Source: Alphaproteobacteria bacterium (GTDB lineage Bacteria; Pseudomonadota; Alphaproteobacteria; UBA2966; CAIVPW01). Taken from it: a stretch of 51,235 nt of DNA. The notes beneath the pieces are model-generated. The model saw only the letters and a program-made list of their open reading frames with translations, had not been told where the DNA came from and did not search any database. Location: contig JABHVE010000059.1 of the NCBI GenBank assembly GCA_018658465.1, positions 1 through 51,235 of the forward strand. Direction: 5' to 3'. This document shows positions 1 through 51,235 of the stretch, piece after piece; the first letter of the stretch is position 1, and each line of letters starts with the position of its first letter. Both the position numbers and the translations under genes were made by a program.

Positions 1-139
1 AATGGTGATGCCGGGTGACAATGTAAGCATGGATGTTGAGCTAATCGTGCCCATCGCCATGGACGAAGGCCTGCGTTTCGCCATCCGCGAAGGCGGTCGA
101 ACCGTCGGCGCCGGCGTTGTCGCCAAGGTCGTGGAATAG
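1..139 (+). CDS. tuf: Elongation factor Tu, C-terminal end (partial)
   Basis: Only the last 45 codons are in the window (frame starting at base 2, TAG stop). The peptide contains [35 protein letters not shown] in its central part and ends GVVAKVVE, the classic end of EF-Tu domain III, which helps hold aminoacyl-tRNA on the factor. It sits 38 nt before rpsJ in the same direction, the usual alphaproteobacterial fusion of the str and S10 operons. Upstream sequence is missing, so which tuf copy this is cannot be told. Confidence 0.95.
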
Positions 140-177
140 GGCCCTGGAATCGGCAGACGGATTAGAAGAGTAAAACA

Positions 178-486
178 ATGGACAGCCAAAACATCCGCAT
201 CTGCCTGAAGGCATTTGATCATCGCATTCTCGACCATTCGACGGCCGAGATCGTGACCACGGCAAAACGCACCGGGGCCGCAGTGCGCGGGCCTGTGCCT
301 TTGCCCACCAACATCGAAAAATTCACGGTGTTGCGGTCGCCGCATATCGACAAGAAATCGCGGGAGCAGTTCGAAATTCGGACCCACCGGCGGCTTCTGG
401 ACATCATTGACCCCACGCCGCAAACCGTTGACGCGCTGATGAAGCTCGATCTGGCGGCTGGCGTGGACGTGGAAATTAAACTTTAG
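178..486 (+). CDS. rpsJ: 30S ribosomal protein S10 (NusE)
   Basis: 102 aa, normal S10 length. It carries the [15 protein letters not shown] start and the [25 protein letters not shown] end of the family. S10 sits in the 30S head and, as NusE, joins the NusB antitermination complex. The ATG follows a purine-rich AGAAGAG about 7 nt upstream. It is the first ribosomal-protein gene of the S10 block and is followed 14 nt later by rplC. Confidence 0.98.
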
Positions 487-500
487 ATCAGGGCTGACAC

Positions 501-1328
501 ATGCGTACCGGATTAATTGCCCGAAAAGTTGGCAGCTCTCGTGTCTTCACAGAAGACGGCGCACACGTGCCCGTCACTCTGTTGCACATTGATGGCTGCC
601 AAGTCGTGGCGCACAAGACCCGCGCCAATGACGGATATGACGCCTTGCAATTGGGCGCAGGCCAGGCGAAAGCTAGCCGCGTGACCAAGGCAATGCGCGG
701 TCACTTTGCTAAGGCCAAAGTTGAGCCCAAGCAAAAGCTGGCCGAATTCAGAATTTCCGACGACGCGTTTGTCGATGTGGGTGCTGAAATCACCGCTGCA
801 CATTTTGTTGCGGGGCAAAAGGTCGACGTGTCTGGTACATCCATCGGCAAGGGATTTGCCGGTGCCATGAAGCGCCATAACTTTGCCGGCCTGGAAGCCA
901 CCCACAGTGTCTCCATCTCCCATCGTTCCCATGGCTCCACAGGACAATGCCAATATCCCGGTCGGGTTTTCAAAGGCAAGAAAATGGCCGGGCACATGGG
1001 TGCGGAACGGGTGACCACCCAGAATGTTGAAATTGCGCTGACCGACGCCGACAAAGGCCTGATCGCGATCAAGGGATCGGTTCCCGGATCCGACGGCGGC
1101 TGGGTGCGGATTACTGACGCGGAAAAAATTGCGGCGCCCGACGATCTGCCGTTCCCCGCAGCCACGGCGTCCGACGCAGCGGAAAATGGCGCAGTCGAAG
1201 ATGCAGCGCCCGCCGATGACACAAATGACGATTCCAGCGCACCTGAAGAAAATACAGCGTCCGATGACGCCGGTGGAAAAGAAGAAAATACTGCGTCCGA
1301 TGACGCTGGTGATGGGGACGCCAAGTAA
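501..1328 (+). CDS. rplC: 50S ribosomal protein L3 with acidic C-terminal extension
   Basis: 275 aa, against about 205-230 for most bacterial L3. Residues 1 to about 211 are a standard L3 core (start [11 protein letters not shown], then [10 protein letters not shown] and [28 protein letters not shown]). The last 64 residues are a low-complexity acidic tail with about 20 Asp/Glu, including the repeated [11 protein letters not shown]3 binds 23S rRNA early in assembly near the peptidyl transferase centre. The tail cannot bind rRNA like the basic core, and its role is unknown. The reading frame stays open to a TAA 1 nt before the rplD ATG, so the tail is not a frameshift artefact. Confidence 0.97.
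1245..1311 (+). repeat. 36-nt tandem repeat inside rplC tail
   Basis: GAAGAAAATACAGCGTCCGA followed by TGACGCCGGTG at 1245-1275 recurs at 1281-1311 with two silent differences. The period is 36 nt, or 12 codons. It encodes [12 protein letters not shown] and [12 protein letters not shown]. The multiple-of-three period keeps the frame, so unit number could change without disrupting L3. Confidence 0.85.
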
Positions 1329-1329
1329 A

Positions 1330-1950
1330 ATGAAAGCCAACGTCGTAACCCTTGAAAACAAAGCCGCTGGCTCCATTGAATTGGATGATGGTGTGTTTGG
1401 TTTGCCGTCGCGCCCTGATGTGCTGCATCAGGTGGTGCGTTGGCAACTTGCCAAGCGCCAGGCTGGCACCCACAAAACCAAGGGCGTTTCCGAAGTGCGT
1501 GGCACCACGGCCAAGCCATTCGCCCAAAAAGGCACGGGCCGCGCCCGCCGCGGCACCAACCGCGCTCCGCAAATGCGCGGTGGCGGCACCGTGTTTGGCC
1601 CGGTTGTGCGCAGCCACGGTCACAGCTTGAACAAAAAAGTCCGGGCATTGGGTCTGAAGACCGCATTGTCCGACAAGCAGCGCGAAGGCAAATTGGTGAT
1701 TGTCGATCAGGCCACCATGAAGGACGCCAAAACCGGCGGGCTTTCGGCGACCCTTAAAAAGCTGGGCCTGACTTCGGCCTTGGTCATCGATGGCACCACC
1801 ACCGACAATAATTTTCTCAGGGCCGCGGCCAACATTGCGGAGATCGATCTGCTCCCCGCTCAGGGCGCAAATGTTTACGACATCATGCGCCGCGATACCT
1901 TGGTTTTGACCAAAGCGGCGGTGGATCAGCTACAGGCACGGTTGTCATGA
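1330..1950 (+). CDS. rplD: 50S ribosomal protein L4
   Basis: 206 aa. The ORF track opens at 1129, but homology begins at [14 protein letters not shown], so ATG 1330 is chosen, one base after the rplC stop. An in-frame ATG at 1312 (MGTPSK) lies inside rplC and has no better ribosome site. The long basic loop [20 protein letters not shown], which reaches the exit tunnel, is intact. In enterobacteria L4 represses its own S10 operon; no such leader is visible here because tuf lies directly upstream. Confidence 0.96.
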
Positions 1951-2255
1951 AGACCGCAAAGATTACGAAAGAACGCATGTACCAGGTGATCGTTGCCCCC
2001 GTGGTGACGGAAAAATCCACCATGGGATCCGAACATAACCAGGTGACGTTCACCGTGCGGCGCGACGCCACAAAGAACGAAATCGGTGCCGCAGTCGAAG
2101 GCTTGTTTGACGTGAAGGTGACTAAAGTGAATACCCTGCGTAGGCCCGGCAAAGAAAAGATTTTTCGCGGTCACAAAGGCCGCAGAGCTGCCACCAAGAT
2201 GGCCATGGTGACCTTGGCCGAAGGCAACTCCATTGACGTGACGTCGGGGATTTAG
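1947..2255 (+). CDS. rplW: 50S ribosomal protein L23
   Basis: 102 aa, starting inside the rplD stop (ATGA overlap), so it is probably translationally coupled to L4. Family landmarks are [13 protein letters not shown] near the start and [31 protein letters not shown]23 lines the tunnel exit and docks trigger factor and SRP. The N-terminal [13 protein letters not shown] is slightly longer than in E. coli. Confidence 0.97.
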
Positions 2256-2257
2256 TC

Positions 2258-3088
2258 ATGGCATTGAAGACATTCCGCCCAACTACTCCCAGCCAACGGG
2301 AATTGGTGCAGACCGACCGCAGCACCTTGCACAAAGGTGGTCCGGTTAAGGTGCTGACCAAGGGTCTGACCAAATCAGGCGGTCGCAACAACTTGGGCCG
2401 CGTCACCGCTCGACGTCGTGGTGGTGGGCACAAGCGCAGCTATCGGATCATAGACTTCAAGCGCAAGAAATTTGATATGCCGGCCACGGTGGAACGCCTG
2501 GAATACGACCCCAATCGTTCTGCCCATATTGCCCTGGTGAAATACGAAGATGGCGAACAGGCTTATATCTTGGCGCCTCAACGTGTGGGACCGGGCGATA
2601 CGGTGATCGCCGGTGACAAGGTGGATGTGCAGCCGGGCAACGCCATGCCCATGCGCAACATTCCCGTAGGCACGGTCATCCACAACATTGAAATGAAAGT
2701 GGGCAAGGGCGGCCAGATCGCGCGCTCTGCCGGAACCTATGCCCAGTTGGTGGGCAAAGACTCGGGCTATGCTCTGCTGAAATTGGGATCAGGCGAACAG
2801 CGCATGATCAGGGCCGAATGCATGGCCACGATCGGCGCGGTATCCAACCCCGATCAAAAGAACATCAACCTTGGCAAAGCAGGCCGCAATCGCTGGCTGG
2901 GCAAACGCCCGTCGGTGCGCGGTGTTGCCATGAACCCGGTGGACCATCCCCACGGCGGCGGCGAAGGCCGGACGTCTGGTGGTCGTCATCCGGCAACGCC
3001 TTGGGGTAAGCCCACAAAGGGCAAGCGTACTCGCAGCAACAAAAAGACCGACCGGCTGATCATGCGCCGGCGGCACAAAAAGAGGTAG
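2258..3088 (+). CDS. rplB: 50S ribosomal protein L2
   Basis: 276 aa, normal length. It contains the highly conserved [19 protein letters not shown] segment, including the His implicated in the peptidyl-transferase region, and ends in the basic [15 protein letters not shown]. It is needed for joining of 30S and 50S subunits. It starts 2 nt after rplW, behind GGGGATT. Confidence 0.98.
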
Positions 3089-3091
3089 GGC

Positions 3092-3370
3092 ATGTCCAGA
3101 TCTGTTTGGAAAGGCCCCTTCGTGGACGGCTATCTGCTGAAAAAAGCGGATGAGTCCCAGAAATCAGGCCGCAAAGAAGTCATCAAAATTTGGTCCCGGC
3201 GTTCGACCATTTTGCCGCAATTCGTGGGGCTGACCTTTGGTGTGTACAACGGTCGTAAATTTATTCCGGTGCTGGTGACCGAAAGCATGGTCGGGCACAA
3301 GTTCGGCGAATTTTCTCCCACCCGTACCTTCCTCGGCCACGCGGCTGATCGACGGGCGAAAAGGGCTTAA
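3092..3370 (+). CDS. rpsS: 30S ribosomal protein S19
   Basis: 92 aa, exact family length. Motifs are [36 protein letters not shown] and [26 protein letters not shown]. It forms a complex with S13 in the 30S head near the A-site tRNA. It starts 3 nt after the rplB stop. Confidence 0.98.
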
Positions 3371-3375
3371 GGGCG

Positions 3376-3756
3376 ATGGGCAAGACAGCAAATCCTCGGC
3401 GTGTGGCCGAAAACGAAGCATTGGCGGTGGCGCGACGCATTCGTGTTGGCGCGCAAAAGCTGAACTTGGTGGCGCAGTCCATTCGCGGCTTGGATGTGAA
3501 TGGGGCTTTGGCGACTTTGACGTTCTCGAAACGTCGGGTTTCCAATGACGTGAAAAAGGTTCTTCAGTCGGCGATTGCCAATGCCGAAAACAATCATCAA
3601 TTGGATGTGGATCGCTTGTATGTGGCCGAGGCCAGCGTTGGCCGGTCCATGGTGCTGCGCCGTTTCCGGGCACGGGCTCGTGGGCGCGGGGCATCGATCC
3701 AGAAACCGTTTAGCCGTTTGCGCATCGTTGTGCGCGAACGCGCGGAAGCGGAATAG
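3376..3756 (+). CDS. rplV: 50S ribosomal protein L22
   Basis: 126 aa. Contains [50 protein letters not shown] and the tunnel hairpin ending [26 protein letters not shown]. Its beta-hairpin lines the exit tunnel, where macrolides and arrest peptides act. It lies 5 nt after rpsS with an AAGGGCG ribosome site overlapping the rpsS end. Confidence 0.97.
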
Positions 3757-3768
3757 GGGAATACTGGG

Positions 3769-4449
3769 ATGGGTCAAAAAGTAAATCCGATTGGACTGCG
3801 CGTTGGCGTAAACCGTACGTGGGATTCACGTTGGTACGCGGACGGAGCGGAATATTCCAAAATCCTGCACGAAGATTTGGGGATCCGCACGTATTTGGAA
3901 AAAGAATTGGAACAAGCGGGTGTCAGCAAGATCGTGATCGAACGGCCAGCTAAAAAGGCCCGGATCACTATTCACACGGCACGTCCGGGTGTGGTCATTG
4001 GCAAGAAAGGCGCAGACATCGAACGCCTGCGTACTGAATTGTCCAAACGCACCGGCGGCGAAGTGCATTTGAACATCGTCGAAATTCGCAAACCCGAAAT
4101 TGATGCCAAACTGGTGGCCGAAAACATCGCCCAGCAGTTGGTTCGCCGGGTGGCGTTCCGTCGGGCCATGAAGCGGTCGGTTCAGTCGGCCATGCGTTTG
4201 GGCGCGGAAGGCATTCGTATTAGCTGCAGCGGTCGTTTGGGCGGCGCGGAAATCGCCCGCACCGAATGGTACCGGGAGGGGCGCGTTCCCTTGCATACTC
4301 TGCGCGCGGATATTGATTACGGGACTGCCCGGGCCGATACGGCCTATGGCACATGCGGCGTAAAGGTTTGGGTTTTCCGTGGAGAGATCATGGCGCACGA
4401 TCCCATGGCTCAGGACAATCGCCGCGCCGAGCAACAGGTTCAGCGCTAG
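3769..4449 (+). CDS. rpsC: 30S ribosomal protein S3
   Basis: 226 aa. Begins [20 protein letters not shown]. The KH domain shows its GXXG loop in [15 protein letters not shown] (about residue 80). The C-terminal domain has the [29 protein letters not shown] signature. S3 forms part of the mRNA entry channel of the 30S subunit. Spacing to rplV is 12 nt. Confidence 0.98.
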
Positions 4450-4461
4450 AGGTCGCCGAGA

Positions 4462-4878
4462 ATGCTACAGCCAAAACGCACAAAGTATCGCAAGGCCCAC
4501 AAAGGCCGGATTCATGGAGTCGCCAAAGGCGGCTACCGTTTGAATTTCGGATCCTATGGCCTGAAAGCAACAACAGCTGGCCGGGTCACAGCGCGCCAGA
4601 TCGAAGCCTGCCGTCGTGCCATTACCCGGCACATCAAACGGTCCGGGCGCATGTGGATCAGAATTTTTCCCGACGTGCCGGTCAGCGCCAAGCCGACCGA
4701 AGTGCGGATGGGTAAGGGTAAGGGCACACCGGAATATTGGATGTGCCGGGTAAAACCTGGCCGGGTGATGTTTGAATTGGACGGTGTGCCGTCTGACCTG
4801 GCCGAAGAAGCATTTGCCAGAGGCGCCGCAAAGTTGCCGATCCAGACCACTGTGGTCGCGCGCGCGGGCTCGGTTTAG
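4462..4878 (+). CDS. rplP: 50S ribosomal protein L16
   Basis: 138 aa. Contains [54 protein letters not shown] and [12 protein letters not shown], all diagnostic of L16. It supports the A-site and P-site tRNA elbows near the 5S rRNA. Length is normal. Confidence 0.98.
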
Positions 4879-4902
4879 GCAGAGGGACGAAAAGAAAAGA
4901 CG

Positions 4903-5109
4903 ATGAAAGCCGAGGATCTAAAGGGCAAGACGCCCGACGAAATGACGGGGGAGCTCCTGCAATTGCGCAAGGAAGCTTTCAATCTGCGGTTCCAGGCGGC
5001 CTCGGGCCAATTGGAAAACACAGCCAGAATCCGCCAGGTGCGCCGGGATATCGCCCGCATCAAAACGGTCCAAGGCAAAGCCACGGCAGACGCCGCGGCG
5101 AAGAAGTAG
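4903..5109 (+). CDS. rpmC: 50S ribosomal protein L29
   Basis: 68 aa, mostly helical, with the family pattern [40 protein letters not shown]29 sits beside L23 at the tunnel exit. It follows rplP by 24 nt, with GAGGGACGAAAAGAAAAG in the gap. Confidence 0.96.
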
Positions 5110-5119
5110 GAGAGACGAT

Positions 5120-5356
5120 TTGACTGGGCGGGTAATGCAAGGATTTGTGGTCAGTGATCGACCGAACAAGACTGTGGTGGTCGAAGTGGAGCGTCGTGTG
5201 CAGCATCCGCTGTACAAAAAGTATATTCGCCGCAGCAAAAAGTTTCACGCCCACGATGCAGCGAACGAATACAAGGTTGGCGACAAGGTGCGCATTCGTG
5301 AATGCAAGCCGATTTCGAAATTGAAGACTTGGGAAGTAATCGCCCGGGCCGAATAG
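5120..5356 (+). CDS. rpsQ: 30S ribosomal protein S17
   Basis: 78 aa from a TTG start at 5120, chosen because GGAGAG lies 6 nt upstream and the residues [33 protein letters not shown] fit the family from there. An ATG at 5135 would cut off five residues. The motif [35 protein letters not shown] is typical. It is a primary 16S rRNA-binding protein of the 30S body. Confidence 0.95.
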
Positions 5357-5376
5357 GCGGAGCGAAGGTAGAAGCG

Positions 5377-5745
5377 ATGATTCATCCAGAGACAAATCTA
5401 GAAGTTGCCGATAATTCGGGCGCGCGCCGGGTGCAATGCATCAAGGTGCTGGGCGGCTCAAAACGGAAAACCGCATCTGTGGGCGACACCATTGTCGTTT
5501 CCGTCAAAGAGGCAATTCCCCGGGGCAAGGTCAAAAAAGGTGAAGTGGTGCGCGCTGTGATCGTGCGCACGGCCAAAGAGGTGCGCCGGGCCGACGGCAG
5601 CGCCATTCGGTTTGATCGCAATGCCGCGGTGTTGATTACCCCAACAGGTGAGCCGATTGGCACACGTATTTTTGGCCCGGTGACCCGTGAATTGCGTGCA
5701 AAGCAGCACATGAAGATTGTTTCCTTGGCGCCCGAAGTCCTGTAA
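5377..5745 (+). CDS. rplN: 50S ribosomal protein L14
   Basis: 122 aa, the invariant L14 length, from ATG 5377. The longer ORF-track start at 5302 lies in rpsQ and is discarded. Begins [27 protein letters not shown], contains [26 protein letters not shown], and ends [16 protein letters not shown]. It bridges to the 30S subunit and is the docking site for RsfS-type factors. Confidence 0.98.
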
Positions 5746-5758
5746 CTGGTTGATTTTG

Positions 5759-6094
5759 ATGACAAATTCTAAAACCCCAAAAGTCCGGATCAAAAAAGGC
5801 GATACCGTCTTGGTAATTTCCGGTCGTGAAAAGGGCAAGCAAGGCACCGTAATAAAAGTGCTGCGTCGGGAATCCCGCGTGTTGGTCCAAGGCGTCAACA
5901 TGGTCAAACGCCACACCCGCCCGTCCCAAGTTTCCGCCGGCGGCGTCCTTGAAAAGGAAGCCCCCGTCCATATTTCCAACGTCGCATTTGTCGACCCGAA
6001 GGAAGGTGGCCCCACCAAGCTTGGCGTCAAAATCCTGAAGGATGGTCGCAAAGTGCGCGTCGCCAAGCGTTCCGGCGAAGTGGTGGATGCATAA
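5759..6094 (+). CDS. rplX: 50S ribosomal protein L24
   Basis: 111 aa from ATG 5759 ([34 protein letters not shown]). The ORF-track start at 5717 lies in rplN. In-frame TTG codons at 5750 and 5756 are possible alternatives because the region before the ATG has no clear Shine-Dalgarno. The KOW segment and [10 protein letters not shown] and [12 protein letters not shown]-like patterns identify L24, one of the two assembly initiators of the 50S subunit. Confidence 0.95.
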
Positions 6095-6095
6095 A

Positions 6096-6638
6096 ATGAC
6101 CCCTCGCTTTTTGACTCTCTATGACGCTGAAATTGCGCCGAAGCTGCGGACAAGCTTTGGTCATTCCAATCCCATGGCCGTTGCCCGGCTGGACAAAGTG
6201 ATTTTGAACATGGGCGTTGGCGACGCCGTCAATGATCGCAAGCACATCGAAGGTGCAGTGAATGATCTCACCGCCATTTCCGGGCAAAAGCCAGTGGTGG
6301 TAAAGGCCCGCAAATCCATCGCCGCATTCAAATTGCGCGAAGGGATGGCGATCGGTGTGAAAGTCACATTACGCCGCACCCGCATGTACGAATTTTTGGA
6401 TCGCTTGATCACCATCGCGCTGCCCCGGGTTCGGGATTTTCGCGGGGTCTCTCGGGCCAGCTTCGATGGCCGTGGCAATTACGCCATGGGCCTGAAGGAA
6501 CAATTGGTGTTCCCGGAAGTTGATTACGACAAAGTGGATACCGTTCGCGGATTCGATATCGCGATCGTCACCACTGCGGACAACGACGACGAAGCCCGGG
6601 AGCTTTTGGCCGGGTTCGGAATGCCGTTTCAAAGCTAG
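6096..6638 (+). CDS. rplE: 50S ribosomal protein L5
   Basis: 180 aa from ATG 6096. An in-frame ATG at 6087 overlaps the rplX end and would add MHK; either is possible. Landmarks are [46 protein letters not shown] and [33 protein letters not shown]. It binds 5S rRNA with L18 and contacts P-site tRNA. Confidence 0.96.
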
Positions 6639-6652
6639 GAAGAGTCAAAGAT

Positions 6653-6958
6653 ATGGCGAAAAAAAGTTCCATCGAGAAAAACAACCGGCGTCGTCGGATG
6701 GTTGCGGCCTATGCCGATCGACGGGCAAAGTTGAAGGCGTTGGCGCGAGATAAAAGCCAACCGCAAGAAATCCGCTTCGAAGCGCGATTGAAACTTGCTC
6801 AGTTGCCTCGCAATTCGTCCGCCACGCGTGTTCGCAACCGCTGCGAACTTTCCGGGCGTCCGCGTGCGTACTATCGGAACTTTAGAATGTCGCGCATTGC
6901 TTTGCGCGAACTGGCCTCTCGGGGACAAATCCCCGGCATGGTCAAGTCAAGTTGGTAA
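6653..6958 (+). CDS. rpsN: 30S ribosomal protein S14 (zinc-free type)
   Basis: 101 aa, the long form without the CXXC pairs of the short zinc-binding paralogue. Begins [14 protein letters not shown] and ends [41 protein letters not shown]. It works in the 30S head beside S10 and S3. Ribosome site AGGAAG lies 12 nt before ATG. Confidence 0.97.
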
Positions 6959-6986
6959 CCCGGAATATGGGAAAGGAGATGCCTTC

Positions 6987-7385
6987 ATGTCGATGACCGA
7001 TCCCATCGGGGATATGCTAACGCGTATTCGTAACGGCCAGCGCGTTCGCGCCGGATCCGTGGTCAGCCCGTTGTCCAAATTCCGCATCAACGTTCTCGAT
7101 GTGCTGGAAAAAGAAGGCTACATCCGTGGCTATGGCCGCGAAGATGCTGACGATGGCAAAGAACAATTGCGTATCGAGCTGAAATATCACGAAGGTGAGC
7201 CGGTCATTCGCACCATCGCGCGGGTATCCACCCCTGGGCGCCGGGTCTATTCGGGAATTGCTGACCTGGCCGACGTTTGCAACGGCTTGGGTATTGCGAT
7301 CATTTCCACGCCGCGAGGTGTGATGTCTGATTCACAGGCCCGCGCTGCCAATGTTGGCGGCGAAGTTCTGTGTAACGTGATTTAG
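6987..7385 (+). CDS. rpsH: 30S ribosomal protein S8
   Basis: 132 aa from ATG 6987, behind a strong GGAAAGGAG site. The ORF-track start at 6795 is inside rpsN. Motifs are [40 protein letters not shown] and [25 protein letters not shown]. It binds the 16S central domain. In enterobacteria S8 represses the spc operon; whether it does so here is unknown. Confidence 0.97.
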
Positions 7386-7394
7386 GGAACCACC

Positions 7395-7928
7395 ATGTCT
7401 CGCATCGGTCTTAAACCAATCCCTGTGCCTGATGGCGTCACGGTGGAAATTTCCGGCAAGGATGTTTCGGCCAAGGGAAAAATCGGCACCCTCAGCTTGA
7501 CGTTGGTCGAAGAAGTTTCGGCGGCCCAGGCGGACGGCAAAGTCGTGGTGACTCCCCAAGACGATACGGTACGCGCACGCTCCATGTGGGGCATGCAGCG
7601 GACCATGATCAACAACATGATTACTGGCGTGTCGGCAGGATTCGAGAAAAACCTGGAAATCCAAGGCGTTGGTTACCGCGCCGCGGTGAAGGGCAAAAAC
7701 TTGCAGCTTCAGTTGGGGTTCAGCCACGATGTTTTGTACCCGATCCCTGAAGGCATCAAGATCACCTGCGAAAAGCCGACCATGGTCAAGATTTTCGGGG
7801 CAAACCGTCAGCAAGTTGGTCAAATCGCCGCTGAAATTCGCGCTTATCGCCCGCCGGAGCCGTACAAGGGCAAGGGCGTGCGCTATTTGAACGAGCAAGT
7901 ATTCCGCAAGGAAGGCAAAAAGAAGTAG
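7395..7928 (+). CDS. rplF: 50S ribosomal protein L6
   Basis: 177 aa, normal length, with two copies of the L6 fold. Begins [24 protein letters not shown] and has the C-terminal signature [24 protein letters not shown]. It lies near the sarcin-ricin loop and contacts translational GTPases. Spacing to rpsH is 9 nt. Confidence 0.98.
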
Positions 7929-7938
7929 GTCAAGAAAC

Positions 7939-8301
7939 ATGGATGCCCGTACCCAAAGATTTCAGCGTCGTCGCGATCGTGTGCGCTACAAGGTCCGTGA
8001 ACATGGCCGCGGTCGTCCGCGCCTTTCGGTCCACCGCACAAACGAACACATTTATGCCCAGATCATCGACGATGGTAAGGGCGAAACGGTGGCGTCCGCG
8101 TCGACCTTGGAAGTCGATATGCGCAAGGCCTTAAAGACCGGCGCCGATAAAGACGCTGCCACCAAAATTGGCGCACTGATTGCCGAACGGGCGAAGGCCA
8201 AAGGCATCACCGAGGTCGTGTTTGATCGCGGCGGGTTCATTTTCCATGGCCGAGTAAAGGCTTTGGCGGATGCCGCGCGCGAAGCCGGCCTTAAATTTTA
8301 G
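7939..8301 (+). CDS. rplR: 50S ribosomal protein L18
   Basis: 120 aa. Has the basic 5S-rRNA-binding N-terminus ([39 protein letters not shown]) and the C-terminal GIAEV-like [33 protein letters not shown]. Translation probably starts at ATG 7939, behind AGGTCAAG. Confidence 0.97.
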
Positions 8302-8328
8302 ATTTAGAGACAGGAACAGGACAGCACC

Positions 8329-8904
8329 ATGGCCAGAGGCAATTCCTTTAACCGGCAAGAAAGCGACATCGTCGACAAGCTCGTCGCGGTGAATCGCGTC
8401 GCCAAAGTGGTCAAGGGCGGACGCCGGTTCGGGTTTGCAGCGTTGGTTGTGGCCGGTGACGGCAACGGTCGCGTGGGCCAAGGCCATGGCAAAGCCCGCG
8501 AAGTTCCCGAAGCAATCCGCAAGGCAACCGAAGCGGCCAAACGCAACATGATCCGCGTGCCGCTGCGCGATGGGCGGACCCTACATCACGACTCCGAAGA
8601 GCGTTATGGCGCCGGATTTGTGGTGTTGCGTTCTGCCCCTCCGGGCACCGGGATTATTGCTGGTGGGCCGATGCGCGCAGTGTTTGAAACGTTAGGTGTC
8701 CAAGACGTGGTTGCAAAATCACTCGGGACTTCCAATCCTTATAATATGGTCAAAGCAACCTTTGCCGCCTTGGAACAGGCCATGTCACCGAAATCGGTGG
8801 CTGCACGTCGCGGCAAGACGGTGGCCGAGGTATTGGGTGGCGGACGACGCAAATCCCAAAAATCGGCAAAAACCGCCGAACAGGGGGAGGCCGTCACCGA
8901 ATAG
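8329..8904 (+). CDS. rpsE: 30S ribosomal protein S5
   Basis: 191 aa. The N-terminal double-stranded-RNA-binding fold has [45 protein letters not shown], and the C-terminal domain has [37 protein letters not shown]. It helps control decoding accuracy and mRNA unwinding. The last about 30 residues ([19 protein letters not shown]) are a variable tail. Confidence 0.98.
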
Positions 8905-8919
8905 GTGGCGGATTGAATT

Positions 8920-9108
8920 GTGGCAAAAGGCAAAATTAAAGTGACCCAAACGGGTAGCCCCATTGGTCGGCCCAACGACCAACGCCAAACATTGATTGGC
9001 TTGGGACTGAACAAGATGCACCGGACGCGGGAATTGGAAGACACTCCAGCCGTGCGCGGTATGGCGGCCAAGGTAAAGCACCTGGTCCGCGTCGAAGAAA
9101 CCAAGTAG
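8920..9108 (+). CDS. rpmD: 50S ribosomal protein L30
   Basis: 62 aa from a GTG start at 8920 ([48 protein letters not shown]). No in-frame ATG precedes the conserved KVTQ segment, so GTG is well supported, although no strong Shine-Dalgarno is seen. Length is normal for the short bacterial L30. Confidence 0.95.
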
Positions 9109-9133
9109 CAAGAGTTGAGCGGGTCATCAGGAC

Positions 9134-9682
9134 ATGAAACTTAATCAAATTGCCACGAAGAATGGCGCGACCACGGCACGGCGCCGGGTTGGCCGAGGCC
9201 CCGGATCGGGTCTTGGCAAAACCAGCGGCCACGGTCAAAAGGGTCAGAAATCCCGGACCGGCGTTGCCATCGGTTCCTTCGAAGGCGGCCAAATGCCGAT
9301 CTACATGCGCCTGCCAAAGCGCGGGTTCAACAACGTTTCCTCCAAACGGTTTCAGGTGGTGAACCTGGGTCGTTTGCAACAGGCTGTGGACGCTGGGAAG
9401 CTTGACGCGAAGGCGACGGTTGATGCCGCCGCGTTGCAGGCAGCTGGCGTCATCCGACGGCCCCGGGACGGGGTTCGTATCCTCGCCAAGGGTGACCTGA
9501 AAGCCAAGCTGACCCTGGATGTTGCCGGTGCGTCAGCGGCCGCGACTGCGGCCATCGAAGCAGCGGGTGGCTCCATAACCGTGCTTCCGCCCAAGGTTAA
9601 GACGGAGAAAAAGGGCCGGACCAAGGCATCTCGAGCCAAGGCCAAGGGTGCCGCGGCACCAAGCGAGCCTGCAAAGGAATAA
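9134..9682 (+). CDS. rplO: 50S ribosomal protein L15 with Ala/Lys-rich tail
   Basis: 182 aa, against the usual 145-160. The core has [43 protein letters not shown] and the C-terminal [23 protein letters not shown]. The extra about 35 residues ([29 protein letters not shown]) are basic, Ala-rich and low complexity. L15 is a late assembly protein near 5S rRNA. It ends 3 nt before secY. Confidence 0.97.
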
Positions 9683-9685
9683 GTC

Positions 9686-11029
9686 ATGGCGTCCGCCGCC
9701 GAACAACTAGCCGCGAATATAAATTTCGGCGCCTTTTCCAAGGCGACGGAACTAAAAAAGCGCCTGTGGTTCACGGTTATTGTGCTGGTCGTCTACCGCC
9801 TGGGCACTTACATCCCCATTCCTGGGATCGATCCGCAGATTCTAGAACAAATTTTCGAGCAGAATCGCGGCGGAATATTGGGCATGTTCGACATGTTCGC
9901 CGGCGGCGCCCTCAGCCGCATGACGATTTTCGCTCTGAACATCATGCCGTACATTTCGGCGTCCATCATCATCCAGCTGATGACGACGGTGTCCGATCGC
10001 CTGGCGCAGCTTAAAAAAGAAGGCGAATCCGGGCGCAAAAAGATCAATCAATATACCCGCTATGGCACCGTGCTTTTGGCGACGATTCAGGGCTATGCCA
10101 TTGCAGTGGGTCTGGAAAATATGTCGGCCGGTTCCGGCAGCGCGGTGATCGACCCCGGCCTGTATTTCCGGTTTACCGCCGTGGTGACGTTGACGGGCGG
10201 CACGATTTTCTTGATGTGGCTGGGCGAACAGATCACGGCGCGCGGCGTCGGCAACGGTATTTCGCTGATTATCATGGCGGGAATTGTTGCCAATCTGCCC
10301 GGGGCCCTAGCCAGTACGTTGGAATTGGGGCGCACAGGGGCTCTGTCTGTTGCCTTCATCCTGTTGCTGCTGGTTATGGCAGTTTCCATCATCGCCTTGA
10401 TCGTGTTTGTGGAACGGGCCCAGCGGCGCATTTTGGTGCAATACCCTAAACGCCAAGTGGGCCAGCGCATGTTTGGCGGCGAAAGCTCGCATCTGCCGTT
10501 GAAGCTCAATACTGCTGGCGTCATCCCGCCGATTTTCGCCTCGTCTTTATTGCTGCTGCCGATCACCATCGCTCAATTCACCGCGGGCAATGCCCCGGGG
10601 TTCATGACCACGGTGACCGCCATGTTGGGGCGGGGACAGCCCTTGTATTTGGCCCTGTATGGCCTGCTGATCGTGTTCTTTTGCTATTTCTATACCTCGG
10701 TGGTGTTTAACCCCGAGGACACAGCCGACAATCTGAAAAAATACGGTGGGTTCATCCCCGGTATTCGGCCCGGCAAGAACACTGCGAACTATCTCGATTT
10801 TGTCCTGACCCGATTGACCACCGTTGGCTCCGCATACTTGGTGCTTGTGGCGTTGTTGCCCGAAGTGTTGATTTCGCGATACGGGGTGCCGTTCTATTTT
10901 GGCGGCACATCGTTGCTGATCGTTGTGACAGTGACGTTGGATACGGTGATGCAGATCCAATCCCATCTGTTGGCCCACCAATACGAAGGGCTGATTAAGA
11001 AATCAAAGCTGAAGGGTAACCGCCGGTGA
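9686..11029 (+). CDS. secY: Preprotein translocase subunit SecY
   Basis: 447 aa, normal length, with about ten hydrophobic membrane segments. Landmarks are GTYIPIPGID, GGALSRMTIFALNIMPYISASIIIQLM, GNGISLIIMAGIVANLP, VERAQRRILVQYPKRQVG and NPEDTADNLKKYGGFIPGIRPG. It forms the protein-conducting channel with SecE and SecG, driven by SecA or docked ribosomes. The C-terminus KLKGNRR is encoded in copy 1 of a 20-bp triplication that runs on towards adk. Ribosome site AAAGGAATAA. Confidence 0.98.
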   Translation: MASAAEQLAANINFGAFSKATELKKRLWFTVIVLVVYRLGTYIPIPGIDPQILEQIFEQNRGGILGMFDMFAGGALSRMTIFALNIMPYISASIIIQLMTTVSDRLAQLKKEGESGRKKINQYTRYGTVLLATIQGYAIAVGLENMSAGSGSAVIDPGLYFRFTAVVTLTGGTIFLMWLGEQITARGVGNGISLIIMAGIVANLPGALASTLELGRTGALSVAFILLLLVMAVSIIALIVFVERAQRRILVQYPKRQVGQRMFGGESSHLPLKLNTAGVIPPIFASSLLLLPITIAQFTAGNAPGFMTTVTAMLGRGQPLYLALYGLLIVFFCYFYTSVVFNPEDTADNLKKYGGFIPGIRPGKNTANYLDFVLTRLTTVGSAYLVLVALLPEVLISRYGVPFYFGGTSLLIVVTVTLDTVMQIQSHLLAHQYEGLIKKSKLKGNRR

Positions 11030-11071
11030 ACAAGGGAAACCGCCGGTGAACAAGGGTAACCGCCGTTGAAC
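11012..11071 (+). repeat. Three tandem 20-bp repeats across the secY/adk junction
   Basis: AAGGGTAACCGCCGGTGAAC (11012-11031), AAGGGAAACCGCCGGTGAAC (11032-11051) and AAGGGTAACCGCCGTTGAAC (11052-11071). Copy 1 holds the secY stop within GTGA, copy 3 the adk start within TTGA. The copies create two mini-ORFs, 11026-11049 and 11046-11069, each encoding MNKGNRR and linked to each other and to both genes by 4-nt overlaps. The simplest ancestor is one copy with a direct GTGA overlap of secY and adk (inference). Confidence 0.95.
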
Positions 11072-11716
11072 CTGATCATGCTTGGGCCACCAGGGGCGGG
11101 AAAAGGCACCCAGTCTCAGCGTATCGAGGCCGCCAGGGGCCTAAAACAGCTTTCCACCGGCGATATGCTGCGCGCTGAAGTCGCGTCAGGGTCGGATCTA
11201 GGGATATCTCTGAAGAAAACCATGGACGCCGGTCAACTGGTAACGGACTCGGTGATCGTCGCAATGATTTCCAGCCGTATCGACCAGCCCGATTGCGCGA
11301 ACGGCTTCATTTTGGACGGGTTCCCGCGCACTGTGGCCCAGGCCGAAGCCTTGGATACGATGCTGGAAGAACGCAAAATGAGAATGGATCACGTCATTCA
11401 GATCGTTGTGGACCAGGAAGCAATGGTTCAACGCATTTCTGGGCGGATTACATGCGAACAATGTGGCACCGGGTACCACGACACGTTTGATCCGCCGAAA
11501 ACCGCGGGTGAGTGCGATAAATGCGGCCCAACCAATTTAATTCGCCGATCCGATGACAATCCGGACACCGTGCGGGCCAGGCTAAAAGCCTACGATGAGC
11601 AAACGGCGCCGCTGCTGCCCTATTACCAGGATCGAGGGGTGCTGCAAGACGTAAATGGCATGGCCAGCGCCGACCAAGTGGCGACCGAAATAGCGGGGCT
11701 TTTGGATGCCGCGTAA
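11066..11716 (+). CDS. adk: Adenylate kinase, zinc-lid type
   Basis: 216 aa from a TTG start ([20 protein letters not shown]). Catalyses ATP + AMP to 2 ADP in the cytosol. The P-loop GPPGAGKGT is at residues 7-15, followed by [18 protein letters not shown] and the LID with two CXXC pairs ([10 protein letters not shown] and CDKCG), implying bound zinc. The TTG is the third member of a repeated GTGA/GTGA/TTGA series, with AAGGG about 10 nt upstream as ribosome site. Co-directional with secY, as in most spc operons. Confidence 0.97.
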
Positions 11717-11720
11717 CACC

Positions 11721-11748
11721 TTGACTTGGATGCCGGAATTTCTATACT
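11721..11748 (+). promoter_or_regulatory. Sigma-70-type promoter of the alpha operon
   Basis: TTGACT (11721-11726), 16-nt spacer, TATACT (11743-11748): five of six consensus bases in each hexamer. It starts 5 nt after the adk stop and would give a leader of about 120 nt before rpsM. This is the strongest promoter-like sequence noticed in the window and suggests rpsM-rpsK-rpoA-rplQ has its own transcription start. Confidence 0.7.
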
Positions 11749-11828
11749 CCAAGCGGTTTTCGGGCTCTTCGGCGGCGCGATGCTGTGGGCTGGAAAATTA
11801 ACAGAATTTTTCAGATTTGACGTTTGTT

Positions 11829-11862
11829 CGGCCTGTAAGGGCCGGTTTTCTGCGGTTTTTTT
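11829..11862 (+). promoter_or_regulatory. Leader stem-loop and T7 tract before rpsM
   Basis: CGGCC-TGTAAG-GGCCG (11829-11844) is followed by an overlapping CCG...CGG (11842-11855) that leads directly into seven T residues (11856-11862), 14 nt before the rpsM ATG. The two helices share bases and could be alternatives, as in an attenuator. Stems are short, so this is only a candidate. Confidence 0.35.
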
Positions 11863-11876
11863 AACGGAGCTTAGCG

Positions 11877-12245
11877 ATGGCGCGAATCGCCGGCGTAAAT
11901 ATCCCCACCGATAAACGGGTGGTCATCGCCTTGACCTACATTTTTGGCATTGGCCGTACCAAGGCAGTGGAAATCTGCGCCAAGGTCGGGGTGCCTGCGG
12001 ACCGCCGGGTAAACGAGCTGGCCGATGCAGAAGTCATGCAAATTCGCGACGTGATTTCCCACGATTATGCCGTGGAAGGCGATCTGCGGCGGGAAGTCGC
12101 CATGAACATCAAACGACTGATGGATTTGGGCTGCTATCGCGGCTTGCGTCACCGACGCAAACTGCCGGTGCGGGGCCAACGGACACACACGAACGCACGC
12201 ACCCGTAAGGGACCATCGCGGGCGATCGCAGGCAAAAAGAAGTAG
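11877..12245 (+). CDS. rpsM: 30S ribosomal protein S13
   Basis: 122 aa. [34 protein letters not shown] at the start and [36 protein letters not shown] at the end are diagnostic. It contacts S19, 23S rRNA and P-site tRNA from the 30S head. Ribosome site GGAG lies 9 nt before ATG. First gene of the alpha operon, 160 nt after adk. Confidence 0.98.
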
Positions 12246-12256
12246 GTCAAAGTTAA

Positions 12257-12640
12257 ATGGCGGAAGCACGAGTAAAGCGCAGCGCGCGCAAGAATATTAC
12301 GTCGGGGGTCGCCCATGTTTTGGCGACCTTCAACAATACGATGATTACCATTTCCGACGCCCAAGGGAATGCAATCAGTTGGGCATCTGCTGGCCAACAG
12401 GGCTTTAAAGGATCACGGAAATCCACACCGTATGCCGCCCAGTTGGCGGCCGAAGATGCGGGCAAAAAGGCTATGGAACACGGAATGAAAACCGTGATCA
12501 TCGAAGTAAAAGGGCCGGGATCGGGCCGGGAGTCTGCATTGCGTGCGCTCCAGGCGGTTGGACTTACCGTTACCTCAATTAGCGACGTTTCCGGGGTTCC
12601 CCACAATGGGTGCAGGCCACCCAAACGGCGGCGGGTTTAA
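12257..12640 (+). CDS. rpsK: 30S ribosomal protein S11
   Basis: 127 aa. Motifs are [50 protein letters not shown] and the C-terminal [19 protein letters not shown]. It lines the mRNA path on the 30S platform. It is followed by rpoA, with no rpsD between, as is usual in alphaproteobacteria. Confidence 0.98.
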
Positions 12641-12658
12641 CCCCGCAAACGGTTTACT

Positions 12659-12718
12659 CCAGGGACCATGGGTCCTTGGCGCATATTTTAAGCTCTCACA
12701 GCCAAGCATTGGCTTGGC
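12659..12718 (+). promoter_or_regulatory. Paired stem-loops in the rpsK-rpoA spacer
   Basis: CCAGGGACC-ATG-GGTCCTTGG (12659-12679, 9 bp with one G-T pair) and GCCAAGC-ATTG-GCTTGGC (12701-12718, 7 bp). Neither is followed by a T tract. The second ends 2 nt before the rpoA ribosome site AAGGAAGG (12721-12728). They could tune rpoA translation or mRNA stability (inference). Confidence 0.5.
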
Positions 12719-12738
12719 GCAAGGAAGGTTGATCGCAC

Positions 12739-13758
12739 GTGGTCATTCAACGCAATTGGAAAGAACTGATCAAACCCAACAAGCTGGTCGTCGAACCCGG
12801 ATTCGATCCGGGCCGAGTGGCGACAGTGGTGGCGGAACCCTTGGAACGGGGATTTGGCCTTACATTGGGCAACGGGTTGCGGCGGGTTCTTTTGTCGTCT
12901 CTCCAAGGGGCGGCGGTCACATCGATCCAAATCGAAGGGGTGTTGCACGAATTCACGACCATCCCCGGCGTTCGCGAAGATGTCACAGACATTGTTTTGA
13001 ACATCAAGGGATTGGCCGTTCGCATGCACGGGGAAGAAACCCGTCGTATGACCTTGAAGGCCAAAGGCCCAGGTGAAGTCAAGGCCGGCCAGATCGAAAC
13101 CGGTCACGATGTCGAAGTCATGAATCCTGACGCCGTGATCTGCACCTTGGACAAAGGCGCAAGCCTGGCCATGGAATTGACCGTGGAGTCCGGCAAAGGC
13201 TACGTCGCCGCAATCATGGATCGGGACGAAGAATCCCCCATCGGTGTGATCCCGGTGGATGCGGTTTACAGCCCGGTCAAAAAGGTCTCCTACAAGGTGG
13301 AAAATTCCCGATCCGGCCAGTACATGGATTACGACAAGCTGACCTTGGAATTAGAAACCAATGGCACGATTACCCCAGATGATGCCGTGGCCTATGCGGC
13401 GCGGATCCTCCAGGATCAATTGCAGCTGTTCATTAATTTCGAAGAGCCGGTGGTTGAAGAGGTCAAGGTTGAGTCGGAAGAGCCGGAATTAAACCGTCAT
13501 TTGCTGCGCAAGGTGGATGAGTTGGAGCTGTCTGTTCGTTCCGCCAATTGTCTGAAAAACGACAACATTGTGTACATCGGTGACTTGATCCAAAAGACCG
13601 AGGCAGAAATGCTGCGGACTCCGAATTTTGGCCGTAAGTCATTGAATGAAATCAAAGAAGTCCTGACCCAAATGGGACTTCACTTGGGCATGGAAGTGCC
13701 CGATTGGCCGCCGGAAAACATCGAAGATATGGCCAAAAAGCTCGAAGACCATTATTGA
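12739..13758 (+). CDS. rpoA: RNA polymerase alpha subunit
   Basis: 339 aa from a GTG start ([16 protein letters not shown]), chosen because AAGGAAGG lies 10 nt upstream and the protein begins at the family position. The N-terminal dimerisation domain has [21 protein letters not shown]. The C-terminal domain, which binds UP elements and activators, has [31 protein letters not shown] and [13 protein letters not shown]. The linker has the acidic [15 protein letters not shown]. Length matches alphaproteobacterial alpha. Confidence 0.98.
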
Positions 13759-13803
13759 TCTTCGAATAACCCAATACGAAGTCACGGAAAGTAGGAACCT
13801 AAG

Positions 13804-14238
13804 ATGCGGCACGGCAAACATGGGCGCAGATTGAACAGAAGCAGTTCGCACCGCAAAGCGATGCTGGCAAACATGGCCGCCTCTTTGATCAAGCACGAGC
13901 AGCTAAAGACCACACTGCCAAAGGCCAAAGAATTACGGCCCTATGCCGAGCAACTGATTACCTTGGGCAAGCGGGGCGGGCTGCATGCGCGGCGTCAGGC
14001 GATCAGCCGCATTGGCGATGCCAAGTTGGTGGACAAACTGTTCACCACCCTGTCGGAACGCTATGCCGATCGTGCCGGGGGCTATTCACGAATTTTGCGC
14101 GCAGGCTTTCGCTATGGCGACTCCGCCCCAATGGCGGTAATCGAACTTGTTGATCGGGACGAGGACGCAAAGGGCCAGGATTCCGGCCCCGTCCAACTGG
14201 CTGGCGAGGACGAAGAGGAACTGGTCGCCGCAGGCTAG
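13804..14238 (+). CDS. rplQ: 50S ribosomal protein L17
   Basis: 144 aa. Begins [45 protein letters not shown], then [10 protein letters not shown]-like [17 protein letters not shown] and [28 protein letters not shown]. The last about 20 residues form an acidic tail ending [10 protein letters not shown], common in alphaproteobacterial L17. Last ribosomal gene of the block; AGGAA ribosome site. Confidence 0.97.
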
Positions 14239-14272
14239 CTGCCTAACGATCCCAACACGGGCCGGGGGGGCG

Positions 14273-15682
14273 ATGACGATCACGGGGCAACGACCCGCCA
14301 CAAAAACTTTCGAAATGATCGCGGCCGTTTTTGCTGCCGCCTTTGCCATGCTTGCCGTCAGCGCTGCACCGGCAATGGCCCAGGCTCGCGTGGCGCCCCA
14401 AACCATTGCCGAGGCCCAAATTTCCTTCGGGCCCATTGTCGCCCGGGTCGCCCCGGCGGTTGTCGACATCGAAACAGTTGGGGCAGCCCCTGGACGCTCG
14501 GTATATTTCCCCGGGCGGCCACCGGGGAATTCCCGCAATGTGGTGTCCGCCGCATCGGGTGTGATTGTCCGCGCCGACGGATGGATTGTTACCGCCACCC
14601 ATGTGGTGTTGGGGGCCGAATCGATCATTGTCGAATTGGCAGATACCCGGCGTTTTGGCGCCGAAGTCGTGCTGATTGACCACCGCGCCGGACTGGCCAT
14701 TCTGCGCATTAACGTCGGGGCTGAGGCCTTGCCGTTTGTACCCATCGGCGACTCTGATCTGATCCAAGTGGGGGATTTGGCCTTGGCGTTCGGCAACCCC
14801 TTCGGCATCGGTCAAACCGTATCCATGGGCATTGTCTCGGCCTTGTCCCGGACATTGTCCGAAGTCTCCAACTTCCAGTCGTTCATCCAAACCGATGCGT
14901 CCCTAAACCCGGGCAGCTCCGGTGGGCCCCTGGTGGCGGCCGATGGCACACTGGCCGGGATTAACACAGTGATTTTCTCGCGCACCGGCGATTCCGTGGG
15001 GATCGGCTTGGCAATTCCATCGAACATGGTGTCGCAGGTGTTGGATGCCGCCATCGACGGGTTCCTGACCATTCGGCCGTGGATTGGTGCCAGGCTGTCG
15101 TGGCCCGACACCACCCACCCCGCCCTCGCCGACGGCACACCGCGTGAACGCGGCGCCGTTGTCGATGACCTGTTCCCAGGCGGCCCAGGGGACCGTGCCG
15201 GCCTGTTGCCCGGTGATCGGATTACCGCCCTGAATGGTCGCGCCGTCGCCGATCCCATCGATCTGACCTTTAGGGTTGCTTCGTTGACCATCGGCGATAC
15301 CGTGCAAATGTTGGCCATGCGCGATGGGGCTGAAGTGGCGATCACCTTCCCTCTGGATGCCTTGCCGGGCAGCCCTGAATCCGGATACGCCCGGGCCCCC
15401 AACAAATTGCTGAATGGGATATTGCTGGGCGATCTTTTCCCGGCCTTGGCGGATGCCTTGGGGCTTCATCCCATGGATAAAGGCGTGGTGGTGTTGGAAT
15501 TTCAGGGCTTGGGAACTAGTGGCCGCCCCAGGCTGGAAATCGGCGACATTCTAGTGAAAATCAACGACCACGTTATCAATGTGGTTCAACAAGTCGCGGA
15601 CTCGGTGGTCGAAGTCCGCCGCGATTGGAAAATCACCGTTCGCCGAGGCGGCACCGACGTCATCTTCGACGTATTTTTGTGA
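14273..15682 (+). CDS. Do-family (DegP/DegQ-like) periplasmic protein with two PDZ domains and altered catalytic triad
   Basis: 469 aa from ATG 14273 behind GGGGGGG; the ORF-track start lies in rplQ. Signal peptide with hydrophobic AAVFAAAFAMLAVSAA and AMA-Q cleavage site. The trypsin-like domain keeps His (TATHVV, about residue 110), the oxyanion GNPFGIGQT and Ser (NPGSSGGPLV). The usual catalytic Asp in the (D)LAVL-type motif is Gly here (DHRAGLAILRI). PDZ1 and PDZ2 follow from about 285. Homologues at this position are periplasmic quality-control proteases or chaperones. With Gly at the Asp site it may be weakly proteolytic or chaperone only, unless the Asp four residues earlier substitutes. 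Its stop overlaps the rarA start (GTGA). Confidence 0.9.
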   Translation: MTITGQRPATKTFEMIAAVFAAAFAMLAVSAAPAMAQARVAPQTIAEAQISFGPIVARVAPAVVDIETVGAAPGRSVYFPGRPPGNSRNVVSAASGVIVRADGWIVTATHVVLGAESIIVELADTRRFGAEVVLIDHRAGLAILRINVGAEALPFVPIGDSDLIQVGDLALAFGNPFGIGQTVSMGIVSALSRTLSEVSNFQSFIQTDASLNPGSSGGPLVAADGTLAGINTVIFSRTGDSVGIGLAIPSNMVSQVLDAAIDGFLTIRPWIGARLSWPDTTHPALADGTPRERGAVVDDLFPGGPGDRAGLLPGDRITALNGRAVADPIDLTFRVASLTIGDTVQMLAMRDGAEVAITFPLDALPGSPESGYARAPNKLLNGILLGDLFPALADALGLHPMDKGVVVLEFQGLGTSGRPRLEIGDILVKINDHVINVVQQVADSVVEVRRDWKITVRRGGTDVIFDVFL

Positions 15683-16986
15683 GCGACCTGTTCGAGGCGG
15701 CGTCCCTGTCAGACGCAGCGCCAAAACCTTTGGCGGAACGGCTGCGGCCGGCTCGCCTGGGGGATGTGGTTGGCCAAGATCATTTGCTAGACGCCCAAGC
15801 CCCCATCGGTCGCATGGTGGCCCAGTCGCGGATTTCTTCGATGATTTTGTGGGGGCCCCCGGGCACCGGCAAAACCACCATCGCGCAACTTTTGGCCAAC
15901 TTGGGCGGCCACCATTTTGAACAATTGTCGGCGGTGTTTTCCGGGGTCGCAGATTTGCGCCGGGTGTTCGATGGCGCCAAAGCCCGTCGCCAAGACGGCC
16001 AAGGCACCGTGTTATTCGTCGATGAAATCCACCGGTTCAATAAATCTCAGCAAGATGGCTTTCTGCCGTTCATGGAGAACGGCACGGTTATTCTGATCGG
16101 CGCCACTACCGAAAATCCGTCGTTCGAATTGAACGCGCCGCTGTTGTCGCGGGCCCAGGTTTTGGTCCTGAAGCGCCTAGACGACGATGGGATCGAAACA
16201 TTGTTTAGGCGGGCCGAAGACGTGGTTGGCGCCAAACTGCCCCTTGACCACGATGCCCGCAACGCCTTGGCGGCAATGGCGGATGGGGACGGTCGCTATG
16301 CCCTGAACTTGGCCGAAGAATTGTTTGCGGTGGGCGGCGACACACCGTTGGATACCAAACAATTGGCCCAGGCGATCCAACGGCGCGCCCCGCAATACGA
16401 CAAGGCCGCCGAGGGCCATTACAATCTGATCAGTGCCCTACACAAATCCGTGCGCGGTTCCGATGTGGACGCGGCGTTGTATTGGCTTGCCCGCATGTTG
16501 GCCGGTGGCGAAGACCCCTTGTTTTTGTCACGCCGGGTGGTTCGCATGGCGGTGGAAGACATCGGCTTGGCCGATCCCAATGCTTTGGTTCAGGCCATCG
16601 CCGCCAAAGATGCCTTTGATTTCTTGGGATCGCCGGAAGGCGAATTGGCCATCGCTCAGGCGGTGATCTATTTGGCCACCGCCCCCAAATCCAACGCCGT
16701 GTACCGGGCATTCGGCCAAGCCACCAAGGATGCGGCGGAGACCGGGTCGTTGGCACCCCCCGCCCACGCGCTGAATGCTCCGACGAAAATGATGAAGGAC
16801 CTGGGCTATGGCAAGGGATATCAATACGACCATGACGCCAAAGGCGGCTTCGCAGGCGACAATTATTTTCCCGACGACATGGATCGTCGGGCCTATTACC
16901 AACCCACGGATCGCGGATTAGAAAAACAGATTGCCGAGCGCCTGGCGGCTTGGGCGGGGGTCCGCAATCAGTCGGATACTCCATGA
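15679..16986 (+). CDS. rarA: Replication-associated recombination protein A (RarA/MgsA AAA+ ATPase)
   Basis: 435 aa from GTG 15679, overlapping the previous stop (GTGA). AAA+ module with Walker A GPPGTGKTT, Walker B and sensor region VLFVDEIHRFNKSQQDGFLP and GATTENPSFELNAPLLSR. The C-terminal clamp-loader-like domain has ALYWLARMLAGGEDPLFLSRRVVRMAVEDIGLADP and NAPTKMMKDLGYGKGYQYDH. RarA acts at stalled replication forks in the cytosol. Its position after the Do-like gene is conserved in alphaproteobacteria. Confidence 0.96.
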   Translation: MSDLFEAASLSDAAPKPLAERLRPARLGDVVGQDHLLDAQAPIGRMVAQSRISSMILWGPPGTGKTTIAQLLANLGGHHFEQLSAVFSGVADLRRVFDGAKARRQDGQGTVLFVDEIHRFNKSQQDGFLPFMENGTVILIGATTENPSFELNAPLLSRAQVLVLKRLDDDGIETLFRRAEDVVGAKLPLDHDARNALAAMADGDGRYALNLAEELFAVGGDTPLDTKQLAQAIQRRAPQYDKAAEGHYNLISALHKSVRGSDVDAALYWLARMLAGGEDPLFLSRRVVRMAVEDIGLADPNALVQAIAAKDAFDFLGSPEGELAIAQAVIYLATAPKSNAVYRAFGQATKDAAETGSLAPPAHALNAPTKMMKDLGYGKGYQYDHDAKGGFAGDNYFPDDMDRRAYYQPTDRGLEKQIAERLAAWAGVRNQSDTP

Positions 16987-17942
16987 CCGAGGTTCGCATT
17001 TTCGAAGTCTCCGGGACTGAGGCCGACATTCGCCTGGACCGATGGTTTAAACGGCGCATCCCCGGCCTGACCCATGGACGCCTGGAAAAACTGTTGCGCA
17101 CTGGCCAAGTCCGTGTCGATGGGGCCAAGGCAAAATCCGGCCAGCGATTGGAGCCGGGGCAAAAAATCCGCGTGCCGCCAATTCCCAATCTTGAATCTCG
17201 TCCACCCCGTGTTGACAAACCGGTTCCTGAATCCCAGGCAGCGGATTTGCGTGACCGGGTGTTGTTCAAAGACGACGATGTGATTGCCCTGAACAAAAAA
17301 CCTGGGCTGGCAGTGCAGGGGGGCACGGGAATTACCCGTCACCTGGATGGCATGCTAGATGCCTTGCGATTTGGTTCAGACGAGCGCCCCCGATTGGTGC
17401 ACCGGCTAGACAAAGACACATCGGGGGTTTTGCTGCTGGCGCGATCGGTCTGGGCGGCGACGGCCCTTACCCAGGCCTTTCGTGATCGCACGGCCCGCAA
17501 AACCTATTGGGGGCTGACCGTGGGAGTTCCCACCCCGCGCGCTGGCACGGTGGATTCGCGATTGGCGAAAATCGGCGGTGAAGGCCACGAAAAAATGCGC
17601 GAAGAAGCCGATGGCAAGGTCGCCGTCACCCGCTACCGCGTGGTCGACCGGGCCCAAAGCAAAGCTGCCTGGGTGGTTTTAAACCCCGAAACCGGACGCA
17701 CCCACCAGCTTCGTGCCCACATGAATGTTTTGGGGACGCCCATCGCCGGTGATCGCAAATACGGCGGCGCCAACGCGGTAATCGCTGGGATATCCCCAGC
17801 CTTGCATCTGCATGCCCGGCGGCTGGATTTGCCATCGCCATCCGGCGGGCGCATCCAGGTGGAAGCCCCGTTGCCAAAACACATGGCGGAGTCGTGGAAG
17901 TTTTTCGGGTTCGACGAAAACGATGCCGGCGGCGCGGGCTGA
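16983..17942 (+). CDS. rluC: 23S rRNA pseudouridine synthase, RluC type
   Basis: 319 aa from ATG 16983 (ATGA overlap with rarA). An S4 RNA-binding domain occupies about 15-70 (RLDRWFKRRIPGLTHGRLEKLLRTGQVRVDG). The catalytic domain has the RluA-class signature HRLDKDTSGVLLLAR, with the catalytic Asp, and PETGRTHQLRAHM. RluC modifies U955, U2504 and U2580 in E. coli; the exact targets here are inferred. The HAD hydrolase often found between rluC and the ATP12-family gene is not present. Confidence 0.94.
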   Translation: MTEVRIFEVSGTEADIRLDRWFKRRIPGLTHGRLEKLLRTGQVRVDGAKAKSGQRLEPGQKIRVPPIPNLESRPPRVDKPVPESQAADLRDRVLFKDDDVIALNKKPGLAVQGGTGITRHLDGMLDALRFGSDERPRLVHRLDKDTSGVLLLARSVWAATALTQAFRDRTARKTYWGLTVGVPTPRAGTVDSRLAKIGGEGHEKMREEADGKVAVTRYRVVDRAQSKAAWVVLNPETGRTHQLRAHMNVLGTPIAGDRKYGGANAVIAGISPALHLHARRLDLPSPSGGRIQVEAPLPKHMAESWKFFGFDENDAGGAG

Positions 17943-18162
17943 TGAAATTGCCTGGGCGAAACCCAACAGGGCACCCCAGAAAACTCTGGGATGCCCTGTC
18001 GGTACGAGGCCGCCTGTTGGGGGGAGCGACGGCTCGTTTGCGTAATTCCGGATTGGGCCAAAGCCCCCGGGAGGACACGCATTTCGTTTTGTCTTGAGGG
18101 CAAGTGTATCCAATCTACATGTGGAAGGAATGCGGTGAAGTGTCGCATCATGGAGTAGGCAG
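17943..18162 (+). ncRNA. Structured non-coding stretch, candidate RNA or leader
   Basis: Contains ACAGGGCA-C-CCCAGA-AAAC-TCTGGG-A-TGCCCTGT (17966-17999), a 14-bp hairpin with one mismatch and a tetraloop. CCCAACAGG (17962-17970) can instead pair with CCTGTTGGG (18013-18021), excluding the outer half of that hairpin. A third small hairpin GGGC-CAAA-GCCC lies at 18055-18066. It resembles an attenuator or small RNA, but I cannot match it to 6S, SRP or other known families. A 51-codon ORF from 17941 runs through it and looks like chance. Confidence 0.4.
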
Positions 18163-18855
18163 TTGAGGCCGAAAGCAGTCATCAAAATTTCGGAGTCTAA
18201 GGACGGGTTTGCCGTTAGCGGCCCTGTTCCGCCACTGTCATTGGGGATTGGGGTGTGGTGTCCGACCCGGGCCTTGGCTGACGCCGTTGCCGCCGAATGG
18301 CGTGATCTGCGAAACGACCCCGACGACAAACCGCAACAAATCATCACCCATTTGGCCATCCAGGCCGCAGGCATCAAATCCAATTTCGACGCTGCGGTGG
18401 AAAGTGTCGCGGCGTATGGAGCCAGCGATTTGCTGTGCTATCGCGGCGCGGAAGGCTCCCCCCTGGCAAAGCGCCAAGCACAACTCTGGCAGCCGATTTT
18501 GGATTGGGTGTTGGATCGTCACGGGATTGCTCTGGCCGTCACCCACGACATAGCACCGATCGACCAAGACCCTAAAACCCTCGATCGGATCACGCAATTG
18601 GTGGAAAAATTCGACCCCTATCAATTAGCCACTGTGTCCCAGGTCACATCTCTTTGCGGATCGGTACTTATTGCTCTGGCGTTGTTGGACAATGCAATTG
18701 ATGAGGCAAGGGCCTGGGAAGCCGGTGCTTTGGATGAAAATTTCCAAATCGAAACCTGGGGCAAAGATACCGAGGCAATGATCGCATTGGCTGCCAAACG
18801 CCGGGCTCTGGCGGCAGCGGTGCGGTTCGACCAGTTGGCTCGGGATCATGGGTGA
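18163..18855 (+). CDS. ATP12-family F1-ATP synthase assembly chaperone
   Basis: 230 aa from a TTG start, the only start after an in-frame TGA 24 nt upstream; GGAGTAGG provides a ribosome site. Family patterns are RALADAVAAEW, DLLCYRGAEGSPLAKRQAQLWQPILDW, LVEKFDPYQLATVSQVTSLCGSVLIALALL and AWEAGALDENFQIETWGKD. ATP12 proteins bind the F1 alpha subunit during ATP synthase assembly and are shared by mitochondria and alphaproteobacteria. It overlaps acyP by 8 nt. Confidence 0.9.
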   Translation: MRPKAVIKISESKDGFAVSGPVPPLSLGIGVWCPTRALADAVAAEWRDLRNDPDDKPQQIITHLAIQAAGIKSNFDAAVESVAAYGASDLLCYRGAEGSPLAKRQAQLWQPILDWVLDRHGIALAVTHDIAPIDQDPKTLDRITQLVEKFDPYQLATVSQVTSLCGSVLIALALLDNAIDEARAWEAGALDENFQIETWGKDTEAMIALAAKRRALAAAVRFDQLARDHG

Positions 18856-19126
18856 CGGCACCCGCACCGTCCGCGTCGTCGTGCGCGGACGGGTGCAAAT
18901 GGTGTGGTTTCGCGCGTGGACCCAACAACGGGCGGGTGAACTTGGGCTGTCCGGGTGGGTCCGCAACTGCGATGACGGCAGCGTCGAGGCCGTGTTCCGG
19001 GGCAGTTCTGAGCGCGTCGATCAAATGATTGAGGCCTGCCACGATGGGCCTCCCATGGCCGAGGTCGAAGCCGTCGATGTCACCGACCACACCGACCGGG
19101 TGGGTGATGGTTTCGCGGTGCGCTAG
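18848..19126 (+). CDS. acyP: Acylphosphatase
   Basis: 92 aa, normal length. Hydrolyses acyl phosphates to carboxylate and phosphate in the cytosol. Contains [20 protein letters not shown] with the phosphate-binding Arg, and [19 protein letters not shown] with the catalytic Asn. The usual GXVQGV is GRVQMV here, so the phosphate-loop Gly is Met. The 3' end overlaps the convergent lipB by 4 nt. Confidence 0.92.
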
Positions 19127-19770
19127 CTCTTTTGTTCGAAAACGTTGCGAAACGCTTCCATCAAAGCCAAGTCAAATTCTGCCATAGCCGGGGTGACCCC
19201 AAGTTCGGCCATGGATGTCACCCCGTGGTCGGCGATCCCGCAGGGGACAATTCCTTGGTATTGGCCCAGGTCCGGATCAACGTTGATCGCGATCCCATGA
19301 AACGTCACCCAGTGGCGCACCCGAACACCCAACGCCGCGATCTTTTTCTCCATGCCGTTGTGTGCGACCCAGATGCCGATGCGGCCTTCCCGGCGTTCGC
19401 CGCGAATACCAAATGTCGCCAGGGTGTCGATGATCCATTGCTCCAGATTGGCCACATAAAGCCGCAAATCTCGGCCTCGGGTGCCTAAATCCAACATCAC
19501 ATAGGCGATACGCTGGCCGGGCCCGTGATAGGTGTACCGCCCGCCACGGCCAGTTTGAAAAACCGGCAGTTTATCGGGGTCCAGCAATTCATTGGGGTCG
19601 GCGCTGGTCCCCGCCGTGTACAGGGGGGGGTGCTCCACCAACCACACCCATTCGGGGGCCGTGCCCTCGCGGATGCCTTTTACCCGCTGCTCCATTGATT
19701 GCACGGCGTCTGGGTAGGGCACCAAATCTGCGGCCATGGTCCACTCAACGCCGGAAACCGGCTGTGTCAT
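19123..19770 (-). CDS. lipB: Octanoyltransferase (lipoate biosynthesis)
   Basis: 215 aa from ATG 19770 ([12 protein letters not shown]); the ORF-track TTG at 19791 would add seven residues. Transfers octanoyl from acyl carrier protein to lipoyl domains of pyruvate and 2-oxoglutarate dehydrogenases. Diagnostic motifs are [40 protein letters not shown], the catalytic Lys in [10 protein letters not shown] and the catalytic Cys in [15 protein letters not shown]. Transcribed divergently from fliN. Confidence 0.95.
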
Positions 19771-19783
19771 TGTTGAGTCACGG

Positions 19784-19798
19784 TTAACCAATTGCTAA
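19784..19798 (+). promoter_or_regulatory. CtrA-box-like site upstream of fliN
   Basis: TTAACCAATTGCTAA, that is TTAA-N7-CTAA, one base from the CtrA consensus TTAA-N7-TTAA, and beginning with the frequent TTAACCA half-site. It lies 62 nt before fliN and 14 nt upstream of the lipB ATG. CtrA control of flagellar genes is known in alphaproteobacteria; control here is inferred. Confidence 0.45.
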
Positions 19799-19859
19799 TG
19801 CCTTCCCCTCAGACTACGGTTTCGCAGACCAATTTTAGCGGATTTCCTGGTGAGCACCC

Positions 19860-20297
19860 ATGGCTGATGACGACGACGACACAGCGGCTGACGATTTCGA
19901 AGCGGTTCCTGCCGGTGGCGAGGATATGGAAGACGCTGGCCAGGCGGCCATTGACGCCATGGGCCTGGGCGAAGCCGCAGAACCTGCACAGGTTTCCATC
20001 AGCGAACTCACCGATGGCGCGGTGACATCAATGCGCCCGCGGGATCTCGAGGTAGATGAAGACAACGCGGTCAACGAAGTCGCCGTCGAATTGTCGGTTG
20101 TGTTGGGTGAAACAGACATGCCCATCAATCAGTTGCTGAAGATGGGTCGTGGGGCTGTCATCGAATTGAACGCAATGGTCGATGATGATGTCCAAATTTT
20201 TGGCAATAACCGCATGATTGCCCGTGGCCAGGTTATCGTGGTCGGGGAAAATATCGCGGTTTCCATCACCGATACGGTGTTGATTACCGACACTTGA
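19860..20297 (+). CDS. fliN: Flagellar motor switch protein FliN
   Basis: 145 aa. The first about 70 residues are acidic and disordered-looking (MADDDDDTAADDFEA). The C-terminal SpoA/FliN domain has VAVELSVVLGETDMPINQLLKMGRGAVIELN and GQVIVVGENIAVSITD. FliN forms the lower C-ring of the flagellar motor with FliM and takes part in CheY-dependent switching and export. No other flagellar gene is in the window, so it is separated from the usual fli cluster. A CtrA-like box precedes it. Confidence 0.9.
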   Translation: MADDDDDTAADDFEAVPAGGEDMEDAGQAAIDAMGLGEAAEPAQVSISELTDGAVTSMRPRDLEVDEDNAVNEVAVELSVVLGETDMPINQLLKMGRGAVIELNAMVDDDVQIFGNNRMIARGQVIVVGENIAVSITDTVLITDT

Positions 20298-20350
20298 TCC
20301 CTGCCAGACCCCTTGATTGGGCTCTGCACCCACTTCATACCAACCGCGTC

Positions 20351-20379
20351 TTGTACGGGGGCCAAGGATTTGCTATCCC
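20351..20379 (+). promoter_or_regulatory. Possible promoter of tRNA-Leu
   Basis: TTGTAC (20351-20356), 17-nt spacer, TATCCC (20374-20379), with the tRNA 5' end 13 nt after the -10. Spacing is ideal, but the -10 is weak. Confidence 0.4.
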
Positions 20380-20392
20380 CCAAGGCATTCGT

Positions 20393-20480
20393 GCGGTCGT
20401 GGCGGAATTGGTAGACGCGCAGCGTTGAGGTCGCTGTGGGCGTAAAGCCCGTGGAAGTTCGAGTCTTCTCGACCGCACCA
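20393..20480 (+). tRNA. tRNA-Leu (anticodon GAG)
   Basis: 88 nt with encoded CCA. Acceptor GCGGTCG pairs with CGACCGC. D-arm GCGGAATTGGTAGACGC. Anticodon arm CAGCG-TTGAGGT-CGCTG with GAG at 20427-20429, reading CUC/CUU. The long class II variable arm (GGGC-GTAAA-GCCC) is expected of tRNA-Leu. T-arm GGAAG-TTCGAGT-CTTCT. A run of six T follows at 20482-20487, probably the terminator. Confidence 0.96.
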
Positions 20481-20569
20481 CTTTTTTGAGATTCCCTTAG
20501 GTATATCTTTGGCATTGGGCGGCTGCCGCTGGTTTGTCATCCCAATCTGACCAAACCTTTGAGCACACC

Positions 20570-21943
20570 ATGACCGGACCGAACCCCACGGCGGCTGAAA
20601 AACGGATGAACGCTCCGGAAAACCATGCCCGGGCGGTATCCGAGGCCTTGGCTTCGGGTGAGGTCGACCGCGCCTGCGCCATCGTTCTTGACCTCCATGC
20701 GGCGGATGCCGCGGATGTCATTTCCCAGGTCCATGGGTCCGCCCGCAGTCAACTGGTCGAAGGTTTGCGGGAAACCCTGCACGCCGATGTCCTGGCGGAA
20801 CTGGAAACCGGCATTCGTGAAGAGGTGCTGGAGCAGCTCGGCCATGGCCACATCGCCGACGCCGTGGTGCGCCTGGAAACCGATGACGCCATCGGTTTGT
20901 TGGAAGACCTGGATGCCGGGGTGCGGGCCCAGGTGTTGGATGCGGTTCCGGCCATGGACCGCGCCCATTTTGAAAGCGGTCTGGGATACCCGGAAGACAG
21001 CGCCGGGCGGCTCATGCAGCGGGATTTTATTGGCATCCCGGAATATTGGACGGTGGGCCAAGCCATCGATTTTATGCGTGAGTCCGAGGATCTACCGGAA
21101 GATTTCTACGAACTGTTCGTGGTGGACCCGGCCCAGCGGCCGGTGGGCACCTTGCCCCTGAACCGATTTATTCGGACGCCCAGGGATGGGGTGATCAGCT
21201 CCATCATGGACAAAAACCTGCACCTGATTCCTGTCGACATGGACCAAGAAGACGCCGCGTTCGAATTTCAGCAGTACGATTTGATGTCGGCCGGGGTGGT
21301 CGGATCATCGGGGCGGTTGTTGGGGGTCATCATGATCGATGACATCGTCGACGTGATTCACGAAGAAGTGGAAGAAGATCTGTTGCGCCTGGGCGGTGTT
21401 GCCGAAACCGATTTGGCGCGATCGGTTTTTACCACCACCCGGCGACGGTTTTCCTGGCTGTTCGTGAATTTGCTGACGGCGATTTTTGCATCCTTCGTGA
21501 TTTTCATATTCGAAGCCACCATCGAAGAAATCGTCGCGGTGGCGATTTTAATGCCCATCGTCGCATCGATGGCCGGCAACGCCGGCACCCAATCGTTGAC
21601 CGTCGCCGTGCGCGCCTTGGCGACCCATGATCTGACCGCGGCAAATGCCAGCCGCATTGTGGTCAAAGAACTGTTGGTGGGGTTTGCCAACGGCGTGCTG
21701 TTCGCGGTGATGGTCACCGTTGTCGGCGGCCTGTGGTTCGGCATGCCGGAATTGGGCTTGGTGGTGGGCATGGCGACCTTGTTCACCATGACTGTGGGAA
21801 CGGTGGCGGGAATTTTGGTGCCTCTGGGGTTGCAAAAATCCGGGGTCGATCCGGCCATTGCATCCAGCGTGTTTGTCACCACCATCACCGATGTGGCGGG
21901 ATTCTTTTCTTTCCTGGGGCTGGTGGCGCTGTTGCTGCTGTGA
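20570..21943 (+). CDS. mgtE: Magnesium transporter MgtE
   Basis: 457 aa from ATG 20570; an in-frame TTG at 20534 would add 12 residues, and neither has a clear ribosome site. The N-domain (LHAADAADVISQV, LEQLGHGHIADAVVRLETDDAIGLLEDL) and CBS region (GLGYPEDSAGRLMQRDF, VIMIDDIVDVIHEEVEEDLLRLGG) sense cytosolic Mg2+. Five membrane helices follow, with MPIVASMAGNAGTQSLTVAVRAL and DPAIASSVFVTTITDVAGF, the latter bearing the pore Asp. It is a Mg2+-gated channel in the inner membrane. Confidence 0.96.
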   Translation: MTGPNPTAAEKRMNAPENHARAVSEALASGEVDRACAIVLDLHAADAADVISQVHGSARSQLVEGLRETLHADVLAELETGIREEVLEQLGHGHIADAVVRLETDDAIGLLEDLDAGVRAQVLDAVPAMDRAHFESGLGYPEDSAGRLMQRDFIGIPEYWTVGQAIDFMRESEDLPEDFYELFVVDPAQRPVGTLPLNRFIRTPRDGVISSIMDKNLHLIPVDMDQEDAAFEFQQYDLMSAGVVGSSGRLLGVIMIDDIVDVIHEEVEEDLLRLGGVAETDLARSVFTTTRRRFSWLFVNLLTAIFASFVIFIFEATIEEIVAVAILMPIVASMAGNAGTQSLTVAVRALATHDLTAANASRIVVKELLVGFANGVLFAVMVTVVGGLWFGMPELGLVVGMATLFTMTVGTVAGILVPLGLQKSGVDPAIASSVFVTTITDVAGFFSFLGLVALLLL

Positions 21944-21948
21944 CCTGT

Positions 21949-22716
21949 TTAGAATCGCACGCCGGTGTAAACCCCGGCGTAATATTGATTTTCCTTGGTG
22001 AAGGCGGCGTCATTAGCTTTACCCAAAAGGCGGTCAAACCGAACGTTTAGTCCGGCGTACCCGCCTTCGCCAATTTCACGGATGATGTCTGCATAAAGGG
22101 ATGCGCCTGTGAACCCATTGCCCTTTTGCCCGAAGTACGCCACGTTATATTGGGAATTGGTGTAGTGAATTCCGCCGCCGACGATCAGCGTGTTGGCTTC
22201 GGACAATCGCCCCCCAAGGGCGGCACGGAAGTTTGCCCGCACTCCCTTGTGCCCTGACCCCAGGCCCTGCTTGATATCCGCCTCAATGCGCCACGGCCCG
22301 GTGTAATGGATGATAAAGGCACCGGCCTCCACGCTGGCCTTGACCTTGGTGGTGTTCGCCAACGCCGAGTCGTCGGTGGGATTGCGGCCCCAATCAAAGG
22401 TCAATCGCGGCCCGGCCACAGTCTGGCGGTTGCCGAACAGGTTCATCCCGATACCGCGCTGGGTGCTGGCGAACACCGACCCGCGCCATTCGATATCCAC
22501 AATTGGCAAAAAATGCGCCTTGCCCTGTGACCCGCCGATAAAGCCTGGGCCGAACCCCACTCCGGCACCCAAATTAATTTTCCAATCGCTGTCGGATTGT
22601 TGGCGCATAGAGGTGGCACCCAGCAACCAGCCCTCGTAATTTTGGGCGGCGGCGGAGGATGCCATACTGAAGGCAATCGCTACTCCGGCAACCAATTTAA
22701 GCAGTCCTAGACGCAT
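21949..22716 (-). CDS. MipA/OmpV-family outer membrane protein
   Basis: 255 aa from ATG 22716 (MRLGLLKLVAGVAIAFSMASSAAAQ), which gives a clean signal peptide cleaved after AAA; the ORF-track start 12 codons upstream is less likely. Alternating beta-strand pattern, with GAGVGFGPGFIGGSQGKAHFLPIVDIEWRG and the terminal YYAGVYTGVRF ending in an aromatic residue, as outer-membrane barrels do. MipA is known as a scaffold for murein enzymes in E. coli; function here is not established. Convergent with mgtE (5 nt apart). Confidence 0.85.
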   Translation of the reverse strand: MRLGLLKLVAGVAIAFSMASSAAAQNYEGWLLGATSMRQQSDSDWKINLGAGVGFGPGFIGGSQGKAHFLPIVDIEWRGSVFASTQRGIGMNLFGNRQTVAGPRLTFDWGRNPTDDSALANTTKVKASVEAGAFIIHYTGPWRIEADIKQGLGSGHKGVRANFRAALGGRLSEANTLIVGGGIHYTNSQYNVAYFGQKGNGFTGASLYADIIREIGEGGYAGLNVRFDRLLGKANDAAFTKENQYYAGVYTGVRF

Positions 22717-22742
22717 GTTTGATCCTAACAAAATTGTCGCGA

Positions 22743-23849
22743 TTATTTGCACAAAGCTACCACATAGTCGGCGATGGCCAGGGACGCGGTGAGCCCGGGG
22801 GATTCTATCCCGTACAAGTTCACCAACCCACGAAGGCCGTGGTCTTTCATCCCGTGAATAATGAAATCCGCTGGGGGCTCCCCCGGACCCTGAATCTTGG
22901 CCCGCACCCCGGCGTAGGCGGGTTTTAATGACCGCGCTCGCAGGGTGGGAAAGTATGTGGCAATCGCCTGGTAAAATGCCTCTCGCTTTTCCGGGTCCAC
23001 ATCATAGTTGGCTTCGTCCACCCACTCCGCGTCGGGGCCGAACCGGCCTTGGCCGGCCATGTCCATGGTGAAATGAATGCCAAGTCCGTCCGAGCTTGGC
23101 AGGGGATAGATCAGATGCGAAAAAGGTGCGGGTTCGGCGAACGAAAAATATGACCCCTTGGATAGGTGCCGTGGCGGGATGGTATTTTCTGGCACCCGGG
23201 AAATCCGCGATGCCACGGATTGGGCGTTCATTCCGGCAGCATTCACCAAGGCTTGGCATTGCACGTTGTCCGCCGATTTTCCTAGGCCAGTTTTCACGTG
23301 AAACGTCATGCCGGTGGCCTTGGCAGAGCGAAACGGTGTTTGAAAAGCAAAGGTCACTCCGGCATCTTCGGCATCTGCGCGCAACGCTGCCAGATACGCA
23401 TGGGAATCAAATATCCCGGTGACCGGCGAAAACAACGCCGCTGAGCACTGCAATTTGGGCTCCAAAGCGCGGGCCCGTTCGGCGCTCATACTTTCCAATT
23501 TGGTGACGCCGTTGCCCACGGCGCGGGCATGCAAATTTTTCAAGTCGTTAACTTCATCGTCGGTGACGGCCACCACCAATTTGCCCACGGTCTTAAAGGC
23601 GATGCCCTTGTCTTTCAGGTAATCGTACAAAAACCTCCGGCCACGGGTGCACAGTTCGGCTTTCAGGCTATTCTTGGGGTAATACAATCCGGCGTGGATG
23701 ACCTCGCTGCTGCGGGCACTGATCCCTTTACCGATATCATCGGCGTTTTCAATAACCAGCACTTCGCGGCCGGATTTCGCCAGGCCCCGGGCCGTCGCCA
23801 GCCCGATCACTCCGGCGCCGATGACAACGCATTCAACAGTATTTGCCAT
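22743..23849 (-). CDS. lhgO: FAD-dependent oxidoreductase, L-2-hydroxyglutarate oxidase-like
   Basis: 368 aa. The DAO-fold FAD site is VVIGAGVIGLATARGLAKSGREVLVIE at residues 8-34, then ISARSSEVIHAGLYYPKNSLKAELC and the C-terminal RAKIQGPGEPPADFIIHG and LVNLYGIESPGLTASLAIADYV. These match LhgO/L2HGDH proteins, which oxidise L-2-hydroxyglutarate to 2-oxoglutarate and pass electrons to the quinone pool. Substrate is inferred from family. It lies 26 nt upstream of the mipA-like start on the same strand. Confidence 0.85.
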   Translation of the reverse strand: MANTVECVVIGAGVIGLATARGLAKSGREVLVIENADDIGKGISARSSEVIHAGLYYPKNSLKAELCTRGRRFLYDYLKDKGIAFKTVGKLVVAVTDDEVNDLKNLHARAVGNGVTKLESMSAERARALEPKLQCSAALFSPVTGIFDSHAYLAALRADAEDAGVTFAFQTPFRSAKATGMTFHVKTGLGKSADNVQCQALVNAAGMNAQSVASRISRVPENTIPPRHLSKGSYFSFAEPAPFSHLIYPLPSSDGLGIHFTMDMAGQGRFGPDAEWVDEANYDVDPEKREAFYQAIATYFPTLRARSLKPAYAGVRAKIQGPGEPPADFIIHGMKDHGLRGLVNLYGIESPGLTASLAIADYVVALCK

Positions 23850-23871
23850 GTTTCCTCACACAACAGTGACC

Positions 23872-23895
23872 GGGGGTGAATTGATGCACACCCCC
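23872..23895. promoter_or_regulatory. Inverted repeat between lhgO-like and DUF3179 genes
   Basis: GGGGGTG-N10-CACCCCC in the 96-nt divergent spacer, 22 nt from the lhgO-like start. A weak promoter for the + gene (TTGATG at 23881, TATTCT at 23906, 19-nt spacer) overlaps it. The geometry fits an operator serving both genes, but there is no regulator gene nearby. Confidence 0.3.
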
Positions 23896-23945
23896 ACCGA
23901 CCCGATATTCTAAAGGAACAACAAGATCCTGATTGGAACTATACC

Positions 23946-24935
23946 ATGCGCCTTGTGTCTACAATTTTCGCGTTCACAGCAATTTTCATCGCCACAGCCG
24001 TCTCGGCCCAGCAACCGGTGCCAAACCAATGGGCCTTTGCATGGCCTGAAACCGATTTCACCAAGGCATCGGTGGAATTCCGCACCATCATATCCGGCGG
24101 GGTGCCAAAGGACGGCATCCGCGCAATCATTGATCCAGCGTTCGCGCCCATTGGCGATTTGGACAGTTTGGCGGGCACGGAGCCGGTGATCGGCCTGATC
24201 GTCAATGGCGTCGCCAAGGCCTATCCCCTGCAAATTTTGACCCGCCACGAAATCGTCAACGATGTCATCGGCGGGGTGCCCGTGGCCGTGACCTTCTGCC
24301 CCTTGTGCAACACGGCAATTGTCTTTGAACGCACCGTGGGGGATGTGGTCCTGGATTTCGGCGTGTCCGGCAAACTGCGCAATTCCGATCTGATTATGTT
24401 TGACCGGCAAACCGAATCCTGGTGGCAGCAATTCACCGGCGACTCCATTGTCGGAGAATTTATGGGAGCCGAACTGGCAATTCTGCCGTCGCGGTTGGAA
24501 TCCTGGGATAATTTCCGTGAACGCGCCCCAGACGGTGCCCAGGTCATGGTCGCCCAGTCGGTGTTTTCGACCTATGGCCGCAACCCCTATGCTGGGTACG
24601 ACTCGTCCACCCGGCCTTTTCTTTTTGTTGGCGACCTGCCCACTGAAATTCCGGCCTTGGCGCGGGTGGTGACACTCGAGACCAGCGCTGGCAAAGAAGC
24701 CTGGAGCCTGGAATTGCTAAAGACTTTGAAAGTGGTGGAGGTCGACGACCTGATCATCACCTGGGAGCCCGGGCAGAATTCCGCCCTGGATCACTCCATC
24801 ATCGCCCAAGGCATCGACGTGGGCAACGTGGTGGTGCAACGCAAAACCGACGGCGGCTTAGTGGATGTGGTCTACGGGGTCGACTTCGCCTTCGCCTTTC
24901 GGGCATTTTTCCCCGACGCCCCCCTGCACCAATAG
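23946..24935 (+). CDS. DUF3179 domain-containing secreted protein
   Basis: 329 aa with signal peptide (MRLVSTIFAFTAIFIATAVSAQ). DUF3179 hallmarks are GLIVNGVAKAYPLQILTRHEIVNDVIGGVPVAVTFCPLCNTAIVFER, containing a CPLC pair, then FGVSGKLRNSDLIMFDRQTESWWQQF and YGRNPYAGYD. No biochemical function is established for the family; the CXXC-like pair and conserved His might bind metal or heme (inference). Divergent from the lhgO-like gene. Confidence 0.88.
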   Translation: MRLVSTIFAFTAIFIATAVSAQQPVPNQWAFAWPETDFTKASVEFRTIISGGVPKDGIRAIIDPAFAPIGDLDSLAGTEPVIGLIVNGVAKAYPLQILTRHEIVNDVIGGVPVAVTFCPLCNTAIVFERTVGDVVLDFGVSGKLRNSDLIMFDRQTESWWQQFTGDSIVGEFMGAELAILPSRLESWDNFRERAPDGAQVMVAQSVFSTYGRNPYAGYDSSTRPFLFVGDLPTEIPALARVVTLETSAGKEAWSLELLKTLKVVEVDDLIITWEPGQNSALDHSIIAQGIDVGNVVVQRKTDGGLVDVVYGVDFAFAFRAFFPDAPLHQ

Positions 24936-25040
24936 GTCCTTTTCCTCAGCATCTTGTCGGATAGTGCCCTAACCCCCACATCAGTTTAGACTTGTTGGGG
25001 TGAAGTGGGCTTTTCATGGCCGAAATGAAGCGTTGGGGTG

Positions 25041-25748
25041 ATGGCGAAAACCCAGCCGGCAAAACGATCAAAGGCCCCGGCACCCGGGGTCGATACGTTC
25101 CTGAAACGCTTGGCAGCGACACCCAATGCCGCGCCGCCGGGGGCCAAAGGCCGCCTGCTGTTCGCCATGGACGCCACGGCCAGCCGCGAGCCAACCTGGG
25201 ATCGGGCCTGTCAGATTCAGGGGGAGATGTTTTCGGAAACCGCAGCCCTGGGCGGTCTTCAGGTCAAATTGGCGTTTTTCCGAGGGTTCGGAGAATTCCG
25301 CGCCACCGGCTGGATCGGCAATTCAGCCGAACTGGTGCGCAAGATGACCGCCGTTCATTGCCTGGGCGGCCACACCCAAATCCATCGGGTTCTGGACCAC
25401 GCTTTGGCGGAAACCAAGAAAAAGCCGGTCAGCGCGGTGGTCTACATCGGCGACGCCATGGAGGAAGAAGCCGACGATCTGTGCGCCTTGGCGGGGGAGC
25501 TAGGCGTCCGCAAAGTCCCGGTATTCGTGTTCCAAGAAGGCAGGGACCCGTTGGCCCGCAGCACCTTTCAGCAACTAGCGAAGCTCAGTGGTGGGGCCTA
25601 TTGCCAATTCGATTCCTCCAGCGCCCAGCAATTGCGGGATTTGCTCAGCGCCGTGGCGGTATACGCCGCCGGTGGCCGCCGGGCTTTGGCCGATTTCGGC
25701 AAACGCACACGCGGCGACGTGCTGTTGATCGCCAATCAAATCAAATAA
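25041..25748 (+). CDS. VWA (von Willebrand factor A) domain protein
   Basis: 235 aa from ATG 25041 (GTG 25038 also in frame). The overlapping ORF 25016-25759 in another frame is Arg-rich and lacks any domain. The VWA fold begins GRLLFAMDATASREPTWDRA, where the metal-site DXSXS appears as DATAS, and continues with VVYIGDAMEEEADDLCALAGELG carrying the third metal-site Asp. No signal peptide or membrane helix, so cytosolic. It ends 15 nt before a membrane J-domain gene in the same direction, suggesting a shared function that is not known. Confidence 0.8.
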   Translation: MAKTQPAKRSKAPAPGVDTFLKRLAATPNAAPPGAKGRLLFAMDATASREPTWDRACQIQGEMFSETAALGGLQVKLAFFRGFGEFRATGWIGNSAELVRKMTAVHCLGGHTQIHRVLDHALAETKKKPVSAVVYIGDAMEEEADDLCALAGELGVRKVPVFVFQEGRDPLARSTFQQLAKLSGGAYCQFDSSSAQQLRDLLSAVAVYAAGGRRALADFGKRTRGDVLLIANQIK

Positions 25749-25763
25749 CCCGGTGGTGAATCC

Positions 25764-26501
25764 ATGCCTTGGCTAATTCTTGGAACCAGCGTCCTGGTGG
25801 CGTTTGTGCTGGCCGGGTCGTTCTTCGCCAACGCCCCACCCAAGACTTTGGCTAAGGCGTTGAAGTGGGGCGCCATTGGCCTAGGCATTTTGCTTCTGAT
25901 CGGGGTTTTGGCCACGGGCCGCGGGGCACTGCTGCTGCCTTTGGTCCTGTTCGGCATACCGGCGGGGCGGCGCATGCTGCGCGGCGGCGGCTTTCGCATT
26001 CCAGGCATGGGATCGGCCCCCAGCTCTGGCAACACATCAGAGGTCGAAACCGCCACCCTGCGCATGGTGTTAGATCATGATTCCGGCACGGTGGACGGCG
26101 AAGTCATCGCCGGGACATTTGCCGGTCGCGGCCTGGGGGATCTTAAAGTGGAAGACTTGGTCGATCTGTTGGACGAATGCCGCCGCGATGACGCAGAGTC
26201 CGCGCCCCTGGTGGAAGCCTATCTTGATCGCGCCCACCCGGAATGGCGGCAATTTGCCGGCGAAGGCTACGAAGAACAAGCCGAGGGCGAACCTGCGGAC
26301 CCCAACGACCCCGGTGGCTATGACACCCCCATGAATGCCAAAGAAGCCCGTGGCATTTTGGAAGTCGGGGCGGACGCCACTGGCGACGACATCAAGAAAG
26401 CCCATCATCGCCTGATGAAAAAGATGCACCCGGACCAGGGCGGCTCCAACTACCTGGCCAGCAAAATCAACCAAGCCAAAGACGTCCTTCTCGGGTCTTA
26501 A
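25764..26501 (+). CDS. Membrane-anchored J-domain (DnaJ-like) protein
   Basis: 245 aa. Two N-terminal hydrophobic segments (about 3-22 and 33-62), then a Gly-rich basic stretch, a middle domain (ETATLRMVLDHDSGTVDGEVIAGTFAGRGL), an acidic linker and a C-terminal J domain (MNAKEARGILEVGADATGDDIKKAHHRLMKKMHPDQGGSNYLASKINQAKDVL) with intact HPD. Architecture and the short C-terminal J domain resemble Tim14/Pam18-like proteins of alphaproteobacteria. It probably recruits DnaK to the inner membrane. Confidence 0.85.
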   Translation: MPWLILGTSVLVAFVLAGSFFANAPPKTLAKALKWGAIGLGILLLIGVLATGRGALLLPLVLFGIPAGRRMLRGGGFRIPGMGSAPSSGNTSEVETATLRMVLDHDSGTVDGEVIAGTFAGRGLGDLKVEDLVDLLDECRRDDAESAPLVEAYLDRAHPEWRQFAGEGYEEQAEGEPADPNDPGGYDTPMNAKEARGILEVGADATGDDIKKAHHRLMKKMHPDQGGSNYLASKINQAKDVLLGS

Positions 26502-26508
26502 CTCTGCC

Positions 26509-26550
26509 GATCAGAGTCACGTGGTGTTAAGCGACGCCACGATCTGCTCT
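26509..26550 (-). repeat. Bulged palindromic repeat, copy A
   Basis: GATCAGAGTCACGTGGTGT, loop, ACGCCACGATCTGCTCT. Core CGTGGTGT pairs with ACGCCACG (one G-T), outer CAGA with TCTG. Follows the J-domain gene stop by 7 nt. Duplicated 52 nt downstream as copy B, including the flanking TCTGCC. Confidence 0.85.
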
Positions 26551-26560
26551 CAAATCTGCC

Positions 26561-26600
26561 GATCAGATTCACGTGGCGTGAAGCCACCCCACGATCTGAT
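26561..26600 (-). repeat. Bulged palindromic repeat, copy B
   Basis: GATCAGATTCACGTGG ... CCACGATCTGAT, with arms identical to the family. The inner part GTGGC-GTGAA-GCCAC can form an alternative hairpin. It ends 2 nt from the HPt stop codon on the other strand, so A and B together fill the gap between convergent genes. Confidence 0.85.
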
Positions 26601-26601
26601 C

Positions 26602-26868
26602 TCAGCCCAATAGTTTTTCTATGGCAGGAGTCACTTGGGAATAGCCTCGCTCGATCTCGACAAGGATTTCTGGGATTGCTTCCAAGGCCCCGTCCCTTGC
26701 GGCAGCTTCCGCTTTACCGGCCCATTCCGAAAGTTCCTGTGCGCCCAACATGGCGCTGTTCCCCTTAATCTTGTGCGCCGCAGCCTCGATTGATTTGCGG
26801 TCTCCACCGGGCACGGTGGAACGCATTTCGTCTATCAGTCTGGGAATCGAGTCGAAACTCATTTGCAA
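26602..26868 (-). CDS. HPt (histidine phosphotransfer) domain, split from the upstream hybrid kinase
   Basis: 88 aa from TTG 26868 (or ATG 26862). The phosphate-accepting His is in IEAAAHKIKGNSAMLGAQEL at position 32. The start is doubtful: the same frame is open upstream and encodes the missing first HPt helix ([25 protein letters not shown]) right up to the G9 tract that ends the kinase gene. Removing one G would fuse it to the kinase as a 762-aa protein. As it stands, the HPt domain needs internal initiation (GAGG lies 5 nt before the TTG), ribosomal frameshifting, transcript slippage or a phase switch. Confidence 0.75.
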   Translation of the reverse strand: MQMSFDSIPRLIDEMRSTVPGGDRKSIEAAAHKIKGNSAMLGAQELSEWAGKAEAAARDGALEAIPEILVEIERGYSQVTPAIEKLLG

Positions 26869-26941
26869 AGCGTCCTCATAGGCTTCCCCAAGGGTTTCTC
26901 GGGAGCTTTGAATGACCTGAACGGCTTCGGGGGAGAGAATG

Positions 26942-28891
26942 TTATCCCCCCCCCTTCAAACCATCTCGGTCCGGAGGAGCCGCCTCTACTGCCGAGTAAC
27001 CCGCTACCCGATCGGTAACCTCAGCGATGGCCCGCCAGACATCAGGGACCTTGAATGGCTTAGTGATGTAACGATCAAAGCCGTCATTTTTTGCGGCACT
27101 TGTGTCAACCTCCAAGGCGTTTGCGCTGATTGCAATTACGGGGATGTCTTTCGTCAACGGATCTTGCTTCAGCAAGCGGGTGGCCTCAGACCCGCTCATA
27201 CCCGGCAAATTGATATCCATAAGCACTATATCTGGCGGGCTTTTTCTAATTGAGGCCAATCCCATCTCCGCAGTTTTGGCGACCTCGAGCTCGAAATTCG
27301 GCGCTTCGGCCATGATCGCCTTCATCAATTGGATGTTGGCCGGGTTATCCTCAATATAGAAAACCCGCTTGTGGGAAGCTTCGATGCCAGGAGCAACTGA
27401 GAAAATCTCTGCAGCAGAAACGTAATCTTCCTTGATCGCACCACTCTCTGGGGTGGTGAATGGGGCTGCGGGAATTTCGAACCAAAAGAGGCTGCCTTTT
27501 CCAAGGGTGCTTTCAACGCCCATGCGGCCACCCATTTGCTCGACCAATTGTTTGCTAATGGTAAGACCGATGCCGGTCCCCTCGACAGGGCTGCTCGCTT
27601 TGTCCAAACGATCGAACGGCTTGAACAGGGCGTCAAAATTTTCCTCTGGGATTCCTTGACCGGTATCGGATACCGAAAAACGAATTTGGCCCCCCTCAAC
27701 GGAGGTGCAACTAAGATCTACGCTGCCGCCCGGTCGATTGTACTTCACGGCATTGGACAGCAAATTAAGAAGAACCTGTCTGGCACGGGTGAGGTCGGCA
27801 AGAACCCCATCGGTCAACGTTTCAGGCTCACTAGCCTCCACCTTGATCCCGTATTGCTTCCCCAGCGCTTTTGCCATCCCCATGGCGGGTGAAATGAGTG
27901 CGTCGATGCTGACGGCTTCGATGGAAATTTCAAGGTTGCCGGATTCAATTTTCGCCAATTCCAGGACATCGTTGATTAAGTCCAGCAGATGATGGCCGCT
28001 TTCCAGAATGTGCCCCACGCCTTCACGCTGGATTTCGCTGTAAGAAATCCCCGGATCGTTCAGAATTTGACCGAACCCGATAATGGCGTTTAGGGGTGTC
28101 CTCAATTCATGGCTCATGGACGACAAGAATTCTGACTTCGCGTTGTTGGCGGTTTCGGCCTCTTCCTTGGCCACAAGCAGCGATTTTTCGGTTTGTTCGC
28201 GGTATGCCACGAAATGCCGGAGCCGCAAGAAGATGATCAGGCTGATCCCGATCAGCAAAAACAGCGCGATCGTAAAAGCGACAACGGAGTAAGTTCGCAA
28301 TTGGCTTGATTGGGTCTCTCGGTCGATTAAAAGAGTCTCTTCTTCGGCGGCCAATTCCTGAACAATCATTCTGATTTGGTCCATGATCTCTTTGCCCACA
28401 TTGGTTGTGACCAATTCAAGGGCGGCTTCCAACCCTTCGGATTGGTACAAATCGATTGTCGTTTCCAGCTCGTCTACCTTTTCGTCAATCAACGGGGAAA
28501 GATTTGAAATTCTTAATTGTTGGCGAGGATTGTCCGCCGTTAGGGTACGGAGATTTTCGAGGGCCGAATTGACATTTTGAACAGCCGTACGGAACGGAGC
28601 GAGGTACCCCACCTGGCCGGTAAGCAAAAATCCGCGCTGCCCGGTCTCTAGATCCTGCATTGTTGACAAAAACCCGACGATCGCCGTCTGGACTTGGCGT
28701 GTATGGGTTACCCATTCTTCGGATTTCTCCGATTCATTTTCGACGAAGTAGAAAATGGCAAGCATCGACAGCAGGACAAGGAACCCCACCACAAGGGACG
28801 AAGAACCGAAAACGCCGATTGGGTTGACCCGCGCCATGGGTCCTGGCCGTCCGGTTTCGATGCTAAAATTCGCCACGGTCACCTTTTTCAA
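26942..28891 (-). CDS. CHASE3-type hybrid sensor histidine kinase with receiver domain
   Basis: 649 aa from TTG 28891; ATG 28837 ([10 protein letters not shown]) is an alternative. Membrane helices at about 29-50 and 201-223 enclose a periplasmic CHASE3 domain ([21 protein letters not shown]). HisKA has [21 protein letters not shown] with His261. HATPase has [21 protein letters not shown] and [21 protein letters not shown] has [12 protein letters not shown] with Asp559 and Lys in YITKPFK. It ends in GGG and a stop created by a G9 tract; one base fewer continues into the HPt domain. Ligand unknown. The TTG overlaps the stop of a small upstream ORF (TTGA). Confidence 0.9.
26946..26954 (-). repeat. 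G9 homopolymer at the kinase/HPt junction
   Basis: Nine C on the + strand (nine G in the coding strand) directly before the kinase stop: AAG GGG GGG GGA TAA. With eight G the frame reads AAG GGG GGG GAT AAC and enters the HPt domain. Such tracts favour slipped-strand mispairing, polymerase slippage and sequencing error. Confidence 0.95.
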
Positions 28892-29133
28892 AGCGGTAGA
28901 ACTGCCAAATGACCCCCGGTGCCCAGGTGCGGGTGCCCATCCGTAAAGATAGAGGGGTGCACCATTGTTTCAACTATCAAATCTAAACCATGATCCCCTC
29001 TGGGCGTGGGGTGGGGAACGATCACAGCCCCGATGTTGACCCCATGATGAGGCGGCCTCAATTCAATCTGGCTACTCACGGGCCATGTGCCCATCATTTC
29101 CTGCCAAAACCGCCCTAACCCGGTTGCCCCCAT
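28888..29133 (-). CDS. Unrecognised small ORF upstream of the histidine kinase
   Basis: 81 aa (starts MGATGLGRFWQEMMGTWP, contains RPPHHGVNIGAVIVPHPTPRGDHG). I recognise no family. In its favour, the stop overlaps the TTG of the kinase as TTGA, the coupling pattern used elsewhere in this genome. Against it, there is no clear ribosome site and few lysines. It could be chance or a gene remnant. It fills most of the 368-nt gap between the kinase and galU; the rest holds repeats C and D. Confidence 0.25.
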   Translation of the reverse strand: MGATGLGRFWQEMMGTWPVSSQIELRPPHHGVNIGAVIVPHPTPRGDHGLDLIVETMVHPSIFTDGHPHLGTGGHLAVLPL

Positions 29134-29164
29134 CCCGCCGCCGTGCCATGAGATGTGGCGTAGA

Positions 29165-29204
29165 GCAGATCGTGGCCCGCTCCTGGGCCACGTGACTCTG
29201 ATCG
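29165..29204 (+). repeat. Bulged palindromic repeat, copy C
   Basis: GCAGATCGTGGCCC-GCTCCT-GGGCCACGTGACTCTGATCG. Perfect 8-bp core stem CGTGGCCC/GGGCCACG, outer CAGA/TCTG, TGA bulge on the 3' side. Tandem with copy D at a 49-bp offset. Confidence 0.9.
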
Positions 29205-29213
29205 CAAACTAGA

Positions 29214-29253
29214 ACAGATCGTGGCCCGCTGTTGGGCCACGTGAATCTGATCG
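29214..29253 (+). repeat. Bulged palindromic repeat, copy D, abutting galU
   Basis: ACAGATCGTGGCCC-GCTGTT-GGGCCACGTGAATCTGATCG. Outer stem CAGAT/ATCTG, core CGTGGCCC/GGGCCACG, bulge TGA. It ends 6 nt before the galU ATG and therefore occupies the place of a Shine-Dalgarno sequence. Confidence 0.9.
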
Positions 29254-29259
29254 CCAAAA

Positions 29260-30153
29260 ATGTCCGATTCCTCATCCAATAGACCAGTCCGAAAAGCGGT
29301 ATTTCCCGTGGGCGGACTTGGCACGCGGTTCCTGCCCGCCACCAAGGCGATGCCAAAGGAAATGCTGCCCATCGTCGACAAGCCGGTGATCCAGTACGCC
29401 GTGGAAGAAGCCCAGGCTGCGGGCATCGAAGAATTCATTTTTGTCACCGGCCGCGGCAAATCGGCCATCGAAGATCACTTCGACCGATCCGAAGAATTGC
29501 GCCAGCAATTGAAGGCCAAGGGCAAGACGGCGGAGGTCGAGGCTATGGAACGTTGGGTGCCGGGCCCGGGCCAAGTGGCCTATACCCGCCAACAAGAACC
29601 CTTGGGGCTTGGCCACGCCGTGTGGTGCGCCCGCCATTTGGTGGGGAATGAACCGTTCGCCGTGTTGCTGGCCGACGATTTGGTGCAATCCGACACCCCG
29701 TGCCTGAAACAAATGACTGAAATGCACGCCAACACTGGCGGCAATTTGATCGCGGTGGAAGAAGTCCCCATGGAACACACCAGCCGCTATGGTGTCTTGG
29801 ACCCGGTGGACGACGACGGCACCATTGTCACCGTCAAAGGCATGGTGGAAAAACCTGACCCGGCCGATGCGCCATCAAACCTGGCAGTCATTGGCCGTTA
29901 TATTTTGATGCCCCAGGTTTTTGAAAAACTCGACCGCAAAGAAGAAGGCAGCGGCGGCGAGATCCAGCTGACCGACGCCATCGCCGCCACCATCGGCGAT
30001 GTGCCCTTGCGCGGTTATCGATTTGACGGCCGCCGATTTGATTGCGGATCAAAGGCCGGATTCGTTCAGGCAAATGTTGCCTTTGCCATGGGCCGCGACG
30101 ATTTGCGCGATGATGTGGGCGCGTATCTAACAGAGATTACCAAGGGCCTGTAA
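29260..30153 (+). CDS. galU: UTP-glucose-1-phosphate uridylyltransferase
   Basis: 297 aa. Makes UDP-glucose from UTP and glucose-1-phosphate in the cytosol. Nucleotide-binding signature AVFPVGGLGTRFLPATKAMPKEMLPIVDKPVIQYAVEEA, then VLLADDLV and the C-terminal RFDCGSKAGFVQANVAFA. ATG 29260 is the only start ahead of the signature, yet no ribosome site is visible because repeat D ends 6 nt upstream. First gene of a galU-ugd-phosphohexomutase operon (14 and 3 nt gaps). Confidence 0.97.
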   Translation: MSDSSSNRPVRKAVFPVGGLGTRFLPATKAMPKEMLPIVDKPVIQYAVEEAQAAGIEEFIFVTGRGKSAIEDHFDRSEELRQQLKAKGKTAEVEAMERWVPGPGQVAYTRQQEPLGLGHAVWCARHLVGNEPFAVLLADDLVQSDTPCLKQMTEMHANTGGNLIAVEEVPMEHTSRYGVLDPVDDDGTIVTVKGMVEKPDPADAPSNLAVIGRYILMPQVFEKLDRKEEGSGGEIQLTDAIAATIGDVPLRGYRFDGRRFDCGSKAGFVQANVAFAMGRDDLRDDVGAYLTEITKGL

Positions 30154-30167
30154 GGAGCCAAAACGCG

Positions 30168-31520
30168 ATGCGAATAGCGATGATCGGAAGCGGCTATGTG
30201 GGCCTGGTAACGGGCACCTGCATGTCGGAATTTGGCTTTGACGTGGTGTGCGTGGACAAAGACGCCGCCAAAATTGCAGCCTTGAAGGATGGAGAAATCC
30301 CGATCTTCGAGCCCGGCTTGGCCGACCTAGTGCAGACAAACGCAGAGTCCGGTCGCCTGACATTTTCCACGGATTTGGCCACCTCAGTGGCCGACGCCGA
30401 CGCAGTGTTCATTGCTGTTGGCACCCCCAGCCGCCACGGGGATGGCTTCGCCGATCTGTCATATGTCTATGCCGCGGCCGAAGAACTTGCCCCGGCCTTG
30501 CGTGGTTACACCGTGGTGGTGGACAAATCCACGGTCCCTGTGGGCACGGGCCGCGAGGTCGCAGGGATCATTCGCAAGGCTGCCCCCAACGCCGATTTCG
30601 ATGTGGTGTCCAACCCAGAATTTTTGCGCGAAGGATCCGCCATCAACGATTTTATGCGCCCGGACCGAGTGGTGGTGGGGGCCGAAACCGAGCGTGCCGA
30701 GGGGCTGATGGAAGAAGTTTACCGGCCACTGTTTTTGCATGAAACGCCCATCATGATGACCACGTTAGAGACGGCGGAGCTCACCAAATACGCGGCCAAT
30801 GCGTTCTTGGCGGCCAAAGTGACGTTCATTAATGAGATCGCCGCCTTGTGCGAAATCGTCGGCGCGGATGTCCAAGACGTGGCCCGGGGCATGGGTTTGG
30901 ATGGCCGCATCGGTGCCAAATTTCTCCATGCCGGGCCGGGCTTCGGTGGCAGCTGTTTCCCAAAGGATACGTTGGCCTTGGCGGCTCAGGGGCAAAAGGC
31001 GGGATCGCCCATGTCGATTGTCGAGGCTGTGGTTCAGGCCAATGACTCCCGCAAGGTGGCCATGGGCGAAAAAATAATCGCCGCCTGCGGTGGCTCGGTG
31101 GAGGGCAAAACCATCGCCGTCCTTGGCCTGACGTTCAAACCCAACACCGACGACATGCGCGCGGCACCCAGTTTGGTGATCGTCCCAGCGTTGCAGGCGG
31201 CGGGGGCAACTGTGCGCGCCTATGACCCGGAAGGCATGGGCGAGGCAAAAGAATTGCTGGCCCATGTGACCTGGTGCGACGATGCCTATGACGCCATGGA
31301 CGGCGCCGATGCCCTGGTCATCATCACCGAATGGAATGCCTTCCGCAGTCTGGATTTGGACCGTGCCACGCAGTTGCTGAAAAGCCCGATCATGGTGGAC
31401 CTGCGCAATATTTATTCCCCGGAAGAAATGGCGGCGGCAGGGTTTGAATACACCTCCATTGGCCGTCCCGACACCAAACCCGCGGCCCAGCCGCGCTCCG
31501 TCACCTCCGGCGGGGCATAA
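30168..31520 (+). CDS. ugd: UDP-glucose 6-dehydrogenase
   Basis: 450 aa. Oxidises UDP-glucose to UDP-glucuronate with 2 NAD+. Rossmann start MRIAMIGSGYVGLVTGTCMSEFG, VDKSTVPVGTGREV, NPEFLREGSAINDFMRPDRVVVG, and the catalytic Cys in GPGFGGSCFPKDTLAL, about residue 262. Ribosome site AAGGAG lies 9 nt before ATG. Uses the galU product, pointing to uronic-acid-containing polysaccharide or modified lipid A (inference). Confidence 0.97.
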   Translation: MRIAMIGSGYVGLVTGTCMSEFGFDVVCVDKDAAKIAALKDGEIPIFEPGLADLVQTNAESGRLTFSTDLATSVADADAVFIAVGTPSRHGDGFADLSYVYAAAEELAPALRGYTVVVDKSTVPVGTGREVAGIIRKAAPNADFDVVSNPEFLREGSAINDFMRPDRVVVGAETERAEGLMEEVYRPLFLHETPIMMTTLETAELTKYAANAFLAAKVTFINEIAALCEIVGADVQDVARGMGLDGRIGAKFLHAGPGFGGSCFPKDTLALAAQGQKAGSPMSIVEAVVQANDSRKVAMGEKIIAACGGSVEGKTIAVLGLTFKPNTDDMRAAPSLVIVPALQAAGATVRAYDPEGMGEAKELLAHVTWCDDAYDAMDGADALVIITEWNAFRSLDLDRATQLLKSPIMVDLRNIYSPEEMAAAGFEYTSIGRPDTKPAAQPRSVTSGGA

Positions 31521-31523
31521 TCG

Positions 31524-32903
31524 GTGGGCCATCGCTTTGATCCCGTCATTTTGCGGGAATACGACATTCGTGGAACCGTGGGCGCGACGTTGTTCGAAGA
31601 CGACGCCTATGCCATTGGCCGAGGATTTGGCTCGGTGGTGGTGGGCGCAGGGGGCAAGACCATTTGTGTTGGGCTGGATGGCCGCACAACATCCCCCGGA
31701 TTAGAGGCGCGGCTGGTCCAAGGTCTGACCGAATGTGGCTTGGATGTTCTGCGGGTGGGCCTTGGCCCCTCGCCGTTGCTGTATTTCTCGGTCCATCATC
31801 TAGGGGCCGACGCCGGGGTGATGGTCACCGGCTCTCACAACCCAAAAGAACACAACGGCTTCAAAATGATGCTGGGGACCCATTCGTTTTTTGGGGAAGA
31901 CATCACCGCACTGGGTGCGCGGGCCGAAGCTGGGGATTACGTCGATGGGGCGGGTAGCGCCACGGACGTGGACACCATTACGGCCTATTTGGCCGAACAA
32001 GCCGCCGTGTACGCGGACGCCCCTGAAAACCCGCCATCAGTGGTGTGGGATCCCGGCAACGGGTCGGCGGGGGACATCGTGAGTGCCCTGGTCAAACGAT
32101 TGCCCGGCCGTCACGTTCTGATCAACGCCGACATCGACGGCACCTTCCCAGCCCACCATCCGGACCCCACGGTGCCGGAAAATTTGGTGCAATTGCAGCA
32201 CGCCATCGCCGACAACAAATGCGATTTAGGCATTGCCCTGGATGGCGACGGCGACCGTATCGGGGTCATCGATGGCCGGGGTCGCATTCTGTGGTCCGAC
32301 CAATTGTTGGCCTTACTGGCGCGGGACGTGTTGTTGGCTCATCCGGGGGCCCCGGTGATCGCCGACGTGAAATCCAGCTCTGCCTTGTTCAGTGAAATCG
32401 ACCGCCTAGGTGGCAAGCCCATCATGTGGCGCACCGGGCACTCTTTGATTAAGAAAAAAATGGCGGACGAAAAAGCGCCCCTGGCGGGTGAAATGTCGGG
32501 GCACATTTTTTTCGCCGACCGCTACTACGGCTTTGATGATGCGGTGTATGCAGGGGTGCGATTGCTCGCCCATTTGGCCCGCACCGGCACAACCTTGGCT
32601 GCCCTTTATGACGAGCTGCCGGGGTTGGTGAATACCCCGGAATTGCGCTTTGACTGCGCTGACGATCGCAAGTTCGATGTCATTAAAGAATTGAAAGCCC
32701 GTCTGGCCGCATCAGGCGCCGAGGTGAATGATATCGATGGGGTGCGGGTGACAACATCAGACGGCTGGTGGTTGGTGCGAGCATCGAACACCCAGGCGGT
32801 GTTGGTGGCCCGGGCCGAAGCGGAAAACGAAACAGCCTTGGCGGCGCTGAAATCCGAAATGGCGGCGGCCCTTGCGGCAAGCGGGGTCGAACTACCCGAC
32901 TAG
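31524..32903 (+). CDS. Phosphomannomutase/phosphoglucomutase
   Basis: 459 aa from GTG 31524. Interconverts hexose 6- and 1-phosphates. Catalytic Ser loop GVMVTGSHNPKEHNGFKMM, metal loop DGDGDRIGVIDG, sugar loop GEMSGHIFF and C-terminal phosphate-binding RASNTQAVLVARAEA. Typical of AlgC/ManB bifunctional enzymes; hexose preference cannot be read from sequence. It would supply glucose-1-phosphate to GalU or mannose-1-phosphate to GDP-mannose synthesis. Confidence 0.93.
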   Translation: MGHRFDPVILREYDIRGTVGATLFEDDAYAIGRGFGSVVVGAGGKTICVGLDGRTTSPGLEARLVQGLTECGLDVLRVGLGPSPLLYFSVHHLGADAGVMVTGSHNPKEHNGFKMMLGTHSFFGEDITALGARAEAGDYVDGAGSATDVDTITAYLAEQAAVYADAPENPPSVVWDPGNGSAGDIVSALVKRLPGRHVLINADIDGTFPAHHPDPTVPENLVQLQHAIADNKCDLGIALDGDGDRIGVIDGRGRILWSDQLLALLARDVLLAHPGAPVIADVKSSSALFSEIDRLGGKPIMWRTGHSLIKKKMADEKAPLAGEMSGHIFFADRYYGFDDAVYAGVRLLAHLARTGTTLAALYDELPGLVNTPELRFDCADDRKFDVIKELKARLAASGAEVNDIDGVRVTTSDGWWLVRASNTQAVLVARAEAENETALAALKSEMAAALAASGVELPD

Positions 32904-32913
32904 TGCTCTCGGG

Positions 32914-34242
32914 CTATTGCGCCGGTCGCAAGGGCAATAACATGCGCAGCACATCGGCAATGGCCGTGGCGCGGTCCACGGGGGCTTGTTCCACCGTGTC
33001 CTCCGCCGCATCCAAGCGCACCTCCAGCCCCCCCGCAGGCGCTGGCCGCCCACTCACCACAATGCACGGCACCCCGGCGGGCTCCAAAATACGGCAGGCC
33101 GTGGTCGCTTCGGATTGGGTCAAGCCCACTAGCCGCGCGTGATACAGGGCATTGTTCGGGCCGGGCTCTATTTCTGGCCGGGCATGGAGATATCCCAGTG
33201 GCAAAGCCAGTGTTGCCTCTTGCAGGCGCCGTTGAGCGCCGTCATAGCCGCGATAGGCCCCTACCTGTACCGACCAATCTGAAACACCGGTTGCGATGAC
33301 AGGGGCTGCGTCGGCAAGCACCCTGGGCAAGGTTGCCGGGGCAGGGGCCGGCAATACCGTTTGTGGCGTAAGCGCGGCAACTTCTACCAATGGCGCAGGC
33401 ACCGGCGGCGGTCGCGAAATATGCAACCGCATAAACGCCGTGTCGAACAAATCTGCCATGGCCCGGTCGCGGTCGGCCGCGGTATCCCCACCCAACACAA
33501 CGCCCACCAGGCGGGTTTGATCGCGCACCACCGAGGCCGCCAAATTGTATCCGGCGGCGCGCACATACCCGGTTTTTAGGCCGTCCGTGCCGGGGTATCG
33601 CCCCAGAAGATTATTGTGATTGGTGTAGGTGGTGCCCTGATAGGTGAAGCTGGTGGTGGAAAAATACCCATAGAATTGCGGGAAATCGCGGATTAGTGCG
33701 ATGGCCAGATTGGCCATGTCCCGCGGCGTGGTGTGCTGGTACCGATCATGGAGGCCAGAGGCATTGCGGAACGTGGTGCGATGCAGGCCCAAATCCCGCG
33801 CCTTCATGGTCATGCCCACGGCGAAATTGCTTTCGCTGCCGCCCAGGGCCTCGGCCAAGACCACCGCAGCATCGTTCGCCGATTTGGTCACCAACGCTAG
33901 AATTGCGTTTTCCACCGAAATTGTCTCGCCCGTGCGCAGGCCAAGCTTCGACGGCACTTGGCGGGCGGCGTTGGCGGAAACCGCCAAGGATTGGCTCAGC
34001 GTCAGTCGCCGCGTGGCCAGGGCGTCAAAGGTCATGTACAGGGTCATCATCTTGGTCAGGGACGCCGGGTAATGGCCACGGTCGGCATCATCGGCGTACA
34101 AAATGGCGCCGGTTTGGGCGTTGACTATGATGGCCCCGGCCATTGCCCCTTGGGTCCCCACAAGCGCGGCGAATACTAATCCAAAGGCGATCGCAATACG
34201 CGCGCGCGCTGGCTTGGGGTTGTTCTGGGCGAATTCCGTCAT
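32914..34242 (-). CDS. D-alanyl-D-alanine carboxypeptidase with C-terminal SPOR domain
   Basis: 442 aa from ATG 34242 (MTEFAQNNPKPARARIAIAFGLVF); the longer ORF-track start adds unlikely residues. Signal peptide cleaved near AMA-G. The penicillin-binding S11 domain has SLTK (catalytic Ser), SAN and LKTGY. A Pro-rich linker leads to a SPOR fold (SDWSVQVGAYRGYDGAQRRLQEA), which in known proteins binds denuded glycan at division sites. Trims peptidoglycan pentapeptides in the periplasm. Divergent from clpS. Confidence 0.92.
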   Translation of the reverse strand: MTEFAQNNPKPARARIAIAFGLVFAALVGTQGAMAGAIIVNAQTGAILYADDADRGHYPASLTKMMTLYMTFDALATRRLTLSQSLAVSANAARQVPSKLGLRTGETISVENAILALVTKSANDAAVVLAEALGGSESNFAVGMTMKARDLGLHRTTFRNASGLHDRYQHTTPRDMANLAIALIRDFPQFYGYFSTTSFTYQGTTYTNHNNLLGRYPGTDGLKTGYVRAAGYNLAASVVRDQTRLVGVVLGGDTAADRDRAMADLFDTAFMRLHISRPPPVPAPLVEVAALTPQTVLPAPAPATLPRVLADAAPVIATGVSDWSVQVGAYRGYDGAQRRLQEATLALPLGYLHARPEIEPGPNNALYHARLVGLTQSEATTACRILEPAGVPCIVVSGRPAPAGGLEVRLDAAEDTVEQAPVDRATAIADVLRMLLPLRPAQ

Positions 34243-34401
34243 AAATTGAGTATAGCTTTTGTGGTCACGAAAAATTGGCCGGGCGGGGGTTTTTGGCCCA
34301 ACCCGGCAGCTTGCCAGTGTCGTTAACCTAGGCTTCCCTTCGTCGTTAACCAAAATGTCGTCGGATTGGCTAACAAATCGTAAACACATCGGTTGGTCGG
34401 G

Positions 34402-34433
34402 TTAATGTGATGCTAAGCCCGATAGTGTATAGT
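34402..34433 (+). promoter_or_regulatory. CtrA-box-like site and -10 element before clpS
   Basis: TTAATGTGATGCTAA (34402-34416, TTAA-N7-CTAA) followed 11 nt later by TATAGT (34428-34433). A CtrA box at the -35 position of a promoter is the usual activating arrangement. If right, the transcript starts near 34440 and the clpS start must be 34464 or later. Evidence is sequence pattern only. Confidence 0.35.
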
Positions 34434-34463
34434 TCTTCAAAGTCAGTGGATACGCGAGCAACT

Positions 34464-34808
34464 ATGCGAATTGTTATGGCCAACGGGCCCGAAAATCCGG
34501 GCGACGATGGAGCACCATCGGTCGGATTTGCGACCCGAACAAAGCCGAAAACGAAGAAGCCGGACATGTTCAAGGTCTTGCTTCTGAACGATGACTACAC
34601 ACCTATGGAATTCGTCGTTCAGGTTCTGCAAGATGTGTTCCACCGAGATCGCGACACGGCAATGAGAATCATGCTGCATGTTCATCAAAAGGGCGTCGGT
34701 ATCTGTGGCGTCTATAGTTATGAAGTAGCCGAAACAAAGGTGAGCCAAGTGGTCGAATCAGCGCGCCAAAACCAGCACCCCCTTCAGTGTACGATGGAGA
34801 GAGAGTAG
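34464..34808 (+). CDS. clpS: ATP-dependent Clp protease adaptor ClpS
   Basis: 114 aa from ATG 34464 ([13 protein letters not shown]); ATG 34476 is also possible, and the ORF-track start at 34407 would precede the putative promoter. The folded domain has [58 protein letters not shown], including the NDDYTPM substrate-binding region and conserved His. It delivers N-degron proteins to ClpAP. The stop shares a base with the clpA start. Confidence 0.96.
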
Positions 34809-37168
34809 TGCCAGGATTTTCAAATCAGCTTGAACGCAGCCTTCACCGGGCTTTGACCCTCGCCAACGAGCGGCGTCATGAATTCGCGACACTTGAACAT
34901 CTGCTGTTGGCGTTGACCGAGGACCGAGACGCGGTCTCCGTTCTGAATGCCTGCAACGTGGATTTGGGAGTGTTGCGCCAGGAACTGATCGGGTTCTTGG
35001 ATCAACAGTTGCCGGATCTGGTGACCGAAAGCACCGAAGACGCAAAACCCACGGCAGGGTTCCAGCGGGTGATCCAACGAGCACTGATCCATGTGCAATC
35101 TTCCGGGCGCGAAGAGGTCACCGGTGCCAACATATTGGTGGCCATTTTCTCCGAACGGGAATCCCACGCGGTGTTCTTCCTGCAGCAACAGGATATGACC
35201 CGGCTAGATGCGGTCAGCTACATTTCCCATGGGGTCGCCAAAACCTTAGGGGCCTCCGACGAGCCGCCGGTTCGTGGCGCCGATGACGACGACGCCGAAG
35301 ACAGTCCGGGCAAAGAAGCCGAAGCCTTGGCCGCCTATTGCGTTGACCTGAATGCCAAGGCGGTAAAAGGCAAAATTGATCCTCTGATCGGTCGCAAAGC
35401 CGAGGTCGAACGGACGATCCAAATTCTTTGCAGGCGGTCGAAAAACAATCCGTTGTTTGTAGGGGACGCAGGCGTCGGGAAGACTGCGATTGCCGAGGGT
35501 CTTGCCCTGCGCATCACCGAAGAAGACGTCCCCGATGTTCTGAAAACCGCAACGATTTACAGCCTGGACATGGGGTCGCTGTTGGCCGGAACCCGCTATC
35601 GCGGCGATTTCGAAGAACGGGTCAAAGCGGTTCTCACCGAATTGGAAGATGACGACACGGCCATTTTGTTCATTGATGAAATCCACACGATCATCGGTGC
35701 CGGGGCCACGTCTGGGGGCGCCATGGATGCCTCAAATCTTTTGAAGCCGGCATTGGCCAATGGGTCCCTGCGGTGCATCGGGTCCACGACCTATAAGGAA
35801 TACCGCACGGTTTTTGAAAAGGATCATGCACTGGCCCGGCGTTTCCAGAAGATCGATGTGCGCGAGCCCAGCATTGATGACACGGTAAAAATCCTGCGCG
35901 GCCTAAAGCCGTATTTCGAGGAATATCACTCCATCCGCTATACGGCGGAGGCTTTGCGTACGGCTGTTGAATTGGCGGCGCGCTATATCAACGATCGCAA
36001 GCTGCCGGACAAAGCCATCGACGTGATCGACGAAGTCGGCGCTTCTGAAATGCTGAAACCCGAAAACCGTCGCCGCAAGGTGATTGGTGTGAAGGAGATT
36101 GAAGCGGTGGTGGCAAAGATCGCCCGCATTCCTCCGAAATCGGTCAGCCGCGATGACAAACTGGTTCTGCGCCACATTGACCGCGATCTAAAGGCTGTGG
36201 TGTTTGGCCAAGACAAGGCAATTGGTGCCTTGTCCAGCGCCATCAAGCTGGCCCGTGCTGGGCTGCGGGAACCGGAAAAGCCCATTGGTTGTTACCTATT
36301 TTCTGGCCCCACTGGCGTCGGCAAAACCGAGGTCGCGCGGCAATTGGCCAGCACCTTGGGTGTCGAGCTTTTGCGCTTTGATATGTCGGAATATATGGAA
36401 CGCCATTCGGTGTCGCGCCTGATCGGGGCGCCTCCGGGCTATGTTGGTTTTGATCAAGGCGGGCTGATGACCGATGGGGTCGACAAAAATCCCCATTCCG
36501 TGTTGCTGCTGGACGAAATCGAAAAAGCCCATCCGGATGTCTTCAATTTGCTGCTTCAGGTCATGGACCACGGTAAGCTGACCGACAACAACGGCAAGAG
36601 CATCGATTTCCGCAATGTGATCTTGATCATGACCACCAACGCCGGGGCATCAGAACTGCACAAACAATCCATCGGCTTTGAGCGTGGAATCAAAGAGGGC
36701 GAGGACGAAGAAGCAATCACCCGCATGTTCACCCCTGAATTCCGCAATCGTCTGGATTCAATCGTCGGGTTCGATTCGTTGACACCGGATGTGGTGGCCA
36801 AAGTGGTGGAGAAATTCGTTTTGCAGTTGGAAGCCCAGCTGGAAGACCGCAACGTCAGCATCGAAATGGGCGAAGATGCCCAGGCTTGGATTGCTGAAAA
36901 AGGCTTCGATAAAATTTTCGGGGCACGCCCCTTGGGCCGGTTCATTCAGGAACATGTGAAAAAGCCCCTGGCGGACGAGCTATTGTTTGGCAAGCTGGTC
37001 AAGGGCGGCCACGTGGTGATCACCGTGGTCGACGGAAAGTTGGCGTTTGATCTGACAGAAGAACCAGCCGGATCAAAACGCAAACCCCGCAAAGGCGGTT
37101 CCGGTGGCCCTCGCAAATCCCCCGACGGCGATTCCGGCGGCGATAAGGTTCCAGTACTGGTCGACTAG
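34808..37168 (+). CDS. clpA: ATP-dependent Clp protease ATP-binding subunit ClpA
   Basis: 786 aa from GTG 34808, overlapping the clpS stop by 1 nt. N-domain (LERSLHRALTLANERRHEFATLEHLLLAL), first AAA+ with GDAGVGKTAIAEG at about 219 and IDEIHTIIGAGATSGGAMDASN, second AAA+ with GPTGVGKTEVARQ at about 500, GAPPGYVGFDQGG and EIEKAHPDVFNLLLQ. Unfolds substrates for ClpP. A basic Gly/Ser/Lys-rich tail (KRKPRKGGSGGPRKSPDG) of about 30 residues extends beyond the E. coli length. Confidence 0.97.
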   Translation: MPGFSNQLERSLHRALTLANERRHEFATLEHLLLALTEDRDAVSVLNACNVDLGVLRQELIGFLDQQLPDLVTESTEDAKPTAGFQRVIQRALIHVQSSGREEVTGANILVAIFSERESHAVFFLQQQDMTRLDAVSYISHGVAKTLGASDEPPVRGADDDDAEDSPGKEAEALAAYCVDLNAKAVKGKIDPLIGRKAEVERTIQILCRRSKNNPLFVGDAGVGKTAIAEGLALRITEEDVPDVLKTATIYSLDMGSLLAGTRYRGDFEERVKAVLTELEDDDTAILFIDEIHTIIGAGATSGGAMDASNLLKPALANGSLRCIGSTTYKEYRTVFEKDHALARRFQKIDVREPSIDDTVKILRGLKPYFEEYHSIRYTAEALRTAVELAARYINDRKLPDKAIDVIDEVGASEMLKPENRRRKVIGVKEIEAVVAKIARIPPKSVSRDDKLVLRHIDRDLKAVVFGQDKAIGALSSAIKLARAGLREPEKPIGCYLFSGPTGVGKTEVARQLASTLGVELLRFDMSEYMERHSVSRLIGAPPGYVGFDQGGLMTDGVDKNPHSVLLLDEIEKAHPDVFNLLLQVMDHGKLTDNNGKSIDFRNVILIMTTNAGASELHKQSIGFERGIKEGEDEEAITRMFTPEFRNRLDSIVGFDSLTPDVVAKVVEKFVLQLEAQLEDRNVSIEMGEDAQAWIAEKGFDKIFGARPLGRFIQEHVKKPLADELLFGKLVKGGHVVITVVDGKLAFDLTEEPAGSKRKPRKGGSGGPRKSPDGDSGGDKVPVLVD

Positions 37169-37195
37169 CCGGGACGCTATATTCCGGCGATTTTT
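37168..37195 (+). terminator. Possible terminator after clpA
   Basis: GCCGG, 11-nt loop, CCGGC, GA and then TTTTT. The stem starts at the last base of the clpA stop codon. A five-pair stem with a large loop is weak. It lies between convergent clpA and the TPR gene. Confidence 0.35.
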
Positions 37196-38798
37196 AGTCC
37201 AGCGCTGCGGCTGCGTTTGATGCCTGAGTCCTCCGCACGTCCATGTCCAGGTCGTCGAAAATCCCGGCAGCCAATCGGAAATTGACCGACGCCTCGCGCG
37301 GGTTGGTTTCGCTCAACGCTGCCGCCAATCCAACATGGGCCCAGGCTTCCCCCGGTCGGTACAAGGATGTGTGGAACAGATCCAGGGATCGTTCATAGGC
37401 CGCAACGGCTGCCGCCAAATTCCCAGCTTCCCGATCCAGATCGCCTAAGGCCAATTCAGCTTCGCCTTGGCCGCGGGTGTCTGCCGCGTCGGCGAACATC
37501 GCCCGTGCCCCTTGGAATTTCAGCCGGGCTTCGTCGTCCTGACCCGCATTGTGGTCTAACTGGCCCAGGCCCAGCAACACTTGACCCTGGCCACTGGAAT
37601 GTCCGGCGGCTTCGAAACTCGCTTGGGCTTCCTGGTAGTGGTTGCCTCCAACCTGATGGTCCATCGAGGCCAACGCGCCCTGGCCCACCAACACGGTCGC
37701 GGCCCCCACATCGTCTCCGGCGTCTTGATAGAACGCAAGAGCGGCGCCATAGGCGACAGCGGCGGCTTCGAAATTCTCGACCGCACGTTCCAGATCGCCG
37801 AGCATGGCCAGGGCTCGCCCTTGGCCCGCAGAACTTCTTTCCCCGGCCCACAGCGCTGCGGCCTGGGTAAACGCGTCCCGTGCCGATTCTATGTGGCCGC
37901 CGCGATGGTCCAATTCGCCAATGCGCACCAACACATCCGCCTCTGCCGATGGATCCCCTGCCTGTTGGGCATTGGTGCGCTCAACAATCAATTCTTCTTC
38001 TTGGCGGTCATTTTGATCTTGATAGGTTTGCAGCTCGTCCACCGATTGATTGGCGGCTCGTAACCCGGCGGAATCATCCAGGATTTCGTAAATGGCCATG
38101 GCCCGGGCGACGCTGCGGCGGGATGCCAACACCAGATGCAGGCGGCGTTCTGCATGGCCGCGCCCCAACAGGGCCTCGGCCTCAGCGCTCCAATCACCCT
38201 GATCGTGGAACAGTGCTTGGGCGTTGGAGAATGCGGCAAAGGCTTCATCGTTATTGAATTGCGCTTTTTCCAAATTCCCCAGTGCCAATGCCACCCGGGC
38301 TTGGCCCACCGGGTCGGCGGCAGCGACAAAAAAGCCTTGGGCTTCGGCAAACACGTCGCGGGCGCGCTCGCCCTGGCCGACAATCTGATCCAATATTCCG
38401 GTCTGGAGTTTGACTTCCCCCATCCCGGCGTTCAGGCCAGCCGCCTGGAACAAATCCATGGCGCGGGCGAACAATTCCCGGGCGTCGTCATCGCGCCCGG
38501 CGTTGGCGGCGTTGCGCCCCTGTTCGATCAGATCCGCGCCTTCCGCCTCGATATCGGGTGCCACTGGGTCTGGTGCAGGGGGGCGGTTCAATCCTGCCAA
38601 GGCGTCGTCCGGGTCAGCGGTTTCCACTGAATCGCCCGTGCCATCGTCGGTCAAGCTAAGCGCTGCCAACACCAACGCCACGGCGGTTAAAATGCCCGGC
38701 AGGGCGAACCTTATCGCCGGGGTCGTACGCCCCAAGAATGGAAAACTAATTCCAGCCGCCGCCAGCAAGATTACGGCGGCAATCCATAAATTTGTCAC
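37194..38798 (-). CDS. Membrane-anchored TPR-repeat protein (paralogue 1)
   Basis: 534 aa from a GTG start. Two hydrophobic N-terminal segments (WIAAVILLAAAGISFPFLG and FALPGILTAVALVLAALSL) precede an acidic stretch and then about ten TPR-like units of roughly 40 residues, with repeated patterns such as GQARVALALGNLEKAQFN and GQGEAELALGDLDREAGN. The repeats probably face the periplasm (inference). No enzyme domain. Function unknown; TPR arrays usually scaffold protein complexes. It lies 55 nt downstream of a paralogue with the same layout. Confidence 0.75.
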   Translation of the reverse strand: MTNLWIAAVILLAAAGISFPFLGRTTPAIRFALPGILTAVALVLAALSLTDDGTGDSVETADPDDALAGLNRPPAPDPVAPDIEAEGADLIEQGRNAANAGRDDDARELFARAMDLFQAAGLNAGMGEVKLQTGILDQIVGQGERARDVFAEAQGFFVAAADPVGQARVALALGNLEKAQFNNDEAFAAFSNAQALFHDQGDWSAEAEALLGRGHAERRLHLVLASRRSVARAMAIYEILDDSAGLRAANQSVDELQTYQDQNDRQEEELIVERTNAQQAGDPSAEADVLVRIGELDHRGGHIESARDAFTQAAALWAGERSSAGQGRALAMLGDLERAVENFEAAAVAYGAALAFYQDAGDDVGAATVLVGQGALASMDHQVGGNHYQEAQASFEAAGHSSGQGQVLLGLGQLDHNAGQDDEARLKFQGARAMFADAADTRGQGEAELALGDLDREAGNLAAAVAAYERSLDLFHTSLYRPGEAWAHVGLAAALSETNPREASVNFRLAAGIFDDLDMDVRRTQASNAAAALD

Positions 38799-38853
38799 GG
38801 TTAGGTGTCCTCGTTACACATCCCGGCGCCCATCACTCTGACGCCCGGGATCG

Positions 38854-40665
38854 CTAATTCTGGGTGCTGATGAATTCCAACGCCTCGGCCACCCGGGCTT
38901 TGATGTCACGGATCAGGGTTCGCGCTGCCGCGTTCTGATTTGGATTAGCCGCCAAGTTATCCGCCACCAATTGTTCGTGGCTTATGGTCTCTTCCTGATT
39001 GATGACGTCTGCTTCCCCGGCCATCTGATAGGGATCGCCTTCGTCTCCCATCAAACGAACGCCAATGGCCTCGATTGCGGGAAGTCCCAAATACCGATTG
39101 GCTTCGGTAACCGGGAATTCCAGGGCGGCGAACAAGGCGCTGGCCTGGGTGTAGGCATCGACGGCCAGGGCGTTCTTGGCGATCCCCCGGTTCACGTCGC
39201 CGGTCCCCAATGCGGCGACAATCAGCCCAACGGGTGCAGCCTCTCGCTCGAACATCGGCGCGGCTTCCCGGAACATTTGTAGAGCGCCTTCGTCGTCATT
39301 GATTGCCGCCAAGACGCCGCCAAAGGTCGCCAGGGTCCGTGCCGAGGCAACAGTGTCACCAACATCGACGAATAGCTGCCCGGCGTTTAGTAAATGTTCC
39401 GTCGCGGCGCGGGGGAGGTCGGAGGCGATGGCCATTTGGCCCAGGCCGAAACTTGCCCGGGCCTCGCCGTCATCGAAGCCGAACCGATGGTACAATTCGT
39501 TGGCACCGCGATAGGCGACGGTAGCTTCTTCAACGTCCCCCAGCATTGCAAGGGCGTCCCCCAGGCCCAGCACCGCGTCGGGTTCCTGTTTGTCGGACAA
39601 CGCCTTTAAATCGATGGCGGCTTGGGCAAACAAATTCCGCGCGGACTCAAAATTGCCCACCATCATTTCCACTTGGCCCCGAAGAATTGCCACCCGCGGG
39701 CCACCCGATGGATCGCCGGCCTGTTCAAAAAGCACGGCGGCGAAATCCAGGGCGGCGTTTACCTCGAAATTATTGGCGCGGTGGAGCTCAACAAACGCCA
39801 ACGCCATGTTGGCCTCGGCTTCTTTGTCTCGGGCATCGGTGCCCTGATATGTCGCGCGGGCATCGGAATATTTGGAACGGGCGGCTTCCAAATTGCCCAG
39901 ATTGAATTCCATGTCCCCCAGGATATGGGCGATGTCGCCCTTGCCAATGCCGTCGTCAGCCTGGAAATACAAAAGCTGAGCTTGTTCTAATTGGTCGCGG
40001 GCTTGGGACTCGCCATCGGGCATGTCCGCCAGGGCTTCCAACCCTAACAGCACGTGGGGGTCGCTTTTGGGGCTGGGGGCGCGATCCCACTGGATCCGCG
40101 CCTGGCGGTAATGGTCCCGGGCAGCATCCCAATTGAATGTGTCCTTTTCCAAATCACCCAGGGCAGCTAGAACCCGGGCCTGGCCGATGGCGCTGCCACC
40201 TTGCAAATACAATGACACGGCTTCGGAATAGTTCGCCCGGGCTTTGTCGCTTTGGCCGGTGAAGTGCTCCAACTTGCCCATACCAAAGGCTACCGAGGCC
40301 TCCCCCAACACGTCGCCCATTTGGCGGTATTGAGAGCGCGCTCGTTCATAAGTTTCCCGCGCCACCCGAGTGTCGCCGGTGTTCAGTTCCTGTTCGGCGC
40401 GCTCCATCAAGGCGACCGCCATTTCGCGATCGGTATCGGGGATATCGGTGGTTAACCCGGCCAGGGCCTCGGACCCCACATCGCTTTCGGGCGCTGCGGT
40501 GACAAGGGCGACGACCCCCAAGATCGCCCCCACGGCAAACCCCAGAATTGACAGAAAAATGCGCATCTGGCCGCGCATTGCGACCACCGCGACGACGCCA
40601 AGTGCCACAAGAACAAGTGCCGCGATGCCTGATGCCGATGTTGCCGCCGCTGAAAGCTGATCCAT
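38854..40665 (-). CDS. Membrane-anchored TPR-repeat protein (paralogue 2)
   Basis: 603 aa from ATG 40665 (MDQLSAAATSASGIAALVLVALGVVAVVAMRGQ); the ORF-track start 23 codons earlier adds no conserved part. Two hydrophobic segments (about 11-30 and 35-57), then about 13 TPR-like units with the same GQARVLAALGDLEKDTFN-type signature as the neighbour. The shared signature, membrane anchors and tandem order indicate gene duplication followed by divergence. Last units (DAYTQASALFAALEFPVTEANRYLGL) are followed by a 60-residue tail. Function not recognised. Confidence 0.75.
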   Translation of the reverse strand: MDQLSAAATSASGIAALVLVALGVVAVVAMRGQMRIFLSILGFAVGAILGVVALVTAAPESDVGSEALAGLTTDIPDTDREMAVALMERAEQELNTGDTRVARETYERARSQYRQMGDVLGEASVAFGMGKLEHFTGQSDKARANYSEAVSLYLQGGSAIGQARVLAALGDLEKDTFNWDAARDHYRQARIQWDRAPSPKSDPHVLLGLEALADMPDGESQARDQLEQAQLLYFQADDGIGKGDIAHILGDMEFNLGNLEAARSKYSDARATYQGTDARDKEAEANMALAFVELHRANNFEVNAALDFAAVLFEQAGDPSGGPRVAILRGQVEMMVGNFESARNLFAQAAIDLKALSDKQEPDAVLGLGDALAMLGDVEEATVAYRGANELYHRFGFDDGEARASFGLGQMAIASDLPRAATEHLLNAGQLFVDVGDTVASARTLATFGGVLAAINDDEGALQMFREAAPMFEREAAPVGLIVAALGTGDVNRGIAKNALAVDAYTQASALFAALEFPVTEANRYLGLPAIEAIGVRLMGDEGDPYQMAGEADVINQEETISHEQLVADNLAANPNQNAAARTLIRDIKARVAEALEFISTQN

Positions 40666-40759
40666 AGACTCTAACTGTGCTGATTTTGGGACTGAAATGC
40701 CTGTCTGGCCCGCCGTTTCAACGGGCGGCAGCACTTTAGCAGCAAGGTTTGATTGCCGC

Positions 40760-41929
40760 CTAGTCGGGTTTTTTGAAGGGTGAGCGGGCGGTCAATGCGC
40801 CAATTTCATCGTCCACCTGGTCGCGCTCTTGGTCCAGGTATGCGGCCACCCCATTGCGAAACGCCGGATCAGCGATCCAATGGGCCGAATAGGTGTGTAC
40901 CGGCAGGTAGCCGCGGGAGATTTTGTGGGGCCCTTGGGCGCCAGCCTCCACCCGGCCCAAGCCGTGCTTAATGGCGAAGTCGATGGCTTGGTAATAGCAG
41001 ACCTCGAAATGCAGGGCCGGAATGTATTCGCTGCATCCCCAATACCGCCCGTACAAGACGCTCGGCCCGGCCATGTTCAAGGCTCCGGCAATAGGGGTGC
41101 CGTGTTTGTAGGCCATGACCAGCACCACCTGGTCGCTCATAGTTTGGCCCAACAGGCTGAAGAAGTCGCGGTTCAGGTACGGGGTGCCCCATTTGCGCTG
41201 GCCGGTGTCCATGTAAAAGCCGAAAAATGCATCCCAGTGGCCTTCGGTCAGGGCCGCCCCGGTCAGGGTTTCGATGGTGACAAGGCCGTCGGCCAAGGCT
41301 TGGCGGCGCTCACGGGCGATTGCCTTGCGCTTGCGTGATGCCAGGGCCCCCAAGAATTCCCCGAACGATTGATAGCCGTTGTTCAGCCAATGGAATTGTT
41401 CCCCGGTGCGCAGCAACAGGCCTTCGGCTCCCATCATCTGGGACTCCGCCTTTGTACAAAATGTCGCGTGCAGGGACGAAATCCCTAGGCGCCGCGCCGC
41501 ATCAATGCCCCCTGCCAACAACGCCCTTGAGGTGGTCGCCCCGTCCGCATCGGGGTGCACGCACAACCGCGGGCCGGTCACCGGAGTAAACGGCACCGCC
41601 AATTGCAGCTTGGGATAATACGTGCCCCCAGCGCGCTCAAACGCATCGGCCCAGCCGTGGTCGAACACGTACTCCCCATAGGAATGGGATTTCAGATAGG
41701 CCGGGGCGACCCCCAGAACCGATCCGTCCGCGGCCTTGGCCACCAAATGATGGGGCGTCCATCCCTGTTCAGCACTGGCCGATCCGCTTTGCTCCAGGGC
41801 ACTGAGAAATTTGTGGGAAACGAACGGGTTGTCGGGGCCCGCGCACACATCCCAATCGGCTGCGGCGATGTCACCGATGTGATGGATCACATCAACGGAG
41901 TGGACCAAAGCTTGTTCGGTGTCACCCAT
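40760..41929 (-). CDS. FemAB-like GNAT-fold acyltransferase (COG3146 type)
   Basis: 389 aa. Contains FVSHKFLSALEQSGSA near the start, PFTPVTGPRLCVHP, SSLHATFCTKAESQ, FLGALASRKRKAIARERR, FYMDTGQRKWGTPYLNRDFF, the acyl-donor-like GTPIAGALNMAGPSVLYGRYWG and FEVCYYQAIDFAIKHGLGRVEAGAQGPHKISRGYLP. These fit the COG3146 family annotated as peptidoglycan-related or FemAB-like; no substrate is proven. No signal peptide, so cytosolic. Starts 4 nt after the RidA-family gene, so translationally linked. Confidence 0.85.
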   Translation of the reverse strand: MGDTEQALVHSVDVIHHIGDIAAADWDVCAGPDNPFVSHKFLSALEQSGSASAEQGWTPHHLVAKAADGSVLGVAPAYLKSHSYGEYVFDHGWADAFERAGGTYYPKLQLAVPFTPVTGPRLCVHPDADGATTSRALLAGGIDAARRLGISSLHATFCTKAESQMMGAEGLLLRTGEQFHWLNNGYQSFGEFLGALASRKRKAIARERRQALADGLVTIETLTGAALTEGHWDAFFGFYMDTGQRKWGTPYLNRDFFSLLGQTMSDQVVLVMAYKHGTPIAGALNMAGPSVLYGRYWGCSEYIPALHFEVCYYQAIDFAIKHGLGRVEAGAQGPHKISRGYLPVHTYSAHWIADPAFRNGVAAYLDQERDQVDDEIGALTARSPFKKPD

Positions 41930-41933
41930 GGGG

Positions 41934-42398
41934 TCAGTCGATCTCGAACACCGCGTCTATTTCAACAGAGGCATCGAAGGGTAGGGACCCGGCACCGGCG
42001 GCAAACCGTGCATGGAGCCCGCGGTCGCCCAACACTTCGCCGATCAGTTTTGATGCACCGTTCAGCACCTGGGGGTGATCGACGAAATCCGGCGTTGCAT
42101 TCACAAAGCCCCCTAACTTTACACACCGCACCCGATCCAGATCGCCGTCGGCAGCGGATTTCGCCTGGGCCAGAATATTCAGGGCGCAAAGGCGCGCGGC
42201 TTCTTGGGCTTGGTCTGTGGTCACTGCATCGCCGACCTTGCCGGTGATCGCGACCTTGCCATCCGCCATGGGTAGCTGTCCGGCGATATAAATTGTGTTC
42301 CCCGCGATCACATAGGGGGCGTAGTTGGCGGCGGCCTTGGCGGGCTCCGGCAAGGTGATGCCCAGCTCGTTTAGGCGCTGATCGGTTTGTCCTGTCAT
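41934..42398 (-). CDS. RidA/YjgF/YER057c family protein
   Basis: 154 aa, the longer YjgF subgroup. Patterns are LGITLPEPAKAAANYAPYVIAGNTIYIAGQLPMADGK, QAQEAARLCALNILAQAKSA, VKLGGFVNATPDF and LGDRGLHARFAAGAGSLPFDASVEIDAVFEI, with the conserved Arg in HARFA. RidA enzymes hydrolyse reactive enamine/imine intermediates; this longer subgroup is less well studied. Ends 4 nt before the FemAB-like gene. Confidence 0.9.
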   Translation of the reverse strand: MTGQTDQRLNELGITLPEPAKAAANYAPYVIAGNTIYIAGQLPMADGKVAITGKVGDAVTTDQAQEAARLCALNILAQAKSAADGDLDRVRCVKLGGFVNATPDFVDHPQVLNGASKLIGEVLGDRGLHARFAAGAGSLPFDASVEIDAVFEID

Positions 42399-42430
42399 GG
42401 TCTGCTCCCCTTAAAGATTATTCTGGTCAT

Positions 42431-42844
42431 TTACTCTGGGATTTGACTGGGCCGCGTCACGATCCACGATGCGATGATTGCCAATACAGCCCCCACGCCA
42501 ACGGGCAAAATCCAGGTATCGGCCAGCCAACCCAGAATGCCGACGCTAACCGACATCATCGAAACCGCCAACACCTTGGCCTTAACCGGGATGACTCCGT
42601 ATTGGTTCCAGGCCCGGGCGGTAGCACCAAATCGCGGGTGGTTATACAGCCAATCATGAAAACATTGGGATGAGTTGGAAAAGGCCCAAAGCGCCAGCAA
42701 TATGAAAATGGTCGAGGGCCAAACCGGCAAGAACACACCGACGACGCCGAAACCCACCATAATCCAACCAAAGGCGAACAAGGCGTGCCGAGCCGGTGTC
42801 GATCGGCGCACGCGATTGCTGAACGAAAGGTGTTTCTGGGCCAT
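42431..42844 (-). CDS. DUF454 (YbaN-like) inner membrane protein
   Basis: 137 aa with hydrophobic segments at about 20-55 and 90-125. Family pattern GWIMVGFGVVGVFLPVWPSTIFILLALWAFSNSSQCFHDWLYNHPRFG matches DUF454, whose biochemical role is unknown. It is 32 nt upstream of the RidA-family gene and co-directional. Confidence 0.9.
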   Translation of the reverse strand: MAQKHLSFSNRVRRSTPARHALFAFGWIMVGFGVVGVFLPVWPSTIFILLALWAFSNSSQCFHDWLYNHPRFGATARAWNQYGVIPVKAKVLAVSMMSVSVGILGWLADTWILPVGVGAVLAIIASWIVTRPSQIPE

Positions 42845-42914
42845 CGCCCAAGTTTAGCCACCCCCGGTCCGGGCGACCAGGGAGCAGCTGATGGTCGAGA
42901 GGTCTTTTTTGGGC

Positions 42915-43703
42915 CTAGCTTGCGGCGGTGGCGGGGGCCACCGTCAGGTCGTCGATGGGGGTATAGCGCAGTCCCTTGGACCGCTTGTCCTTGTACATGG
43001 CCAAATCGGCCCGGCGCAGCACCTCGGCGAATTCGGATTTGGCATTGTAGTTTGCCGATCCAAAACTTGCCTGAAGCGGGATTACCCGACGATCATGTTC
43101 ACAGTCGGATTGGCGCAACAAGGTTTGCAGTCGCTTGGCCCGGTACATGCCCTCCCGGGGACTGGTGTGGGCCAGAATGACTGCAAATTCGTCGCCGCCC
43201 AAACGGGCGACAAAATCTGTGGTGCGGATGTTGTTGCCAAGAACTTCGGCGACGGCCTTCAGGACTGCATCGCCGCAATCGTGGCCGTGGCGGTCGTTGA
43301 CATCTTTGAAGTAATCCAAGTCAGCAAGAACAATGACGCCGCTGTCCCCATGGCGGGTGGCGGCGGCCAGGGTACGACGCAATGTTTCGTCAAAGCCCCG
43401 ACGATTGGCGATCCCGGTCAGAAAATCCGTCCGTGACAAAGATTCCAAATTTTCGATGTGGGTTTCAAGGTCTTCGATTTTGCGTTCGGCGTTTGCCACC
43501 ATTCCGATTGCCCGTTCCAACAATCTGAGCTGATCGGTTTGTTCTTGCTTAGACATGTCGGAACGATTGCGGATCGAGTCGACAATCTGCCGGGCCAATT
43601 GGCCAACATGGGCGGCCAATTTTGGATCGGCGCCACGGTCATCGACCAATGGGCCGTTGGTGAGTTCAGCTTCTGGCAGAGTGGTGGCCAAAGACGATTG
43701 CAT
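42915..43703 (-). CDS. Diguanylate cyclase (GGDEF domain)
   Basis: 262 aa from ATG 43703 (MQSSLATTLPEAELTNG); the ORF-track start 61 codons upstream is not supported by any domain. An N-terminal helical region (LDRAIG-type LLERAIGMVANAERKIEDLETHIENL) can dimerise. The catalytic domain has SRTDFLTGIANRRGF, LADLDYFKDVND and ARLGGDEFAVILA. The allosteric I-site RTTD lies five residues before GGDEF. Predicted to make cyclic di-GMP from 2 GTP with product inhibition. No sensor or membrane part. Confidence 0.93.
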   Translation of the reverse strand: MQSSLATTLPEAELTNGPLVDDRGADPKLAAHVGQLARQIVDSIRNRSDMSKQEQTDQLRLLERAIGMVANAERKIEDLETHIENLESLSRTDFLTGIANRRGFDETLRRTLAAATRHGDSGVIVLADLDYFKDVNDRHGHDCGDAVLKAVAEVLGNNIRTTDFVARLGGDEFAVILAHTSPREGMYRAKRLQTLLRQSDCEHDRRVIPLQASFGSANYNAKSEFAEVLRRADLAMYKDKRSKGLRYTPIDDLTVAPATAAS

Positions 43704-43971
43704 GACTAATCCTTCCAACAGTCGAACACAGATAAAAACTTCGGGAACTACCGCACTTTGTTCCCCAGACTTTGTTCCCAGATAGAGAGCAAAGGTCGTG
43801 CCACGGAAATTTCGTTGAATTTCAGTCAGTTGCCTGGGTGGAGGTCGGCAAAAATTGCCCCCCGGCAATAACTGCGGTGGGGACATTTCCGGGTGGCGGT
43901 TTCAGCGGCTTAAGCGGTCTCGTCGATTGGAGTAAGGTGGAGGCAGTCTTCGCCCCACATTCAGGACATCC

Positions 43972-44787
43972 ATGTTGAAATCCTCTGTCGCGTTTTTAAC
44001 TGCAACGGTACTTGCAACCGGGCCACTTCTGGCCGGGCAGAGTCTTGCCGCCCCCTTGGCATCGCACCGGGCCACATACGCAATGAATTTGGTTTCTGCC
44101 TTGCCACAAAGCGGCATCGTTGGTGTTACCGGCGTGTTTTGGGTGGAACAAATTCCGGGATGCGGGGGCATTACATTGCGCCAAGCCGTGCAGTTGACCA
44201 TGAGCGCCGAGGGCGGGGCCGCCGTGGGCACGCGCTTCGCCGCCACGGTGTGGGAAAGCGAGGACGGGACCTCTATGACCTTTTCCACGGTCAACGAAGT
44301 GGCGGGGGATGTGGTGGAAGCCTTTACCGGAACTGCTGAACTTGGCGGACCTGGGATGGGCGGCGTGGTGGAATATACCGAGCCCGCGGCCATGACCATG
44401 GCGTTGCCATCGGGGGTGCTGTTTCCCTTGGCCCTGACCCGCACGGTGCTGGCGGCGGCCGATGCCGGTACCCATTTTTTGGATCTCACCGGGTTCGATG
44501 GCGGCGGTCAGGACACCCTAACAGCGGTGTCGGTGTTCATTGGCGCAGCGTTTGGGCCAGGGGAAGAAACCCCACCCAATGGGGTGAGTTTCTTGGGCGA
44601 TCAACGGTCGTGGCAGACTAGGTACGCCCATTACGATCTTGCGTCACAAGCCCCCGAACCAATTTTTGAAGTGGGCTATCGGCTGTTCGAAAACGGGGTG
44701 ATTACCGATTTGATCTTGGATTACGGCGATTTCCAGGTCAGCGGCATCCTGGAGTCCCTGGAAGATATTCCGCTCCCGGCGTGCTAA
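43972..44787 (+). CDS. eipB: EipB-like (DUF1849) periplasmic cell-envelope integrity protein
   Basis: 271 aa with signal peptide (LTATVLATGPLLAGQSLAA). Patterns LASHRATYAMNL, TVWESEDGTSMTFSTVNE, LPSGVLFPLALTRTVLAAADAGTHFLDLTGFDGG and LFENGVITDLILDYGDFQVSG fit DUF1849. Two cysteines, one in IPGCGG and one at the extreme C-terminus (PAC), match the spacing of the EipB disulfide known from Brucella. EipB is a periplasmic spiral-beta protein required for envelope integrity. Equivalent function is inferred. Confidence 0.85.
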   Translation: MLKSSVAFLTATVLATGPLLAGQSLAAPLASHRATYAMNLVSALPQSGIVGVTGVFWVEQIPGCGGITLRQAVQLTMSAEGGAAVGTRFAATVWESEDGTSMTFSTVNEVAGDVVEAFTGTAELGGPGMGGVVEYTEPAAMTMALPSGVLFPLALTRTVLAAADAGTHFLDLTGFDGGGQDTLTAVSVFIGAAFGPGEETPPNGVSFLGDQRSWQTRYAHYDLASQAPEPIFEVGYRLFENGVITDLILDYGDFQVSGILESLEDIPLPAC

Positions 44788-44808
44788 TCCGATCCAAATA
44801 TGAAAGGG

Positions 44809-45081
44809 CTACATGGGGGGGGAATACCCGGGCAACTGGCCGCGCGCTTGGCCGATCATCCCCGGCGGCACCTCTAAAGCCCGGCAAAATTCGATGACCA
44901 TGGCTTCGTTGCTCAGCAAATAATCCAGAACACCTGCCAATAATTCCGGGTCGTCGGCCTTATCGCGAAGCTCTTCTGGGCCCAAGCCGGTAGACCCAAG
45001 AAAACGCCCCAAGCGCTCAGCATCCGCCGCCAAGAACGCCAGGGCCTTGAAGGCAATGCGCTCTGCTTCCTCGCTATTCAT
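44809..45081 (-). CDS. DUF3572 family protein
   Basis: 90 aa, acidic and helical: AERIAFKALAFLAADAERLGRFLGSTGLGPEELRDKADDPELLAGVLDYLLSNEAMVIEFC. This is the alphaproteobacterial DUF3572 family of unknown function, usually divergent from divK as here. Ends 21 nt from the eipB stop (convergent). Confidence 0.9.
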   Translation of the reverse strand: MNSEEAERIAFKALAFLAADAERLGRFLGSTGLGPEELRDKADDPELLAGVLDYLLSNEAMVIEFCRALEVPPGMIGQARGQLPGYSPPM

Positions 45082-45226
45082 TGTTGAAGCTCTACTCTCA
45101 TTATGAGGCCCTAGATTGCCTGGGTTGGCGGCTGGGGTTCAAGGTGGTACTACGGGTAGTAGCGTACCGCGAAGTACCGGATTCTATGCGGTTTTTTCCG
45201 GTTACCCAATTATTTTGCAGGGCCCT

Positions 45227-45598
45227 ATGACAAAAACCATTCTTATTGTTGAGGATAACGAGCTCAACATGAAGCTGTTTCGGGACCTGTTGAAGGCCCA
45301 CGACTTCGAAACCCTTGAAACTAGGGATGGGATGGAGGCCCTGGATATGGCCCGCGCCAACAAGCCGGACCTGATCCTGATGGATATCCAGCTTCCCGGT
45401 GTTTCGGGCCTAGAGGTAACGCGCCAAATCAAAGCGGACGACAGTATCAAATCCATTCCGGTGGTGGCGGTAACGGCCTTCGCCACGAAGGGGGATGAAG
45501 ATCGAATTCGAGAAGGTGGATGTGAGGCGTACATCGCCAAGCCCATCCGCATTGAAGAACTTATTTCCACCGTCCGCCGATTCGTAGACGGCGACTGA
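45227..45598 (+). CDS. divK: Single-domain response regulator DivK
   Basis: 123 aa from ATG 45227; the ORF-track start lies in non-coding sequence. Receiver domain with acidic pocket VEDNELN, phosphorylated Asp in [13 protein letters not shown] (about residue 53), switch Thr in [11 protein letters not shown] and Lys in [10 protein letters not shown]. In Caulobacter DivK relays PleC/DivJ phosphorylation to DivL-CckA-CtrA and controls polarity and cell cycle. The gene pair with pleD supports this identity. Confidence 0.95.
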
Positions 45599-45656
45599 CA
45601 TTCGGACCCCCAATGTTTGCTAGCCCAGTGGTCAGAGTTGAAATAGGGGTGCGGTC

Positions 45657-47060
45657 ATGACCGCCCGCGTTTTGGTCGTCGACGATATTCTCCCAAATGT
45701 AAAAGTCTTGGAAGCCAAATTGGCGGCCGAGTACTACGACGTCACCACCGCCCTAAGCGGTAAGGAGGCGTTGGAGGAAATGGCCAAGGCCCCGCCGGAT
45801 ATCGTTTTGTTGGATGTCATGATGCCGGGCATGGATGGCTTCGAAGTCTGCCGAATAATTCGCGCCACCCCTGAAATTGCCCATGTGCCCGTGGTCATGG
45901 TCACCGCTTTGTCGGACCCCGAAGATCGGGTGCGAGGCTTGGAAGCCGGTGCCGATGATTTCCTCACCAAACCGGTCAACGATATTGCGCTGATTGCCCG
46001 ACTGCGTTCCCTTGTGCGGCTGAAATTGATGATGGACGAATTTCGTCTTCGCGAGGAAACCTCTAGCCAGTTTGGGGTGATGGATGGCCAGGGAATAGAC
46101 GCTGATGACATCACAGGTGCCCGGGTGCTGATCGTCGAGGATGAGCCAGCGGACGCAGAAGTAATGCACAAGGCGTTGGACAGCTTGGTCACAGTGATCG
46201 AAGAACCCGATGGGGAAAAAGCCCTGGCCACAGCGCGAGACGGTAATTTTGATTTGATCATTGTCAGCCTCAGCCTTCGGGAGAGCGACGGCATGCGTTT
46301 GTGTTCCCATTTGCGGGCCATGGCGCAACCCCGCCAGACCTCGATTTTGGTTTTGATTTGGGAAGATGCCACCAAAGAACTGGTTCGAGCCCTGGACATC
46401 GGCGTCAATGATTACGTCACCAAACCCATTGATCGCAACGAACTGGTGGCCCGCACCCGCACCCAAATTCGCCGCAAGCGGTACCAAGATGGCCTGCGCT
46501 CCTCTTACGAAAAAAGTATGGAAATGGCCACCACAGATGGTCTGACCGGGCTCCATAACCGCAGCTATGCCACCAGCCATATCGAAAATCTTGTGACCCG
46601 CGCCAACACCGATGGGAAGCCGATTTCGGTGATGATGCTGGACATCGATTTTTTCAAAAAGGTCAACGACACATACGGCCACGCGGCTGGCGACGAAGTG
46701 CTGCGTGAATTTGCCGAGCGCCTCAAAGCCCAGCTGCGCGGCATTGATTTGGCGGTGCGCTATGGCGGCGAAGAATTTGTTGTGGTGATGCCCGATACCG
46801 ATGGGGCCACCGGCAATTTGGTTGCGGAACGCTTGCGTCTGGGGATGGCCGACAAACCGTTCAAACTGGAATCCACAAAGGATCCCTTGGCGGTCACGGT
46901 CAGCATTGGGGTTGCCTCATCCCATAGCAGTCACGAATCTGCCGCTTCGATGTTGGAGCGCGCCGACAAAGCCATGTACGCGGCAAAAAATTCGGGCCGC
47001 AACAAGGTCGTGGCCGACGATGTGATTGGCGGCAAGGCCGACAAGACAGCCGCCAGCTAG
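45657..47060 (+). CDS. pleD: Response regulator PleD (REC-REC-GGDEF diguanylate cyclase)
   Basis: 467 aa. REC1 (1-120) has VVDDILPNVKVLEAKL, LLDVMMPGMDGFEVCR and LTKPVND. REC2 (about 155-275) has ser in place of the phospho-Asp (DLIIVSLSLRESDG), a non-phosphorylated adaptor as in Caulobacter PleD. GGDEF domain has TDGLTGLHNRSYA, LDIDFFKKVNDTYGHAAGDEVL and RYGGEEFVVVMPD with I-site RGID five residues before. Makes cyclic di-GMP in the swarmer-to-stalked type transition. 58 nt after divK. Confidence 0.96.
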   Translation: MTARVLVVDDILPNVKVLEAKLAAEYYDVTTALSGKEALEEMAKAPPDIVLLDVMMPGMDGFEVCRIIRATPEIAHVPVVMVTALSDPEDRVRGLEAGADDFLTKPVNDIALIARLRSLVRLKLMMDEFRLREETSSQFGVMDGQGIDADDITGARVLIVEDEPADAEVMHKALDSLVTVIEEPDGEKALATARDGNFDLIIVSLSLRESDGMRLCSHLRAMAQPRQTSILVLIWEDATKELVRALDIGVNDYVTKPIDRNELVARTRTQIRRKRYQDGLRSSYEKSMEMATTDGLTGLHNRSYATSHIENLVTRANTDGKPISVMMLDIDFFKKVNDTYGHAAGDEVLREFAERLKAQLRGIDLAVRYGGEEFVVVMPDTDGATGNLVAERLRLGMADKPFKLESTKDPLAVTVSIGVASSHSSHESAASMLERADKAMYAAKNSGRNKVVADDVIGGKADKTAAS

Positions 47061-47073
47061 CGCTTTTTTTTGT

Positions 47074-47112
47074 CGTTCAGATTCACGTGCCCCCAAAGGG
47101 CACGATCTGCAC
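47074..47112 (-). repeat. Bulged palindromic repeat, copy E
   Basis: CGTTCAGATTCACGTGCCC-CCAAA-GGGCACGATCTGCAC. Core CGTGCCC/GGGCACG, outer CAGAT/ATCTG, TCA bulge. It follows a T8 run (47064-47071) just after the pleD stop and could help end the pleD transcript. Confidence 0.9.
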
Positions 47113-47124
47113 TCATATTTTTGC

Positions 47125-47140
47125 CGTTCAGATTCACGCG
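47125..47140 (-). repeat. Half copy F of the palindromic repeat
   Basis: CGTTCAGATTCACGCG only, without the CGATCTGCAC arm. It is followed by 12 unrelated bases and then full copy G. It looks like a deletion remnant. Confidence 0.75.
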
Positions 47141-47152
47141 ACTTTGTCCTGA

Positions 47153-47192
47153 CGTTCAGATTCACGCGGTGCAAGCGCACCACGATCTGCAC
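47153..47192 (-). repeat. Bulged palindromic repeat, copy G
   Basis: CGTTCAGATTCACGCGGTGC-AAGC-GCACCACGATCTGCAC. Core GGTGC/GCACC within CG...CG, outer CAGAT/ATCTG. Core sequence is unlike E and H although the arms are identical. Confidence 0.9.
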
Positions 47193-47289
47193 TTAGCCCT
47201 CTCTTCGGCGGTCAGCAGGACCGATCTGCTCGCGCGACCATTCCTGCATTTCAGTTGTGCCCAGAAGGCCAACCCTACCGACCCCGTCA

Positions 47290-47310
47290 CCCCCGGACTT
47301 GATCCGGGGG
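47290..47310. repeat. CCCCCGGA hairpin, alphaproteobacterial intergenic type
   Basis: CCCCCGGA-CTTGA-TCCGGGGG, a perfect 8-bp stem preceded by GTCA and followed by TCCA. The GTCA..CCCGGACTTGATCCGGG..TCCA pattern is common in intergenic DNA of many alphaproteobacteria (from memory). Unrelated to the bulged family around it. Confidence 0.7.
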
Positions 47311-47322
47311 TCCAACGTACGA

Positions 47323-47345
47323 AAGGCCGGGTCAAACCCGGCCTT
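47323..47345. repeat. AAGGCCGGGT hairpin
   Basis: AAGGCCGGGT-CAA-ACCCGGCCTT, a perfect 10-bp stem 12 nt after the previous hairpin, with the loop side GGGTCAAACCC resembling the same intergenic class. It could act as a bidirectional terminator, but no long T tract follows. Confidence 0.7.
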
Positions 47346-47371
47346 GGAATCCTGCCTTCTTAATTTTACCT

Positions 47372-47408
47372 TTCAGATTCACGTGCCCTCAGAGGGCACG
47401 ATCTGCAC
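47372..47408 (-). repeat. Bulged palindromic repeat, copy H
   Basis: TTCAGATTCACGTGCCC-TCAGA-GGGCACGATCTGCAC. Same core as E with a different loop. Its last base coincides with the first base of the rpmG stop-codon complement, so it abuts the gene end exactly. Confidence 0.9.
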
Positions 47409-47575
47409 TATTTAATCTTAGCTTCCTTGAAGTCCACGTGCTTGCGCACAACCGGATCGTACTTCTTCATCACCATTTTTTCGGTGAGATTCCGGGGGTT
47501 CTTCTTGGTGACGTAATAAAAGCCGGTGTCGGCTGTGCTCACCAATTTGATCTTAACTGTTGATGGTTTGGCCAT
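47408..47575 (-). CDS. rpmG: 50S ribosomal protein L33 (zinc-free type)
   Basis: 55 aa ([55 protein letters not shown]). The ORF track buries it in a 211-aa ORF; ATG 47575 gives the exact family length. No CXXC pairs, so the zinc-independent paralogue. Position next to pleD and rnr is the standard alphaproteobacterial arrangement. Confidence 0.97.
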
Positions 47576-47639
47576 GGTTCTCGGTACTTTCCTGAACGGT
47601 GGCGGCACAATACCCGTAGGCGGCTGTATGTCAAGGTAA

Positions 47640-47678
47640 GTGCAGATCGTCGCCCAAAGGGCGGCGTGAATCTGAACG
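47640..47678 (+). repeat. Bulged palindromic repeat, copy I
   Basis: GTGCAGATCGTCGCCC-AAA-GGGCGGCGTGAATCTGAACG. Core CGTCGCCC/GGGCGGCG with one T-G pair, outer CAGAT/ATCTG, TGA bulge. Lies 65 nt upstream of the rpmG ATG, in the opposite orientation to copies E-H. Confidence 0.9.
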
Positions 47679-47690
47679 ACAAATCTAGGA

Positions 47691-47756
47691 GTGCAGATCG
47701 CCGTCCCTCTTATCTGGTCGCTGCTCCGCAGCATTGGGACGGCGTGAATCTGAACG
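47691..47756 (+). repeat. Bulged palindromic repeat, long copy J
   Basis: 66 bp: GTGCAGATCGCCGTCCC, a 28-nt apical part, GGGACGGCGTGAATCTGAACG. Core CGCCGTCCC/GGGACGGCG is a perfect 9-bp stem. The apical part contains its own hairpin GCTGC-TCC-GCAGC (47720-47732). It ends 7 nt from the MFS gene stop. Confidence 0.9.
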
Positions 47757-47763
47757 TAACAAA

Positions 47764-48936
47764 TCAGCCCGTCCGCTGAAATATCTCCCGGTGGCGAATT
47801 GCGATCAAAACCGCGAAGCCGCCGCACAGAACGGCCAGGGTCCACGGCAGGCCGTTGGGGCCAAAGACATCCATGGCCACACCCGTCAGCGCCGGCCCAG
47901 CGGCACCACCGGCCCCATACAGAATGGAAATGGCGGAAATGGCGGTGACCAACTCGGTGCCCGTGAAACGCGCCCCCACCTGAGCGACGGCGACGGTGTA
48001 GATGGACATGATAAATCCGGCCCAGACGAACAACAGCGGCCAAAATAATATCGGGATCGAAATGACCAACGGGATGGCCAAGGCCCCAGCGAACCCAACC
48101 AGTGCGCAGACAAATAGGATGCGAAACCGATCAAAGCGGTCTGAAAGCATGCCGGCCGGAACTTGAAAGGCCATTTCCCCCGCTCCCACCGCAGCGACGA
48201 TTAAAGCCGCGATCCCGAAGCTGAAGCCCAGTTGCACACCAAACACCGGGAACAGTGCGGTTGCTGCGGTTTCGAAGAAGGCGATAACAAATGCCGCCGC
48301 CATCAAGGTGGGTGCTGCGGCCATCATCGTAAACAACCCCTTGGGCAAGCCAATACCCAAATCCGGGGCCGCGCGCCGTGCCAGAAACATGGGCGGTGCC
48401 ACCGCCACCGCCAAGATTAGCGCAGCGACCACAAATGGGGTCCAACCCTCGATCCCAGTCATTGCAACCAGCACCGGCCCCAATGCGAAGCCGCCGGCGA
48501 TGACCGAGGCATAAAACCCAATGGTGCGCCCTCGGGTTTTTTCTGACGCAGCCTCAAGGATCCAGGCGTCACTGACGACAAAAAGCGTGTTGATGCCAAG
48601 GCCCAGCACAAAGCGAACCCCAAACCACGCCCAGATGTTGGCGAACAGGGGCAGGGTCAACAGCATCGTGATGGTCAAGCCGATAGCGGCCATCATTGTC
48701 CCGCTTGGCCCTAGGCGACGCACCAAAGGCGGAATAAGGGGGGCAGAGGCGAGGACGCCGACAAAGGTCGCGGCGCTGTTGAGCCCAATCAGGGTGCTGG
48801 AATATCCCTGATCCTCCAGGATCAACGACAACAACGGATGGGTCAGGCCCAGGGTCAGGCCATACCCCCCCATGGCTCCGGCGATCGCCACCACACTCCA
48901 TCGCCGCGCAGACAGGGTGGGGGGCGGCTGGGTCAT
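47764..48936 (-). CDS. Major facilitator superfamily transporter
   Basis: 390 aa with about 12 hydrophobic segments in two halves. Contains [33 protein letters not shown], the loop 2-3 RRLGPSG region, [36 protein letters not shown] and the second-half [12 protein letters not shown]. Resembles sugar/drug-type MFS exporters of the YcaD group; substrate unknown. Start ATGA overlaps the rnr stop, so it is co-translated with RNase R. Confidence 0.9.
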
Positions 48937-51191
48937 TTCTTAGGGCGGCGTTTGGTACGGCGTTTGGATTTGGGTCTTGGACCACGCCCAGGTGCGCCAC
49001 GCCCCGGTGCGCCGCGTCCCGGTCGCCGGGGTCGGGACACCGCCGCGTCGTGATCGATTTTTCCGCCCGATTTCATTTCTAGCAACAAGCCGCCGGTGGC
49101 TGGGACGGCCTCCAGAATCCCCACGGTCACAGAATCGCCCAACGTGTACACCCGGTGGCCGCGCTCGCCGATCAAGCGGTGGCGGGGTTCATCCCATTGA
49201 TAGAAATCATCCTCCAAGGTGCGCATGGGAACCAGGCCATCGGCACCGGTTTCGGTCAATGTGACGAACAGTCCAGCCTTGGTGACACCGGCAATCCGCC
49301 CAGGCAATTCGGCGCCAATTTGGTCGGCCAAAAAGGTAGCCAGGTACCGCGCCAAGGCATCCCGCTCCGCCGCAATGGCACGGCGCTCGGTCATGGAAAT
49401 GTGTTGGGCTATGGCTTCCAACCCTGTGCCATCTGTGCCGGCCATCCCCCCCGATCCCAACCCAAGGGTCGAAATTAACGCCCGGTGAACCAGCACATCC
49501 GCATACCGCCGGATGGGTGAGGTGAAGTGAACGTAGCGGGTCAAATTCAGGCCAAAGTGCGGTGCAGCGTGGGTGCTGTATTCGGCCTTGGCCTGGGCCC
49601 GCAACGTTGCCTGATGGACGGCTGGGGCATCCGCCGTGTCAGCCGCCTTGCGCAGAACCCCGTTGAACATGCGCGGGGTGGGGCGCTGGCCTTTGTCCAG
49701 GCGCAGCCCCAGGGAGTCCAAGAATTCGGCCAAGGCCACAACACGCTCACGTTCGGGTTGGTCGTGGACCCGGTACATGCATGGTGCCTGGGCTTCGGTC
49801 AGAACTTCAGCGGCGGCGACGTTGGCGGCGATCATCAAGTCTTCGATCAGCTGATGCGAGGCGATGTGGGCCACGGTCTCGACCCGTTCCACATGGCCAT
49901 CGTCCCCCAGCACCACGTTGATTTCGGCTGTCACGATTTCCAAAGGCTCGCGGGCTTTGCGGGCTTTGGCCAAGACCTTGTGGGCGCCATACAAATTGGC
50001 CACCAGGCCGATGATGTTTTCGTCGCCGCCGCCTTTGTCGTTGTCGTGGATATCCTGAACTTGCCCATAGGTCAGCCGCTTCACCGAGCGCATCAGGCCA
50101 CGATCAAATTGATGGCGGGTCACCTGACCGCTGGCATCCAACCACAGGGTCGCCACCATGCACGCCCGGTCTTTGGCTTCTTCCAACGAGCACAGACTTG
50201 CCGATAAGGCCTCGGGCAACATCGGCACCACCCGGTCGGGGAAATACGCGGAATTACCGCGGTTCTTGGCCTCAACGTCGAGGGCGCTGCCCGGGGTCAC
50301 GTAATGGGCGGCATCAGCGATGGCCACCCGCACGATCCATCCGCCGTCATTGTCTGTGTCGGGTTCCGCCCACACCGCATCGTCGAAATCCCGGGCGGTT
50401 TCCGGGTCGATGGTGATGAACGGCACGTCGCGAAAATCGGTGCGGTCGCCCAGATCAGGCACCTTCGCCGCCTTAGCTTCGGCCAACGCATCATCCGAGA
50501 AATTGTCGGGCAGCCCGTGTTCATGGATTGCGGTAAGGCTGAGTGTTCGGGCGTCGGTCATGGGCCCCACCCGGGTTCGCACGCGCACGCGTGCGGGACC
50601 ATAGGCCTTTCCGGGGACAAGATCGGCCACCACAACATCCCCCGGGGCGGCATCGCCCGGATCGTCGACAATAAATTCTGTGCGGGTTCTGCGGTTCACC
50701 GGCGCCAAGCGCAGCTCTCGTCCGCTCTCTTCGATGACTCCCAAAATCTCTGACGGCGGCGATGGCAGGACCCGCATGATCTTGCCTTGGTAGGCACCAC
50801 CGGATTTGGCAATGCGCGCCAACACCCGATCGCCGGGGGCGCAGGCCAAAGCACGGGAGCTGCCAGTCAGATGAACCGATGGACGAGGGACATCATGCTT
50901 CCAAGCAGCCGGGGCCCCAACAAGATCGCCGTCATTATCGACGCCGGTAATTTCCAACACCATCACGGGGGGCAACCCGGGCCGTCCCCGACGGGAACTG
51001 CGTCCGCCTTCGATCAGGCCCTCGACCACAAAGTCGCGCAGAATGTTGCGCAGCCATACCCGGTCGTCGCCCTTCAAGCCAAACGATCGGGCGATTTCAC
51101 GCTTGCCGGAGTTGTTGGGATTGTCTGCGATGAATTCCAGCAGCGCTTCCCGGCTTGGCCGACGTGACCGGGGCGCGGTGGATTTTGCCAT
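48933..51191 (-). CDS. rnr: Ribonuclease R
   Basis: 752 aa. N-terminal winged helix (REALLEFIADNPNNSGKREIARSFGL), cold-shock domains, RNB catalytic domain with TIDPETARDFDDAVWAEPD (metal-binding Asp cluster), RGNSAYFPDRVVPMLPEALSASLCSL and HFTSPIRRYADVLVHRAL, then an S1 domain (GRIAGVTKAGLFVTLTETGADGLVP). A basic tail has GRGAP units repeated about three times (RPGRGAPGRGAPGRGPRPK) ending RRTKRRPKK. Processive 3'-5' exonuclease that unwinds structured RNA. Heads the rnr-MFS pair. Confidence 0.97.
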   Translation of the reverse strand: MAKSTAPRSRRPSREALLEFIADNPNNSGKREIARSFGLKGDDRVWLRNILRDFVVEGLIEGGRSSRRGRPGLPPVMVLEITGVDNDGDLVGAPAAWKHDVPRPSVHLTGSSRALACAPGDRVLARIAKSGGAYQGKIMRVLPSPPSEILGVIEESGRELRLAPVNRRTRTEFIVDDPGDAAPGDVVVADLVPGKAYGPARVRVRTRVGPMTDARTLSLTAIHEHGLPDNFSDDALAEAKAAKVPDLGDRTDFRDVPFITIDPETARDFDDAVWAEPDTDNDGGWIVRVAIADAAHYVTPGSALDVEAKNRGNSAYFPDRVVPMLPEALSASLCSLEEAKDRACMVATLWLDASGQVTRHQFDRGLMRSVKRLTYGQVQDIHDNDKGGGDENIIGLVANLYGAHKVLAKARKAREPLEIVTAEINVVLGDDGHVERVETVAHIASHQLIEDLMIAANVAAAEVLTEAQAPCMYRVHDQPERERVVALAEFLDSLGLRLDKGQRPTPRMFNGVLRKAADTADAPAVHQATLRAQAKAEYSTHAAPHFGLNLTRYVHFTSPIRRYADVLVHRALISTLGLGSGGMAGTDGTGLEAIAQHISMTERRAIAAERDALARYLATFLADQIGAELPGRIAGVTKAGLFVTLTETGADGLVPMRTLEDDFYQWDEPRHRLIGERGHRVYTLGDSVTVGILEAVPATGGLLLEMKSGGKIDHDAAVSRPRRPGRGAPGRGAPGRGPRPKSKRRTKRRPKK

Positions 51192-51205
51192 GGGTGCGAC
51201 CGGGG

Positions 51206-51235
51206 TCAGTCGGCGGAGGGTTGGGGATCAGCGTC
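51206..51235 (-). CDS. Possible C-terminal end of the gene upstream of rnr (partial)
   Basis: One frame of the last 30 bases reads DADPQPSAD and a TGA, 14 nt before the rnr ATG. In many alphaproteobacteria topA precedes rnr, so this may be its tail, but nine residues cannot identify it. Confidence 0.25.
   Translation of the reverse strand, partial: DADPQPSAD

Follow-up and report, generated by a model that had tools for sequence, protein, structure and literature searches.

Reading frames at the kinase locus

The window analysed here is the whole stretch of 51,235 nucleotides from an alphaproteobacterial draft genome (2.05 Mb in 155 contigs), and all unlabelled positions refer to it. Its reverse strand carries an ORF for a hybrid histidine kinase of 649 residues (26942..28891, counted from the listed TTG; as the frame is open to 28969, its actual start is uncertain). 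Pfam profiles place within it, in this order, a CHASE3 sensor domain (PF05227, residues 58-193, 28313..28720, E 2.6e-43), a HisKA domain (PF00512, residues 251-318, 27938..28141, E 2.2e-20), a HATPase_c domain (PF02518, residues 366-476, 27464..27796, E 2.3e-28) and a receiver domain (REC, Response_reg, PF00072, residues 510-621, 27029..27364, E 5.3e-21). The protein ends in DGLKGGG, with its stop codon lying in a run of nine G, as had been noted from the sequence: nine C on the forward strand (26946-26954) form a G9 run on the coding strand, and the 3' end of the ORF reads AAG GGG GGG GGA TAA.

The same run opens a second frame. This frame is closed by a TGA (26958-26956) directly 5' of the G9, so that the run lies between that TGA and the kinase frame's TAA, and it then stays open as far as a stop at 26602, encoding from the run to that stop an HPt module of 116 residues (26605..26952, reverse strand). 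The first ATG, GTG or TTG in the HPt frame is the TTG at 26868, from which an ORF of 88 residues is listed (26602..26868, reverse strand; the next ATG is at 26862-26860). The 26 codons before it (26869..26946, reverse strand) hold no start codon and encode the linker between REC and HPt, a capping helix and the start of the first bundle helix. As assembled, the HPt part is thus one frame off and past the TAA, and only read-through gives the kinase a C-terminal HPt domain; a +1 (or -2) ribosomal shift would reach it, as would a transcript lacking one G. Joining the two parts yields 762 residues, the length that the sequence-only reading had predicted for a run of eight G.

The Pfam Hpt profile (PF01627) matches the longer stretch at 26632-26871 (reverse strand) with 54.6 bits against a cut-off of 24.6, and the phospho-acceptor histidine lies in the motif AAAHKIKG. 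Modelled by AlphaFold with no alignment, the 116 residues (pLDDT 90.9, pTM 0.85) form helices at 8-21, 23-49, 52-68, 72-86 and 90-115, i.e. a five-helix HPt fold whose first helix (helix A) is encoded in the start-less part and caps the four-helix bundle. In a Foldseek search the model matched best to 7c1i, HptB of Pseudomonas aeruginosa (TM 0.81), and also to the HPt domains of ArcB and BarA; in a phmmer comparison with the 7c1i HptB the alignment covered residues 13-107 and so reached into the start-less part. The TTG corresponds to residue 29 of the stretch, and the ORF that starts there was earlier said to be less than a full domain. This is borne out insofar as the ORF lacks the capping helix and some six residues at the start of the first bundle helix, whereas the Pfam profile is nearly covered by this ORF alone (positions 4-81 of 84, 53.5 bits). 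Four further HPt matches above the Pfam cut-off occur elsewhere in the genome.

In the surroundings of the kinase, two copies of a dispersed repeat (CACGTGRNTCTGATCG) bracket the locus in opposite orientation (26508-26575 on the reverse and 29189-29253 on the forward strand); this repeat has 9 near copies in the window (0.16 expected) and 35 exact copies in the genome. The first part of the window (1-12500) holds many short forward-strand ORFs with good codon scores and resembles a phage or gene-transfer-agent cluster.

One gene or two

A codon model trained on the confident genes of the window assigned a score of 8.1 to the 26 start-less codons in the HPt frame. All 690 open wrong-frame segments scored lower (99th percentile 3.0), and 21% of the true coding segments scored 8.1 or lower, which places the start-less leader inside the range of true coding sequence. 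When all same-strand junctions in the window were scanned, a long start-less leader with a clear coding score was found at this junction only (24 codons, 6.5); the one other leader that scored above 1 belongs to an antisense shadow ORF, and at the remaining junctions of evident genes the downstream start lies at most 8 codons from the upstream stop, or ahead of it. The scan also located the only interval in which a single indel can join the two frames, namely 26942-26955, which is the G run with its two stop-codon borders.

Comparison with related loci points in the same direction. In the read-through protein 95 residues separate the REC lysine from the HPt histidine, within the range of intact fused relatives (89-126). 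Of the 103 related loci with downstream sequence, 13 carry an HPt domain fused to the kinase in frame, and not one has its kinase gene followed directly by a separate HPt gene. A separate HPt gene as a habit of the family was rejected; the two apparent cases (L103 and L100) turned out to be HPt portions of other genes, for kinases and CheA. Because the G run is the sole joinable interval, the leader has coding character, the capping helix is encoded without a start codon, the spacing fits and none of the 103 loci has a separate HPt gene, the sequence and the structural model indicate that the two ORFs are very probably the halves of a single HK-REC-HPt gene whose frame changes at the G run. 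Its domain order in read-through is the BarA/ArcB layout that the sequence-only reading had recognised, in keeping with the structural matches.

The kinase could instead end naturally after REC and be followed by an independent HPt protein of 86-88 residues, translated from the TTG at 26868 or the ATG at 26862. Near relatives of the kinase core do stop after REC, the short ORF is by itself above the Pfam cut-off, and a GAGGA motif lies about 10 nt 5' of the ATG. Nevertheless, such an arrangement would leave the coding signal of the start-less codons and the lack of separate HPt genes among the relatives unexplained, would cost the HPt protein all of helix A and some of helix B, and would need chance to place the junction at one of only 20 runs of at least eight G per 2 Mb; we therefore regard it as very unlikely. 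A search of 26480-27050 for promoter-like or terminator-like sites found none.

An end after REC is not odd in itself, since relatives and a paralogue in the same genome (on contig C70) also end naturally soon after this domain. The tail that follows the REC lysine in the truncated kinase measures 38 residues, against 5-70 in the kinase-core relatives, most of which stop soon after REC and have no HPt domain. What sets the present locus apart from these kinases is the coding HPt segment in the next frame, which they do not have. The C70 paralogue had been suspected to be a second broken kinase; its gene is intact and its stop after REC is natural.

An orthologue of the whole kinase was sought in 60 relatives and in the GTDB species genomes, where only the core gave matches, at no more than 49% identity; the closest (43-49%, GTDB) end naturally shortly after REC. 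The same genomes yielded no orthologue with a variable or a conserved tract, and the fused relatives are in frame throughout. The HPt part found only distant matches, and the N-terminal CHASE3 part matched best to a stand-alone CHASE3 ORF that encodes a membrane protein with no kinase behind it (in an order-level relative, G008; L202, 146-949, reverse complement). An exact search of viral contigs for the sequence adjoining the tract gave no match. As no orthologue was found, the fused state is an inferred rather than an observed ancestral state.

Cause of the frame break

The genome contains six G9 and fourteen G8 runs (20 in 2.05 Mb) and none that is longer. In the window the single G9 compares with 2.7 expected from window shuffles, which is not above chance, and the four G8 matches compare with 7.9; the genome as a whole, at 40 times the length, has 26 such matches. 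What is unusual about the G9 is therefore not its presence, it is its location exactly at the frame junction. GGG accounts for 201 of the 749 glycine codons in the genes counted, and with this codon common here, ordinary coding sequence can give rise to a G run. The other in-gene G8 and G9 runs that could be judged are all read in frame and none of them splits a gene. Since G runs are rare and the judged ones are in frame, nothing points to a set of contingency loci or to homopolymer error in general, and error of this kind throughout the genome was rejected on the same observation. Two of the remaining runs (L003 1501-1509, i.e. G000:C39:7777-7785, and L131 1241-1248, in G000:C90) are in sense orientation and close upstream of other histidine kinase genes or right at their 5' ends, so that together with the present locus 3 of the 20 runs adjoin kinases, an observation made after the fact.

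The account that we favour, with moderate confidence, is that the assembled allele of an HK-REC-HPt gene carries a one-base length change in the G run of the REC-HPt linker, which arose when replication slipped in the lineage that was sequenced. A single gene would have encoded a membrane-bound hybrid kinase, comprising a CHASE3 sensor, a HisKA/HATPase core, a receiver and a C-terminal HPt domain, before a slip in the run shifted the frame; the slip may well be recent, since neither half has decayed further. The resulting HK-REC protein would have a receiver without its own HPt domain as phosphate acceptor, and the phosphorelay would then be either blocked or rerouted via another HPt protein. 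Such a change of length would in principle be reversible.

The gene may also be intact in the organism, the draft contig being one base too long at the homopolymer. In the GeneTack survey of prokaryotic frame transitions, frameshifts that occur singly in a conserved gene were mostly due to sequencing error or to an indel mutation (PMC3711429), which together with the undecayed state of both halves and the division of the draft into 155 contigs agrees with an error. The assembly does not appear to be generally poor at homopolymers, however, because the other G8 and G9 runs in recognisable genes are in frame and the 51 kb window contains no second junction of this sort between two real genes, and we consider an error at this one run unlikely. 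A plain slip of one base, be it in the lineage or in the assembly, is the simplest account and needs fewer assumptions than a switch.

The sequence-only reading had cast the tract as a switch, operating by contingency, slippage or programmed frameshifting, and had named sequencing error as the alternative. Nothing that we found supports a switch, G runs being few and the other in-gene ones that could be judged being in frame, and on the whole we doubt that a free-living alphaproteobacterium uses this run, where REC borders on HPt, as a switch, phase-variable or recoded, that sets the presence of the HPt domain. In its phase-variable form, slipped-strand mispairing would toggle between HK-REC-HPt and HK-REC among subpopulations. 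The position of the run exactly at a domain border, a length that falls among known variable tracts, the two further runs just 5' of other kinase genes, and the precedents of BvgS, of the same layout, at C6/C7 (PMC1891110) and of ArsS in Helicobacter pylori, which varies at C15 towards the end of its coding sequence (PMC12838425), would all suit such a locus. A genome enriched in long homopolymer tracts would be expected of contingency loci, but the 20 runs of G8 or longer are far fewer than extrapolation of the window shuffles would predict, none exceeds nine, and the tract is readable as ordinary codons, which makes phase variation quite unlikely.

Recoding of a single allele, in which either RNA polymerase slips on the G run or the ribosome shifts by +1 there, would yield a truncated protein alongside the full-length one. 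A GGG in the P site, with a stop codon close by, can re-pair after a +1 move inside the run, and the HPt part is undecayed. Among bacterial ribosomal shifts, however, +1 is a rarer kind than -1, transcript slippage is less common on G runs than on A/T runs, and no relative was found to have a conserved tract; we regard recoding as highly improbable.

Comparison with known systems and implications

The truncation of a sensor kinase gene by one base in a G run, most likely through an ordinary slip, is of a kind that is already known, and BvgS, likewise an HK-REC-HPt protein, is the direct precedent. In bvgS of Bordetella pertussis an extra base in a C6 run (C6/C7) truncates the sensor kinase and gives rise to the avirulent phase (PMC1891110). 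Both loci thus concern a hybrid sensor kinase gene that is cut by one extra base in a C or G run. In bvgS, though, both alleles have been seen and are tied to a phase change, whereas here there is a single draft allele; moreover, the present run is longer and sits in the REC-HPt linker, where it costs the kinase nothing but its HPt domain. ArsS is, as far as known, not a hybrid kinase. It resembles the present case in that a one-base step in a homopolymer, close to the 3' terminus of the kinase gene, alters the C-terminus of the protein, and differs in that its tract (C15) is much longer than G9 and has been observed to vary among isolates (PMC12838425). ArcB and BarA share with the read-through protein the order of the domains and the HPt fold; the present protein differs from them in its CHASE3 sensor, its 762 residues and an HPt part that is out of frame.

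The locus would join the kind represented by BvgS and ArsS only if variation of the tract were shown. If the tract is not variable, the result is a point of annotation, i.e. the 649-residue kinase and the 88-residue HPt ORF should be treated as one interrupted gene rather than as two. If the tract does vary in nature, this would be the second hybrid kinase after BvgS to be switched at a G/C run, and the switch would act by removing the HPt output module alone.
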